From an uncultured Clostridia bacterium (GTDB lineage: Bacteria > Bacillota > Clostridia > Christensenellales > UBA1242), in NCBI GenBank assembly GCA_930990975.1, contig CAKNRR010000003.1:77037-141036 (forward strand): a DNA stretch of 64,000 nt. Direction: 5' to 3'. The position numbers and the translations under genes were made by a program. Positions 1 to 64,000 of this stretch are shown here, in pieces; positions within the stretch are counted from its first letter, which is position 1, and every line of letters begins with the position of its first letter. The notes under the pieces were generated by a model. It was given only the letters and a program-made list of their open reading frames with translations. It did no database searches and was not told the origin of the DNA.

Positions 1-1
1 G

Positions 2-187
2 AATTATGAAAATCGTTCTTTCAAATCTAAAATGAAAGAGGCAAACAGAAAGAAAATTCCTTACATTATTGTCGTTGGGGAAAACGAAGTTAAATCTAAG
101 ATATATGCCCTTAAAAATATGAATACTGGCGAACAATGGAATCTTTCTAAAGAAGAATGTATCAAAAAGATTTATGAGGAAAAATAA
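2..187 (+). CDS. thrS: Threonyl-tRNA synthetase, C-terminal end (5' truncated by window)
   Basis: Frame from nt 2: NYENRSFKSKMKEANRKKIPYIIVVGENEVKSKIYALKNMNTGEQWNLSKEECIKKIYEEK*; resembles the ThrRS anticodon-binding domain tail (KIPYxxVVGxxE). Confidence 0.7.
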   Translation, partial: NYENRSFKSKMKEANRKKIPYIIVVGENEVKSKIYALKNMNTGEQWNLSKEECIKKIYEEK

Positions 188-265
188 GCTGATAAATGGC
201 AATAAAAAAGATTGACTACACAGTAAATAATTCCCCTTCAAAAAAAATAAAGTAGCAAGCAAAAA

Positions 266-306
266 AACTTCTGTGATATAATGAAATGTTCACAGAAGTT
301 TTTTAT
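266..306 (+). terminator. Rho-independent terminator
   Basis: AACTTCTGTGA / TCACAGAAGTT stem followed by a T run, downstream of thrS. Confidence 0.85.
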
Positions 307-384
307 ATTACTAAATATATGAATGATAAAAAGATATAAAGTACTTTATCCTACTCAAAAAAACAATAAAACAGAGAATTTCAG

Positions 385-424
385 CAAAAAAATTGTTAGT
401 GTTGGTTAATCAACACTAACAATT
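385..424 (-). terminator. Probable terminator of the minus-strand lipoprotein gene
   Basis: Perfect 14-bp inverted repeat AATTGTTAGTGTTG-GTTAAT-CAACACTAACAATT; on the minus strand it is followed by a T7 run. Confidence 0.7.
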
Positions 425-548
425 ACCACAGACAGTGACTTTTTGCATATTGTCCACTTCTTGGGTAAGCCAACTTCACTATCTTTTTTTATTTTAATAT
501 AATTTAAAAATTTTTAAATTTTTGATAAATAAAGGACTTTCTAGTCCT

Positions 549-1484
549 CTAAGCCAAAATTGTTTCAGAGAAGCCATTTGAATAGTTAAACACATACCCT
601 TTTTCTGTAACAGTTATTGTAAAAGCTTCTCCCGTTGCAACTCCGTTTGTTGCATTCTTTACTCTTACATTGAAAACATTTTCATTATTTGCTGATTGAG
701 TGATTTCATATTTGACTTTATTTTTGCCTGCTTGAGAACTATTTACAAATTCAAGCTCAAGTTTCTTTTCCTTACGAGAATTCTCAAATTCTACTTCTGT
801 CACTTCTCTTTGTCCATTTTGTGAAATGGTATATTGATATTCAACCTCACTATCTTCCATTTCATGTTCTATTAAAATATAATCTGTGTCATTTATAAAC
901 GCTCTAAATTCAATAGCGATTTCTATTTCTTTCCCCTCTTGTTCATATTCTCGCATACCTTCAACATTATAGATATCATCTCCACTAATAATTATACCGC
1001 TCAATGTTGTATTTGTTTCAGTTTCAAGAACATTGTCATCTATTTCCTCATCTGTATTTGTATAAACCTCATTGTAATACATGCTAAAAGATTTCTGATT
1101 TCCATCTAAAGACGGAACGGTCAAACTCATTTTAAAATGATATTGTCCAGCATATTGATCATCAGGCGCAACTACTCCGTTGGTATAATAATCACTTGTA
1201 TCACTTGCAAGCATATCTTTGAACATCCCCATATATCCTGCAATACTTTGCACATCTTCTTCTTGAACTTCAACTGGTCTTTGAGTCTGCATAGTTGAAG
1301 CTTGTGCGGTATCTATGCTCTGCAAATAGTTAAAACTAGAAATAGCCGACATTGCATAAAAATCTTGTGCATATTGTGTATTACTTTCTGTCTTTTTCCC
1401 ACATGCGCTTAACCCTAACATTGTCGCCGAACCAACAATAAGAGCAAGTGCTAATGTAAAAAATCCTTTCTTTTTAATTTTCAT
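549..1484 (-). CDS. Putative lipoprotein
   Basis: N-terminal signal with lipobox-like LGLSAC; acidic/Thr-rich remainder; no recognised domain. Confidence 0.75.
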   Translation of the reverse strand: MKIKKKGFFTLALALIVGSATMLGLSACGKKTESNTQYAQDFYAMSAISSFNYLQSIDTAQASTMQTQRPVEVQEEDVQSIAGYMGMFKDMLASDTSDYYTNGVVAPDDQYAGQYHFKMSLTVPSLDGNQKSFSMYYNEVYTNTDEEIDDNVLETETNTTLSGIIISGDDIYNVEGMREYEQEGKEIEIAIEFRAFINDTDYILIEHEMEDSEVEYQYTISQNGQREVTEVEFENSRKEKKLELEFVNSSQAGKNKVKYEITQSANNENVFNVRVKNATNGVATGEAFTITVTEKGYVFNYSNGFSETILA

Positions 1485-1790
1485 ACTCCCTCCTCAATTT
1501 TATAATAACATAATTATTTAAGTTTACGCAACAAATTTTCACAAAAATCAATTGAAAACATCTTTTTTTACATATTTTTATTTGAACTTTATAAAAAAAC
1601 AAAAATATTATTTTTGACAACGATTAATTAAAGAAAACAAGACTGGCAACCTTCTTTATAGCAAAAATTGTCTTTTGGCTAGGTTTTGTAATGATATTAT
1701 TTTCATTTATATCAAAATTTATTGAAACTGAATAGAGCTTAAAACTTTTATTTACTTGTAAATTAAGAAAGGTTTGTATATAATATTTAT

Positions 1791-3629
1791 ATGAATAATC
1801 GTATTAGAGAAAAGCTAAAACTTTTGACCACTGAACCTGGCGTTTATATAATGAGAGATAAAGACGGCAATGTTATTTATGTCGGCAAAGCTAAAAATCT
1901 AAAAAACAGAGTAAGTCAATATTTTAGAAATTCTCCAAAGCCAGCAAAAGTTCAAGCAATGGTGGATAATGTTGATATATTTGATTATTTTATCACAATG
2001 AGCGAAATGGATGCTCTTGCACTTGAAAGCAACCTTATCAAAAAATATCAGCCTTTTTATAACATTTTATTGAAAGATGGAAAACAATTTCCATATATCA
2101 AAATTGACATGAAGGAGCCCTTCCCTAAACTTGAAATCGTGAGAAAAGTCAAAAAAGATGGAGCAAAGTATTTTGGACCATATTTTGCCGGCATAGATGT
2201 TCGAGAAATCGTAAAGACAATCAATTCTGCTTTTAAAATCCGAACATGCAATCTAAAAATCACAGAAAAATCAAGGGCAAAAAGAGAATGTTTGAACTAC
2301 TCTTTAGGATTATGTTCTGCCCCATGCACAAAAAGGATAAATGCCAATGAATATAAAAAAGAAATTGACAAAGTTATAAACTTTTTGAATGGAAATGATG
2401 ATGAAATTGAAAAAATTTTAACTGAAAAAATGAATTTAGCCGCTCAAAATGAAAATTTTGAAAATGCAATACTTATGCGTGATCGTCTTAAAATGGTTTC
2501 AAAGCTTAAACAACGCGTTGTTGCCAATCTGCCAAAAGATGTCAGCAAAGATGTTTTCGCTTATTACACTGACGGGCTGAGTGGCGTCATCACAAACATG
2601 GTCATTCGTGGAGGCAAAATTCTGGGGATTATTTCATATCCTTGTCTTGATGCAGAGCTTGAAGAAGGACAAACTCTTTTCAACTTTATTGTACAATATT
2701 ATCAAAATCTTTTGGTGCCTAATGAAATCATTTTGTCGCATGATATTGAAGATAAAGAACTTTTGTATGAATTTTTTAATAAAAAAGTCAATATTATCAC
2801 TAACCCACATGGTATAAACAAAAATCTTTTAAATATGGCACTTGAGAATGCCAAAGAATATCTCAATAAATATATTGAAAAAGAAAAGCTTAAGTACAAC
2901 AACACCTTGGGCGCCGTCAATAGCTTAAAAGAAAAACTTGGATTGAGAGAATTGCCTTTGCGTATGGAATGCTATGACATTTCAAACATCAGTGGAACAA
3001 ACAAAGTTTGTTCGATGGTTGTATTTAAAAATGGAGAAGCAAGCAAGAAGGACTATCGTAAATTTAAAATCAAAACAGTCAAAGGCTCAAATGATTTTGC
3101 TTCACTTGCAGAAGCTTTGACGCGAAGATTGAAAAGATTGGTTGAGCAAAATGGAGAAAGCTTTAAAGAAAAGCCTAACCTCATCATTATTGATGGTGGC
3201 AAAGGGCAAATCTCGTCTTCTTATGATATTTTGAAAAGTTTTGGACTTGAAGACAAAATTGATATGATTGGTCTAGCCAAAAAACAAGAGGAAGTCTTCT
3301 TCCCAAATCGTTCGCTCCCTACCCTTCTAAAACCTGGCAGTGCCGAGCTTAAGCTTATTCAAAGAATAAGGGATGAAGCTCATAGATTTGCTATAACTTA
3401 CCACAGAAATTTGAGAACAAAAAAGCAAACTGAATCTATTTTAACTCAAATCCCTGGCGTTGGTCCTAAAAAGAGGGATGCTCTATTGAAAGCATTTGGC
3501 ACAAGCGAAGAGGTTGCAAAGGCTGACATAGACTTACTACAGACAGTCCCTGAAATATCTCCTACCCTAGCATCTGCCATATATAACTTTTTTAAAGCTC
3601 ATCCAATAGATTACTCGCCAGAAGAATAA
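1791..3629 (+). CDS. uvrC: UvrABC system protein C (excinuclease subunit)
   Basis: GIY-YIG N-terminus (TEPGVYIMRDKDGNVIYVGKAKNLKNRVSQYF), UVR motif, MECYDISNISGTNKV, C-terminal HhH (IPGVGPKKRDALLKAFG). Confidence 0.98.
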   Translation: MNNRIREKLKLLTTEPGVYIMRDKDGNVIYVGKAKNLKNRVSQYFRNSPKPAKVQAMVDNVDIFDYFITMSEMDALALESNLIKKYQPFYNILLKDGKQFPYIKIDMKEPFPKLEIVRKVKKDGAKYFGPYFAGIDVREIVKTINSAFKIRTCNLKITEKSRAKRECLNYSLGLCSAPCTKRINANEYKKEIDKVINFLNGNDDEIEKILTEKMNLAAQNENFENAILMRDRLKMVSKLKQRVVANLPKDVSKDVFAYYTDGLSGVITNMVIRGGKILGIISYPCLDAELEEGQTLFNFIVQYYQNLLVPNEIILSHDIEDKELLYEFFNKKVNIITNPHGINKNLLNMALENAKEYLNKYIEKEKLKYNNTLGAVNSLKEKLGLRELPLRMECYDISNISGTNKVCSMVVFKNGEASKKDYRKFKIKTVKGSNDFASLAEALTRRLKRLVEQNGESFKEKPNLIIIDGGKGQISSSYDILKSFGLEDKIDMIGLAKKQEEVFFPNRSLPTLLKPGSAELKLIQRIRDEAHRFAITYHRNLRTKKQTESILTQIPGVGPKKRDALLKAFGTSEEVAKADIDLLQTVPEISPTLASAIYNFFKAHPIDYSPEE

Positions 3630-3794
3630 TTTTGTAAATTTGAGCAAAAATTTAAGTTTTTTAAGCTATTTATACGATTTTTTTATTAAAAAAACAGAAT
3701 TTTTACTTAAAAAAATAACTTTTAAAAGTTTTTTATTCAATTACAACAAGTGAATTTTATACCTCATTACCTTTTATTAATTCATCCATTTTGC

Positions 3795-3830
3795 AAAACT
3801 CTAGTTCACACAATAGGCTAGAGTTTTATT
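3795..3830 (+). terminator. Rho-independent terminator
   Basis: AAAACTCTAG ... CTAGAGTTTT stem followed by ATT. Confidence 0.6.
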
Positions 3831-3940
3831 AATGCAAGTGAGATTGTGTGATTTTTTAACAAAAAAATCTTTATAAGAATTTTTTTAATTTATTTGTAAA
3901 TAATTTTTATTGCTGTTATACTTGGATTTAGGAGGTTATT

Positions 3941-5062
3941 ATGAGAAAAATAACAATGGTACAATATGGTTGTGGAAAGATGAGCAAGTACACAATGCGT
4001 TACGCCCTTGAAAAAGGTGTTAAAATTGTCGGAGCATTTGATATTGATGAAAGCAAGATTGGCTTAGATATTTCAAGCATTATCGGTTGCGACGAAAAAT
4101 TGAATGTAAAAATTCAAGATGCAAAAGAGTTTGAAGACTTTTTAAAAACACATGATGTGGATGTCGCTATCATCACTACAACAAGCATTTTTGCAGAAAA
4201 CTACCCTATTTATGAAATATGTGCAAGAAATGGCGTTAATGCCATATCAACTTGCGAAGAGGCTTTCTACGCACAAAACTCAAGTCCAAAACTTGCAAAA
4301 AAGCTTGATAAAATTGCAAAAGAAAATGGATGCACTATTTGCGGAAGCGGATACCAAGATGTTTTCTGGGGAAATCTTATAAGTGTTATTGGAGGCGCAA
4401 CTCATAAAATTGTAAAAATCAAGGGAAAATCAAGCTATAATGTAGAAGATTACGGTATTTCTCTTGCTAAAGTTCATGGTGCAGGACTTACAAAAGAACA
4501 ATTTGAAAAGGGAATCATTGAACCTGAAAAAATGTCTGAAGAAGAGCTTAAAAAACTCATTAATTCTGGCAAATTTGCCCCTAGTTTTATGTGGAATGTA
4601 AATGGATGGCTTTGCTCTAAACTGGGCTTACACATCACAAAACAAACTCAAAATTCGGTTCCTCAAATTGCAGAAGAAGAAATCCACAGCACTACTTTAA
4701 ACATGACAATTCCAAAAGGATATTGCACAGGTTTAAGTGCTGTTGTTACAACTGAAACAAAAGAAGGAACAACAATTGTCAGTGAATGTATTGGAAAAGT
4801 TTATGGACCAAACGATTTTGATTGCAACGACTGGACTATTGAAGGCGAGCCTAGCACTAGAGTGGTCATTGAAAGACCTTCAACTGCAGAGCTTACTTGC
4901 GCATCAGTCATAAACAGAATAGTAGAAGTTCTTTGTGCAGAGCCTGGATATACAACAACTGACCAAATGCCAGAAAACATTTACAAAGCACACAATTTGG
5001 ACAAATATATCGAAATTGTCGACTGCCCTGATTGTGATGGCGAATGTCATTGTCACGATTAA
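3941..5062 (+). CDS. NAD(P)-binding amino-acid dehydrogenase, dihydrodipicolinate reductase-like / 2,4-diaminopentanoate dehydrogenase-like
   Basis: MVQYGCGKMSKYTMRYALEKGVKIVGAFDID Rossmann start; DapB-like architecture; Cys/His-rich C-terminus CPDCDGECHCHD. Confidence 0.7.
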   Translation: MRKITMVQYGCGKMSKYTMRYALEKGVKIVGAFDIDESKIGLDISSIIGCDEKLNVKIQDAKEFEDFLKTHDVDVAIITTTSIFAENYPIYEICARNGVNAISTCEEAFYAQNSSPKLAKKLDKIAKENGCTICGSGYQDVFWGNLISVIGGATHKIVKIKGKSSYNVEDYGISLAKVHGAGLTKEQFEKGIIEPEKMSEEELKKLINSGKFAPSFMWNVNGWLCSKLGLHITKQTQNSVPQIAEEEIHSTTLNMTIPKGYCTGLSAVVTTETKEGTTIVSECIGKVYGPNDFDCNDWTIEGEPSTRVVIERPSTAELTCASVINRIVEVLCAEPGYTTTDQMPENIYKAHNLDKYIEIVDCPDCDGECHCHD

Positions 5063-5269
5063 TAGATAAAAAATAAATTTCAAAACTTGCTTTATTAAAC
5101 ATGAATTTTGTTTGATAAAGCATAAATTTTGAAATCATGATTTTAGAAAAAATATAGAAAACAAAAAAAAGATTTTAGAAAAATATATAAAATCATATTG
5201 TTTTATTGTTAATTTTCAATATTTTGACTATAAAATTCAAAATTTGACCAAAGATTAATTAGGAGTTTT

Positions 5270-5911
5270 ATGAACAAAGGATTTTTTATTACATTTGAAG
5301 GTGGAGAAGCTTGTGGGAAATCCACCCAAATAAAGAAGTTAAAAGATTATATTTCCGCAGTAGCAAAAAATGATAAGTTTGTTTTTGTAAGAGAACCTGG
5401 CGGCACTCCTTTAACTGAAGAACTGCGAAAATATATTTTAAATTATGAAATTGATAAGCCATTGCCAATGACTGAACTTTTGCTATTTTGCGCTTGCAGG
5501 CACGAAAATGTTTATAAAAACATACTCCCTGCACTAAATGAATGGAAAATTGTTGTTGCTGACAGATTTTATGATTCAACTATCGCATACCAAGGCGCTG
5601 CTCGAAATATCATGAGCATGGAAGATATTTTAGATTTGACAAAAAAAATTATTGGAGATGTTAAACCTGACCTAACATTTTATTTCAAACTTGAGCCAGA
5701 AGAAGCTTTCAAAAGAAAAACTGGACTTGGCGAACTTGATAGAATTGAAAAAGAAGGGCTTGAATTTCATAGAAAAATTGCAAAAGGTTATGACTATATC
5801 GCAAGTCTAGAAAAAGACAGGTTTTATTGCATTGATGCCAGCAAATCAATTGACGAAATCTTTGAAGAAATTTTAAGAGTTTTAAAAGAAAAATTACCGC
5901 AAATCTTTTAA
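5270..5911 (+). CDS. tmk: Thymidylate kinase
   Basis: FITFEGGEACGKSTQIKKL P-loop, FVREPGGTPLTEELR, VADRFYDSTIAYQGAAR. Confidence 0.96.
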   Translation: MNKGFFITFEGGEACGKSTQIKKLKDYISAVAKNDKFVFVREPGGTPLTEELRKYILNYEIDKPLPMTELLLFCACRHENVYKNILPALNEWKIVVADRFYDSTIAYQGAARNIMSMEDILDLTKKIIGDVKPDLTFYFKLEPEEAFKRKTGLGELDRIEKEGLEFHRKIAKGYDYIASLEKDRFYCIDASKSIDEIFEEILRVLKEKLPQIF

Positions 5912-5960
5912 TATAACTTTTAATATAAAATAAATATAAATCGATTAAAAAGTCAATAAA

Positions 5961-5990
5961 AATCACGACAATTTATGTCGTGATTTTTTC
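5961..5990 (+). terminator. Rho-independent terminator
   Basis: AATCACGACA ... TGTCGTGATTTTTT. Confidence 0.85.
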
Positions 5991-6033
5991 TTTTTACCCT
6001 TATTCTTTCATTTAGTTTTGAAATTTTCATTTT

Positions 6034-7338
6034 TTATTTTATTAATATTTTTTTGCAATAACCTTTATAATCAAAGTTTTCTTTATCATCTTTTGAAATG
6101 ATAACTATTGTAGGTTTCTTGTTTTTGATATTTTCTATTTTACTTTTTATATCATCAAAAGTTATTGAGTTGTCAAGTTTGTTATAATACTCAATTTCAT
6201 CATCTCCAAGAATATCTCCAAATCTATCGAAGCTGTAGAAATTTCCATAAACGCAGTCTTGAATTGATTTTACATTAAAATTCAATGAGTTTACAAGTTT
6301 TTTCTTACATTTCTCATACAACTCTTGAGTATAACCATTCAAAAGCTCTTTCAAAAATTCAGGGATTTCTTTTATTACTTCATTTATATTGTCTTCTTGG
6401 CAAACTATATTAATTCCTGCAATTGTCTTATCAATACTTTGGAATATTGACGCTGCACAACTGTAGCATAATTGTTTCTTAACCCTAAAGTGTTGGAACA
6501 AAAGCTCATCAAAAACTTTGCCTGTAAGATTGTTTATTTCTGAGTTTTCCCTGTAATAATAAGGCAATCTTTCTTTTGTTTCTATTTCATATTCCAAATA
6601 TATTTGAGCCTTTCCTTCTTCATATGGCTTTGAATAGAAGAACATAGGCCCCTTATCCCCTTTGTCATCCATTCTTCCAAAACCAATTTTTCCATTTTCT
6701 CGAAGTCTTGGAGAAACATATTTTGAAACAATTTCATTCACTTCTTCTTTAGTAATATTTCCAGCGACACTTATTGTAGCATTTTCTTTATGAATATACT
6801 CTTTTATAAACTTTTTAATATCTTTTAATGTGATTTTATCTAATGTTTCAACACTTCCTGCTAAAGAATATTCCATATTAGTTATATGTCTATCTTTAGA
6901 ATGTTTCTTATTATAAATTAATCCAAGAAGCCCTGCATTTGTCTTTCTTCTTGTAAGAATCTCATCTTTTACAATTTTATATTCTTCATCAAATTCCTTT
7001 TGAGTGTATTTTAAATCATTAAGGCCTTCACACATAAGATCTACAAGCCCAGCAATCTCATCTTTGGTTGCCATTAATTTTAAACACATATCTCTTGTTG
7101 ATGTATAAGCATTTGTATACTGATATTCTACTCTTTTATCGTGTCTTTCTTTTCTTCCATATCTTTTAGTTGACCAGCCCATCAAAGCATGTTCACAAAA
7201 ATGCGCAACACCAGCTTTCCCTATTGGATCATTTGCTGCACCAGCATTAAAATGTATATCAAATTCTACGCCTTTTATATTTTCAATATATTCATATAAA
7301 ACAGTTATGCCTTCAGTTTTGTAAATACAAGCGTTCAT
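6034..7338 (-). CDS. M16 family (insulinase-like) zinc peptidase
   Basis: Inverted zinc motif HFCEH in AGVAHFCEHALMG; downstream E residues (EEYKIVKDEI); M16 layout. Confidence 0.88.
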   Translation of the reverse strand: MNACIYKTEGITVLYEYIENIKGVEFDIHFNAGAANDPIGKAGVAHFCEHALMGWSTKRYGRKERHDKRVEYQYTNAYTSTRDMCLKLMATKDEIAGLVDLMCEGLNDLKYTQKEFDEEYKIVKDEILTRRKTNAGLLGLIYNKKHSKDRHITNMEYSLAGSVETLDKITLKDIKKFIKEYIHKENATISVAGNITKEEVNEIVSKYVSPRLRENGKIGFGRMDDKGDKGPMFFYSKPYEEGKAQIYLEYEIETKERLPYYYRENSEINNLTGKVFDELLFQHFRVKKQLCYSCAASIFQSIDKTIAGINIVCQEDNINEVIKEIPEFLKELLNGYTQELYEKCKKKLVNSLNFNVKSIQDCVYGNFYSFDRFGDILGDDEIEYYNKLDNSITFDDIKSKIENIKNKKPTIVIISKDDKENFDYKGYCKKILIK

Positions 7339-7351
7339 ATCCCTCCTTATA

Positions 7352-7378
7352 TTAAAACCAGAGATGCACTCTGGTTTA
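7352..7378 (-). terminator. Possible terminator between DUF2188 gene and M16 gene
   Basis: AAACCAGAG-atgca-CTCTGGTTT hairpin with TTTTAAT on the minus strand. Confidence 0.5.
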
Positions 7379-7434
7379 ATTTAAAATATTATTTTCTTTT
7401 AAACGAAATTTATAAAAAACTATAAAAGTATTGT

Positions 7435-7908
7435 TTAATTTTGTTTATTTGAATTATCTTTTAAATTCAAGTTTGCTTTCTTTTGGAATTTGCCATCTTT
7501 TTTATATACAACAAATTTTGTGTCTTGACTTTTACTTAATTCTTGAACACGAGCCAATGCTTCTTCTTTTGTTTTTTTGCTGTCTATAACTCTTTTAGCG
7601 CCATCCTTTTTAATCTTCCACATTTTGTCTTCTTTGTCAAACACAACTCTATAGACAGATTTCTTTTCTTTCTTTTCAACAGTTTCAGTTTCTTCGTTTT
7701 CTTTTTCTTCTTTAGCTGTTTTTTCAGGTTGTTCAACCTTTTCTTCTTTCACTTCTTGCTTAACTTGTTTTTCTTGTTTTTCAGGTTGTTTTTCTTCTTT
7801 AACCTGTTTTGTTTCTTTTTCTTGTTTTACAGTCTTCTCTTGTTTAACTGTTTCTTCCTCTTTATTTTTCTTCTCTTTTTTCTTTTTTCCAAAAAACCAC
7901 ATAATCAT
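7435..7908 (-). CDS. Lys/Glu-rich protein with C-terminal DUF2188-like domain
   Basis: Long K/E/Q/V low-complexity tract followed by MWKIKKDGAKRVIDSKKTKEEALARVQELSKSQDTKFVVYKKDGKFQKK. Confidence 0.75.
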   Translation of the reverse strand: MIMWFFGKKKKEKKNKEEETVKQEKTVKQEKETKQVKEEKQPEKQEKQVKQEVKEEKVEQPEKTAKEEKENEETETVEKKEKKSVYRVVFDKEDKMWKIKKDGAKRVIDSKKTKEEALARVQELSKSQDTKFVVYKKDGKFQKKANLNLKDNSNKQN

Positions 7909-8269
7909 TCTCCTTATAAATTTATTATACCATTTTTTTCTATTAATTTCAACATATTTTTAATATTATTTTTAATTAAAAAAGTTTTATTTTAGCTCTA
8001 AAAAATCTTGTTTGCCATACAGTTTTGTTGAACAAATTTAAGTTTATTTTTAATAGTTTTCGTTAAAAAATTAATAAAATAAATCAAATAGTCCATTCAT
8101 TACAAAAGCCAAATATATACAAATCAAATAAAAAGATTTATTTTTAAAATACAATTTTTTAAAGTTTTGTGATATTTTTTTCATTTGTTTTTAATATATT
8201 GATTAAATTTAACTTTTTATTTTTTATTTTATTTAATTTATGTTATATTATACATTGTAAGGAGTTTTT

Positions 8270-9451
8270 ATGAAAAATATTGGTACTATTTCATGGGGCG
8301 TCAAAGCTCCAATTATCCGTCCTGGGGATGACCTCGTAGAAATTACAGCAGACAGTGTTATGAAGGCTGTAAAAGAAGCTAAAATCAAATTAAAAGATAG
8401 GGATATTGTCGCTGTAACTGAAGCGATTGTTGCAAAAAGTCAAGGCAATTTTGCCACTGTTGACGATATTGCAAAAGATGTCAGAGCAAAAATGGGAGAA
8501 GGCACCATTGGTGTTATTAACCCAATTCTTTCAAGAAACAGATTTTCAAATATTTTAAAAGGTATTGCTAGAGGTTGCGACAACATTGTCATCCAATTAT
8601 CTTACCCTTTTGATGAAGTGGGAAATCCTTTGGTAAGTATTGACAGGCTTTATGAACTTGGAATCACAAACTTCAACAAGACTTATACTGATAAACAATT
8701 CTATAAAATTGTAGGTAAAATTGAGCATCCTTTCACAGGGCTCGATTATATTGATTTCTACAAGAAAATTTGTGGAGATAAATGCAAAATCATTCTTTCT
8801 AATGATCCTACAACCATTCTTAAATACACAAAAAAAGTTATAACAGCTGATATTCACTCTCGTTTTAGAAATAAAAGCCTTCTTTTAAAGCGAGGAGCTA
8901 AAAAAGTCATTGGGCTTGATGAAATCTTAAATCAACCTGTTGATGGAAGTGGATATAATGAAAAATATGGAGTGCTTGGCTCAAATTTATCTACAGATGA
9001 AAAACTAAAATTATTCCCTAGAGATACTGAAAGTTTTATAGAAAAATTGCAAAAGAAACTTAATGAAGTCAGTGGCGTCAAAATGGAATGTATGGTTTAT
9101 GGCGACGGCGCTTTCAAAGACCCAGTAGGCGGAATCTGGGAACTTGCTGACCCTGTGGTTTCCCCTGCCTTTACAAATGGGCTTGTAGGCACACCGAACG
9201 AAATCAAACTTAAATATGTAGCCGACAACCAAATTGGTCAACTTACTGGTAAAGAAGCTGAAAAAGCAATAAAAGAAATCATAAGCAACAAATCAAAAGA
9301 TCTCAAGAACCAAAATGTTTCTTTAGGAACAACTCCAAGACGCATTACAGACCTCTTAGGCTCACTTGCTGACCTTACAAGTGGAAGTGGCGATAAAGGC
9401 ACTCCTATAGTGCTTATTACAGGCTATTTCAACAATTACGCAGACGAATAA
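8270..9451 (+). CDS. Coenzyme F420-0:L-glutamate ligase (CofE)-like protein
   Basis: DDLVEITADSVMKAVKEAKIKLKDRDIVAVTEAIVAKSQGN plus R-x-S-NILKGIARG and DPVGGIWELADPVVSPA, CofE-like pattern. Confidence 0.7.
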   Translation: MKNIGTISWGVKAPIIRPGDDLVEITADSVMKAVKEAKIKLKDRDIVAVTEAIVAKSQGNFATVDDIAKDVRAKMGEGTIGVINPILSRNRFSNILKGIARGCDNIVIQLSYPFDEVGNPLVSIDRLYELGITNFNKTYTDKQFYKIVGKIEHPFTGLDYIDFYKKICGDKCKIILSNDPTTILKYTKKVITADIHSRFRNKSLLLKRGAKKVIGLDEILNQPVDGSGYNEKYGVLGSNLSTDEKLKLFPRDTESFIEKLQKKLNEVSGVKMECMVYGDGAFKDPVGGIWELADPVVSPAFTNGLVGTPNEIKLKYVADNQIGQLTGKEAEKAIKEIISNKSKDLKNQNVSLGTTPRRITDLLGSLADLTSGSGDKGTPIVLITGYFNNYADE

Positions 9452-9548
9452 TACTAAAATAAACATAAAAACAGCAAATTAATAATAAACAAACATTCAA
9501 TATAGGTTAATAAAATATACAATAAATCAAAGCTAAAAGAAGGTATTT

Positions 9549-9959
9549 ATGAGAATTAGTTCAAGAGCTGTCATCATTGAAAACAACAAACTGTTGACAA
9601 TGTTTAGGCGTCGTAAAATTGATGACAAATATGTTGAGTATTTCACCATCCCTGGTGGAGGACAAAATGATGGCGAAAGTTTGGAAGAAACTGTAAAGCG
9701 AGAACTTAAAGAAGAAATGAATGTTGATATTTCTATCATTGGGTATCTTGGAAGTGCTGTTGATGCCAAAGGCGAAGCCAATTATTTCCATTGCAAAATT
9801 GTTTCTGGAACTCCAGTTTTAAGTGGAGAAGAGCTTGAGCGTTTGAGTGATGCCAACTTTTATAAACCAACCTTTCTTGACTTAAAGGATATAGAAAATG
9901 TCACGCTTTATGGAAAAGAATTTGTCTATAAAGCAATCAACAAAGATTATTTAAAATAG
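9549..9959 (+). CDS. NUDIX hydrolase
   Basis: Nudix box GGGQNDGESLEETVKRELKEEMNV. Confidence 0.92.
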   Translation: MRISSRAVIIENNKLLTMFRRRKIDDKYVEYFTIPGGGQNDGESLEETVKRELKEEMNVDISIIGYLGSAVDAKGEANYFHCKIVSGTPVLSGEELERLSDANFYKPTFLDLKDIENVTLYGKEFVYKAINKDYLK

Positions 9960-9993
9960 CAAAATTTGAAATTAAAACAATTTTTGAAAAAAT

Positions 9994-10038
9994 AAAATAG
10001 CAGGTGTCAATCTTTTGTAGATGTCACCTGCTATTTTT
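9994..10038. terminator. Bidirectional terminator between convergent genes
   Basis: AAAATAGCAGGTG ... CACCTGCTATTTTT. Confidence 0.8.
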
Positions 10039-10051
10039 ATAAATATTATTT

Positions 10052-10732
10052 TTATTCAAAGTCAGTATCTCTTAAAATATATTGTCTTAAATTTTGATAT
10101 TCATTATAACTTATCATTCCGTTTTCATACATGCGTTTTGCGTCTGCCAATCGCTTAAATTGGACTGATGAGCTGTCAATTCTATTATAATAAATTGCAC
10201 CATAATCAACACCAATGCCTAGGAAATATCCCACCAATGTGAGAACAACAAATATAAGTCCCCCAAAGAAAAATTGTAATATTGACATTCCCACAATAGA
10301 AGCCACATGGTCAATAAGTTCTTCTTTGGTGTAATATCCATAAGATTTTATTTTTAAACCAACAATGATGCTTATAATGCCCATAATAGGAAATATAATA
10401 CAACAAACTATAACTTTGTTGCGCATGCCATCATAATCAAATCCTTCATTCATTTGCATTTGTTTCAAGGATTCGCTTGAAGCAGCAAAAATTATGCCTA
10501 TGACTGCCATTGCAACTATACAAAGCACACCAAAAGCAACGGACAGATACCCTGACCATACAAACCAACTGTTTTTAGTTTTTCCGCTCTTATACTTTTC
10601 AAAGACAGAACTTGTATACTTATCATCAATGTGTTCATCAATTTCATAATCTAATGGATTAACTGAAGAAACACTTGCATCTCTAAGTTCATCCTTAAGT
10701 TCGTCTGTGAATTTTTCCTTTTCTTCTTCCAT
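10052..10732 (-). CDS. Membrane protein (about 3 TM), unknown function
   Basis: Hydrophobic segments SGYLSVAFGVLCIVAMAVIGIIF, IVCCIIFPIMGIISIIVGLKI, FFFGGLIFVVLTLVGYFLGI; SHOCT-like C-terminus (LADAKRMYENGMISYNEYQNLR). Confidence 0.7.
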   Translation of the reverse strand: MEEEKEKFTDELKDELRDASVSSVNPLDYEIDEHIDDKYTSSVFEKYKSGKTKNSWFVWSGYLSVAFGVLCIVAMAVIGIIFAASSESLKQMQMNEGFDYDGMRNKVIVCCIIFPIMGIISIIVGLKIKSYGYYTKEELIDHVASIVGMSILQFFFGGLIFVVLTLVGYFLGIGVDYGAIYYNRIDSSSVQFKRLADAKRMYENGMISYNEYQNLRQYILRDTDFE

Positions 10733-10823
10733 GCTTTATATTATAGCACATTTTATAAAATTTGTAAAGACTTATATATTTTTTCTACATTTTGTCTTCA
10801 CAAATTTGTTGGAATATTTCTTG

Positions 10824-11855
10824 TTATTTTATTATTCTCTCCCCTCTAAATTTTGATAGATTTGTCAACACCTCATATTCAGTGCTTTCAATAAGTGGAG
10901 CTAAAACGCTTGCATCATCCATTATCTCAACATCATCCCCAACCTTACAATTTATACTCGTCACATCAACCATAAAGGCATCCATACAAATATTGCCAAC
11001 ATTTTTTGCTTCTCTACCATTTATTTTGACAACCAATTTGTTTGAAAGCTTCCTTGGAAGTCCATCACCATACCCCAAAGGTATTGTCGCAATAGTCATA
11101 TTTTCTTTTGCAGTATATCCACAAAGGTAGCCAATATGTTCGCCTTTTTCTACATTTTGAATATCAACTATTTGGCTATGTATACTCAGCACTGGTTTTA
11201 CGAAGTCATTTCCATAGCCATACACTTCCAAGCCTATTCTAATCATGTCCACATCAACATCTTCAAATATACTGCGACCTCCGCCTACATGAGTTACTGT
11301 TCCCCAAGAATTTGGAAGTTTTGATAAATAATTTTTAAAAATTTCTTTTTGTCTTTTGGTGTAATCTCTATCAGTGGTCAATGAAGAAAAATGAGTATAA
11401 ATTCCAACCAATTCAATCTTGTTTTTTTGTAAATAAGATATAATTTTGTCAAACTCCTTTTCAGTTTTGACTCCATATCTATTCATCCCTGAATTAATAC
11501 ATAGGTGCATTTTTGGATTCAAATCATATTTCCTTGCAGTTTTTACTATATTTTTTGCATCATAAATAGAAAATAATGCAAAAGAAATATCATTTTCCAT
11601 GCAAGTTTTATAATCTTCGCAGGCGCCAAAAACGATGACATCTTTGTTTGTGCAAGCTCGCGCTTGCAATGCCTCATCCTGATTTGAAACCCCAAAATAA
11701 TCTATTCTGTCATTCAGAATAGAGATGATTTGACTATATCCATGACCATAAGCATTTGCTTTTATCATCACGCATGTTTTCTTTTTTGACACCTTTTCAA
11801 GTTGGTCTATATTATTTATTAAATTATCTTTATATAAAAAAATTTTTGAGAACAT
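10824..11855 (-). CDS. alr: Alanine racemase
   Basis: PLP motif MIKANAYGHGYSQ; MNRYGVKTEKEF; GYGDGLPRKLSNK; GNICMDAFMVDVT. Confidence 0.95.
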   Translation of the reverse strand: MFSKIFLYKDNLINNIDQLEKVSKKKTCVMIKANAYGHGYSQIISILNDRIDYFGVSNQDEALQARACTNKDVIVFGACEDYKTCMENDISFALFSIYDAKNIVKTARKYDLNPKMHLCINSGMNRYGVKTEKEFDKIISYLQKNKIELVGIYTHFSSLTTDRDYTKRQKEIFKNYLSKLPNSWGTVTHVGGGRSIFEDVDVDMIRIGLEVYGYGNDFVKPVLSIHSQIVDIQNVEKGEHIGYLCGYTAKENMTIATIPLGYGDGLPRKLSNKLVVKINGREAKNVGNICMDAFMVDVTSINCKVGDDVEIMDDASVLAPLIESTEYEVLTNLSKFRGERIIK

Positions 11856-11929
11856 AATAATTTATATTCTCAAAAACTTTAAATTGTTTATAAAATTGAT
11901 TTTTTAATACAAACTTTTCATACTTTTTA

Positions 11930-13930
11930 TTAAACATAATTAGCAGTCAAATCAATAGTTCCATTTATTCCATTTTCATATATTTTTTCTAAATATTCTT
12001 GTTTCTTGAAGAATTTTGTTGCATTATCTTTAAATTTTGCAATATCTTCCTCAGTCACATTATCATTCATAACAACAACATCTGAAATATTCAAACTATA
12101 AATATCATTCGTAAACATTCCGTTTAAATGAGAAGCAAAAAAAGAATTCTCAATATCTTCTGAAAATACAGAATATCCATAGAATAAATTGCTGTTTGAA
12201 GGCAAGCCATAAATATCACAAATTGTAGGCAAAATATCATAAGTATTGCAGAAGGTGTCATTGATATAACCCTCTCCATTTGTGAGCTTAGGACTGTAAA
12301 TCATAAATGGAATATTATAGGCAAATGTGTTTGAATAATCAACCTTTTCAATCCCTTTCAATTTTAAGCTTAAGTCATTGTAATAAACATTATGATCAGC
12401 AAACATAACTATTGATGTATCTTCAGCCCTGCCTCTTTTTTCAAGTTCTTCAATCAAATTTGCAATTGTTCTATCAAGGTCAATGGCTGCTGACTTATAG
12501 TGATAGAAAAGATCAAAATCGCCTTCATCTGTTGGAATTATAAATGGTGTGTTCTCTTCTGCCCATGCAGAATATTGTTCATAGTTACTTTCAAATATTT
12601 CATAATATTCTTGATAGTATGGGTTTGTATAGGTGTATGGTCCATGAGTTGCCATTGTAGCAATGAATGTCATAAATCTTTCAGTGTCTGGAATAATTTT
12701 ATCCATTAAATTTGCAGTAAAATCTACATCAGTTATCCACTCTCCCCATCCACCGCGTACTTGTTCGCCAGTGTAGTCTTCGAGTGTATACATATAGTCA
12801 AATCCTAAGCCATCAATATGTGTTATATCTCTGCTATAGTAATCTCTTGTATTACAATGTACATAAGTTGTCACTGTTTCTTCATCTGTTGTAGTTTCAA
12901 ACAATTTTGGCAAAGCATAATCAAAATTGTATCCATTCTTTAAAGCATCTTTTAATGCAATATTTCTTGGCGTTCCACCATTTAAGACAATTCCTTCACT
13001 GTTGTTTGTTCTGTTTCTTGCATAAAATTCAGTAAAAGATATTGTATTGTCGCCATTTGCCAATCTCCAAAGGGTTGGTGTATTGAAAGGGTCTATTGCA
13101 TACCAATCAGTGCTCTCGCACAAAATCACAATCAAATTATCGCCATAAAGTGGTGCATTTGGGTTTCCTGATTTGTATCCCTCATCAATATAATTTTGCA
13201 AAAACTCTACATCTTCTTCATCAATTTCATCCTTAAAAATTAAATCAAGCACACTTTTTGTATAAAATCCATACGAACCAAATTTTTTGTATGAATCAAG
13301 TTTAAATTGAAAATTATCCCATAAATATTTGTCACTTGTCTCTATCTCACTACCTTGGTCTATCGCCATAGATAAACTCATCTTTTGCGCCTCAAACAAT
13401 CCAAAACCTAATGATTGTATTACTATAAAGACAGCTAATACAAATATTGGCATAGAAAAATTTTTGATTATCACAGTTTTCTTATTGTATTTCACTAAAA
13501 CTATTGAAGAAGCGATTGCCAAACCAAAAATTACAATATTAAGCACACCGCCCCACCAATCAATAATATCTGGAGTCAAAGCTGTTGTAGCTTCAGTTCC
13601 CAAAACAAGAAGGTCAAATGAAAGTATATCTCCAAAAATGTTATACATTGTTGTGTTTGTTATATTTATTAAGCATGCAAGAAGTAAAAATATGTAAAAT
13701 AAAGCAAGCATAACCTTTTGATTTTGAACAACATAGATTACCCCCGCCATCATCAAAATGATGCCTAAATCAAATAAAAAATATGAAGGCAAAACCATCA
13801 AGTCGCCAGACGCATTTGTAAATCCCATATACATAAAATTCGCCATTTCAAAAATTATTGCAAAACCAATAAACAATAATGGCAGATAAAATCTGTTTGT
13901 TGAAATTTCTTTTTGTTTTACTTTAACCAT
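11930..13930 (-). CDS. LTA synthase-like sulfatase-family membrane enzyme
   Basis: N-terminal multi-TM; extracellular sulfatase domain (DNLIVILCESTDWYAIDPFNTPTL, NRTNNSEG nucleophile region, ATMATHGPYT, MFADHNVYYND). Confidence 0.88.
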   Translation of the reverse strand: MVKVKQKEISTNRFYLPLLFIGFAIIFEMANFMYMGFTNASGDLMVLPSYFLFDLGIILMMAGVIYVVQNQKVMLALFYIFLLLACLINITNTTMYNIFGDILSFDLLVLGTEATTALTPDIIDWWGGVLNIVIFGLAIASSIVLVKYNKKTVIIKNFSMPIFVLAVFIVIQSLGFGLFEAQKMSLSMAIDQGSEIETSDKYLWDNFQFKLDSYKKFGSYGFYTKSVLDLIFKDEIDEEDVEFLQNYIDEGYKSGNPNAPLYGDNLIVILCESTDWYAIDPFNTPTLWRLANGDNTISFTEFYARNRTNNSEGIVLNGGTPRNIALKDALKNGYNFDYALPKLFETTTDEETVTTYVHCNTRDYYSRDITHIDGLGFDYMYTLEDYTGEQVRGGWGEWITDVDFTANLMDKIIPDTERFMTFIATMATHGPYTYTNPYYQEYYEIFESNYEQYSAWAEENTPFIIPTDEGDFDLFYHYKSAAIDLDRTIANLIEELEKRGRAEDTSIVMFADHNVYYNDLSLKLKGIEKVDYSNTFAYNIPFMIYSPKLTNGEGYINDTFCNTYDILPTICDIYGLPSNSNLFYGYSVFSEDIENSFFASHLNGMFTNDIYSLNISDVVVMNDNVTEEDIAKFKDNATKFFKKQEYLEKIYENGINGTIDLTANYV

Positions 13931-14165
13931 ACTTTCACCTTCCCCTAAATATTATATATCATATCAATAAATTATAATATATTTTTATTATAGTATTAAT
14001 AAGTTTAAATTGCAAGTATTATTTTAAAAAATACTGCTTTTTACATACTTTTTGGCACTTTAAGCCTCATTTTTATTATAGTATATATATAATTTATTTC
14101 TTTATAACTTCTATACGAACAATAAAAAAAGAGCCTTAAGCTCTCTTTTTATGTCATTACTTTAA

Positions 14166-14498
14166 TCACATAACCAATGGAACAATGATACCAGCAATTA
14201 CTATCAACAAGCAGATAATGTAAAGAACTTTCCAAACCATTTGTTTAGGTCTTACATATCTCCATGCAAGAATAGCAACAATAATGATCATGATTGCAGT
14301 AGCAACGCCTTGAAGTGCGCTTACAACTTTGAAATTAATACCACAAGCAGATAAAATAAGTGATACAGCATACAAAATTGTAACTGCAACTATTGTCCAA
14401 AATGAAATTTTATTCAATCCCCATACAGTTTTCTTCTTTGAAGAACTTGAAGAAGATGATGAACTAGAACTTTTTGTTGTTGTTTTTTTAGTTGCCAT
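14166..14498 (-). CDS. Small 3-TM membrane protein with Ser/Lys-rich N-terminus
   Basis: ATKKTTTKSSSSSSSSSSSKKK then three hydrophobic helices. Confidence 0.6.
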   Translation of the reverse strand: MATKKTTTKSSSSSSSSSSSKKKTVWGLNKISFWTIVAVTILYAVSLILSACGINFKVVSALQGVATAIMIIIVAILAWRYVRPKQMVWKVLYIICLLIVIAGIIVPLVM

Positions 14499-14565
14499 TT
14501 TATCTATCCTCCTACTTTATAATTATACTCTTAAATTTTTATTATGTCAACGGAAAAAACATTGA

Positions 14566-14817
14566 TTATTTGTTATTTTTATAATTTTTAAATTCACAGC
14601 AATTATCCTCATCGGCCTCTATTTTATCATTCAAATTCATTAAAAACGGCAAATATTCTTCCCAGCGATAACTTCGAAGGGGCATTGGTCTATGGTCTTT
14701 AAAATATAAAACTAAGGCAGGCTTGATTCCATTATAATCATCAACAAACTTATAACCTATCAATTTGCCTGACAATATCAATTTCTTTATTTGTGCATGA
14801 TAGTTGTAATATCTCAT
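14566..14817 (-). CDS. Hypothetical protein
   Basis: 83-aa ORF, plausible composition, no family recognised. Confidence 0.5.
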   Translation of the reverse strand: MRYYNYHAQIKKLILSGKLIGYKFVDDYNGIKPALVLYFKDHRPMPLRSYRWEEYLPFLMNLNDKIEADEDNCCEFKNYKNNK

Positions 14818-14995
14818 AGTTTCCCCATTTTAATTTTATGTAGAAAGTTGTAGCATTTGTTTATAGTATTTGCACTTATTTTATAAAAATTCTCTACTTC
14901 TTATTTAGAAAGTCATTATCCAACGCAAAAAGCATTAATTTAACACAAAAAGCCATTTAATAAAAATGACTAGGTTTAAAGCTAGTCAATTTACA

Positions 14996-15802
14996 TCACC
15001 CTAAAGCTACATCCAAAATCATCATCAAAACAAATCCTATTATAAAGCCGCAAGGGCCTATATGACTGCTTGGATGACCATTTTTTGCATCTGGCAACAA
15101 TTCTTCTGCAACTACAAAAAGCATTGCTCCAGCAGAAAATGCCAAGAACCATGGCATCAAATGCGACAAACTTGTCGAAAGCCATATCCCAATAAGAGCC
15201 ATTATTGGTTCAACTATTCCGCTAAGCGTGCCAAATAAAAATGCTTTTTTCTTCGAGCCAAGTTGTTCCTTCATCGGCAAGCTTACAGCCGTCCCTTCTG
15301 GCAAATTTTGAATTCCAATGCCTATTGCAAGCCACAACGCAGAATAAAACTCCGAAATTTCTCCAGCCATAAAAGCATTCCCAAATGCTAGCCCCACTGC
15401 AAGTCCTTCAGGAATATTATGCAAAGTGACTGCAATAAACAATTTTATAGACCTATTAAGTTGACATTTCTTTGGTTTGTCATCTTTTGAATATTTTTTA
15501 TCTTTCTTTGACAAATAATAAGGTATAATCTTATCCATTAATATTAAAAACAAACAGCCAAGCACAATACCACAAGAAGCAGGCAAAAAGCTCAAAGAAC
15601 CAAGCTCGCTTGATTGCTCAATTGCTGGCAAAATCAATGACCATACAGAAGCCGCAATCATCAAACCTGATGCAAACCCTAAAAACAGACTATTTACTTT
15701 TTCGCTTATGTTTTTCTTAAAGAGAAATACCACTGAAGAACCAAGCGTTGTCATTAAAAAAATGAATGTAATACCAATAGCGGTTATAGCTATTTCACTC
15801 AC
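14996..15802 (-). CDS. ZIP family metal transporter
   Basis: HNIPEGLAVGLAFG and IGIQNLPEGTAVSLPM, ZIP metal-site motifs. Confidence 0.95.
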   Translation of the reverse strand: MSEIAITAIGITFIFLMTTLGSSVVFLFKKNISEKVNSLFLGFASGLMIAASVWSLILPAIEQSSELGSLSFLPASCGIVLGCLFLILMDKIIPYYLSKKDKKYSKDDKPKKCQLNRSIKLFIAVTLHNIPEGLAVGLAFGNAFMAGEISEFYSALWLAIGIGIQNLPEGTAVSLPMKEQLGSKKKAFLFGTLSGIVEPIMALIGIWLSTSLSHLMPWFLAFSAGAMLFVVAEELLPDAKNGHPSSHIGPCGFIIGFVLMMILDVALG

Positions 15803-15930
15803 AATCTCCCCCTATTATTCATTAAACGCACTTCCCCTATTATCAATATAAAATAATTTTATTAAAATGTGACAATAAAATAAAAAACGCATTAAAAAAT
15901 GCGTTTTTATAATAAATTTATTAAAATTTC

Positions 15931-16063
15931 AATTAATTTTTATTAAATTAATTATTTTTTATATTTATTTAATTATTTAATTTATTTTTTTAATAAATAT
16001 TTATTATTTAATTTTATTTTAAATATTTATTATTTTTTAAATTTTTTATTATTATTTTTTTAT
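15931..16063. repeat. Low-complexity pure A/T tract
   Basis: About 133 consecutive A/T bases, running into the 3' end of the helicase CDS. Confidence 0.8.
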
Positions 16064-19000
16064 CTGAGCATTAGCTTCAAGTTCCTTCTTTGAAGCATTG
16101 ATTGCTTTGACGATGTTTGAGATGACTTTATTTTTGTTTAGCCACCAATCTCTTGACCAAACTCTCATAATCTTCCAACCACGAGATTCAAGGAACTTGT
16201 TTCTATAAACATCTCTTTCAAGTATTGAATCGCTGCTTTTAAACGCTGAATAATCGCACTCTATTCCTAAAAGATACCTATCCAATTTAGCGTCATAAAC
16301 AGCAAGAGAAAGTTTATAATTCGTGTTGCCAAGATTTGTTTCAACATCATAACCAAGTTTTATCAAATCATCTTTTATGTATTTTTCGAGATTGTTTTCA
16401 ACCACAACCTCTTGTGATTCAGGCAATGTAGGCTTAAAGCTATCAAGTATAAATTCTGCTTCTTTTTTCTTTTTGCTTGAAACAGCCCTTACATATTTAA
16501 GATAGCTTTTAAATATCTTAGGTCCTGCATTTTTTGTGCCTTCAACAGCAAGCTCCTCAGGCTCAATACTTGTGACAACATAAATCTTTTCTTTTGCACG
16601 AGTTATTGCAACATTCAATCTATTTTCGCCACCTTCTGCAGATAGTGGACCAAAGTGAGCAACAACTTTTCCATATTCATTTCTTGCATAGCCAATACTA
16701 AAGATGATTATATCTCGCTCATCACCTTGTACATTTTCAAGATTTTTTATGAAAATTGAAATATCTTCGCCATTTTCTTTTCTGTTCTGCTCTCTTATAT
16801 AAGCATCTCTAAATGCGCTATCCTTTTGACATTCTTTATCAATCGCATCTTCAATTGCGTACTCTTGTTCGGTATTGAAAGTTATAATACCAATTGAACT
16901 TTTATTTCTCTTATTTTTTATAAGTTTCTTCAATAATGCCACAATAGCATTTGCTTCTTCTTGATTGCGTCTTCCAACCCATTTACCATTGACTTTTATG
17001 CGTTCTATTGGTTTATTGCCAACATTTTTTGATATATTTGGTGCAATTTGCAATTTCCCATCATAGAAAGCATGGTTTGAAAAGTTTATGAGCTCTTCAT
17101 TTTTACTTCTATAGTGATAAGTCAAATTTGTGCTTGTATATCTTGAAGTTGCAAGGTCAAGCAAACTTTCCACCTCAAGTGCAGCCTGTGTTGCAAGGTC
17201 AAGTTCATCCTCACTGTCATTTCCGAGATATCTCTTCATAAATGTCGCAGTAGGTCTTAATTGTTTTGAGTCACCTGCTACAACAATATATTTTCCTCTA
17301 TAGATTGTTGGAAGAGTGTTTTCTATAAACACTTGGCTGGCTTCGTCAAACAAGATTATATCAAACATATTCTTTTCAAGTGGGAATATTGTGGATACAC
17401 TTTCTGGAGATAAAAGCCAACATGGGAAAAGTTTTAAAAGATAGCTTCCATACAAATCCATCATCTTTCTTATTGGCATAAGTCCCTGTTGTTTTGTGAT
17501 TTGATATAGATAATTTTTGTTATCTTCATCATTATTGAAATGTTCTATATATTCATCTTTGAATTTATCCAAACATATTTCATTTGAAATTTTCTTTTCA
17601 TCCTCTTTCAATGACAAAATTCTGTTTCTTGTGTTTTCAAAATCTATTATCTTTGAAAGCTTGTCTTTATACATCTCCTCATAAGTGATTGTTTCATGAT
17701 ATACCCTTATTTCAAGCAGTTTGTCTATAACTTCTTTGAATTGTTTTAAATTCTTAGAGTTGCTGTAAGCAAAATTCAAAATGGTTTTTTCGTCATCTGT
17801 AAGACCTTTTAAAGACACATTTACATCACGAATTTCTACATAATCTTCAAGTGCATTTAGTAAAAGTTTCAAAAATATTGTGTTTCCATTGACTATATTA
17901 TCTACAGTCATCAAATATCCTTTTCTGTCAAGTACTTTTTCAAGCAATGAATAGTTGCTTATATATGATTGAATATCATTTAAAGTCCCTTCAAATTGTT
18001 CTTTGATTGCTTGTTCTTTCTTGTTAAGTTTATGCTTTACAAAAGGATATGCTGGGAAGATGACTTTTGACCAATTTAATGCTGTATGGAGTTTTGGATA
18101 ATCTATCTTTGATATCATCTTAACAAGAGGTTTAAGTTTTTCATTATCTTCTATGTCGTTTTCAAGCATATAAACCATAAGTTGTCTTGCATGAGCATGT
18201 TTTGCTGTGTCAAAAGGAATTATTGTCTTTTGAATAAGTCCATTCAAATAAGTTTTCATTTGATTTATGACATGAATTTCAACATCAGGTTTGATATGGT
18301 CAATAAGTGGATTGGTTTTCTTGAGCTCTATATATCTGTAATAAAGAGTGCTTTTATTCTTTTCTCTTATTACTCTAAGTGTTTGATAGATTCTGTTGTA
18401 ATCCATCTTCATGATTTCATGATTTTTAAGCATCAACTTATAAAGCACATAGTCGTTGCTTGTCTTTCCAATTCTTGCCGAGTTTGCATACATCTCTTGC
18501 AAAGTCAAGCCAAAAGGCGTCTTTGTAAAAAGTACATCAGAAATAGTTTTAAGCTCTTCAACTTCATTATCAATTTCTTTCTCAACTCTTTCAAATTCTT
18601 CTTGTTTATCCTCTCTTGGTTTATAACTCTCCATAACAGCTTGGTGCATTTTGTTGCATCTTTCATAAAATTCAACTTTATTTTTTTCTGCATCGGTTAT
18701 AAACATACATTTTGAATTGAGGTTTTTAAGTCTGTTGAATACAACATCAAGAGCAGCTTTTTTTTGCGATACAACAAGAACCTTTTTATTCTTGCATAAT
18801 GCGTCAGAAATTATATTGACAATGGTCTGTGATTTACCTGTTCCTGGAGGTCCATAAATTACTAAGTTGCCTGACTGATTAAGTTTTTCAATCGCATTTT
18901 CTTGTGCATAGTCAAGGTCATTTATTGTATAGACTTTGTCATCTACTTTCTTTATTTTTTTTGCCTGTTTCCCTGCCAACAATTGGTCAATAGCGTCGCT

Positions 19001-19879
19001 TGTAAGATGCTTCTTCTCAAGCAATGAATAATCATTGTATATCGCATTAGCAAGAGGAAACCTTCCTATAACGCAGGCATTTATAATCTTTAGCCCATCA
19101 TCTTTGTAAGATGGTTCAGCAATTTGTTCAAACCTTACCAATTCTTTATTATTTGCATCATAATCGAATTTGAAGCCGTAAGCTGACAAATAGTCAACTA
19201 CATCTTTCACACTTTTGAGCTTATAGTCTATCAAATTATCAAATTCCATTATAAGCCCTTCATTATTTAGTCGGTGTTCTTTTGCGTATGCAAGCATCAA
19301 AACCTTGTTGAATTGAATAAACTCATCATGCTTCGCCTCAATTGAAACAGTTGAATCATCTTCAATATTGACAACAACTGGGAATAAAATCAAAGGAGCT
19401 TTTATTTGCATATCTTTATTGATATAGCCTGTGACAAAAGGATAGCCTATAAACATCTCGTAACGCCCCGTTTCTTTCGCAAACTCCTCTATCTCTCTTT
19501 TCAAAGACTTAAGTTGAGAAACTTGTGAAAGAAGAAGTTTCTTTGTTTCTTCTTTTTTAACTCTTTCTCTTCTCAAATTTTCATTGCGTTTTTCCTCAGT
19601 GCTCATGTTTTTTGTATCAATAAAAGAAGCCTTAATCTTGTTTTCAAGATTAAAGTTTTTGCTCAATCTTTCTTTCGCCTCTTTCTTTATAAGAACATAG
19701 CTTGTACGCTTTCCCTTCCATAAAAAATTGAAAAACTCTTCAAATTCTTTTCCGTCATCACCTATAACTGCCCCAATATCATAAGCATATTTTTTGCTTA
19801 AATTTTTAGAATAAAGGCTTCTATTTTTACCACTTATCTCTATTAATCTTTCTTTATAATACTTATAAACTGCTCTCAT
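16052..19879 (-). CDS. SF1 (UPF1/DNA2-like) helicase with C-terminal Vsr/DUF559-like nuclease domain
   Basis: Walker A VIYGPPGTGKSQTIVNII; Walker B/DExx IILFDEASQVFIENTLPTI; VAGDSKQLRPT; NVQGDERDIIIFSIGY; NRLNVAITRAKEKIYVV; C-terminus LGIECDYSAFKSSDSILERDVYRNKFLESRGWKIMRVWSRDWW. Confidence 0.9.
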   Translation of the reverse strand: MRAVYKYYKERLIEISGKNRSLYSKNLSKKYAYDIGAVIGDDGKEFEEFFNFLWKGKRTSYVLIKKEAKERLSKNFNLENKIKASFIDTKNMSTEEKRNENLRRERVKKEETKKLLLSQVSQLKSLKREIEEFAKETGRYEMFIGYPFVTGYINKDMQIKAPLILFPVVVNIEDDSTVSIEAKHDEFIQFNKVLMLAYAKEHRLNNEGLIMEFDNLIDYKLKSVKDVVDYLSAYGFKFDYDANNKELVRFEQIAEPSYKDDGLKIINACVIGRFPLANAIYNDYSLLEKKHLTSDAIDQLLAGKQAKKIKKVDDKVYTINDLDYAQENAIEKLNQSGNLVIYGPPGTGKSQTIVNIISDALCKNKKVLVVSQKKAALDVVFNRLKNLNSKCMFITDAEKNKVEFYERCNKMHQAVMESYKPREDKQEEFERVEKEIDNEVEELKTISDVLFTKTPFGLTLQEMYANSARIGKTSNDYVLYKLMLKNHEIMKMDYNRIYQTLRVIREKNKSTLYYRYIELKKTNPLIDHIKPDVEIHVINQMKTYLNGLIQKTIIPFDTAKHAHARQLMVYMLENDIEDNEKLKPLVKMISKIDYPKLHTALNWSKVIFPAYPFVKHKLNKKEQAIKEQFEGTLNDIQSYISNYSLLEKVLDRKGYLMTVDNIVNGNTIFLKLLLNALEDYVEIRDVNVSLKGLTDDEKTILNFAYSNSKNLKQFKEVIDKLLEIRVYHETITYEEMYKDKLSKIIDFENTRNRILSLKEDEKKISNEICLDKFKDEYIEHFNNDEDNKNYLYQITKQQGLMPIRKMMDLYGSYLLKLFPCWLLSPESVSTIFPLEKNMFDIILFDEASQVFIENTLPTIYRGKYIVVAGDSKQLRPTATFMKRYLGNDSEDELDLATQAALEVESLLDLATSRYTSTNLTYHYRSKNEELINFSNHAFYDGKLQIAPNISKNVGNKPIERIKVNGKWVGRRNQEEANAIVALLKKLIKNKRNKSSIGIITFNTEQEYAIEDAIDKECQKDSAFRDAYIREQNRKENGEDISIFIKNLENVQGDERDIIIFSIGYARNEYGKVVAHFGPLSAEGGENRLNVAITRAKEKIYVVTSIEPEELAVEGTKNAGPKIFKSYLKYVRAVSSKKKKEAEFILDSFKPTLPESQEVVVENNLEKYIKDDLIKLGYDVETNLGNTNYKLSLAVYDAKLDRYLLGIECDYSAFKSSDSILERDVYRNKFLESRGWKIMRVWSRDWWLNKNKVISNIVKAINASKKELEANAQIKK

Positions 19880-20010
19880 AATTTCCTCAACTTCTTATCT
19901 TTATGCCACTTTTTTATTAAATTTGTGATACATTATATTGTAACAAATAATGCTTAAGATTTCAATAAAAAAATCGCATTATTATTGAATTATTTGCTTC
20001 ATAAAAAAAA

Positions 20011-20598
20011 TTAATTTATAAACTTTTTTATAAAACTTTCTCTGTGAATTTTGCTCTTCCCATATTGTCTTAACAAGGCTATATGTTCTTTTGTGCCATA
20101 TCCTTTATGTTTTGCAAAGTTATACTGCGGATAGTCAAGTGACAACTTTTTCATCAATCTATCTCTATAAACCTTTGCCAGTATTGACGCAGAGGCTATA
20201 TTGTAGCTTAAACTGTCGCCCTTGATTATATTTTCTTGCGGAATTTGCGTGTCAATATGTACAGCATCAATTAAAACAATATCTGGCTTTATCTTAAGAT
20301 TTTCAAGTGCTTTTTTCATTCCAAGTTTTGTAGCATTCAGAATATTGATTTCGTCAATCGTCCTTTCATCTATTTCAACTATTGAAAAGTCTATCGCTGT
20401 AGAAATGATTTTATCAAATAGCTCTTCCCTTTTCTTCTCTGTAAGTTTTTTGCTGTCATTGATTCCATCAATCAGTTTATCCTCATCAAGTGGCATTATT
20501 ACGCACGCACAAACAACAGGTCCAGCCAGTGGACCTCTTCCCGCCTCGTCAATTCCCGCAATCAACTTCATGTCATATTTCTTTTCATAATCTAACAT
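20011..20598 (-). CDS. rnhB: Ribonuclease HII
   Basis: IAGIDEAGRGPLAGPVVCACVI; DSKKLTEKKRE; SASILAKVYRDR. Confidence 0.97.
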   Translation of the reverse strand: MLDYEKKYDMKLIAGIDEAGRGPLAGPVVCACVIMPLDEDKLIDGINDSKKLTEKKREELFDKIISTAIDFSIVEIDERTIDEINILNATKLGMKKALENLKIKPDIVLIDAVHIDTQIPQENIIKGDSLSYNIASASILAKVYRDRLMKKLSLDYPQYNFAKHKGYGTKEHIALLRQYGKSKIHRESFIKKFIN

Positions 20599-20775
20599 TA
20601 TTTTCTCTTTTCTTATAATATTTTAACACCTATTTTAAATATTTCAAACTGATTAAGGCGGCAATTCTAAGAAATTTGCGTTGTCAAAATAATTCTTATT
20701 ATTTATTGAAAAATTTAATTTTATATGCTAAAATATTTTTTAATAAATAAGATAAATTTAAAAGAGGGAAGATTT

Positions 20776-22008
20776 ATGAACAATAGTTTTAAAGAAGTCG
20801 CTGCTACAAGCTTAAACAAAAACTATGAGAAACTGATAAAACGCGAAAAGGAACTTTTTCAATCTCCAAATGAAATACGCCAGCCTTTCGCAAGAGATTA
20901 TACGCGTATTTTACATTCTACCGCATATCGAAGACTTAAACATAAAACACAAGTTTTTTATAATATTGAAAGCGACCATATTTGCACAAGAATGGAACAT
21001 GTGCTTCATGTTGAATCAGTCAGTTATACCATTGCAAAAACACTTGAGCTCAATGATGAGCTGACTCATGCCATTGCTATGGGACATGATTTAGGACATG
21101 CACCTTTTGGACATTATGGAGAAAGTGTCATCAACAAACTTAGCAAGCAGTATCTTGGAAAAAACTTTTGGCATGAAAGAAACGGACTTTATTTTGTCGA
21201 CAATATTGAGCTTTTGCCAGACCATAGTGACAACTTCCAAAACCTTAATTTGACATACGCAGTCCGTGACGGAATTATCTCCCACTGTGGCGAACGAGAT
21301 ATAAACTCATTGCGACCTCGAAACGAATTTATTGATTTGCAAGATTTTACAACTCCTGGACAATATAACCCCGTCACTTATGAAGGTTGCGTCGTAAAAA
21401 TAGCCGACAAGATTGCTTATATCGGCAGAGATATTGAAGATGCAATCAGTCTTGGTTTTCTAAGTGAAAACAGTTTGAAAGAACTTTCAAAAATTGTCAA
21501 GCTTGATGATAATAGTTCGGTTATCAATACCAGCACCATTATGGGCAATATGATAAGAGATATTTGCAAAAACAGCAGCGTGGAAAAAGGAATTTGTTTG
21601 TCTGAAGAAATGTCAGACATCTTAAACAAAATCAAACAATTCAACTATATTCATATTTATGGAAATAAAAGATTTGAACCTTTTAAGAAATATGCCGAAC
21701 TGATTATTAATGAAATTTTCAACACCCTCCTTGACTGTTATGATAACGGCGATATCTTTGGCGGACTTGAAAAGAAAGAAAAATTTTGCAAGTATTTGAT
21801 TGGAGAATTTAGAGATTATTTAATTAAATATTGCGAAACATGCGTTTTGCCAAAACAATATCAAGAAAAGGCACAGCGATTTAAAAATAAAAAAATATAT
21901 GAAAAACTGCAGACAAAAGAATTGTATATCCAAGCTATCATTGACTATATTGCTGGGATGACTGACCGCTATGCAGTTAAAACATTCAATGACCTTATCA
22001 CATACTAA
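20776..22008 (+). CDS. dgt: dGTPase / HD-domain deoxyguanosinetriphosphate triphosphohydrolase
   Basis: RDYTRILHSTAYRRLKHKTQVF; HVLHVESVSYTIAK; AMGHDLGHAPFGHYGE; start taken at ATG after GAGGGAAG RBS. Confidence 0.94.
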   Translation: MNNSFKEVAATSLNKNYEKLIKREKELFQSPNEIRQPFARDYTRILHSTAYRRLKHKTQVFYNIESDHICTRMEHVLHVESVSYTIAKTLELNDELTHAIAMGHDLGHAPFGHYGESVINKLSKQYLGKNFWHERNGLYFVDNIELLPDHSDNFQNLNLTYAVRDGIISHCGERDINSLRPRNEFIDLQDFTTPGQYNPVTYEGCVVKIADKIAYIGRDIEDAISLGFLSENSLKELSKIVKLDDNSSVINTSTIMGNMIRDICKNSSVEKGICLSEEMSDILNKIKQFNYIHIYGNKRFEPFKKYAELIINEIFNTLLDCYDNGDIFGGLEKKEKFCKYLIGEFRDYLIKYCETCVLPKQYQEKAQRFKNKKIYEKLQTKELYIQAIIDYIAGMTDRYAVKTFNDLITY

Positions 22009-22045
22009 AAAAAATTTCATAATATTAAAAAATCTAGGCTTTTTT

Positions 22046-22222
22046 GGGGTGCACCCAAAAAGTTGGACAAAATTAAATTAAATAAATTGATTTTGAGTTC
22101 GGTATTTTACCGGACTCATTTTTAATCTTAAATTTATTCTCTCGTTATTGTAATATATATATATTCTTTCAATTTGTCAATGAAAGTGTTAACACTTTCA
22201 AATTTTTCTCCATAAATTATTC
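22046..22222 (-). mobile_element. IS3/IS150-type insertion sequence remnant (transposase C-terminus plus terminal repeat)
   Basis: End sequence TGCACCCAAAAAGTTGGACA; minus-strand reading IIYGEKFESVNTFIDKLKEYIY(frameshift)YYNNERINLRLKMSPVKYRTQNQFI* is typical of IS3-family OrfB C-termini. Confidence 0.85.
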
Positions 22223-22438
22223 TAACAATTTTTTTAATGTATCATATTTAGCCAATGGTTCTCCACCGGTAAAAATGAGCAATCTAGGTTTTGCGACTTC
22301 TAAAACATTTTTTATAAAAAGGTCTGCATCTATCGTACTTGCATCTCTAAAATCTGCTTGACTACAAAACGAGCATTTTAAATTGCAACATCTTGTAAGT
22401 TGAACTTTAACCCAATCTAATTTTTCTATTTTTTCCAT
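22217..22438 (-). pseudogene. Radical SAM protein, 3'-truncated
   Basis: VQLTRCCNLKCSFCSQ (CxxxCxxC) and LLIFTGGEPLAKYDTLKK; only 73 aa, ends at the IS remnant. Confidence 0.8.
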
Positions 22439-22447
22439 GATTCTCTC

Positions 22448-22861
22448 TTATTTTATCTTTTTTATTGTTTTTTCAAGAGCATTTTTTGCATCGTTATGTT
22501 TTAACATTTTTAATGCGTAATCTACTTCAACCCATTTTCCATCAATAAAACCTTCATTTTTATTGTAAGTAATTTCTCTTTCATCATTAATTATGAAAGC
22601 AAAAACCTTTATGACTTTAACTGCATTTTCTCCACTAAAATAGAATTTGTATTCATCTACTTGACCAATAGATTCTTGTGCGTTAACTTTAACATTGCTT
22701 TCTTCATACAATTCTCTAATAGCTGCATCAAGTTCTGTCTCATTAGACTCTACATGCCCCTTAGGGAATACCCATTCTCCTTCACTATTTAACAACAATA
22801 CCTTTAATTTTTTTTCTTTTTTTGTAATTACAATTGCCATACTTGAAATTTTTTCTATCAT
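22448..22861 (-). CDS. NUDIX hydrolase
   Basis: Nudix box GHVESNETELDAAIRELYEESNV. Confidence 0.9.
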   Translation of the reverse strand: MIEKISSMAIVITKKEKKLKVLLLNSEGEWVFPKGHVESNETELDAAIRELYEESNVKVNAQESIGQVDEYKFYFSGENAVKVIKVFAFIINDEREITYNKNEGFIDGKWVEVDYALKMLKHNDAKNALEKTIKKIK

Positions 22862-23094
22862 TTTTTATTCTCCTTTATAAAATTATATATTTTTCTAATT
22901 GAAGTAAGTTCAGGAATTATATCCTCATTAAACTTCAATGAAAAAGCATCGCAAATATTAATTACTATTAAAACATGTGCCAATGAATCCCAATTATCTG
23001 TATTTTTAATATCTGAATCTAGATTTAAAGTGTTTTTGTTTACTTTTAGACATTTTGAAACAACATCTATTATCTTAATTAATATATCATCCAT
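22858..23094 (-). CDS. Acyl/peptidyl carrier protein-like
   Basis: 78 aa, ACP-like helix pattern with NTDNWDSLAHVLIVINI (phosphopantetheine-Ser DSL). Confidence 0.75.
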   Translation of the reverse strand: MDDILIKIIDVVSKCLKVNKNTLNLDSDIKNTDNWDSLAHVLIVINICDAFSLKFNEDIIPELTSIRKIYNFIKENKK

Positions 23095-23335
23095 AATTTT
23101 CCTCTATCAATTTTTTTATTTCTGTGGGAAATTTGTCTTTATCATATCCAAACTGACACAATATAGAATAACACCATCTTTCAATTCCAAAGCCCAGACA
23201 CAACGACTCGTAATATTTTTCGCCATTTTTAATGCCCCATTGTTTAGTAAAAAAATCATTATGCATATTTATAGAGCAACCTGCAATTGTTTCTTCTTGA
23301 TTTAACCTTAATCTGGGGTGCAGATCATTTGGGCT
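23087..23335 (-). pseudogene. Fragment of class-II aminoacyl-tRNA-synthetase-like enzyme (candidate amino acid:[carrier protein] ligase)
   Basis: Minus-strand reading SPNDLHPRLRLNQEETIAGCSINMHNDFFTKQWGIKNGEKYYESLCLGFGIERWCYSILCQFGYDKDKFPTEIKKLIEENYG*; GFGIERW resembles class-II motif 3; stop overlaps the carrier-protein start (ATGGATGA). Confidence 0.5.
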
Positions 23336-23432
23336 TAGATTTTTCTTTTTTATTATATTTTTTATATTTTATTACATTAATTTCACTTAATTTTATTTAG
23401 TTTTGTTTTTATTTTTTTTATTTTGTATAACT

Positions 23433-24140
23433 TTAAACATTTCTCTCTTCATTAGTTTCTACTTGTTTTTCTCTTTCTATTGGCCAAATATCATATACAA
23501 AATTACTATATTTTTCATTTATCTCGCTTGCAGGTAAATTAATCAACAAATAATATGCGTCCAAGTTTTCTTTTCCAAGCAGTTTTAAGGTTGCTAAATA
23601 GTGGTCATATTCACCTTTCTCGTCTTTATTAAAAGATATAAGTTCAACACCTTCTTTCTTTAAATTTCCAATGTATTCTTCTAACTTTACATTATAAAAA
23701 TTTTGTGGTGAAGATTTATAATCTTTTTCTTTGCAATGTATAAGCGAACTTAAATCAACAACAAAAGCATTACCATCCATTATCACAACATTTAAAGCAT
23801 GTCCAATCTTTTTCCCCTCTTTATTAAGATTGCAAGCACTATAAAAAATATTCATATCGCCATCAATGACACCAATAAGAGAAAGTGCTTGAGCAAATTG
23901 TTGACAAACTCCATCCCCTGTTTGCAAAAACTCGCGAAGCTCTTTTTCGCTTAAATCCAATGATTCTTCAACCGAGCCTCCAACTATAGCATCTCGTCTT
24001 TGCTTGTCATATCTTCCAATATCAACAAAATGTTTAATATAGTTTTCTAATCTTTGTTTTGGTGGCAATGTCTTATTTTTATCAACTAAGTCTGACAAAT
24101 AATTTAAAACATATTCCTCGTTTGTATTTTCTTTTGCCAT
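23433..24140 (-). CDS. Transglutaminase-like cysteine-protease-fold protein
   Basis: GDGVCQQFAQALSLIG ... IGHALNVVIMDGNAFVVDLSS: Cys/His/Asp triad spacing. Confidence 0.65.
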   Translation of the reverse strand: MAKENTNEEYVLNYLSDLVDKNKTLPPKQRLENYIKHFVDIGRYDKQRRDAIVGGSVEESLDLSEKELREFLQTGDGVCQQFAQALSLIGVIDGDMNIFYSACNLNKEGKKIGHALNVVIMDGNAFVVDLSSLIHCKEKDYKSSPQNFYNVKLEEYIGNLKKEGVELISFNKDEKGEYDHYLATLKLLGKENLDAYYLLINLPASEINEKYSNFVYDIWPIEREKQVETNEERNV

Positions 24141-24192
24141 TGCTATTCTCCATTGCTTGATAATTATTTTAATTTGTATTTTTTTTATTTTC

Positions 24193-24636
24193 TTATAATG
24201 TTCTGTCTTCCTCTTGTTCTTCTTTCAAATAGTGAAGTTGATTTCCTATTCCACCAACATCTTCTAATGGCACTGAAATTTTTGTATCGTATTTTGTTTT
24301 TATCATCGGAATCAAAAATTTTCTATAATTTTGACCGGCAAGAAAAATAAGTTCTGCATCATTCAAATCAATTTTTTCTTCCATTTGTTTAAATACTTTC
24401 TCTGCCCAACTTTTCTTTACAGTATTTTTTGCACCATTTAATGTTTGATTATATGGCTCCAGCACTTCATTCTCGTCTACAAGTCCATGTTTTGCTGAAA
24501 GAATAAAAACTTTATCAGCATGTTTTTTAGCATAATTGTAAGCATAGCTAAACAATACACTCTCACTATACAATTCCTTTGCTTGGCATTTATAATTCTT
24601 CTTTTTCTTAGTGCAAGCTATCAATGCTACTTTCAT
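24193..24636 (-). CDS. DUF6884-like protein
   Basis: MKVALIACTKKKKNYKCQAKELYSESVLFSYAYNYAKKHADKVFILSAKHGLVDENEVLEPYNQTL; start placed at internal Met. Confidence 0.7.
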   Translation of the reverse strand: MKVALIACTKKKKNYKCQAKELYSESVLFSYAYNYAKKHADKVFILSAKHGLVDENEVLEPYNQTLNGAKNTVKKSWAEKVFKQMEEKIDLNDAELIFLAGQNYRKFLIPMIKTKYDTKISVPLEDVGGIGNQLHYLKEEQEEDRTL

Positions 24637-25282
24637 CTTCAACCCCACAAATCTTATATAATTTATCCATTTCTTCATCTGTCAATGCTTTTGCTTTAAT
24701 TCCCTGCGATAGCCACATACGAGCATCTTTTACATGGTTTGCTTTTGTTGGCAAAACATAATTTCCAAGCCAATCTTTTGAAGCTTGAAAGTCTTCGCTT
24801 TGATATAAGGTTGAAATTATAGCTTCTTCCAATCTTAATCTTTCTTCTTTCGTATTTACAGGAAACACAACAAACGACATGTTGTCATGAAGATAATTTG
24901 TTATCCATGATTCAAGTTGTTGTCTTTCTTTTTCTAAATCAGCATCAAAATATTTATCTTTGTTTGCTCTGTTTGTCAAATCCAAGTTCCAATATTTTAA
25001 CAAAGGATTGTTATCTTTATTCAAAACTGCTCTGCCTATATTTTTCCTAAATATTGACCTATCTTTATTTGGATTTTCAAAATGTTGTTTCATTCTGCTC
25101 TTTAAATTGTTTTCGCCAGTATCCGTTCCTACGCGAACTATTCTATCATAATCGTTGTAGGTTTCTCCCTTTTCGAAAAATATGTAAATACCATTATTAA
25201 ATGGTATTTGGTCTATTGTATCAAAAGTATACCTTTTCATTGAATTAAAAAGTTTATGTAATTCTAAACATCTATTATTCAT
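24608..25282 (-). CDS. GIY-YIG-like nuclease domain protein
   Basis: NNGIYIFFEKGETYNDYDRIVRVGTDTGENNLKSRMKQHF resembles GIY-YIG core; overlaps the DUF6884-like gene by about 29 nt. Confidence 0.65.
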   Translation of the reverse strand: MNNRCLELHKLFNSMKRYTFDTIDQIPFNNGIYIFFEKGETYNDYDRIVRVGTDTGENNLKSRMKQHFENPNKDRSIFRKNIGRAVLNKDNNPLLKYWNLDLTNRANKDKYFDADLEKERQQLESWITNYLHDNMSFVVFPVNTKEERLRLEEAIISTLYQSEDFQASKDWLGNYVLPTKANHVKDARMWLSQGIKAKALTDEEMDKLYKICGVEDESSIDSLH

Positions 25283-25642
25283 TTTCCCCTCCCCAAAAGA
25301 CTATAATCTTTAAAGTATTTTATCACTATAAAAGCCCTTTTGTCAAGGTTGATTGAATTATTGATTAAATAATTCAACCTTTATTTGATTGGAAGATGAT
25401 TAGCCTTTGAGTATGCTATTTTTTTGCATTGGTTTGATTTAAAATTATTTTTAATTTATATATAAAACGCTACTAAACAAAGAATTTAACTTGTACAAAA
25501 CGAGATTAAAAGTCAAAAAGATAAAATAAAAAAGCAAGAATATAAGCTATAATCGCAAAAAACTTGTGTTTTATGCTATTAAAATAAAATTTTGTTGGAA
25601 AAAACAAAATAAATTTGCTATCCTTAATTTAAGGAGAAAATT

Positions 25643-26199
25643 ATGAACTACGAAATCAAACATACAGGAACGGTTGAGATTGAAACGGATAGATTACAAC
25701 TTAGGCCTATCTTGCTTACTGACGCACAGAGCCTTTATGAACTTGTTACAGACAAAAAAGTTTTGAAATGTCTTGCAGGGATACCAAAATATACAGGTGT
25801 TGAAATGGCGGTGGATTATATTTCTGGTAAACTTGAAAAGAAATATCGTAGCAAAGATTTTTATGATTGGGCTGTTGTTTTAAAAAGCGAAAACAAGATG
25901 ATTGGCAGAATCAGTGTATATAAACAATTTGACGATCGCCGTATGGCTGCCTTGTGTGGTATTTGAACGCAGACTATCGCAACAAAGGATATATAACCGA
26001 AGCAGTGAAAGCAGTCATCAATCACCTCTTCGCAATCGGTTTTGAAAGAATTGAAGCTTTTGCAGATGTAGAAAACAAAGCAAGCACCAAAGTTATGGAA
26101 AAAGTTGGAATGCAATATGAAGGCACATTGCGAAAATATGATGTCCGCCGAGATGATAGCCTGTATGACGCAGAAATGTGGTCAATTATAAAGGTATAA
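25643..26199 (+). pseudogene. RimJ/RimL-type GNAT acetyltransferase, frameshifted
   Basis: ORF 25643-25966 (ETDRLQLRPILLTDAQSLYELV) and ORF 25954-26199 (YLNADYRNKGYITEAVKAVINHLF...NKASTKVMEKVGMQYEG) together make one GNAT in two frames. Confidence 0.85.
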
Positions 26200-26292
26200 G
26201 ATTACACATTAGTTCTTTCATATAAATAAGGTTAAATATAACCCTGTTTTATTTTTATATAACAAAAAAACTGTGAAATTATCACAGCCATT

Positions 26293-26369
26293 TGGTGCGC
26301 CGCAAGGGATTCGAACCCCTGACCTTTCGTTCCGTAGACGAACGCTCTATCCAGCTGAGCTAGCGGCGC
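26293..26369 (-). tRNA. tRNA-Arg (anticodon ACG), CCA encoded
   Basis: Minus strand GCGCCGCTAGCTCAGCTGGATAGAGCGTTCGTCTACGGAACGAAAGGTCAGGGGTTCGAATCCCTTGCGGCGCACCA folds as cloverleaf; loop CTACGGA. Confidence 0.95.
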
Positions 26370-26670
26370 ATAAATTATTGAACGGCTTAATTATATCATA
26401 TACAATCATTTTTTGCAATAAATTTCATGAAATTGTTTACTTTTATTTGTTATAAAATAAAAAACAGCAAAGAACCCTTAAACAAATCTTTAAGTAAAAA
26501 AGCAAATAAAAACATTCAAAAATAAAAAATCTACGCTTATAAAAAATTTGTGCTTCTTGGGTTTGTTTTAATATAGGTTTAACCAGTTTTTTTAAAAAAA
26601 ATTGACAAACAGGATATTGTAAAGAATTTCAAATTTTACTCTCGGAAAATTTTATGATTTAAAAATTAAA

Positions 26671-26703
26671 AAGAAGTTGCGAGCAAATCGCGACTTCTTT
26701 TTA
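26671..26703. terminator. Rho-independent terminator
   Basis: AAGAAGTTGCGA-gcaaa-TCGCGACTTCTTTTT. Confidence 0.75.
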
Positions 26704-26835
26704 TAAGATCTTCCACTTATTTTTTCCTTTTCTCCTTTCAAAAGTAATCTAAGTATCTTACTACAACAAATATATTTGATTGATAAATTAATGCTTTATA
26801 ATAACATTATATTATATAGGTTATTAACTAATATA

Positions 26836-27690
26836 TCAATCTAAGCTATGTTCTATTCTCTCTTTATAATCTTTTGCATAATGTGCTATGCTACTATCAA
26901 ATTCTTGCTTGCTTATTTTATTTTGCTTATAAAGTTCCAGTTCAACACATCCCAAAAGTCCATTTTCTTTTTCAAATTTTTGAACATCTATCGAACATTC
27001 AAGAAGCGAATCAAATGTGCCTGTATCCAAATATTTACAATCTTCTGGTAGAACACATACTTTTGCAAGATGTTGATTTACATAATCTTCAATAACATCT
27101 GTAAACTCGTATTCCCCTCTTGGAGATATGGCTAAATTATCAATTTTATCGATAGCATCTTTATTGCATATATACAACCCAGCTGCAGCATAGTTCGTCT
27201 TAGGATTTTTTGGTTTTTCTTCTATACTTAAAATATTGTTGTCTTTATCAAATTCTACAACACCAAATCTTTGTGGATCTTTGACTTCCTTCGCAAATAA
27301 AGTCATCCCTTCATTATCTTTAATTGCTGAGCTAACCAAATTTGGCATATCCTTCATAATAAAAAGATTATCTCCAAACAATAAAACAAAATCATCACCT
27401 TGAACAAAATCTTTTGCGTACTTTATTGCATGAGCTGTGCCAAGAGCCTCTTTTTGTACAAACAAATGAATACGATTTTTATAAATATCGCAGCCAAATA
27501 AATTTTGAAAAGTGTTATAATCTCTTTGATTGCAAACTATTGCTATTTCATCTATTCCACAACCAAACATCAATGAAACTCCATAAAAAATCATTGGTTT
27601 GTTGTAAACAGGAACGAGCACCTTCCCAAAACAATCTGTGATTGGTCTTAATCTTGTTGCATTTCCTGCAGTTAAAATAATGCCTTTCAT
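26836..27690 (-). CDS. Sugar-1-phosphate nucleotidyltransferase (RmlA/glucose-1-phosphate thymidylyltransferase-like)
   Basis: MKGIILTAGNATRLRPITDCFGKVLVPVYNKPMIFYGVSLM; EEKPKNPKTNYAAAGLYI. Confidence 0.88.
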   Translation of the reverse strand: MKGIILTAGNATRLRPITDCFGKVLVPVYNKPMIFYGVSLMFGCGIDEIAIVCNQRDYNTFQNLFGCDIYKNRIHLFVQKEALGTAHAIKYAKDFVQGDDFVLLFGDNLFIMKDMPNLVSSAIKDNEGMTLFAKEVKDPQRFGVVEFDKDNNILSIEEKPKNPKTNYAAAGLYICNKDAIDKIDNLAISPRGEYEFTDVIEDYVNQHLAKVCVLPEDCKYLDTGTFDSLLECSIDVQKFEKENGLLGCVELELYKQNKISKQEFDSSIAHYAKDYKERIEHSLD

Positions 27691-27941
27691 AATTTCACCT
27701 CTACTTTTATAATTTATCATATTTTAAATTAAAATAAAAATATTTTTTTAATAATTTTTTAAGATTTAATTATCAAATATTTAATTATATAATTTATATA
27801 TGATTTTTTGATTTTTACTTTAAAATTTAATTTGTTTTTTAATTTATTTTTTAATTTAATTTTTATTAACTAATTAAAAATGCTATAATAAATTTATAAG
27901 ATAGAATTTTGCTATCAAAATTAAATAAGGAGATATGAAAT

Positions 27942-29993
27942 ATGGATAAAAATATTGAACCACTTTTTACCCCTTGGAAAATTGGAAATGTCGAAATCAA
28001 AAATAGAATTGTCCTTTGTCCTATGGGTGGAACATCGCTTTTTGGTTGGATGAAACCAAACCACTTTGATGAGGTTTCTGCTGAATTCTTTTTAGAGAGA
28101 GCTAGAAATAATGTCGGTCTTATAATCCCTGGCATTGCACCTCTTAAAGACACCATAGGAGGAAGATGGCTGTATCAAAACAAAAAAATGTTTAAACAGC
28201 TTAAATCATATATGAATGAAATACATAGAACCGGTGCAAAATTGTTTGTTCAATTGACAGCCGGTTTTGGAAGATCTTTTGCAATAACAAACAGTCTTGC
28301 ACTCCTTTTGAAAAATAAATTTTTAGGGTTTTTATGCAAGCCAATTATAAATGCTTCTTATCTTTGTGCTTCGCCAAGCAAGCTTCCTTCTCGTTGGGCT
28401 GAAGGAATTCAATGTCGTCCTCTTAAACAAAAAGAAATTCAAGATATGATTGATGCTTTTGCAAAAACTGCTAAGCTATGTAAAGAAGCTGGTGTTGATG
28501 GCGTTGAAGTCCATGCTGTACATGAAGGCTATTTGCTAGACCAATTTACAACCAAATATACAAACCAAAGAACTGATGAATATGGTGGAAGTTTTGAAAA
28601 TAGATATCGCTTTCCTGTTCAAGTCGTCAAAGCAATCAAAAGTGCTTGTGGGCAAGACTACCCTGTTTCTTTGAGATATTCAGTTGTAAGCAAAACAAAA
28701 GATTTCTGCAGTGGCGCTATCCCTGGTGAAGAATACACCGAAATAGGAAGAGATATGGAAGAAAGTGAAAAGGCTGCAAAATATCTCCAAGATGCTGGCT
28801 ACGACATGCTCAATGCTGATAATGGAACTTATGACGCTTGGTATTGGGCTCACCCACCTGCTTATATGCCTAAAAACTGTAACTTGGAAGATGTTGCTCA
28901 TATTAAAAAATTTGTTGATATTCCTGTCGTTTGTGCTGGCCGTATGGAGCCTATTACAGGTGCGGAAGCCGTGAAAGAAAACAAAATAGACGCTGTAGGT
29001 TTTGCTAGACAATTTTTGGTTGATGGACAATGGGTTACAAAACTTATGGAAGGACGAACTGAAGATATCCAACCTTGCATTCTTTGCCACAACGCATGTT
29101 TCCCAATGGCACACTATAAAGGTGTTGCAAATGATGAAGATTTCAATGATGTTGTCCATATGTCAAGATGTGCTTTAAACCCTATGACAATGCAAGGCAA
29201 TAAATTTGATATTATCCCAGCCAAAAAGAAAAAAGTTGTTGCTGTCATAGGTGGTGGTGTTGGTGGAATGGAATGTGCAAGAATTGCCACAATGAGAGGG
29301 CATAAGGTCACCATTTATGAAAAATCTTCTGTGCTTGGTGGAGTGTTTATTCCTGCATCTGCCCCATCTTTTAAAGAAAAAGATCGTATGTTGATTGATT
29401 GGTACAGACGCCAGATTGAAAAACTGAATATTGAAGTCAAATATAACACCGAAATCAAAGATTTAAGTGAAATTAAAGCAGATGAAATTGTCATTGCTAC
29501 AGGAGCTGTGGCTAAAAAATTAAATATTCCTGGCATTGAAAAAAGTATTGAAGCAATTGATTATCTCAATGGAAAAGAAGTCGGCGATAAAGTTGCAATA
29601 ATTGGTGGTGGACTTAGTGGTTGTGAAATCGCTTATGACCTTATCTTAAAAGGCAAACATCCAATCATCATTGAAGCTAAAAACGATTTAATGGCTGTCA
29701 AAGGATTGTGTCTTGCAAATTCTTCATATCTAAGAGATTATTTTAAATATAAAAATACTCCTGTTTATTTAGAGAGCAAAACAGTTCAAATAAACGATGA
29801 TAGCATTATAATTAAAGATAAGGAAGGAAAAGAATTTGTTGTTGAAGCTGACAGTGTTATAACTGCTGTTGGTTATAATCCTGCACCAATCTCAAAAGAG
29901 AAAAAACATGTCCATATTATTGGAGATGCTTTAAAAGTGGGAAATCTTAGAACTGTTGTATGGAAAGCTTGGGAGATTGCTGAAAAATTATAA
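27942..29993 (+). CDS. Old-yellow-enzyme family NADH:flavin oxidoreductase / 2-enoate or dienoyl-CoA reductase-like
   Basis: OYE barrel (GVDGVEVHAVHEGYLLDQFTTKYTNQRTDEYGGSFENR), Fe-S Cys cluster CILCHNACF, two dinucleotide folds (VIGGGVGGMECARIA; AIIGGGLSGCEIAYDL). Confidence 0.92.
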   Translation: MDKNIEPLFTPWKIGNVEIKNRIVLCPMGGTSLFGWMKPNHFDEVSAEFFLERARNNVGLIIPGIAPLKDTIGGRWLYQNKKMFKQLKSYMNEIHRTGAKLFVQLTAGFGRSFAITNSLALLLKNKFLGFLCKPIINASYLCASPSKLPSRWAEGIQCRPLKQKEIQDMIDAFAKTAKLCKEAGVDGVEVHAVHEGYLLDQFTTKYTNQRTDEYGGSFENRYRFPVQVVKAIKSACGQDYPVSLRYSVVSKTKDFCSGAIPGEEYTEIGRDMEESEKAAKYLQDAGYDMLNADNGTYDAWYWAHPPAYMPKNCNLEDVAHIKKFVDIPVVCAGRMEPITGAEAVKENKIDAVGFARQFLVDGQWVTKLMEGRTEDIQPCILCHNACFPMAHYKGVANDEDFNDVVHMSRCALNPMTMQGNKFDIIPAKKKKVVAVIGGGVGGMECARIATMRGHKVTIYEKSSVLGGVFIPASAPSFKEKDRMLIDWYRRQIEKLNIEVKYNTEIKDLSEIKADEIVIATGAVAKKLNIPGIEKSIEAIDYLNGKEVGDKVAIIGGGLSGCEIAYDLILKGKHPIIIEAKNDLMAVKGLCLANSSYLRDYFKYKNTPVYLESKTVQINDDSIIIKDKEGKEFVVEADSVITAVGYNPAPISKEKKHVHIIGDALKVGNLRTVVWKAWEIAEKL

Positions 29994-30100
29994 TATTGAT
30001 TAAAACATCAAGTAAATTAAACCTTTTTACATTAAATAGAACAAAGATTTGTGTTAATTATTATTAAAGGACGATTCCATTTTAGAGGTAATAAATAAAA

Positions 30101-30128
30101 AAGTTTATCTTAATTGATAAACTTTTTT
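30101..30128 (+). terminator. Rho-independent terminator
   Basis: AAGTTTATC-ttaatt-GATAAACTTTTTTT. Confidence 0.75.
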
Positions 30129-30164
30129 TATTATTCTTGAGCCAATAATCTTTAAATAACTTTT

Positions 30165-30335
30165 TTACCAATCGACAATTTTATGAGTAGATGATTTTAT
30201 ATCATCATAAAAATCAAAATATTTTTGTTTAAATTTTTCTGTTTCTTTTATTCTGTTTTTATCCATAGCTTTTGTGTTTTTCGATTGTGTTTTTGTTTTT
30301 TCTTCCTTTTTTGTTGTTTTTAAGTTGTTTTCCAT
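30165..30335 (-). CDS. Small Lys-rich hypothetical protein
   Basis: MENNLKTTKKEEKTKTQSKNTKAMDKNRIKETEKFKQKYFDFYDDIKSSTHKIVDW with an AAGGGGA RBS. Confidence 0.45.
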   Translation of the reverse strand: MENNLKTTKKEEKTKTQSKNTKAMDKNRIKETEKFKQKYFDFYDDIKSSTHKIVDW

Positions 30336-30544
30336 AAATTTCCCCTTCATATTTATTTTAAACTCTATGTGATGTTGAAATTTTATTGTCATAAAATTTT
30401 ATAAATTCTGCCGGTTTTAAGTGCTTCGCACTTCATCGCATAGTATGCAAAAAATCAGTTTCGCTCAAATATAGCTTATCCCTGATTGTTCACTTCCAAT
30501 ATTATAGCACATATAAAATCAAATTTTCAATCTTATGCAATAAA

Positions 30545-30573
30545 TTGACTTGCAAACAAATATTTTATATAAT
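30545..30573 (+). promoter_or_regulatory. Sigma-A type promoter
   Basis: TTGACT - 17 nt - TATAAT upstream of 30591 ORF. Confidence 0.75.
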
Positions 30574-30590
30574 ATATTAAGGAGGAAGAT

Positions 30591-31049
30591 ATGGTTGAAG
30601 TAGACAATCAAAACAATATGAATGATAAAAAAAGCAAACCACCTAAATTGTATTTAATATTAAAAATCATAGGAACAATATTAATTCTTGCTGGTATAGC
30701 TTTAATTATCGTTTCTTTAGCCATCAAAGGTGAAGGCATTGAGGCAACTCGAATGGGATATCGCTTTGGTGGAATTTGTGGAATAATATTTGGAGGGTTT
30801 CTTCTCTATGCTGGATTTTTGCCACTTATACAAAAAAACATGATAAAGACCCAAAAACATATTATAGAAACCAACAAATCAGACTTAAAAGATATTGCAT
30901 CTGATGCCGGAGATATTGCAAGCCAGAGCACAAAGAAAATTGCGACCGCTGTAAAAGAAGGCTTGGAAGATAAAAAATATTGTAAATATTGTGGTGAAGC
31001 AATAGATTCAGATAGCATATTTTGTCCGTACTGTGGAAAACAACAATAA
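30591..31049 (+). CDS. Two-TM protein with C-terminal zinc ribbon
   Basis: Hydrophobic pair then YCKYCGEAIDSDSIFCPYCGKQQ. Confidence 0.75.
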   Translation: MVEVDNQNNMNDKKSKPPKLYLILKIIGTILILAGIALIIVSLAIKGEGIEATRMGYRFGGICGIIFGGFLLYAGFLPLIQKNMIKTQKHIIETNKSDLKDIASDAGDIASQSTKKIATAVKEGLEDKKYCKYCGEAIDSDSIFCPYCGKQQ

Positions 31050-31075
31050 ATACATAATAAAATAAAAAACACTAG

Positions 31076-31097
31076 GAACATCACCTAGTGTTTTTTA
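31076..31097. terminator. Rho-independent terminator
   Basis: AACACTAGG-aacat-CACCTAGTGTTTTTT. Confidence 0.7.
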
Positions 31098-31209
31098 TTG
31101 ATATTTAAATTCTTTTATTACATAGGATGAAATCCTTGCCTAAAATTTTCAATTTACTATAAAAAAATATATTTTTCAAAAGTTGTCTTAGAAAACAACA
31201 TTCTTTGTT

Positions 31210-33393
31210 TTAAATTTCAATTGCTTTTTTAATGTCATTAGCAACATATCTTCTTTTTTCTTTCACCGATTTTAAAACAAATTGGCATAATTGTGTTTTC
31301 ATTCTTTTTAATATAAATTCATTATTGTTTAGTTTGACTTTTATATCATTCTTATAATTACATCTTTGACAACTGCTACTAAAATGTTCTTTCAATGGGC
31401 AATGTCTGAAATACATATATTCCGGATAAAAGTTTTCAAAGCAATATAAATTTATCCCATTATTTTGCAAATTTGTTGCAGCAAAATCCTCATTGCTTAT
31501 TACAACATTTTTATATCCAATTTCGCTATAAAATTTTATTGAATAAGAGTTGCAAATATTCATATTTGCCCCAACAATCGTTTTTTCTTTATCAGTCAAA
31601 CTAAATGCGTAATAATTGTTTGCATAAACTCCCCAATTTGCACATTTTGCAAGAATTTGCTTATAAATCTCTATTTCATTTTTGTTTGTTAATATTGGGA
31701 ATGAAATATATATTCTCTTCTTTTTATGTTTCTCATATAATCGCTCAAAGTTTTCTATTGAAAAATCATAGCATGAATAAACAAATATATCTTCAGAGTT
31801 ATATATATTTTCAATCTTGTCAAAATCATCAAACATAATCAATTTTTGTGACTGATCATTTAAAGGCTTGCTTGTAAGAAGAACTTGCTTCTCGTTGTAA
31901 AGTGATTTTTCTATAATTTTATTATCTTTGTTATATTTTTCTATAATGGCTGCATCTAACAAATCAAGTATTCTTCTTCTAAGTTCGTTTAGTTGGCCCT
32001 TTGTTATAAACACATCCTCTAGTTTTGCATCAAATTCATTCAGCTGAAAGAAATCCCCCATTTTCGCAAATTGTTTTGCGCAATCTTCAGTGCTTATCGG
32101 AGATGTTTTTGCTTTCTCAACAATAAAATCACTATCATAACTTACTTCGATTTCTTGATGTTTGGCTGTAACATGGACATGCTCACCTATCATTGCCTGC
32201 AATTTTATGTCCACCTCAAGTTTTTTCTTTGTGTTTAATATTGCCTCTTCTTTTTCTTCATCCACAATCAAATGAACCTTAGCTTTTGGTGGCACACTGT
32301 TTGTCGTTGTAACTAAATACCTATCATCTTGTAAAACTTTTACATCAAAAATAGATAATGTCCCCGCTTCTTTTTTATCAACAAAAAACTTGATAACATC
32401 TCCTCTTTTTAGTTGGTGATTTGATTTTAAAAGAACTTCATTAAATTTTTTACCCACTTTTACGCTTAGCACTTCACCTATAGGCAATCCTATATGATTT
32501 TGAGCATAACTATAAATTATTTTTTCATTTTCAAAATAACCTTTTATAAAATTGCCGCGATTGAAAGCTTGTTTTAAATCGTCTATGTCAGAATTTGAAA
32601 AATTATAATTATTATCAAGCACCTTTCTATAAACTCTTGTTGTTTGCCCCACATAATATGGTCTTCTTGCTCTACCCTCAATTTTAAAACTTGTCACACC
32701 GCAATCAACAAGTTCTTTTAGCTTTGGAAGCATGCAAAAATCTTTTGTGCTCAATAAATAACCTTGAGCCTCAACATCTTCTTTTTTCATGCTATATGGC
32801 AAGCGGCAAAATTGTTTACACTTACCACGATTTCCACTGCTATCAGCCAAATGTGAACACAAATAACAGTTTCCCGAAAATGCAACACATAAAGCCCCTT
32901 GAACAAAATATTCTATCTCTATATCACAGTTGTCTTTTATTCTTTTAATTTCGCTCAAAGGCGTTTCTCTCGCTAAAACAACTCTTTTAAAGCCCAATTT
33001 TTCTAAGAATTTGACAGCTTCCAAGTTTTGAATTCCCATTTGTGTGCTTGCATGCAGTTCTATATTAGGAAACTTATTTCTTAAATAATATGCAACTCCT
33101 ATATCTTGCACTATAAAGGCATCAACCCCGCACTTTAAAGCAAATCGTACATAGTCTTCCATATTGGCAAATTCTTCATCTTTTAAAAGTATGTTCAATG
33201 TTAAGCAAACTTTAACATTAAATAAATGACAAAAATGCACTGCCTGTTCAAGATTTTCTTTTGTGAAATTTTCTATATTACCCCTTGCATTAAAATCATC
33301 TAACCCAAAATATACAGCATCTGCTCCATTATAAACCGCCATTTTCAAACTATCAAAATTCCCTGCTGGGCATAAAAGCTCTAATTTATTCAT
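31210..33393 (-). CDS. Peptidase U32 family protein (large form)
   Basis: ELLCPAGNFDSLKMAVYNGADAVYFGLDDFNARGN; EYFVQGALCVAFSGNCYLCSHLADSSGNRGKCKQFCRLPY; FKIEGRARRPYYV. Confidence 0.93.
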   Translation of the reverse strand: MNKLELLCPAGNFDSLKMAVYNGADAVYFGLDDFNARGNIENFTKENLEQAVHFCHLFNVKVCLTLNILLKDEEFANMEDYVRFALKCGVDAFIVQDIGVAYYLRNKFPNIELHASTQMGIQNLEAVKFLEKLGFKRVVLARETPLSEIKRIKDNCDIEIEYFVQGALCVAFSGNCYLCSHLADSSGNRGKCKQFCRLPYSMKKEDVEAQGYLLSTKDFCMLPKLKELVDCGVTSFKIEGRARRPYYVGQTTRVYRKVLDNNYNFSNSDIDDLKQAFNRGNFIKGYFENEKIIYSYAQNHIGLPIGEVLSVKVGKKFNEVLLKSNHQLKRGDVIKFFVDKKEAGTLSIFDVKVLQDDRYLVTTTNSVPPKAKVHLIVDEEKEEAILNTKKKLEVDIKLQAMIGEHVHVTAKHQEIEVSYDSDFIVEKAKTSPISTEDCAKQFAKMGDFFQLNEFDAKLEDVFITKGQLNELRRRILDLLDAAIIEKYNKDNKIIEKSLYNEKQVLLTSKPLNDQSQKLIMFDDFDKIENIYNSEDIFVYSCYDFSIENFERLYEKHKKKRIYISFPILTNKNEIEIYKQILAKCANWGVYANNYYAFSLTDKEKTIVGANMNICNSYSIKFYSEIGYKNVVISNEDFAATNLQNNGINLYCFENFYPEYMYFRHCPLKEHFSSSCQRCNYKNDIKVKLNNNEFILKRMKTQLCQFVLKSVKEKRRYVANDIKKAIEI

Positions 33394-33547
33394 TTTTTAT
33401 CCTTTAGTTTTTATAGTATAACAAATTATATCCTTTTTCACAAGAATTTTGAATTTCTTGTTTATTACCAATAAAAAGTTTTTTTTCAATAACTCTTCCC
33501 ATGTATATTTCAGTGGCATTTGTCAAAAATAAACTTTAGGAGGAATT

Positions 33548-34798
33548 ATGAGTGTAAACCCTTTTTTACTTAAACCTAAAAAAATTGAAAGCACAATTAT
33601 GAGTTTTAAAATGCTTTCGCCAAAACCTTATAACAAAGATGAAGTTGACCCATACACTAGAGTACGCTGTATTCTAATGAACGGAACAGAATATGAAGCC
33701 GTTTGGTCCAAACATCACTTTAACAGGCATTGCGCAAATAACGACATTAGGCGTGCTGTTGGTCTGATAAGACAATGTGAGCAACAGCAGCAAAAATTGA
33801 TTGCAAACCTAAAGCCAGCTGATGAAAATTTGTTGCAAACAACTCTTGGTTATGAACAGCTTGCTGTCGACTTAACCGCTTTTCTTGCTCAACGCCAAAC
33901 AAAACAATGGGTCAAAGATGCGTTTGATTTTGCTTTACTTGAAGATTTTGACCATCTGTATCGTTATGCAAACCTTTTAGAAAGTGATCTTGGAGAGCAT
34001 GCTGAAAAATATATTGGCTCATATACAGAAATCATGCCTGGCCGACCAACTGTTGCTCATCATAGACATCCATATGACAATATTAAAAAACCTATCAGCA
34101 ACATTTCTGCTGACCCTATCACGCAATGTGATGTATCAATAATTACAGCAGCTGAACAGCAAACTATGAACTACTACATGAATTTAGGAGCTTTTTATAA
34201 ACATCAAAAAGGAAGAGAAGTTTATACTGAAATAGCAATGGTTGAAGAAGAACATGTTTCTCATTATGGTTCTCTTATAGATCCTTCAATGACCATTATT
34301 GATGACCTGCTTATGCATGAGTATATCGAATGCTATCTCTATTATTCAATGTATACTGACGAAATAGATGCCCACATAAAACAAATATGGGAAATGCTGT
34401 TTGAACAAGAAGTATCTCACCTGCACCATACATTGTCTCTTACTAGAAAGTATGAAAATAAAGATTGGTTTGATATTATCCCTGAAGGAGAGTTCCCTGA
34501 ACTTATTTCTTTTTCAAGTCAAAAAGAATATATAAGAAAAGTATTGGCTGAAACAGTCAAAAACACATCAAATTTAGAAGGATATATCAATATCAACAAA
34601 CTTCCTGATGACGCTTTCTTCTTTGACTATCAAAAAAGAACAGTCAAAGATGCTGCCACAATGCCTTCGCATATCGCAATTGAAAACCATATCAAACAAT
34701 TTAAAAGCGACTATCGACTTCAAGATGAAGAACCGCCAGTCAAAGAATTAGTTGATAGAAAAAATGATAACATAACACTTGGGAGAGTTAAAAAATAA
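33548..34798 (+). CDS. Protein with probable duplicated ferritin-like (diiron) helices
   Basis: DFALLEDFDHLYRYANLLE, ...AMVEEEHVSHYGSL, ...HEYIECYLYYSMYTDEIDAHIKQIWEMLFEQEVSHLHHTLSL: repeated E-x6-Y and ExxH motifs. Confidence 0.6.
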   Translation: MSVNPFLLKPKKIESTIMSFKMLSPKPYNKDEVDPYTRVRCILMNGTEYEAVWSKHHFNRHCANNDIRRAVGLIRQCEQQQQKLIANLKPADENLLQTTLGYEQLAVDLTAFLAQRQTKQWVKDAFDFALLEDFDHLYRYANLLESDLGEHAEKYIGSYTEIMPGRPTVAHHRHPYDNIKKPISNISADPITQCDVSIITAAEQQTMNYYMNLGAFYKHQKGREVYTEIAMVEEEHVSHYGSLIDPSMTIIDDLLMHEYIECYLYYSMYTDEIDAHIKQIWEMLFEQEVSHLHHTLSLTRKYENKDWFDIIPEGEFPELISFSSQKEYIRKVLAETVKNTSNLEGYININKLPDDAFFFDYQKRTVKDAATMPSHIAIENHIKQFKSDYRLQDEEPPVKELVDRKNDNITLGRVKK

Positions 34799-34827
34799 CC
34801 TAAATATATCAATATTTAGGTTTTTTG
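34799..34827 (+). terminator. Rho-independent terminator
   Basis: CCTAAATAT ... ATATTTAGGTTTTTT. Confidence 0.75.
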
Positions 34828-34864
34828 TTAAATAAAAAATACAAGAAATTTTTCTTGTATTTTT

Positions 34865-36316
34865 TTAAAATAATGAAGAAAGCAAGCGCATAATTGCTTG
34901 AAACATTTTTGTAATCCATATTTTCTTTTGGAAATAATTTATATTGACTTCTTGTGAATTTTTTATATCTATTTCGAATTGCTCTGCATATTCTTTGTTG
35001 AGGTCTGAAGAATAAATTATCATTGTATCTTCAAAATTCAAACCAAAAGAGCGGTTATCGGTATTGCAAGTCCCTATAGACAACTTATTATCATCCACAA
35101 CAATTGTCTTGCTATGCAAAAAGCCATTATATAAATAAATTTTAATTCCAAGCTCTGACATCTCTTTCAAATAAGACAATGTCGCCAAATATACCGTTTT
35201 TTTATCTGGCTTTTTGGGAACCATTATGCGTATATCAATTCCACTTTTTTTAGCTATTCTAAGTGCTGAGAAAAACACATCGTCAGGAATGAAGTAAGGT
35301 GTCTGCAAATACACTCTATTCTTTGCATTAGTAATCATTTTTACAAAGGTTTCTTTTATGCGTTGTACCTGACTATCAGGTCCAGAAGTCACAAGTTGAA
35401 CAAGTGCATTTCCACAGATTTTAGGACTTGGAAAATATCCATTTTCTAAATATAGTCTTGGTGGAGTATTGTCATTTTTGCAATATCTCCAATCATCTAA
35501 AAAGATGTTTTGAAGAGCATAAACTCCAGCCCCCTCAATTCTTAAGTGAGTATCACGCCAAGGGCTCAACTTTTTATCCAATCCCATATGGTCATTGCGA
35601 ATATTTATCCCACCTGTATAACCTATACTGCCATCTATAACAACTATCTTTCTATGATTTCTATAGTTAAGTTTTAAATTTAAAAGTCTGATATGCATGA
35701 ATGGTGGAAAGAATTCTCCTACCTGCCCTCCAGCTTTTTCAAGCTTTTTAAAAAATCGTCTTGGAGCTTTTCTTGAGCCAATAGAGTCATATATAAGTTT
35801 TACATCCACCCCTTCACTTGCCTTTTTACATAACAGTTGCATGATTTCTGCACCAGTTTTATCATTGGCAAAAATATAATACTCCATATTGATAGACTTT
35901 TTAGCATTTAAAATATCTCTTTTCAATGCTTCGATTTTCTCTTTACCACTATTAAATATCTTTATATCATTGCCTGGCAAAGGATAAGCCCCATATGAAT
36001 AACATAATGTCACAAGTTCTTGATCTTCTTTAATATTTCCATCAAGTTTCGCTTCTGCCAATGTTTGTATACCCTTTATGTTGACGAGAATATCTCTTTC
36101 AGATATAGTTTTTTTCTTTATCATGCGCCTAGTTCTTACACTAAGTCCACTTCCAAAAACAACATAAAACACAAAACCTATTACTGGCAAAAATGTCAAA
36201 ACTGTTATCCATGCAATTATATTTTCTGGTTTTCTTTTTTCAAGGAAAACCATACCAATGAGAAGGAGAAAATTAAAGCATACAACGACAATAAATGCAA
36301 TTGAAAACCAGTTCAC
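34865..36316 (-). CDS. cls: Cardiolipin synthase
   Basis: Two N-terminal TM, two HKD motifs: NYRNHRKIVVIDGSIGYTGGINI and GFLHSKTIVVDDNKLSIGTCNTDNRSF. Confidence 0.95.
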   Translation of the reverse strand: MNWFSIAFIVVVCFNFLLLIGMVFLEKRKPENIIAWITVLTFLPVIGFVFYVVFGSGLSVRTRRMIKKKTISERDILVNIKGIQTLAEAKLDGNIKEDQELVTLCYSYGAYPLPGNDIKIFNSGKEKIEALKRDILNAKKSINMEYYIFANDKTGAEIMQLLCKKASEGVDVKLIYDSIGSRKAPRRFFKKLEKAGGQVGEFFPPFMHIRLLNLKLNYRNHRKIVVIDGSIGYTGGINIRNDHMGLDKKLSPWRDTHLRIEGAGVYALQNIFLDDWRYCKNDNTPPRLYLENGYFPSPKICGNALVQLVTSGPDSQVQRIKETFVKMITNAKNRVYLQTPYFIPDDVFFSALRIAKKSGIDIRIMVPKKPDKKTVYLATLSYLKEMSELGIKIYLYNGFLHSKTIVVDDNKLSIGTCNTDNRSFGLNFEDTMIIYSSDLNKEYAEQFEIDIKNSQEVNINYFQKKIWITKMFQAIMRLLSSLF

Positions 36317-36429
36317 AATTCCTCCTTTTTATTGATATTTTTTATATTTAACAAAATAGTGAGAAAAGTTGTTTTTAGCATACAGCTATTTCCCCAACTT
36401 TCCTCACATTTTGCTTTGCAATTATAAAA

Positions 36430-39400
36430 TTAATTAGTCGCCTGCCCTTTCAATTCATCATAATCTTTATCCCAACTCAATCTAAGTGTATCCATATAAA
36501 TGAATGTATCATCGTCTGTGTTAAAATCTCTGTCAGCACCAGATACTCTCATCTTTATAACAATCTTTATATATTCATCATAAACAAATAGTGAGTTGTA
36601 AACAATCTTATAATCGCTACTATCTATACTTGCATTACCAGAACCACCATCTGTATCATCTAATGTAAAGCTTAAATAATTTTTATAGTTATTCTTTACG
36701 GTATCTGGGGTTAATTTAGAAAAATCTTTATTTGTTGCATAATTCATTGTAAATGAATCTGTCCACCCTTGAACATTCCCAGAATCTGCAAAAGGAGTGT
36801 ACCATTTACCTTTATCTCCATCATAATTTACTGACAACAATTTCATTATAGTATCAGTATTTGCTCTTTCAAGCTTATAGTAATAACCTGTCACATTATA
36901 AGCTTTAGAAACTCTGTATGTGAAGTTTGTATTCGTTGTTGAGGTGCCGTCTTCATTTTTAAATTCTACTTTTACAACATAATATTTTCTTGCAGTATGA
37001 TAGTTTCTAGCTTGCAATAATGAGCTGTCTTCTACATAAAGAACATCTTTTGTTATGCTTTCAATAGTGAATGTGTTATTTTCTTCTTTGTTATCATTTG
37101 GATCTATCAAATAATAGTTATTTCCATTGTACTCAACAATTCTTCTATTATTTACTACATTTCCACTATCATTATTTGTTACATAATAGAACTCTGCGTT
37201 GCTATCTCTTGGAGTAATTACAATCCTATCTTTCTCATTGACATTAACGCCAACATATTGAGAGATTGAAATATATTCTGTTCGTTTATAAGATCTTCCT
37301 GAATTTGAAATTGAAACAACTGCAGGAGTTTGGTTTACATTTTCATATTGCAAAGGATTTGCATTTACATCTACTGGTCTTTGCAATGTGATTTCAAATG
37401 ATGTTGAAGATTGCTCATTGACAAGAACTTCCAATGTATCATTTATATAAATAGGATTGTCTATTGTTTCATTAATTCCAGTTGTTACACTAAACTGATC
37501 ATTAACAATAAATTGATCACCATCACGAACTGGAGCTTTATCTTGCTCTTTAATCTCTACTTCGCGAGTAATGTTTGCATTTGTCTTCAAATCATAGAAC
37601 TCTATTACACCATCTTTATCGTATCTTATTCTAATAACCATTTGAATGTCAGCTGAGTTGCTATCCTTGTAAATATCTGTCTTTTGAAGTCTTGGAACTT
37701 GGAAAGGATAGAATGGATCTTTCTGCTCCGTTTCCTCACCATCAGATTCATTTGCAAGAACAACTCCTGTTGTTGTCGTTTCATCGTTATCATATGCCAA
37801 TGGAGATTTATATACTGCTCTATTGCTATAACCATAATATGAGCCATATAATTCACTGGCAGTTGCCATTGTGTATCTATCGGCTTTTATTGCACCAGGT
37901 TCAGCACTTACTGTAGGTTCAACTACATCAAGTTCTTCATCATTCATATCATAGAACGAAACTGAAACTATATCCAAATATTTAATCATAGGAGCGTGCG
38001 TTAGATAATTTTCTTTATCCTCATCTGTCCATTCGCCTGGATTTGAAACTTTACTTCCATCTGTTGAAGTAGTAGTAGTATAACCTTCTTTTGTGTTTGT
38101 ATTTTCTTCTAAATACTCTGGAAGATTTTTGTTGTCTGGATCTGGTTTGCTTGGATTTTCAGCAAATAAGTATGCTTCTATACCGCTTATCTCAATGATA
38201 GAAGTATAAGCATCCGTTGATTGTGCACTTTGTGGTGTCGCACTTATATAATGTTTATCTATAGGATCCGCATCCTCTGTTTGAATTGTCAAACTTTCAT
38301 ACTTAGCACTTATATCAAAATATTCGCCTTCTGTAATAGCTATGCTATCACTTTCAATATAAGGTTCAGTATATGAAGATTCTAGGCTGAAATAAACTTC
38401 ATACTTAAAGCCATATGGATCTTCAGCTGTAACATAGAAGTATTGGGAACCAAATATTACTTCTTTAGCATTTTCAAATAATGTTGTCTTCCCATTTGCA
38501 AGTTTTAAATAAGCTACAGGGACTAATTTATTTTCTGAATTGTTACCTTGCAACTCGAATCCTATAATATTCTCGCCGTCTTTAATTTCAGTTTTTTGTA
38601 AATCAGACAATTGATACCCGTTAGCGTCATAACCTATCCATCTGCCAGATCTAAGATCTGCTTCTAATTTTTGAGCTGTATTGTCTGTGTTGTTGTATTC
38701 AACCCCTTCGACAATCTTGCCACCAATCATAAATGTTATGTCAAATCTTGATGTCGCAAGTTCTATGTTTGCATTGTCACCATTTTTATGTTTTACAGAC
38801 ACATAACCACTTTGACTTGATGTGCTTGTCAATGTAAATTCATTATATTCACCACCGGCAATTGAAGCAATGTTGTAAATTTGGTCGCCAACATTTGATA
38901 CAATTCCTGTTTCAGGGTCTGTTTCTATTTCATTACCACCATAAGACACTACATAGTCTGGTTCAATCTTGATCACTACATAGAATGTTTTTGTAAATCC
39001 TAAACTATTATATACAACCTCTGTCAACACATAGTCACCTAAGTTGTCAGCACCTAATGGCAAGAGTGTATAATCATAAGCTGCACCACCAGCATTTAAA
39101 ACTGCAGACATTTGCAAATATACATCCCCTTCATCAGCAGCTCCACCTTGAACAGTCACTTTAAAGCCTTCTTGGGCAACATATTTTGTTCTGTATTTCT
39201 CTATAAGTTCTTTTTGTCCTTCAACAATAACGTCATCATTATTTCTTCCATCTTTCCCATCATAGTTTAAAGTTCTCATTGTGAGTGTTGCTTTGCCTTC
39301 TCCGAAGTCGGCTGAACTTATATAAGTGTTGCTTGTTGGGTGTTTAACTCCAAATTCTTGGACCATGCTCTCATATTCATAGTTCACTGAAAGATTGATA

Positions 39401-42400
39401 TGATTTAATGAACTAGAAATCTTATTCTCAACATCTATATCAATGCTTGCTTGATAATAATATTTTGCTGTCAATGGTTCTTGTGCATTTGCACTTCCAT
39501 CATTTTTATTAAATGGTATATTTTCACCATTTTCATTTGCAAAAGCATAAGTTTCTATTGGAGTATCTATTGTAATACTCTTAGAATCTAGTGAAAGATT
39601 ATTAAGTGATGTACCATATTTTTCATAAGCAACAGGTATTCCAGATGTTTGGGCACTTGCAGCTTGTCCATACATTAATTGCACTCTGTTTGCAAGTTTA
39701 ACGCTTGTAAATATTTGTCCAGCATTGTCTGAATTTGTAACTTTGTTCAAGTCTTTCCAAGTTGCTGGAACTTTTGTTGAAGAGTCACTAGTTTGTGTAA
39801 CTTGTTCAATTAAGTTGCAATTTATATAGCCTTTAAGATCTTCATAAGCCCCTCCAGCCGCTGTGTTCGTATCGTTCAATATAGTTGTTGTCAAAAGCTG
39901 TTTATCAAAGTTGCTTACAAGATAAGCGCCAACATAAGTAAAGTTTGGCATTGGGTAGCCAAGGTCGAGATACAATTTTTTACCTGCATCAGACTTGCTT
40001 ATATATTGAGCATAAGAAGCAAAGAAGTGTGCTGTCTGTCCTTCTTCTCTATATTTTGCATTGTCTGTAAAGATCATATAATAAGAGCCTTCTGCTTGTA
40101 ATGATGAATTCATTTCTACTTCAGCCATTCTGTGATGTGCAAACAAATTGTTTACTGAAGTTTTATCAACATATATAGTTTCCACATTGTTTCCGCTTCC
40201 ACTAACAGTTGAATATTTGCTTGCATTATTTATTTGAACAGAAAGAGCGTTACTCATTATATAAACAGTATAGTCGCATGAGACATTTTGATATGTGATT
40301 CTAAATTTGATAAATGACTCTGAACCATTATCATTAAATGTTATGCCACCTGCCCCTGAAACCCAAGTTCCTCGTTTAAATGTTATATTAGCATCGAATG
40401 GAATTTCCTCACTTGTATTGTAATTTTTATCACTAGAAGTTGGTGCATCGGTAATATTCTCTGAGTTTATCGTATATATACTTGCATTTTGTTTTTCAAG
40501 TATTGCAATTCTAAGAAGGCTTGGGTCAATTTTAGGACTTGAGCCACTTCCATCTAATGTTATTTTAGTATTATATGTAGGAACTTCATTTGTTGGTTGC
40601 CCAGCATTTCCTAATTCAGCTTTATTGAATATAATTCTAGCTTCACTACTGAAAATTGCATTTTGGAATAAGAAATTATCCAAAACTTTTGCAAATGTTG
40701 TTTTATCATCAATATATTCTTGAGTCAATTGTTCTTTATCTGGAACTGGATAGTTTGGTGTCATTTGAACGCTTGGATAAACTCTAAACACATAAGTTGT
40801 CACAAATGATTGAGATTGAGGTATTCCCTCTAAACCTGTTACATCAACTACATTATCTTGATAATCGTCAAAATTAATATTAACTGTCAAGTTCAATTCA
40901 ACAGATGTATATCCAGCCACATAATTTGTAACAATTATATTCTCTTTACCTTTGCTAAAGCTCTCGCTTTGGTTGTATGCTGCGCTGGCTGATGAACCTG
41001 AATAAGTCAAATTATATTCATTTCCAGTATTTATATCGTCAAACAATTCCTTCCCAGCTTTTCTGTATGCTTCAACATCAATCGTATTAAATGCAATAAT
41101 ATTCTCTGCATCTACACTTGTTTTTGGTGTTATATTGTGCTTCAAAGTGAATTCTTGAGTAAATTCAAAGGTTTTATCCCCTTCAAAAGTAATAACAAAA
41201 TCATAAACTACTTTATAATCATTTAAAAGATTTGCTGCAACAAAGCCTGCGTTTTTAGAGAAATAAACATAATTATGTCCATCCCCTGTATTATTTTCAT
41301 TTAATGTTGCCTCAACTGTATATTCATTTGCTGGCTTTCCATTAATTTCGAAAAGTCCATTTGTTGCACTTTCGCTATATTCAAATGGAGTTGTAGTCCC
41401 TCCTTGAATGATACCATCATTTTTAAGTGTTACACTTACATTGGCATCAAGAACTATTCTCAATGTCGCAAGGTATCCTTGAGAAGTATAAAGGGTAAAT
41501 TCTACTTCTCTATCAGATGAAATATATTCATTAAGTCTTATTATAAACTTACCTTCATTTTCTTGTCTTGCATCGTATTCTACATATGAATATATGCTTG
41601 GATTTGTTTCTTCTGTTTTAGTTCCGTCTGGCAAATAAGCAACACTTCCGTCAGTTAGTTCAATTTGAAGTGTATCCCATTCAATTGTATAGCCTTCTGA
41701 AGAACCTGCAACATAATTCTCTAACAATTGAATATTGAGTTCAACTTCTCTATAATTCTCTTGAGTGGTCTCGTCTTTTGCTTCTGTTCCACTAAACCCA
41801 TTATTTAAATACAATACATATTCTCTATGGAGGTCATCAGTGATGAAAGTTTCATCGACCTCTTCACCTTCCTTAATATTTGTAGCTTCAAATTTTACAG
41901 AATATTTGTGAGTTGTTGAATTAAATATAAATTGATAATATTGTTCTCCACCAATGATTGCTAATTGATCATTTTCAAGTCCGCCAGTATAACTATGCTT
42001 AATGCTTACGGTTATTTCTTGATCAGCGATTGGTGTATAGTACATTTGTGAATAATCTTCAGAGAATTGAATATCAATCTTGTTTTTCCATTCGCTTTCA
42101 TTATAGTATGTATCTTCACCTATTCTTACACTTACAACCTCATTGATAGATTTTAAACTTTCATAAATTTTTAATCCGTCATAGTAGAATGAACCATTAC
42201 CGCTGACAATGTTTATCTCAACTACATCATCTTTTTGAACAAGTCCATCTAATCCTTCTTCGTTTACGAATAGTTCGTTAAGATCAATTATAACATTTTC
42301 GTCAGCTTTAGCTATTGTCTTAAATACAGGAGCTACTCCATCTACAGTTTCTAAAGCATTATTATCAGGATTATGGCGCTTTAAAGTAAGCCATACTTTC

Positions 42401-45400
42401 ATATCCTTTTCAACTTGAACTTCAAGTTCTGTGCTGTCAGCTATATCAAATTGTTTTGAAATATTGAAACGCTTATAATTTTCATGCAATGTTGTTGAAC
42501 TGAATATGCTTTCAAGATCAATCATTCCTTGTTCATTCACGGTTGAATCTATATATTCTGCTGTACCATTATATGCATAAACTGCATCGCTCACTACGAC
42601 ATCCGGTACAACTTTCATTAAGTAATAGAAAGTCAATTTGTCGCTTGTGTTTGACAATGTGTAACTAAGAGCAAGATAGAAATTTGTTTGAGTTGTTGGC
42701 AAGTGATTAAGTGATAATCTTCCGTATCTCTCTGCAGAACCCCCAACATCTTCTGTCCCCATCAAAATGTTTTTGATTAATTCTTCACTTGTCTTATAAT
42801 TTCCAGTTGTGTCAATTGCATAATATTCGATGGCTGGAGTTATTTCAGTATCATTAATGATAAAGAGCCCTTCATCGCCTACTGTTTCACCAAAGCTATA
42901 TTCAGTCAAAATTTGAGAGATTTGCCCCGCTCTAATTTCATTATAAACAACTTTTGCATCCTTATTTTCGTCGTTATCTGTGCCAGTTTTTAAAAGTTGT
43001 TCTGGTGTTGTCATAGCTATTTCAAGCTTTCTATAATCTTCAACATTTGCTGAATAATTTACATAATCAAACCCTATAGAAGAAATCAAAATTGGAACAT
43101 ACACAACAGCTGGACTGCTTGTTATGCTTGCGCTTTCATCTCTAGCACCAAAATACATTACTAAATAAATTTTTTCATTTAATCCGTTTATTAACTTATT
43201 TGCAGTATTTTTGGCAGTTATATTTGTACCAGAAATTGTTGTTGTGCCGCCTTCTTCATCTATAATAGTTTTTTCTGCACTATTTGTTACACCATAATAA
43301 TTTGACAAGCTGTTGCCATCAAGATCTTGAAGTATCAAATAAGCACTATAGTTGTCAGAGAAGCTCTTATTCATAAACCAGCTTCCTTCTTCAATCATTA
43401 CATAGCCTTTTCCGTTTACAAATTGAACCTGTGATTGTTCTTGTAATTGTTGAGCTGATTGGCCTTCACCTTCTGCCAACTTATATGATGCTATCATATT
43501 TGCAAGATATTGATACATTTCAAGTCTATATTCTTCTTCTGTCAACTCTTCTTCCTGACTTCCAGGAAAATCAAATAATCTTATTTTAACTTCAATAGTA
43601 GCCAATGCCTTTTCATCAGCATCTTCTTCATTAAGTTTAACATATAAATTAGTTTTAAGCTCTGATGTATTGTAATCAAACAAGAATCTTGTATCATTTT
43701 TTAAGAGAACAGAACCATTATATTCAAAATATTCTTCAAATGAATAGAATGCTGTAAATTCTCCAATATCTACGACATCTTCACTAGAAGCTCTCGTGAT
43801 TTTTACAAAATCTTCAATATTGATTCCTCCAACAGAATTATTTAAAGCATAATAAATGTAATCAAGTCCTTCAATTTTAAGATTTCTTGTAATTTCAAAA
43901 GAAATCGACCTACTTACAGCAAAATAATTGTCGCCGTCTGGTCTAAATATAATAGTAAATGTGCCATCCTCTTTATCCCAGAAATCAACAAAATTAATTT
44001 TTGCTTGTCCATCTGAATTTGGAGTAAAGATTGCGACATAATTTCCTGCTCCTGGGTTGTCTGTTTGTGCAATATAATCTCCTTCGCTTCTTACTATATA
44101 ATAAGTATTTGCTGAGAATAATGAACCAAATGTTATTGTTCCCTCACCAGTTGGGTCTTTATAGTTGTTTGTTACTTTATTATCAATCACGACATCTGTC
44201 GCAGCATACAAAGGTTCTGATGTTGAAGAGTCTGGATAGTTTTTTGCTGCAATTGATATGTTTGACATTAATTTCAAATTAAGTGTTGACTCTATTGCCC
44301 CATTTGAACCTTGGTCACTTATAGTGAATCTCAAAGTATGTTCTCTAGCAAAGTCTTTATTAATTCTTATCTTAGAAATGCTCTTTCCACTTAATGTTCT
44401 TATTATTTGATCTGCATCTACATTTTCACCATCAAGCCCTGTTATTAAACTATCGTTTTCATCATACAAACTGAGCATTGCATCTTTTCCGAACAAGTTA
44501 ACCAACAACTGATTGTCATCATTCATTGTTGTATCGTTTAAATATTGTTGACTTAATTGGAACTTAATATTGGTATATGGTTGTTTAGCTCCATCTTCTC
44601 CTACATAAAATTGAACTAAAGTATCAAGATCTATATATTGTTCCCCTGCAGATTTAGCACCATATTTTGAAATGTCAATATTTGAAACATCTGTAACTTC
44701 ATAATCTCCAGCCGCAAATGGGTCTGTTGAAGTTGACTTTCTTACTTCTGTTATACCAACTGAAGAAATGTTCATATTGAGATATTGATTATTTGGATCT
44801 CCTTCAGCCTTAATTGTAGAGCTGTTTCCATCCAAAGTTTCAAGTGCCAAAGATACATTTGCATTTGTTGATTGTCTGAATGTGAATGTTTGACCATTTA
44901 AGTTTACCGCATTTGAATCACCTGTCCAAACAACAAATTTCCAGCTTCCTGACAATGTGTCTGTGCGTTCTTTTTGGTCTGTTATGATTACATAACTGTT
45001 ATCTTGACCCAAAAGGCTTAACAACAATTGATCTGTTGATGTGAATGGATTTGCTTCTGATGTAGGCAATCCTGTACAAATAATTTTTGTGTTGAAACTC
45101 CCTGATGATTCAAGTGTTTGATTTACAGTAATTTGTCCACCAGCCACATAATCTTTATATATCTCATCAGCAGTAATTGAAATATCCGTTGAAACTGGGC
45201 TATATACGCACAAAACAATGTCAGTTATGTTTAAATGCCATTCAATATTCTTATCATCAAGATTGTCATATTTAAGTGAGATTTGTGAAATATATATTCC
45301 CTCCAAATCAGAGATATTCATACCAGTATTTATTCCTATCTGATAAGTTATAACTCCGTAAGAGGTTTCATCATCTATAGAAAATTGAGCTGTGCCAACT

Positions 45401-47574
45401 GAGAAATAGTTTGAAACATCATTGTTTTGACGATCTCTAAATACAAGGCTCATATACCCATTGTCATATTCTTCTTGGAATACAGAAACTGATTCTGGAG
45501 CAACATTAAATGAAACCGAGAATGTATTTGATGTGCCTTGATCAATTAAAATTTCGCCATCTAATTCTTGGAATGCTTCAGTATTGATTTCACCAGGTGT
45601 TACAGAATTTTCATAAAGCACCTTTTCGCAATTTACTTCTATATAATCCAAACTCATCTTGGCTATTTTATAAGTGAGCCCACCTTGACCTTCTTCATAG
45701 ACTGGGCTTCCATTTTCAGTAACAATAGTTGCATAATACAATCTAAATGAACCAGTATTTTGCAATGTGATTGTATTGCCTCTCAAAGCAAACAATAATG
45801 TATTTCCAGCATTTGTTGCATAAGTCCCTGAAAGATTGCTGTCATAGCTTGTGCTTCCTAGTACTTTATTTATTGTATCAATATAATCTTCTTTATTGCC
45901 ATCGCCAAACCATGCAAAGAAAACAACATCTTTATACATGTTTCCCTCAGGAATTTCTATAAGTGATTGCAAATCAATGTTTTGTGGTTTGATTATTCCA
46001 TTTGAATCATAGTCAAGCATTATATCTATATCACTTGAATCTGCCCAAGTGATGTCTTCTTCAATGTGTTCATCTACTGATAATGTAAAGTTGTATACAA
46101 GGGGTTCACCTTCACCAAATAGTGATATTTCATCGTTTTCCCCTTCGATTAAAAGAACAACTGAAACTTCAATATCAACATCTCTTGTTGATGTTATATC
46201 CCAATAACAATAGTTTTTGTTTGTAACTTGCGAGTATGGTTTATAATATCTTACTCCGTTAATTTCTTCATAGTCGCCACCAGATATTTTTAAGAAAGCA
46301 TCAACGCCTACTGTTGGATCAACACCTTCATAGCTAAAACTTAACGCAATGTTTGGCAAAAGCCCTTCAATAATTGTATCTGATGTTGAATAAATGTTAA
46401 CACCCAAGAATTGTGCTGTTTTGTCATAATCATATTGATTAATATATACTCTCAAAGCTTGATTTGTGTTTGCATTTATTGTTTGACTTGCTTTGTTTAC
46501 AGTGAAGTTTTTAACGCTCGCTGATCCTATTTTAATAGAAAGTTTTGATAAAACATCTCTATTAAGTGTTGATGATGGTGTTTCATCACTGGTAGAAGCA
46601 AGATAATTCAAAATTTGTGAATAGAAAAGTTCATCAGTTAAATCTGTAAATTGATTTTCAGTTTCTATTTGAGTTTTTGCGCTTCTAAATGTATATCCAT
46701 ATAATTGTATATTATCTACAGCTTGGTCGCCAGCAAGGAAACGAATGTTGTATTTATCAACATAGATTGTAGAAAGAATGTTTGTATCTACATTCAATGC
46801 TTGATAGAATGAGTGTTTCATTCTCTTGCTTTCTGCTGCTATTGCATCATTTTTATCATCGCTGTAAATGTATTCACTGTTTGCAGGATAGAATTTTGTT
46901 TTTAAAGTAAATCCTTCCCCTGTTACAATTTGATTTGTTTCTTTATCATTTGAGTTCACTGCAACAACTTTTGTCTTATAAACAGGGACATCTACTGCAA
47001 TATTTAATGAGGTTCTATTTGATTGATTGTCTTCTGTAACAGTTAGTTGTGAGGTTGCAACCAATGTTGAGATACCACCAACAATCCAATCAATACGATT
47101 GTTAAATTCATCTAAAATTTCTTGACCTTGGTCGTCTACCAAATAATTGTCTTTTATAAGAAGAACTTGGAACTCTTGTCCAATAGTGACAATTTCAGGA
47201 ACTTGGATAATACCATTGTCAATATATGTAATTCCGTCATCTTTTACAATTCTATGAGTAACATCATTATTTTCAAAAGAAAGTGTGACTTCTTTTCTTG
47301 TTATGTTCTCAGTTTCTGAATTTACTGTAAGCATAAAATCATCAACCACTTCAAGTTGACCATTTGCCTCATTTAATAATTCATCGTCATATGTAAAGGT
47401 TATTGTTTGCGGATATATTATTTTTTCCTCAAAACCTCCTGACAGAAAAACACCCAAAATAGTTACACCTGTAATAAAGCCAACAGATGCAACTGCGATG
47501 AGTACAGTAAGCCACACCGGCCACTTTTTTCTTCTCTCACCCTTGTCTACTTTTTCTTTCTTTACTTTCTTCAT
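36430..47574 (-). CDS. Giant (3714 aa) single-TM membrane-anchored extracellular protein
   Basis: One uninterrupted frame; KKVKKEKVDKGERRKKWPVWLTVLIAVASVGFITGVTILGVFLSGG (basic cytoplasmic tail plus TM), then Asn/Asp/Thr/Ser/Tyr-rich beta-like sequence; no LPxTG at the C-terminus. Confidence 0.85.
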   Translation of the reverse strand: MKKVKKEKVDKGERRKKWPVWLTVLIAVASVGFITGVTILGVFLSGGFEEKIIYPQTITFTYDDELLNEANGQLEVVDDFMLTVNSETENITRKEVTLSFENNDVTHRIVKDDGITYIDNGIIQVPEIVTIGQEFQVLLIKDNYLVDDQGQEILDEFNNRIDWIVGGISTLVATSQLTVTEDNQSNRTSLNIAVDVPVYKTKVVAVNSNDKETNQIVTGEGFTLKTKFYPANSEYIYSDDKNDAIAAESKRMKHSFYQALNVDTNILSTIYVDKYNIRFLAGDQAVDNIQLYGYTFRSAKTQIETENQFTDLTDELFYSQILNYLASTSDETPSSTLNRDVLSKLSIKIGSASVKNFTVNKASQTINANTNQALRVYINQYDYDKTAQFLGVNIYSTSDTIIEGLLPNIALSFSYEGVDPTVGVDAFLKISGGDYEEINGVRYYKPYSQVTNKNYCYWDITSTRDVDIEVSVVLLIEGENDEISLFGEGEPLVYNFTLSVDEHIEEDITWADSSDIDIMLDYDSNGIIKPQNIDLQSLIEIPEGNMYKDVVFFAWFGDGNKEDYIDTINKVLGSTSYDSNLSGTYATNAGNTLLFALRGNTITLQNTGSFRLYYATIVTENGSPVYEEGQGGLTYKIAKMSLDYIEVNCEKVLYENSVTPGEINTEAFQELDGEILIDQGTSNTFSVSFNVAPESVSVFQEEYDNGYMSLVFRDRQNNDVSNYFSVGTAQFSIDDETSYGVITYQIGINTGMNISDLEGIYISQISLKYDNLDDKNIEWHLNITDIVLCVYSPVSTDISITADEIYKDYVAGGQITVNQTLESSGSFNTKIICTGLPTSEANPFTSTDQLLLSLLGQDNSYVIITDQKERTDTLSGSWKFVVWTGDSNAVNLNGQTFTFRQSTNANVSLALETLDGNSSTIKAEGDPNNQYLNMNISSVGITEVRKSTSTDPFAAGDYEVTDVSNIDISKYGAKSAGEQYIDLDTLVQFYVGEDGAKQPYTNIKFQLSQQYLNDTTMNDDNQLLVNLFGKDAMLSLYDENDSLITGLDGENVDADQIIRTLSGKSISKIRINKDFAREHTLRFTISDQGSNGAIESTLNLKLMSNISIAAKNYPDSSTSEPLYAATDVVIDNKVTNNYKDPTGEGTITFGSLFSANTYYIVRSEGDYIAQTDNPGAGNYVAIFTPNSDGQAKINFVDFWDKEDGTFTIIFRPDGDNYFAVSRSISFEITRNLKIEGLDYIYYALNNSVGGINIEDFVKITRASSEDVVDIGEFTAFYSFEEYFEYNGSVLLKNDTRFLFDYNTSELKTNLYVKLNEEDADEKALATIEVKIRLFDFPGSQEEELTEEEYRLEMYQYLANMIASYKLAEGEGQSAQQLQEQSQVQFVNGKGYVMIEEGSWFMNKSFSDNYSAYLILQDLDGNSLSNYYGVTNSAEKTIIDEEGGTTTISGTNITAKNTANKLINGLNEKIYLVMYFGARDESASITSSPAVVYVPILISSIGFDYVNYSANVEDYRKLEIAMTTPEQLLKTGTDNDENKDAKVVYNEIRAGQISQILTEYSFGETVGDEGLFIINDTEITPAIEYYAIDTTGNYKTSEELIKNILMGTEDVGGSAERYGRLSLNHLPTTQTNFYLALSYTLSNTSDKLTFYYLMKVVPDVVVSDAVYAYNGTAEYIDSTVNEQGMIDLESIFSSTTLHENYKRFNISKQFDIADSTELEVQVEKDMKVWLTLKRHNPDNNALETVDGVAPVFKTIAKADENVIIDLNELFVNEEGLDGLVQKDDVVEINIVSGNGSFYYDGLKIYESLKSINEVVSVRIGEDTYYNESEWKNKIDIQFSEDYSQMYYTPIADQEITVSIKHSYTGGLENDQLAIIGGEQYYQFIFNSTTHKYSVKFEATNIKEGEEVDETFITDDLHREYVLYLNNGFSGTEAKDETTQENYREVELNIQLLENYVAGSSEGYTIEWDTLQIELTDGSVAYLPDGTKTEETNPSIYSYVEYDARQENEGKFIIRLNEYISSDREVEFTLYTSQGYLATLRIVLDANVSVTLKNDGIIQGGTTTPFEYSESATNGLFEINGKPANEYTVEATLNENNTGDGHNYVYFSKNAGFVAANLLNDYKVVYDFVITFEGDKTFEFTQEFTLKHNITPKTSVDAENIIAFNTIDVEAYRKAGKELFDDINTGNEYNLTYSGSSASAAYNQSESFSKGKENIIVTNYVAGYTSVELNLTVNINFDDYQDNVVDVTGLEGIPQSQSFVTTYVFRVYPSVQMTPNYPVPDKEQLTQEYIDDKTTFAKVLDNFLFQNAIFSSEARIIFNKAELGNAGQPTNEVPTYNTKITLDGSGSSPKIDPSLLRIAILEKQNASIYTINSENITDAPTSSDKNYNTSEEIPFDANITFKRGTWVSGAGGITFNDNGSESFIKFRITYQNVSCDYTVYIMSNALSVQINNASKYSTVSGSGNNVETIYVDKTSVNNLFAHHRMAEVEMNSSLQAEGSYYMIFTDNAKYREEGQTAHFFASYAQYISKSDAGKKLYLDLGYPMPNFTYVGAYLVSNFDKQLLTTTILNDTNTAAGGAYEDLKGYINCNLIEQVTQTSDSSTKVPATWKDLNKVTNSDNAGQIFTSVKLANRVQLMYGQAASAQTSGIPVAYEKYGTSLNNLSLDSKSITIDTPIETYAFANENGENIPFNKNDGSANAQEPLTAKYYYQASIDIDVENKISSSLNHINLSVNYEYESMVQEFGVKHPTSNTYISSADFGEGKATLTMRTLNYDGKDGRNNDDVIVEGQKELIEKYRTKYVAQEGFKVTVQGGAADEGDVYLQMSAVLNAGGAAYDYTLLPLGADNLGDYVLTEVVYNSLGFTKTFYVVIKIEPDYVVSYGGNEIETDPETGIVSNVGDQIYNIASIAGGEYNEFTLTSTSSQSGYVSVKHKNGDNANIELATSRFDITFMIGGKIVEGVEYNNTDNTAQKLEADLRSGRWIGYDANGYQLSDLQKTEIKDGENIIGFELQGNNSENKLVPVAYLKLANGKTTLFENAKEVIFGSQYFYVTAEDPYGFKYEVYFSLESSYTEPYIESDSIAITEGEYFDISAKYESLTIQTEDADPIDKHYISATPQSAQSTDAYTSIIEISGIEAYLFAENPSKPDPDNKNLPEYLEENTNTKEGYTTTTSTDGSKVSNPGEWTDEDKENYLTHAPMIKYLDIVSVSFYDMNDEELDVVEPTVSAEPGAIKADRYTMATASELYGSYYGYSNRAVYKSPLAYDNDETTTTGVVLANESDGEETEQKDPFYPFQVPRLQKTDIYKDSNSADIQMVIRIRYDKDGVIEFYDLKTNANITREVEIKEQDKAPVRDGDQFIVNDQFSVTTGINETIDNPIYINDTLEVLVNEQSSTSFEITLQRPVDVNANPLQYENVNQTPAVVSISNSGRSYKRTEYISISQYVGVNVNEKDRIVITPRDSNAEFYYVTNNDSGNVVNNRRIVEYNGNNYYLIDPNDNKEENNTFTIESITKDVLYVEDSSLLQARNYHTARKYYVVKVEFKNEDGTSTTNTNFTYRVSKAYNVTGYYYKLERANTDTIMKLLSVNYDGDKGKWYTPFADSGNVQGWTDSFTMNYATNKDFSKLTPDTVKNNYKNYLSFTLDDTDGGSGNASIDSSDYKIVYNSLFVYDEYIKIVIKMRVSGADRDFNTDDDTFIYMDTLRLSWDKDYDELKGQATN

Positions 47575-47940
47575 TTAAGACACCTCATTTTCTTAAATAT
47601 ATTCTCATTTATATTATAAATTTTTGATAGAAAAAAAGCAAACAAATAATCGTATTTTGTCAATTATTTATAAACTTATATATATTATAAATATAAAGCG
47701 CGAAAATATTTAATTTGAAACAAATAAATTTGATTAAATTAAAAAATAAATTATCATATTAAAACATTAAATAATTTTCTTTTTATTATTTAAAAATTTG
47801 TTAAAAAATTAATTTTTTTATTAAATTTATTATTTTTTATTAAAATTCATTCATTTTTTATTATTTTTTTAATTTTTATATATATTTTTTAATTTTAACC
47901 TTTTTATAAAATTTGAAGACTGTCTTTATCAATCTTTTGT

Positions 47941-47969
47941 TTGACAATTCAATACTTATATTTTATAAT
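47941..47969 (+). promoter_or_regulatory. Consensus sigma-A promoter
   Basis: TTGACA - 17 nt - TATAAT, followed by AAAGGAG RBS and ATG at 48004. Confidence 0.88.
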
Positions 47970-48003
47970 ATTCAATATGTAAAACAAAAGGAGCAATTAT
48001 AAT

Positions 48004-49584
48004 ATGATACAAGCAACAAACATCTCTCTTGCTTTTGGTGGCAGAGTGCTTTATAGAGATGTAAACTTAAAATTCACAAAAGGAAACTGCTATGGCATTA
48101 TTGGCGCGAATGGTGCTGGAAAATCAACATTCCTTAAAATATTGACAGGAGAAATTGAACCTAACACAGGAGAAATATCTATCACCCCTGGCGAAAGAAT
48201 GTCTGTCCTTGCTCAAAATCAAAATGCTTATGATGAAGAGACTGTCCTTGACACAGTGCTTCTTGGGCATAAAAAATTGATGGAAATTCAAAAAGAAAAA
48301 GATGCTCTATATGCAAAACCAGATTTTAGCGAAGAAGACGGAATAAGAGCTGGAGAGCTTGAAACTGAGTTTGCTGAACTTGGCGGATGGGAAGCTGAAA
48401 GCGAAGCAAAAACCCTTCTTCAAAACCTCGGAATAAGTGAATCTCTCTTTTATAATCTTATGAAAGATGTTGACCCAAAAGAAAAAGTCAAAGTCCTTTT
48501 AGCTCAAGCACTTTTTGGCAATCCTGACATTCTTGTCCTCGATGAACCAACAAACAACCTTGACTTCAAAACTGTAAGATGGCTTGAAGAATTTTTGCTA
48601 AATTTTGAAAACTGCGTCATTATCGTTTCTCACAATAGACACTTTTTAAACAAAGTTTGCACTCATATTTGCGATGTTGACTATGGAAAAATCAATATGT
48701 ACATTGGAAACTATGATTTCTGGTATGAATCAAGTCAACTTATTTTAAGACAAATGAAAGACCAAAACAAGAAAGCTGAACAAAGAGCAAAAGAACTCAA
48801 AGAATTTATTGCCCGTTTCTCTGCAAATGCTTCAAAATCAAAACAAGCAACAAGCAGAAAAAAAGAGCTTGAAAGATTGACTATTGAAGACATCAAGCCT
48901 TCTTCAAGAAAATATCCTTATATCAACTTTGAATACACTCAAGAAATAGGTAAAGAAATTTTGAAAGTTGAAGGCTTAAGCAAGGCTGGAATGTTTAAAA
49001 AATTGAATTTCAACATTGAAAAAGGTCAAAAAGTCGCATTTTTTGCAAAAAATAGTCAAATTTTAACCACTTTATTCAATATTATCTTAGGAAAAGAACA
49101 ACCAGATAGTGGAAATGTATTTATTGGAAAAACAATAAAAGCTACACTTTTGCCACAAAACAACAACGAATATTTTGAAAATAATACAAGTTCTATTGTA
49201 GATTGGTTAAGACAATTTTCTAAAGACCAAAATGAAACATATATCAGAAGTTGGCTTGGCAGGATGCTGTTTACTGGTGAAGAAAACTTGAAACCTGCAA
49301 ATGTCTTGTCTGGTGGAGAAAGAGTGCGTTGCATGCTGGCTAAAATGATGCTCGAACAAGGCAACCTGCTTATCTTAGATGAACCAACAAACCATCTTGA
49401 CCTTGAAAGCATCACTGCATTAAATAAAGGCATGCAAAACTTCAAAGGCAACATCTTGTTTGCAACTCACGACCAAGAAATTATTGAAACTGTTGCAAAT
49501 AGAATTATTGATATAATAAACGAAGACCACTATATTGACTTTACTGGGACCTATGAAGAATATATTGAAAAATATTCAAAATAA
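48004..49584 (+). CDS. ABC-F family ATPase (YkpA/YbiT-like)
   Basis: GIIGANGAGKSTFLKILTGE; LDEPTNNLDFKTVRWLEEFL; LSGGERVRCMLAKMMLEQGNLLILDEPTNHLDLESITALNKGM. Confidence 0.94.
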   Translation: MIQATNISLAFGGRVLYRDVNLKFTKGNCYGIIGANGAGKSTFLKILTGEIEPNTGEISITPGERMSVLAQNQNAYDEETVLDTVLLGHKKLMEIQKEKDALYAKPDFSEEDGIRAGELETEFAELGGWEAESEAKTLLQNLGISESLFYNLMKDVDPKEKVKVLLAQALFGNPDILVLDEPTNNLDFKTVRWLEEFLLNFENCVIIVSHNRHFLNKVCTHICDVDYGKINMYIGNYDFWYESSQLILRQMKDQNKKAEQRAKELKEFIARFSANASKSKQATSRKKELERLTIEDIKPSSRKYPYINFEYTQEIGKEILKVEGLSKAGMFKKLNFNIEKGQKVAFFAKNSQILTTLFNIILGKEQPDSGNVFIGKTIKATLLPQNNNEYFENNTSSIVDWLRQFSKDQNETYIRSWLGRMLFTGEENLKPANVLSGGERVRCMLAKMMLEQGNLLILDEPTNHLDLESITALNKGMQNFKGNILFATHDQEIIETVANRIIDIINEDHYIDFTGTYEEYIEKYSK

Positions 49585-49597
49585 ATCAAAAATTAAA

Positions 49598-49667
49598 AAA
49601 ATACAGGATTTAATGCGTTTTAAGAGTAAAAACTATTAAAAATAATGTAAATATCCTGTATTTTTTA
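49598..49667 (+). terminator. Rho-independent terminator (long loop)
   Basis: ATACAGGAT ... ATCCTGTATTTTTT. Confidence 0.5.
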
Positions 49668-49953
49668 TATCGTCATAAGTCAACTTTCCTTCCCTGCCAT
49701 CTATATCATAAAAAACAAAGTCACATTAAATCGTAACATTTTTTTGTTAGCAATATTATGAACTGCACAGTGCTTAAATCCGTTTGAATTTTTTTATTCT
49801 ATAACAAATAAATTTGAACTCATAAGTAAATTTCAACATCACACATAAACTTCAACATCACAAAGTTTGCATTATGATAAAAAAGAGAGTATAACACAAA
49901 CAAAAAAAGCGAGAAAACAATCTCCTCGCCTTTTTTATTTTTTAGGTTCTTAT

Positions 49954-50448
49954 TTAAGAATTTTCGCGATCTTCTTCTATTTCCTTCAACATCTCTTGGT
50001 ATGCTTCAATCCCTATGTCATATTGAACAAGGTCTTTATCCTGTTCATCTTCTGGCAAATCAATAAAATCTTTTCCAAGTATTGGATCGCTTTTTGCCCA
50101 TGAATTTCTTTTAAGCCATTCATCGTGAATAATTGTTCCAATTTCATCTCTTGAATAAAGTTTTTTAGATTCAATTATCTCTGCAACAACTTTACCTGCA
50201 GCCTTGTTTTCAGCTTGCCAATCTGGGCTTAATTTTTCATAAGGTGTGTTTGCAATATCAATTTCAACAAAGTGATGATCATCCAATCTGAGATATGGTG
50301 GAAGATTTCTTACATCTAATCCTGCAACAAATTTCTTATCTGTTACCTTTTTCCATCTTGGTTCATAAGTTCCATCTGCTTTTTTTCTTGTTTCTCTCCA
50401 TTCTTCATGAAGTCTAGCTGCTATTCTTGTCCCTAAATCCATTTCCAT
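49954..50448 (-). CDS. RyR-like domain protein (tentative)
   Basis: RLHEEWRETRKKADGTYEPRWK...VDIAN-like (VEIDIANTPYEKLSPDWQAENKAA) and IIHDEWLKRNSWAKSDPILGKDFIDLPEDEQDKD. Confidence 0.55.
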   Translation of the reverse strand: MEMDLGTRIAARLHEEWRETRKKADGTYEPRWKKVTDKKFVAGLDVRNLPPYLRLDDHHFVEIDIANTPYEKLSPDWQAENKAAGKVVAEIIESKKLYSRDEIGTIIHDEWLKRNSWAKSDPILGKDFIDLPEDEQDKDLVQYDIGIEAYQEMLKEIEEDRENS

Positions 50449-50512
50449 AATATACTATATCCTCCTTATGTTTTATTATATCATACTATTTTTAAAATTT
50501 CAAGTTAAAATT

Positions 50513-51391
50513 CTATAATTCCCTAAATTTTTCATTAAGATTCAGTATCTGTTTCAAAAATTCCTTATCATGACTATATTGAAAAATCAATTGTCCTTCA
50601 TTATAACTGTTACATCTTATCTTTTTCGCATCTACACCTATTTGTAAATTTTTTACAGCATGCAAAACTCGCAACATCATCTTCTTTGAATCTTCATCAT
50701 GGACATAAGTTTCTACATCTCTTCCCCATCTTTCTTGTTGATCTTTATTAAGAATTTCTTTTCCCATGCTAATAAGTTTTGTTTTATCAATTTCTTTTTC
50801 GCAATTTCTCATTTCTCTTAAGTTATTATAAACATAACACTCTTCCAACTCTTTTTTGTCTTGCTTTGACATGCCATAATATTTTGCGTAAATAGTGTCT
50901 AAATTATCAATTCTTGTGAAAAATATTCTATCCTTTATTTTAAAAGCTATATTATTTTCTTTTTGTTGTTCATCATTAAACTCTTTTAAAAATTGTTTAA
51001 ATGTGCCTTCAAATTCTTTAATATGAGCATTGAGCATAGTCAAAGCATTCTTATAACAGCGATTTACTCTATTATCTCGGCTTAACCCTTGCCCAAAATT
51101 AAACATATGATATATTGCCTTTTCTGCAATTTCTAAACTTGTCTTTTTGGCTTCGCTTGGAAGTTGGTTAAAAAATGCGTGTTTTACATCTACTTCCCAT
51201 TGTCCCTCATTGAATCTGTATATCAATGGAATGAATTGCAACTCACTTTCAAGCATATTATCAAGTTCTTTAATCAACTTTTTATCCTGTATTGACTCCC
51301 AAATAGGTTCATTGTCTAAAATCTCTCTCAAACCTTGTTTCCAGTCTTCATATTCTTGAAAAGCGACATTTTCCAATAAATAATTTTTCAT
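50513..51391 (-). CDS. Hypothetical protein
   Basis: 293-aa ORF (from internal MKNYLLENV start); no family recognised. Confidence 0.6.
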   Translation of the reverse strand: MKNYLLENVAFQEYEDWKQGLREILDNEPIWESIQDKKLIKELDNMLESELQFIPLIYRFNEGQWEVDVKHAFFNQLPSEAKKTSLEIAEKAIYHMFNFGQGLSRDNRVNRCYKNALTMLNAHIKEFEGTFKQFLKEFNDEQQKENNIAFKIKDRIFFTRIDNLDTIYAKYYGMSKQDKKELEECYVYNNLREMRNCEKEIDKTKLISMGKEILNKDQQERWGRDVETYVHDEDSKKMMLRVLHAVKNLQIGVDAKKIRCNSYNEGQLIFQYSHDKEFLKQILNLNEKFREL

Positions 51392-51527
51392 ACTATCCCC
51401 TTTAACAGTATTCAATTATATATTATTTATGAACAATAGTCAATATACAAACAAAAACAAAATCATCAATTTTAAGTGAAATAAGCTTAATATCCATAAA
51501 ATAATATTAACATTCCTTTATTTTTTA

Positions 51528-51556
51528 TTGACTTTTGAATTTATTATAACTATACT
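51528..51556 (+). promoter_or_regulatory. Sigma-A type promoter of the T-box leader
   Basis: TTGACT - 17 nt - TATACT. Confidence 0.65.
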
Positions 51557-51562
51557 TATACC

Positions 51563-51840
51563 ATCAGAAGTTTCTTAAATGCAATATTTTTTTACATAGA
51601 GCATAACTCTGATTAAACCAAAGGAAGCATTTGTTTGATATAAAAAACTGATAACAGACAAAAGCAAACTTCAGCTTCCAAACAACCTTTTGCGTAGACG
51701 GAATTGGCAACTCCTGAGCAAACGCTTGTCGGCGTAAAGATATAATAAAGGTATTTAACACTTGTTAAATATAAATTAGGGTGGAACAGCGAATGATAAA
51801 GGTCGCCCCTATGCTTAAGGCATAGAGGCTTTTTTTATTA
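51563..51840 (+). promoter_or_regulatory. T-box riboswitch leader (glycine-specific) upstream of glyS
   Basis: T-box AGGGTGGAACAGCG at 51778-51791; antiterminator AGGG/CCCT and GCGA/TCGC; bulge UGGA complements discriminator U of tRNA-Gly; followed by a terminator and glyS. Confidence 0.85.
51807..51837 (+). terminator. Conditional T-box terminator
   Basis: CCCTATGC-ttaa-GGCATAGAGG followed by TTTTTTT. Confidence 0.8.
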
Positions 51841-51984
51841 AAATGCCAAGCTTGATTTTTTTGAGTAACTGACAATAATAAGGCTTAAAAAACTTTATAA
51901 AGGAAACAAGCTTAACAAACTTACTCAAAACTTCATCCAAAAATTTCTATTATATTAATTTAAATTTTTTAAAGGAGCAAAATT

Positions 51985-53361
51985 ATGACAACAAAATTAA
52001 CTATGGATAAAATTGTAAATTTATGTAAAAATAGAGGTTTTGTATTCCCTGGAAGTGAAATCTATGGTGGTTTCGCAAACACTTGGGATTTTGGACCTGT
52101 TGGCGTTGAACTTAAAAACAATGTGAAAAGAGCATGGTGGAAAAGATTTGTTCAAGAATCACCAAATACTTATGGTGTGGACGCATCAATTCTTATGAAT
52201 CCAAGAGTTTGGGAAGCAAGTGGACATGTTGCAAGCTTTGGAGATCCAAAAATGGATTGCAAAAAATGCAAACAAAGATTTCGTGCTGACACATTAATAG
52301 AGAGCCACAGCAAAGGTTCAGTTTCTGCAGAAGCAATGACAAATGAACAACTTGAAGCTTATATAAATGAACATCATTTGACCTGCCCTCATTGTGGCGG
52401 TTTTGATTGGACACCAATTCGTAAATTCAATCCTATGTTTATCACTTCAAGAGGAACTTTAGAGGAAGATGCTGACAAAGTTTATCTTCGTCCTGAAACT
52501 TGCCAAGGAGAATATGTCAACTTTTTGAATGTTCAAAGAACAGCAAGAGCCAAGGTGCCTTTTGCAATTGCACAAATCGGAAAATCTTTCCGTAACGAGA
52601 TTACACCAGGCAATTTCTTGTTTAGAACCATTGAATTTGAGCAAATGGAGCTTCAAATGTTTTGCAAAGAAAGCGATTCAATGAATATCTATGAAGATTA
52701 TAAATCAAAAGCTCTTAAATTTGTTGAAGATTTGGGATTGAAATCAGAGAATTTGCGCTTCCATGACCACGACAAGCTTGCTCACTATGCTAAAGCTGCT
52801 TGTGATATTCAATACAACTTCCCTATCGGCTGGCAAGAACTTAACGGAATCCATCACAGAGGCACTTGGGATCTTTCAAGACATCAAGAATATTCTGGCA
52901 AAAACATGACTTATGTTGATCCATTCACAAACGAAAAATTCTTGCCAAATGTTATTGAATATTCTATCGGTGCTGATAGACTCACCCTTGCCCTTCTTTG
53001 TCAAGCTTATGATGAAGAACAACTTGAAAATGGCGAAACAAGAGTTGTTATGCATCTTCATCCAGCAATAGCACCTTATAAAGTAGCAGTGCTTCCATTG
53101 CAAAAGAATTTGAATGACAAGGCAAAAGAGGTTTATTCACTTCTTTCTAAAGAGTTTATGTGCGACTATGACGAAGCAGGCTCTATTGGCAAACGCTACC
53201 GCAGACAAGATGAAATCGGAACACCTTTCTGTGTTACAATTGACTTTGACACTCTTGAAAATGATACTGTTACTATTCGCGACAGAGATAGCATGGAGCA
53301 AATAAGGCTTAATGTAAATGAACTTGTCGCATACATTGCAAATAGAATCAAATTTAACTAA
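51985..53361 (+). CDS. glyS: Glycyl-tRNA synthetase (single-chain class II)
   Basis: NRGFVFPGSEIYGGFANTWDFGPVGVELKNN; RPETCQGEYVNF; FRNEITPGNFLFRTIEFEQMELQMF; IEYSIGADRLTLALL. Confidence 0.97.
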   Translation: MTTKLTMDKIVNLCKNRGFVFPGSEIYGGFANTWDFGPVGVELKNNVKRAWWKRFVQESPNTYGVDASILMNPRVWEASGHVASFGDPKMDCKKCKQRFRADTLIESHSKGSVSAEAMTNEQLEAYINEHHLTCPHCGGFDWTPIRKFNPMFITSRGTLEEDADKVYLRPETCQGEYVNFLNVQRTARAKVPFAIAQIGKSFRNEITPGNFLFRTIEFEQMELQMFCKESDSMNIYEDYKSKALKFVEDLGLKSENLRFHDHDKLAHYAKAACDIQYNFPIGWQELNGIHHRGTWDLSRHQEYSGKNMTYVDPFTNEKFLPNVIEYSIGADRLTLALLCQAYDEEQLENGETRVVMHLHPAIAPYKVAVLPLQKNLNDKAKEVYSLLSKEFMCDYDEAGSIGKRYRRQDEIGTPFCVTIDFDTLENDTVTIRDRDSMEQIRLNVNELVAYIANRIKFN

Positions 53362-53388
53362 ATTATCTAAGCCAATCGCGTAATAAAA

Positions 53389-53420
53389 AACACCACTTAA
53401 TGAAAAAGTGATGTTTTTTA
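53389..53420. terminator. Putative terminator between convergent genes
   Basis: AACACCACTT-aatgaaa-AAGTGATGTTTTTT (one mismatch). Confidence 0.55.
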
Positions 53421-53475
53421 TTTTATCAATTTTCTATTTTATTAAATTCCCACTTTATAGTTCTTCTATTTCAAA

Positions 53476-54195
53476 TCAATCTCGTTTTGTAACCATAAGC
53501 ATCATAAACAAGAATCTTGCAAAATATGCAAGTGACACAAGAAGTGAAGCAACATAAGTTAATGCTGCGGCATTCAAAACTTTATCTGTGGCATGTATTT
53601 CTTCATCACTATTACAGCCCAAGTCAAGCATAAGTTTTTTTGCCCTTGAGGAGGCATTTATTTCAACAGGCAAGGTCGCTAAATTTGCTATAACCGCAAC
53701 GCCATAAATTGCAACTGAAACATAGATGATGACCATGCCCGCAATACCAAGCAAAAATATTTGCAAAAGTATTCCAAGTATCAATAGTGGCATCAACATG
53801 CTTGAAACTATATTGCTTATCTTTACAACCGCTTGTCTTATTTTAAAAGGTGCATACCCTTCTGCATGTTGAAGAGCATGACCAAACTCATGCGCAACAA
53901 TAGCTTGTGATGCAATTGACTTGCTTGAATAATTGCTTTGTGAAATATTTATACTATTATCCCTTGGATCATAATGGTCAGACAAATGCCCACCACACAT
54001 CCTTACTGTCAAATTCATGTTGTTGTCATTTGATAGTTTTTGAGCAAGTTCCGCTCCTGTCATATCAAGTGAAGAAAGTTTATCATTATATTCATTAAAA
54101 GCACTGTTAACTCTTACTTGTGCAACCAATGCTATAATAATCGCCAATATAATCACAATACCAGAAATTATATATCCAATAACATAAGCATCCAT
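53476..54195 (-). CDS. Zinc metallopeptidase, YugP-like
   Basis: VAHEFGHALQHAEGY (HExxH) flanked by TM helices; INASSRAKKLMLDLG. Confidence 0.88.
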   Translation of the reverse strand: MDAYVIGYIISGIVIILAIIIALVAQVRVNSAFNEYNDKLSSLDMTGAELAQKLSNDNNMNLTVRMCGGHLSDHYDPRDNSINISQSNYSSKSIASQAIVAHEFGHALQHAEGYAPFKIRQAVVKISNIVSSMLMPLLILGILLQIFLLGIAGMVIIYVSVAIYGVAVIANLATLPVEINASSRAKKLMLDLGCNSDEEIHATDKVLNAAALTYVASLLVSLAYFARFLFMMLMVTKRD

Positions 54196-54319
54196 TTTTT
54201 CTCCTATAATTCTCTTAATAAATTACAAAAATATTAATTATAAACTATTTTTTAATTTATTTTCTAATTTATTTTATTTTAAATTTATATTTTTATTATT
54301 TATTTGCGTATTTTATTAT

Positions 54320-54411
54320 TTTTTTTATTTATTTTATTTTTTATAATTATTTTTTTATTTATTTTATTTTTTATAATTATTTTTTTTATTTATTTTATTT
54401 TTTATAATTAT
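54320..54411. repeat. About 30-31-bp A/T tandem repeat, 3 copies
   Basis: Unit TTTTTTATTTATTTTATTTTTTATAATTAT repeated with +/-1 T. Confidence 0.85.
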
Positions 54412-54449
54412 TTTTTTATTTTTTGTCTATTTTTTAATATTCTTATATT

Positions 54450-55175
54450 TTAATTAAAAAGTTGTCCTTTCTTTGACATTGCGGTCCAACCAAGTATTAT
54501 TTTTAAGAAATCCGCCCAATAAGTCATTCGTGCATCTTTTAAAAGTTTTTTTGCTTGTCGCAATTCATTATCCGTAAAAAACTCTTCAAGTAAAACTATT
54601 GCCCGCCTAGAAGCATCCTTTTCTATAGATATGGTCAATAATTTCAAGACAAGGGCAAGTATAAAAATCCCAACACCAACGCCTATCAAAATCAACCCTA
54701 TTGTAAGAAGCATCTCTTCTAAGAAAAGCCCCAAAACCAACAATACAATTCCAATTATGAAAGAAGGTGCAAGCAAAAAGCCTAATATTCTGCCTAATCT
54801 ACGCATAAAAAGCAGTCTTTTTAATGTTTTCCCTTCCTTATCTTGCAAAGCGTGCCCTAATTCATGGGCTATAACGGTAAACGAAGCAAGTGAACTGTTT
54901 CTTATTGAACTTGTTGATAAAAACAATTTTTTATTGCTGTAGGCATCTCCTGCAAGTTGAGAAATTTGTACAATTTCTAAGCTGTCTGAAAACTTTTCTT
55001 GATTTACATAGTTTATAAAATCCAATGTTGATATTTTGCTGTTTATAGGTTTGGTGTTTAAATCATTGTATGTTTGCATGAATTTGTCGTAGGAATAGTT
55101 TGCTATCGCCAATAAAAAGCATAGCAATATAACAAACGCTATAACTGCAATAATTATAATCCATGTTGTATCCAT
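54450..55175 (-). CDS. Zinc metallopeptidase, diverged YugP-like paralog
   Basis: IAHELGHALQDKEGKT (HExxH), TM helices, SIEKDASRRAIVLLEE. Confidence 0.83.
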   Translation of the reverse strand: MDTTWIIIIAVIAFVILLCFLLAIANYSYDKFMQTYNDLNTKPINSKISTLDFINYVNQEKFSDSLEIVQISQLAGDAYSNKKLFLSTSSIRNSSLASFTVIAHELGHALQDKEGKTLKRLLFMRRLGRILGFLLAPSFIIGIVLLVLGLFLEEMLLTIGLILIGVGVGIFILALVLKLLTISIEKDASRRAIVLLEEFFTDNELRQAKKLLKDARMTYWADFLKIILGWTAMSKKGQLFN

Positions 55176-55251
55176 ATTCTTATTTTAACTATTTTAACAA
55201 TAAATTGCAAATAAATATCTTATTTTTCAATGTTCTATATAAATTTGCTTT

Positions 55252-57159
55252 TCATTCATCTTTAGTTATCAAAACAACTGTCGTGCCTTCTGGCAGGCTT
55301 GTTCCAACTGGTGGTAGCTGAGCTGTCACATATTCACCTTCTCCATCCAGTTCATACTCAAGGTTTAAAGCTTTCAATTGTGCAGCAGCTTCAGCCAAAG
55401 GAAGCCCAACCAAAGAAGGCATCTCTACATAATTTATTTGCACGCTTTCGTCTTGTTTTTTCTCCCCTAAATAATCAAAGAGGTTTGTAAAAATTATTTT
55501 ACCATATGGTGCAGCAACAATGCTTCCATAATATGCCCCAGCACTTGGCTCGTCAACCATGACGAAAACTATATATTCTGGATTGTCTGCTGGATAAGTT
55601 CCAATAAAACTTGAAATATACTTGCCTTGATCTATTCCACCTGTTTCTTTATACTTTTGCGCCGTTCCTGTCTTTCCTCCAACATTGTATCCTTCGACAA
55701 AAGTATATTTTCCTGTTTTATTTTCAGCAAATTCTAACAGCGAATTGACTTTTTGTGAGGTTTCTTTGCTTATTAAATTTTGTCCTCTCACAACTGATTC
55801 ATTCTCTTTCACAACATTCTCTCCAGATTTTACTTGAGATAATACTTTAGGTTGAATATAAGTTCCACCATTGACTATACTTGCAGTTGCGGTTATAAGT
55901 TGCAAAGGTGTCAGTGCAACAGCATGACCAAAGCCCATTCTTGCAAGGTCAACTGTCTTCACTGCAGACTTTGGCATAAGCATTCCGCTTCCTTCCCCAG
56001 AAACATCAATGCCTGTTTTGCTTCCAAGTCCAAACTTTGTCATATATTCATAAAATTTATCAACGCCAAGTCTTAAAGCCAAATCCATAAAGCAACAGTT
56101 GCATGAATTTGCAAACGCCTCTGTCAATGTTTGTTGTCCGTGTCCTATCGTTTTCCAACATTTGATTCTTATGCCATCAATTATCCTATACCCAGGACAA
56201 TAGAATGTGTCATCAAGGTCACAAACTCCTTCCTCCAGTGCAGCGGCAACCGTCAATATTTTGAATGTGGACCCTGGCTCATATATATCAGTCACTGGCT
56301 TGACTTTACTTTGTTCAAACAAAGCTTCAAGGTCATCTCTTGGCACATCATTTAGGTCAAAGCTTGGTTTGGATGACATTGCCAATATTTCTCCTGTTTT
56401 TGCATTCATTATCATCCCTGCAACAGATTTTGCCTTTTGCTCTTCCATGATTTGTTGCAAAGCATTTTCTATTATTGTCTGTATTTTACTGTCAATTGTA
56501 AGCACCAAGTCGTTGCCAGCAGTCGCAGGATAATAATATCTTAAGCTTCCTCCTATCTCTTTGCCCTGCAAATCACTTTGAACATAGCTGTATCCATCAG
56601 TCCCCTTTAAATAGTCGTTATAATAAGCCTCTATTCCTGTCTGCCCAACATTATCAACACTGATGAAGCCCAAAACTTGTGTAAGCAAATTGCCATAAGG
56701 ATAATATCTGTCACTATTTTCTGCCAAATACACTCCGTCCAATTTTTTATTATAAATTCTTTCTGCCTCTTCTCCATCTATTTGCATTTTAATCAACACT
56801 TCGCTGACTTTCCTGTTTGACACCTTTTCATAGACTGATGCAAAAGGAAGGTCAAGCTCCTGTGACAAAACCGTCGCCACAGTCGTAGGAGAAGTCACTT
56901 CTCTTGCCCTTACATAAACATTATAGGTCGTATAGCTTACAGCAAGTGTTGAGCCAGTCCTATCATATATGCTTCCTCTTGGTGCAACAATTGCAAGATC
57001 CCTTGTCCACTGGTCTGTTGCTTTCAGTTGAAGTGAAGAGCCATTCACAATTTGAATGACAAACAACCTCACAATTAATGAACAAAAAATAAAGGATATT
57101 ACCAATAAAACTGCTAATATCCTTTTCTTTAATGAATATAAAGTAAAATATTTTTGCAA
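55252..57159 (-). CDS. Penicillin-binding protein 2 / SpoVD-like transpeptidase with C-terminal PASTA domain
   Basis: APRGSIYDRTGSTLA; YEPGSTFKILT (SxxK); SCNCCF; GGKTGTAQKY; PASTA MPSLVGLPLAEAAAQLKALNLEYELDGEG. Confidence 0.95.
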   Translation of the reverse strand: MQKYFTLYSLKKRILAVLLVISFIFCSLIVRLFVIQIVNGSSLQLKATDQWTRDLAIVAPRGSIYDRTGSTLAVSYTTYNVYVRAREVTSPTTVATVLSQELDLPFASVYEKVSNRKVSEVLIKMQIDGEEAERIYNKKLDGVYLAENSDRYYPYGNLLTQVLGFISVDNVGQTGIEAYYNDYLKGTDGYSYVQSDLQGKEIGGSLRYYYPATAGNDLVLTIDSKIQTIIENALQQIMEEQKAKSVAGMIMNAKTGEILAMSSKPSFDLNDVPRDDLEALFEQSKVKPVTDIYEPGSTFKILTVAAALEEGVCDLDDTFYCPGYRIIDGIRIKCWKTIGHGQQTLTEAFANSCNCCFMDLALRLGVDKFYEYMTKFGLGSKTGIDVSGEGSGMLMPKSAVKTVDLARMGFGHAVALTPLQLITATASIVNGGTYIQPKVLSQVKSGENVVKENESVVRGQNLISKETSQKVNSLLEFAENKTGKYTFVEGYNVGGKTGTAQKYKETGGIDQGKYISSFIGTYPADNPEYIVFVMVDEPSAGAYYGSIVAAPYGKIIFTNLFDYLGEKKQDESVQINYVEMPSLVGLPLAEAAAQLKALNLEYELDGEGEYVTAQLPPVGTSLPEGTTVVLITKDE

Positions 57160-57161
57160 GA

Positions 57162-57875
57162 CTACCCTCCAAATAGACCTGCTATGAAATTACAAAAACG
57201 ATCAAACCAGTTTGTCTTTTCAATTATAAGATTTGGTGGCAACTGGTCGTGTGGTATTGTTTCAAAAAGATTTTCCATATTTTGCGAGTTTGTCGCATCA
57301 AGATTGTGCAGATTGTTTAAATATGAGATTAGATTCATATTATATTCTGTTGTTATTCCAGCAAGTTCGCTTGAAAGAGAATCAAGTGTGGCGATATTGG
57401 TGATTCCCCATACACCAAAAATTGCAAATAAGATTGAAACCAATATCAATTTAAATCTTTTTGCTTTTGGTTTTGGCTCTGCCTCCACCTCTTCTGCGTC
57501 TTCCTTAAAAATCTTTTCTCTCTGCTCTGGAGTGAGTGTTTCTATAAAATCATAGTTTGGCTTCTCTATTATTGAAGAATAATTACTTGAAGCATTTATT
57601 GTTTCTTGTTGTTTTTCTTGCAAGTTTTCTTCTTGCTTAATAACAGGCTCTTCCACTCTTAAGTCAGCAAATGTTTTTGAGGAAAATGGATTTATTGTTT
57701 TTTGTCTTGTTGCAGGTCTTTCTGGATAAGATTGTTTTTCTGCTTTTTTAGTTTCTTTTTCAACTTTGTAGGTTTTTTCCTCTTTGACTTGTCCTTTTTG
57801 CTCAAGAAACTTTTTTTCTATTTGCTCTTTTTGTTCTCTCTTTATTTCAGCAAGCAATATATTCTTCTCATCCAT
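57162..57875 (-). CDS. Single-TM protein in the FtsL position (FtsL candidate)
   Basis: Charged N-terminus, TM RFKLILVSILFAIFGVWGITNIA, short C-terminal domain; lies between rsmH and the PBP. Confidence 0.6.
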   Translation of the reverse strand: MDEKNILLAEIKREQKEQIEKKFLEQKGQVKEEKTYKVEKETKKAEKQSYPERPATRQKTINPFSSKTFADLRVEEPVIKQEENLQEKQQETINASSNYSSIIEKPNYDFIETLTPEQREKIFKEDAEEVEAEPKPKAKRFKLILVSILFAIFGVWGITNIATLDSLSSELAGITTEYNMNLISYLNNLHNLDATNSQNMENLFETIPHDQLPPNLIIEKTNWFDRFCNFIAGLFGG

Positions 57876-57953
57876 ATTATACTCTCCTCCCTTTTGTTAT
57901 ATTACTTTGTTTCCATAACATAAACAAAATAAACAAATTTTGTCTTTTGCTGG

Positions 57954-58895
57954 CTAAATTTTTTCAACAATTCTCAATTTCGCCGACCTGCTACGATTGT
58001 TCATTTCAAGTTCTTTTGGCGATGCTGTAATAGGTTTTTTATTTACAAGTTTGATTTCTGCTTTATGCCCACAGATGCAAACTGGGATTTTTGGTGGACA
58101 AATACAATCTGTAGATTCTAATTTGAAAACATTTTTCACTATCCGATCTTCCAAACTATGGAAAGTTATAACCGCCATTCTTCCATTAGATGATAATAAA
58201 TCTATAAACCCTTCAAGAGTTTTGTCTAAGCCTTCAAGCTCTCCATTAACCTCTATTCTTATTGCTTGAAAAGTCTGCTTAGAAACCCCACCTTTTCCGT
58301 ATAATATTTTTTTAGGAAAACTTTGTTCTATTATCTCTTTTAGTTCAAAAGTTGTTTCAATAGGTTTTTCTTGTCTATGCTTTATTATGTTTTCAACAAT
58401 TCTTTTTGCATTTGACTCTTCACCATATCTATACAAAATGTCAATCAATCTTTCCTTTGAATATGTATTTACCACTTGATAAGCACTTTTTTCTTGTGAC
58501 CTATCCATTCGCATATCAAGCTCACCATCATGCAAAAAACTAAATCCTCGCTCTCCCGTATCAATTTGATATGAGCTTACACCTAAGTCTATTAAAATTC
58601 CATCAACCTGAGTTACGCCTAAATTATTTAATAATTCTTTAGCATCTTTATAGTTTGCATGCAAAAGTGTCAAATTTTTATAATCTTTCAATCTTTCTTT
58701 GCAAGTTTCTATTGCATCTAAATCTCGATCAAATCCATATAAATGACCATTAGGTGACAGTCTTTTTAAAATTTGCTCTGAATGTCCCCCGCCACCTATG
58801 GTACAATCAACATAAATTCCATCTTTCTTTATATTTAAGCCATCTAAAACTTCGTTTAGCATTACAGGAATATGTTTAAATTCATTTTTCTTCAT
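57954..58895 (-). CDS. rsmH: 16S rRNA (cytosine(1402)-N4)-methyltransferase
   Basis: HIPVMLNEVLDGL; YVDCTIGGGGHSEQIL; GILIDLGVSSYQID; ERGFSF; ITFHSLEDRIVKNVF. Confidence 0.97.
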   Translation of the reverse strand: MKKNEFKHIPVMLNEVLDGLNIKKDGIYVDCTIGGGGHSEQILKRLSPNGHLYGFDRDLDAIETCKERLKDYKNLTLLHANYKDAKELLNNLGVTQVDGILIDLGVSSYQIDTGERGFSFLHDGELDMRMDRSQEKSAYQVVNTYSKERLIDILYRYGEESNAKRIVENIIKHRQEKPIETTFELKEIIEQSFPKKILYGKGGVSKQTFQAIRIEVNGELEGLDKTLEGFIDLLSSNGRMAVITFHSLEDRIVKNVFKLESTDCICPPKIPVCICGHKAEIKLVNKKPITASPKELEMNNRSRSAKLRIVEKI

Positions 58896-58924
58896 AAGTT
58901 GCCCTTTAGTATTTAGATTGTTCC

Positions 58925-61468
58925 TTAAACAATACCTTCAATTTGTTCAAGCAAATCAAATATCATCGTAAAGTCTATATTAGGATAATTTTCTTCAGAT
59001 AAAGCTTCTTGCAATTCAGCAGATTTGTCTATTTCTGGCTTATATTCAATCTTTAAAGCCTCAACCAAATTCTTAAACATATTATTGAATACTCCAGTTT
59101 CTTTTTTGTCGCTTAATATGGTTCTATAAGCATTTGCTTGCAAGTCTGTCAAGAATTTAGCAAGTAAATCTTTATCAATAGTCTTTATTGTTGCATCATC
59201 TGTTATAACTTTGTTGAGTGAAATGAAATCGCCAAATATTGTTACAATCTCGTTTGCTTGATCTTCTGGATTATTTTCTTCTAATGTTATTGAAGACAAA
59301 TCAATGTGGTTTACTGAAGGATCAGTCAATTTGTTTATAGCATTTTCAACATTTTCTGATAAGTCATCTCGTAGCGATGCTGTAGATTTTGCATAGAAGA
59401 TTGGATTTAACAAATCAGCAAGATTTTCTTGTGAGATGTTTTCAAGGATTGTGTCAATTTGTCCATTCATTGCAAGTGTCAAATATGTCGCATCACCAAC
59501 TTTCATTGTATTTAAATCTATCAAAAGCTTTGAAATATATGTCAAGTCATTATCCCAATCTTCAAAAGTGTTCAAAACTGTGAAGTCTACAATATTATTT
59601 TTGATTGTCTTTATCATTTCATCAAACACCAAAGTTTTTGTAGGCTCTACTTGAGAAATAGGCAAGATAATGTCTTTAAGAATGTCTTGATTGCCCTCTT
59701 GAGCTATTATAGAAGCAAGAGTACTCATAAGTTTTCCTGCATCTTGTTCGTTTGACAACAAATTGTATAAATCAGTTGTTTTGATGTCAACTAATGCTGG
59801 AGCAAGATATCCAAACAAGTCTTTATAATTGTTAATTTGAACCTCTTGACCTTTGCTATCTTTTACAGCCTCAGTTGGAAGAGTTAGGTTGCTTGAAGCA
59901 AGCATTTTATCCATAATTGATTTCCCATCTGATGTCTTTAACAATTCTATACTTCTTACTTCATCAATAAGACTTCCTGCATTGTTTGTAATATTTTCAA
60001 TATCATAATCTTTTTGATTATCAACCAAGATAGTTGGATTTTCTATCAACTCGAAAACATCAATCTTTTTAGATAAATTATTATAATCTTCCATCACATT
60101 GACAATAGATGTTGACAAATTATCCCAATCTTCATCTGTCCAATCGCTTATATCAGTGCCAATATTATCAAAATCTGCAGAAACCTCTTTTAAAATATTT
60201 TGGGTTATTGGAATAATTGCGTCTTGAACCATATTTATATCAAAAGCACTATTAACAGCATTTTTAAATGTGGTTATATTTTTTTCAGAAACAAGGACAT
60301 CAATAACATTTCCTTGCTCTGGCAAATTGTTTATTTCATCAATCATTCCACTTGTTCCAGCTTCCTTTATAATGTTATACGCATTTTTCAAGTCATTTTG
60401 GAAATATAATTGGAGAACTTTCTTGTTGCTTGAAATTTCAGTTATGTTTGCTTGAAGCGAATCTAACACTTCTTGTACATTTTCTGGAATTTCCATAAAA
60501 TTATATTCTTGATAATTTAAGATAAAATCTGCAATAAAATCTACTGCAATGTTATTAAATAATCCACCTTCAATTACATTGTTTACATATTTGTCAAGTG
60601 CTGTAAAGTTTATGTCTGCAAAAACCAGTCCACTTTCACTTCTTGAATAAATTTGATAAACAAAGTTTGCAACTGGATAATAATTAAGCAATTCCTTCCT
60701 GGTATTGATGCTTCCATCATTAACTTTTATCTTTGTCATATAGTCAAATGTTGCATTATCAAGCCCAAAGACACCGCAAATTTTGATGAGTGCATTATCT
60801 TCAAGCCCCTTCATTATGTCATTGACTTGTGAAGGAACATTATCTTCTATCAAAGAAATATATTTCTTTTGATCATCTTCTGACAAAACCTGTTCTTGTC
60901 CTTCTGTTGCAAAAAAAACTTCATTACTGCTTTGCAAACTATCATAAAGTCCAATAAGTCCTGCAAGTGGCATGAATGCAAAGATTGTCAACAAGAAAGT
61001 TTTAACAAGACCAACAGTCCCTCCCAAAACTCTATGTTTCTTTTCATCTTCTTTGTATTTCAAAGCTGTCATTGCTATGATTTTGTATATAATATATAAA
61101 ACAAGTTCAACCAAAGCTGTGACAACAATAAACACCAAAACATTTGCAAGTGCTGAAGGCAATCTCTCAAAAAATAATTCTAAACTAGGGTTTCTATCTA
61201 TTATGACTGCAATCTCTTGATTGTTTTTAATAGATTCCACAATTGCTTGTCCTAATGTCACAGAAGAACCATCCACCTGAACGGTAATTCCCATTATCGC
61301 ATTTGTAATTGGTGGAGTTATGAAAAAAGCAACTATAGCGCCCACAACCGCTATAATTAAATTGGCTGTAGACCTTTTAAGTCCTCGCCAAAAGCCAATA
61401 AAGAATCCCGCAACAAGTATTAATATAAAAAATATTGATACTATCCATGCAATTGCACTTGAACTCAT
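58925..61468 (-). CDS. Large membrane protein with CvpA-like N-terminus
   Basis: IFFILILVAGFFIGFWRGLKRSTANLIIAVVGAIVAFFITPPI plus further TMs, then about 600 aa of soluble helical sequence. Confidence 0.6.
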   Translation of the reverse strand: MSSSAIAWIVSIFFILILVAGFFIGFWRGLKRSTANLIIAVVGAIVAFFITPPITNAIMGITVQVDGSSVTLGQAIVESIKNNQEIAVIIDRNPSLELFFERLPSALANVLVFIVVTALVELVLYIIYKIIAMTALKYKEDEKKHRVLGGTVGLVKTFLLTIFAFMPLAGLIGLYDSLQSSNEVFFATEGQEQVLSEDDQKKYISLIEDNVPSQVNDIMKGLEDNALIKICGVFGLDNATFDYMTKIKVNDGSINTRKELLNYYPVANFVYQIYSRSESGLVFADINFTALDKYVNNVIEGGLFNNIAVDFIADFILNYQEYNFMEIPENVQEVLDSLQANITEISSNKKVLQLYFQNDLKNAYNIIKEAGTSGMIDEINNLPEQGNVIDVLVSEKNITTFKNAVNSAFDINMVQDAIIPITQNILKEVSADFDNIGTDISDWTDEDWDNLSTSIVNVMEDYNNLSKKIDVFELIENPTILVDNQKDYDIENITNNAGSLIDEVRSIELLKTSDGKSIMDKMLASSNLTLPTEAVKDSKGQEVQINNYKDLFGYLAPALVDIKTTDLYNLLSNEQDAGKLMSTLASIIAQEGNQDILKDIILPISQVEPTKTLVFDEMIKTIKNNIVDFTVLNTFEDWDNDLTYISKLLIDLNTMKVGDATYLTLAMNGQIDTILENISQENLADLLNPIFYAKSTASLRDDLSENVENAINKLTDPSVNHIDLSSITLEENNPEDQANEIVTIFGDFISLNKVITDDATIKTIDKDLLAKFLTDLQANAYRTILSDKKETGVFNNMFKNLVEALKIEYKPEIDKSAELQEALSEENYPNIDFTMIFDLLEQIEGIV

Positions 61469-61661
61469 AATTTTTACCTCTCAATTATATAATAACATTT
61501 CTTTATTATTTTTCTCAATACTTTTCATAAAAATAATAAAAATTTTGTATTTTTTTATATTTTTATTGCTTATTAAAAATAATGACCTTATAAAAGAACA
61601 TCCATCTTGAATATTTTTAAAAAATATCAAGATAAAATATTTTTAAATAAGGTCTTTTAGT

Positions 61662-63245
61662 TTAACTATTTGCAAGTTCGCTTAATTTTTCAATCTCTGC
61701 TTTTATGTCAAGTCTTGGGAACAATATTCCAAGTTCTCCAAGTTTTTCTCCAGCCTTTAATCCATTAAAGCTGTCTAGGTTTGAATAAACCGCATCTTTA
61801 TCGAGATTTAAAGCTGTCAAAACCTTTCCTGTGCTTTCTGGAGCAAATGGATAGAATAATTCACTTCCGATTCTTATCACTTCAAGCAAGTTTTTAAGAA
61901 TTGTCTTAAGTCTGTTTGTCTTTGTTTCATCTTTAGCAACTGCCCAAGGTTGAACTTTTTGAATATATGTGTTTGCTTCTGTAAATATATTGAATATAGA
62001 AGTTGTCGCTCTTGTCACATCATATACTTTCATATAATCAAACACATTCTTCACTTCTTTATCAACAAATTCTTTTAATGCCTTGTCATCTTCGTCAACA
62101 AGTTCTTCCCCTTCAAAGATAACGCCATCAAAATATTTTTTAACCATACTGAAAGTTCTTGATACCAAGTTTCCATAATTGTTTGAAAGGTCTGCGTTGA
62201 ATCTTGTCAAAAATGCCTCAGTTGAATAGTTGCCATCAGAGCCAAATGGAATTTCTCTATAAAGTATATATCTTACTGCATCTGCTGAATATAATTTGCT
62301 AAGTATTCTTGGATCAGTGCATTCGCCTTTATCTGTACTTTTGCTCTTTGACAATTTATCGCCACCAAACAGCAACCATCCATGTCCAAACACCTGCTTT
62401 GGAAGCGGCAAATCAAGTGCCATTAGAATTGCAGGCCAAATGATTGCATGGAATCTTACAATTTCTTTTCCAATTACATGGACATCTGCTGGCCAATATT
62501 TTTTGAACATGCTGTCATCTTCGCCATTATAGCCAAGTGCTGTAATATAATTTGGCAGAGCATCAATCCATACATAGATTGTATGTTTTGGGTCAAACTC
62601 AACAGGCACTCCCCATTTTACAGAGGTTCTTGAAACACACAAATCACTAAGTCCTGGTTTAATAAAGTTGTTGACCATTTCATTGACTCTTGATTTTGGC
62701 AATAAGAAATCAGGATTTTCTTCGTATAATTTCAATATTTTATCGCCAAAGCTTGACAATTTGAAGAAATAAGCCTCTTCTTCTTGAAATTTAACTTCTC
62801 TTCCGCAGTCAGGGCATTTTCCATCAACAAGTTGACTTTCAGTCCAAAAAGATTCACATGGTGTGCAATATAAACCTTTGTAAGAACCTTTATAAATATA
62901 ACCCTTGTTATATAAATCTGTAAAAATTTTCTGCACTGCTTTTTCGTGATATGAGTCTGTCGTTCTTATAAATTTGTCATAACTTATATTTAATATTTTC
63001 CACAATTCTTTTGTGTCTTCAACAATCTCGTCAAGATATTCTTTTTCTTCTTTCCCTGCAGCTTCTGCTGACTGACTTATCTTTTGTCCATGTTCATCAG
63101 TCCCTGTCAAATAAAAAACATCTTTTCCTTGTTTTCTATTAAATCTTGCAATAGCATCACAAATGACATTGGTGTAAGCATTTCCTAATGTAAGTTTGTT
63201 GCTTGGATAATAAATAGGTGTTGTAATATAAAATTTTTCCTTCAT
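61662..63245 (-). CDS. metG: Methionyl-tRNA synthetase
   Basis: YITTPIYYPSNKLTLGNAYTNVICD; FYLTGTDEHGQKI; LLFGGDKLSKSKS (KMSKS variant); start placed after the GGAGG RBS. Confidence 0.96.
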   Translation of the reverse strand: MKEKFYITTPIYYPSNKLTLGNAYTNVICDAIARFNRKQGKDVFYLTGTDEHGQKISQSAEAAGKEEKEYLDEIVEDTKELWKILNISYDKFIRTTDSYHEKAVQKIFTDLYNKGYIYKGSYKGLYCTPCESFWTESQLVDGKCPDCGREVKFQEEEAYFFKLSSFGDKILKLYEENPDFLLPKSRVNEMVNNFIKPGLSDLCVSRTSVKWGVPVEFDPKHTIYVWIDALPNYITALGYNGEDDSMFKKYWPADVHVIGKEIVRFHAIIWPAILMALDLPLPKQVFGHGWLLFGGDKLSKSKSTDKGECTDPRILSKLYSADAVRYILYREIPFGSDGNYSTEAFLTRFNADLSNNYGNLVSRTFSMVKKYFDGVIFEGEELVDEDDKALKEFVDKEVKNVFDYMKVYDVTRATTSIFNIFTEANTYIQKVQPWAVAKDETKTNRLKTILKNLLEVIRIGSELFYPFAPESTGKVLTALNLDKDAVYSNLDSFNGLKAGEKLGELGILFPRLDIKAEIEKLSELANS

Positions 63246-63733
63246 CATAGCCTCCGTTGCCATCAAAATTATTATGTCAAAATAATATCACAAAAGCTTT
63301 TTAAAGTCAATTAAATAAATAATCATGAAAAAATAAATAAAATCAAAATTAACCTTTTGCATGTTTTTTATTTTCAACAATAAACAAATTAATATGTTTA
63401 ATTTCGTCATTTTTCAATATTTATCTCTTCCCAGCTTACAAAGCATCTGTGATAGACTTTGCTTGTGAAAAATAATTTTATTTTTATTGCTGGACTTTTG
63501 TTCTTTATTGCTTTTATATGGTTTGTGACATCAATCAGCATCAACTATAGTTATAAAGCAAGCGGCATATATCAAAATTGTATTATATATGATTACTATA
63601 ATCATAGTCTTTTTCACTAAATTGTTCCGATTAAATCCTTTTGTTTATTTCATTTTTTACAATTAAATTATTTTATCAATAATAAAACATTAAACTTGCA
63701 ATTTTAGACAAATTTTGCTATAATATCATCACT

Positions 63734-64000
63734 ATGTTACGAGTAATAAATCTATCTTCAGGCAGTGATGGAAACATGACATATATTGAATCTGATAAAT
63801 CTAAATTGGTTTTAGATATGGGTTTATCATGTCAAGAATCTGTCAAGCGTCTTGAAAGGCTTGGTGTTTCCCCTCGTGATTTAGATGCAATTATTGTAAC
63901 ACATGAGCATAGCGACCATATCAAAGGTATTGATGTCTTTTCAAGCAAATATGGGATTCCTGTTTATGCACACGAAAAAGTTTGGCTTGGACTTGATGAC
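63734..64000 (+). CDS. MBL-fold metallohydrolase, WalJ/YycJ-like (3' truncated by window)
   Basis: MLRVINLSSGSDGNMTYIESDKSKLVLDMGLSCQESVKRLERLGVSPRDLDAIIVTHEHSDHIKGIDVFSSKYGIPVYAH; HxHxDH motif. Confidence 0.88.
   Translation, partial: MLRVINLSSGSDGNMTYIESDKSKLVLDMGLSCQESVKRLERLGVSPRDLDAIIVTHEHSDHIKGIDVFSSKYGIPVYAHEKVWLGLDD

Follow-up and report, generated by a model that had tools for sequence, protein, structure and literature searches.

Remains of a probable carrier-protein operon with an aminoacyl-tRNA-synthetase-like ligase and a radical SAM gene in uncultured Clostridia

Results

Four closely packed genes with damaged ends

The window, by which we mean the whole 64,000-nucleotide stretch of DNA from an uncultured Clostridia bacterium that was analysed, carries on its minus strand at 22218–23314 a ligase 3′ fragment, a carrier protein gene, a NUDIX gene, and a radical SAM 5′ fragment, in that order. 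The features of this region are as follows.

22045–22216, minus strand: 3′ relic of an IS3/IS150-type transposase (orfB C-terminus), ending at a TGCACCC... terminus and abutting the truncated radical SAM gene
22217–22438, minus strand: 5′ part of a radical SAM gene, 73 aa, with CxxxCxxC and the 3′ part gone (PF04055, 1.3e-8)
22448–22861, minus strand: complete NUDIX hydrolase, 137 aa (PF00293, 1.4e-15)
22858–23094, minus strand: complete free-standing carrier protein, 78 aa, NWDSL with Ser37 (NCBIfam ACP, 4e-7)
23087–23314, minus strand: 3′ fragment of an amino acid:[carrier protein] ligase, ~75 aa (PRK07080, 1e-10; motif 3 GFGIERW)
22014–26292, no strand assigned: accessory insertion containing the island, between a dGTPase gene and a tRNA gene (from comparison with genome G018)

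The ligase and carrier protein genes overlap by 8 nt (ATGGATGA, 23094–23087), with the ligase TGA at 23087–23089 inside the start region of the carrier protein; the carrier protein and NUDIX genes overlap by 4 nt (ATGA, 22858–22861), and 9 nt separate the NUDIX stop from the radical SAM start. The initial annotation had described four packed, overlapping minus-strand pieces with damage at both ends, and this description holds: the overlaps are as given there, the ligase lacks its N-terminal part, and the radical SAM protein lacks its C-terminal two thirds. The block that it delimited, 22046–23420, is real, but this span also takes in the insertion-sequence relic and ~110 nt upstream of the ligase.

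Identity of the encoded proteins

The ligase fragment of the window matched the amino acid--[acyl-carrier-protein] ligase model PRK07080 and, being a short piece, matched the SerRS model PRK00960 equally well (9e-11). It is 94–96% identical to a longer ligase in G022, a MAG of the same genus, which matched PRK07080 at 4.3e-30 compared to 9e-19 and 4.5e-17 for SerRS models when its two frames were read through for the search; the PRK07080 score of 105 bits lies below the curated cut-off of 357 bits. In comparisons with PDB, the G022 ligase matched 3mey (Bll0957) at 5.6e-19 and SerRS 3w3s at 5.7e-9. The fragment had been annotated as class-II-aaRS-like, and these results bear this out and narrow it: judged by sequence, it is firmly placed among the amino acid:[carrier protein] ligases, with amino acid loading expected from its family. 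Its open frame extends to ~23370 and homology to G022 stops near 23309–23314, so that ~72–75 aa are genuine ligase. Only motif 3 and one presumed zinc Cys are left in the window, with motifs 1 and 2 gone; the G022 copy retains NPAAC, FRFEG, and SLCMGFG, spread over both sides of a frameshift. The N-terminus, which bears on the lack of a tRNA-binding domain that marks this family, is missing from both copies. We take Cys/Glu/Cys in the G022 ligase to be the zinc ligands, an assignment made from known structures. Compared to amino acid:[carrier protein] ligases of the Bll0957 type (PRK07080, 3mey), the ligase is alike in its class II SerRS-like core, motif 3, adjacent carrier protein gene, and, in the G022 copy, presumed zinc ligands, but differs in having only ~30% identity, in the NUDIX and radical SAM genes downstream of the carrier protein, and in its truncation in the window.

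The carrier protein scored only 0.014 against Pfam PP-binding, and NCBIfam ACP models matched it as listed above. AlphaFold modelled it as a four-helix bundle (pLDDT 91), for which Foldseek ranked acyl carrier proteins highest (TM 0.87–0.90), in agreement with the earlier call of a carrier protein. Size, four-helix fold, and a conserved Ser in a DSL motif are shared with the free-standing carrier proteins of small NRPS-like pathways (AmcB, DltC, AsbD), and similarity to carrier proteins beside other ligases is weak (12–24%). The window genome encodes an AcpS-type PPTase.

The NUDIX protein is 97% identical in G022 and 87% identical in G029, and its NUDIX box (GX5EX7REUXEEXGU) is present as GHVESNETELDAAIRELYEESNV, with N replacing the last G. 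In G027 (L164:1717–2802), a NUDIX of the same type and a class I SAM methyltransferase are fused into one protein.

The radical SAM protein has the CxxxCxxC core of PF04055 enzymes, present as CNLKCSFC, but its C-terminal part is lost and the core barrel is incomplete in the window. In G022, by comparison, the protein reads for 248 aa before a frame change and has a complete core (PF04055, 1.2e-21, positions 2–166). Its weak best matches are SPASM maturases, AhbD/NirJ, and cytosylglucuronate decarboxylase; because the C-terminal part is lost and all matches lie far below curated cut-offs, no subfamily is assignable. Relatives at 30–34% identity in G071 and G054 lie in clusters of multiple radical SAM genes, with no carrier protein, NUDIX, or ligase there.

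Damage and insertion site

The window radical SAM gene was cut by an IS3-type element: its reading ends at 22217 and runs into relic DNA, which is 88.2% identical over 178 nt to the 3′ end of an rve/rve_2 transposase in G029 (L161:3749–3925). IS3-type relics lie at the radical SAM break in the window and adjoin the ligase break in G022. At the ligase end, the window sequence beyond the junction near 23310 is AT-rich. The orthologous dGTPase gene of G018 has the same tRNA (26293–26379 in the window) ~140 nt behind it; this empty site shows that the 4.3 kb including the island are an insertion in the window genome. The same insertion by the tRNA carries transglutaminase-like, DUF6884, and GIY-YIG-like genes (23433–25282), which are possibly a defence or mobile island, as well as a GNAT gene.

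Related copies, horizontal transfer, and selection

Window positions 22218–23314 align by BLAST to positions 657–1753 of L004 (CALVNK010000062.1, uncultured Clostridia bacterium), the G022 locus, at 96.4% nucleotide identity, with the same gene order and the same overlaps. The G022 ligase amounts to ~233 aa split between two frames by a frameshift, and ~30 nt separate it from the beginning of an IS3-type relic; the contig is short and has 4.9x coverage, and the G022 frameshifts could be errors. A third copy, in G029 (L161), is equivalent to L004 826–1466 at 83% identity and comprises the carrier protein 3′ part, the NUDIX gene, and the first radical SAM codons; here the NUDIX frame is open, and the carrier protein and radical SAM genes are wrecked.

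Whereas the island is 96.4% identical between the window genome and G022, their rsmH genes, which belong to the core, are only 67% identical, and this shows horizontal transfer of the island. The G022 and G029 flanks (NUDIX2, an OapA-like gene, and OLE RNA) are 95–98% identical, yet the two islands are 17% divergent and in opposite orientation; thus, these copies were not simply inherited together.

Between the window and G022, dN/dS was 0.08 for the ligase (7 synonymous and 3 non-synonymous changes), 0.07 for the carrier protein (6 and 2), 0.18 for NUDIX (6 and 5), and 0.23 for radical SAM (4 and 4), and NUDIX values across comparisons including the G029 copy were 0.15–0.18; these estimates rest on small counts, with 4–7 synonymous changes per gene and only three copies in existence. 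A signature of selected proteins in all four genes suggests that most of the window–G022 divergence arose while the genes worked. Judged from these substitutions, all four genes were under purifying selection until recently. Because the four-piece block is conserved at this level in a MAG of the same genus and synonymous changes prevail per site in every gene, its arrangement is more than chance. The locus is real, was correctly read, and is decayed.

Distribution

The ligase was found in 2 of 151 relatives; of 396 genomes belonging to the order, the window genome alone had it, and 399 genomes of the phylum yielded 1 further true case. A match in G545 was false, being a PucR-type regulator by sequence. 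In a genome of the phylum, G570, a 496-aa ligase carries a C-terminal fused carrier-protein-like domain (L009:1144–2631). Among ~85,000 species genomes, a scan that detects only relatives sharing the two conserved patterns of the ligase returned G022's own contig and otherwise nothing above 37% identity. Intact relatives with the full system had been considered possible, and none emerged from this search: the only longer copy, in G022, is itself frameshifted and truncated.

The four-gene set is confined to one genus, with all four genes in two members and remnants of three in another. The proposal that the four genes co-occur thus stands within the genus, fully in G022 and partly in G029, but did not extend beyond it in our sample: at 79 distant ligase loci, a carrier protein lies directly beside the ligase in most, no recognisable relative of the window NUDIX or radical SAM was present at any, and the same four genes were not found together. 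Gene order also varies, with the ligase before the carrier protein here and the carrier protein before the ligase in Paenibacillaceae.

A phage origin was considered and rejected, as viral contigs scanned with the ligase, NUDIX, and radical SAM sequences gave no match. The single GenBank 'Bacteriophage sp.' entry that does contain a ligase, MT835751.1 (L006), resembles a biosynthetic cluster from bacteria, with ABC transporter, NTP_transf_5, ligase, carrier protein, BtrH_N-like, and IS66-like genes, and is probably mislabelled.

Discussion

Enzymes of this ligase family make an aminoacyl adenylate and pass the amino acid to carrier protein phosphopantetheine (Mocibob et al. 2010, 2013, as reviewed in PMC9437257), and the biological role of amino acid:[carrier protein] ligases was described as unknown in that 2022 review (PMC9437257). 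We favour the reading that the island is a recently decayed, horizontally acquired operon that once loaded an amino acid onto the carrier protein for the radical SAM enzyme, with a probability of about 0.7. In such an operon, the ligase would use ATP to activate an amino acid and would attach it through a thioester bond to the carrier protein's phosphopantetheine arm. The radical SAM enzyme would take as its substrate either this charged amino acid or a product set free from it, and the NUDIX protein would either hydrolyse a by-product linked to a nucleotide or be present as a house-cleaning passenger. What the radical SAM and NUDIX proteins did, and in which order, is something that we infer. 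That an amino acid:[carrier protein] ligase and a radical SAM enzyme are neighbours here points to chemistry on an amino acid held by the carrier, although action of the radical SAM protein on the charged amino acid itself is somewhat less likely than not. Elsewhere, the ligase–carrier protein pair adjoins an acyl-CoA dehydrogenase (annotated in L008, judged from sequence in L022 and L058), a BtrH_N-like protein (L006, a weak match), or a DltB-type MBOAT protein (L013 and others). Such neighbouring enzymes could modify or hand on the tethered amino acid, and by analogy the radical SAM enzyme may act on the charged amino acid or on its product.

The ligase and carrier protein are of an already known kind; what is new is their radical SAM and NUDIX companions, which are lineage-restricted and whose function we infer, and a literature search for the ligase, radical SAM, and NUDIX together found nothing relevant. 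It is conceivable, though rather doubtful, that the set formed a previously unrecorded minimal pathway, in which a stand-alone carrier protein receives an amino acid from the aaRS-like ligase, the radical SAM enzyme alters this amino acid while it is tethered, and NUDIX cleans up, spread horizontally among uncultured Clostridia and repeatedly lost.

The place of NUDIX in a common pathway is uncertain, as its family stands alone in other members of the genus, is joined to a methyltransferase in one, and is kept in G029 while the rest is lost. Conservation of the ligase/carrier protein and carrier protein/NUDIX overlaps and of the 9-nt NUDIX–radical SAM gap in two genomes, together with a carrier protein–NUDIX–radical SAM order still traceable in the 83%-identical third copy, argues against an arrangement of two unrelated modules, in which a decaying ligase–carrier protein pair and a useful NUDIX (with radical SAM) became chance neighbours in a mobile island and shared no pathway. 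This alternative would nonetheless account for the NUDIX homologues that occur without carrier protein, ligase, or radical SAM in the genus members G074, G056, G027, and G047, for the NUDIX gene that is intact in G029 (dN/dS 0.15–0.17) while its neighbours are wrecked, and for the lack of NUDIX and radical SAM at the distant ligase loci; we regard it as unlikely but as the most serious competitor.

Under our preferred reading of a decayed operon, the pathway cannot run in the window genome, because the ligase is without motifs 1 and 2 and the radical SAM protein is without its C-terminal two thirds. Residual function, with carrier protein and NUDIX still working and only the ends lost, would fit their intact frames, the purifying selection between the window and G022, and the PPTase in the genome. 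However, no use is known for a carrier protein that lacks its loading enzyme or a partner, the window genome yielded no second ligase copy elsewhere, and the selection may be older than the damage, making this reading improbable. That the fragments are an assembly or binning artefact, representing foreign contamination, is very improbable: 96.4% identity to the MAG of another species and the 4.9x coverage of the G022 contig might raise this concern, but the window copy lies on a contig of 178 kb and is flanked by orthologues of G018 genes, the breakpoints of the two copies differ, and the G022 contig shares its flank with G029. As every copy found is damaged, the locus is a pointer to such a system rather than a working example.

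A dlt-like operon in Paenibacillaceae and an RNA near the G022 island

Among the distant loci, L013:7358–11156 contains in one row a carrier protein, an aaRS-like amino acid:[carrier protein] ligase, a DltD-like protein, and a DltB-type MBOAT protein, and the same full dlt-like set is present in 63 of the 79 loci (L013–L090, mostly Paenibacillus). The MBOAT protein matched TIGR04091 at 6e-50 and PDB DltB at 1e-30; the DltD-like protein has conserved GNS and HDxxH motifs but scored only 0.019 against TIGR04092. From sequence similarity, the Paenibacillaceae operon thus appears to be dlt-like, with a class-II-aaRS-like ligase replacing DltA, and we found no paper on such an arrangement. The decayed island resembles the dlt operon (DltA-DltC-DltB-DltD) in its presumed logic, the charging of a small carrier protein with an amino acid, but differs in that DltB and DltD are absent from it and its loader is aaRS-like rather than ANL-type. 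If DltA has been replaced, amino acid:[carrier protein] ligases would have a role in cell-envelope aminoacylation, and the Paenibacillaceae operon is a clearer lead on the role of these ligases than the decayed island.

OLE RNA with an adjacent gene for an OapA-like membrane protein was observed in reduced Clostridia genomes (L004:4642–5219 and 3558–4337; G000:C12:26987–27570), and OLE RNA was present in 43 of 101 relatives.
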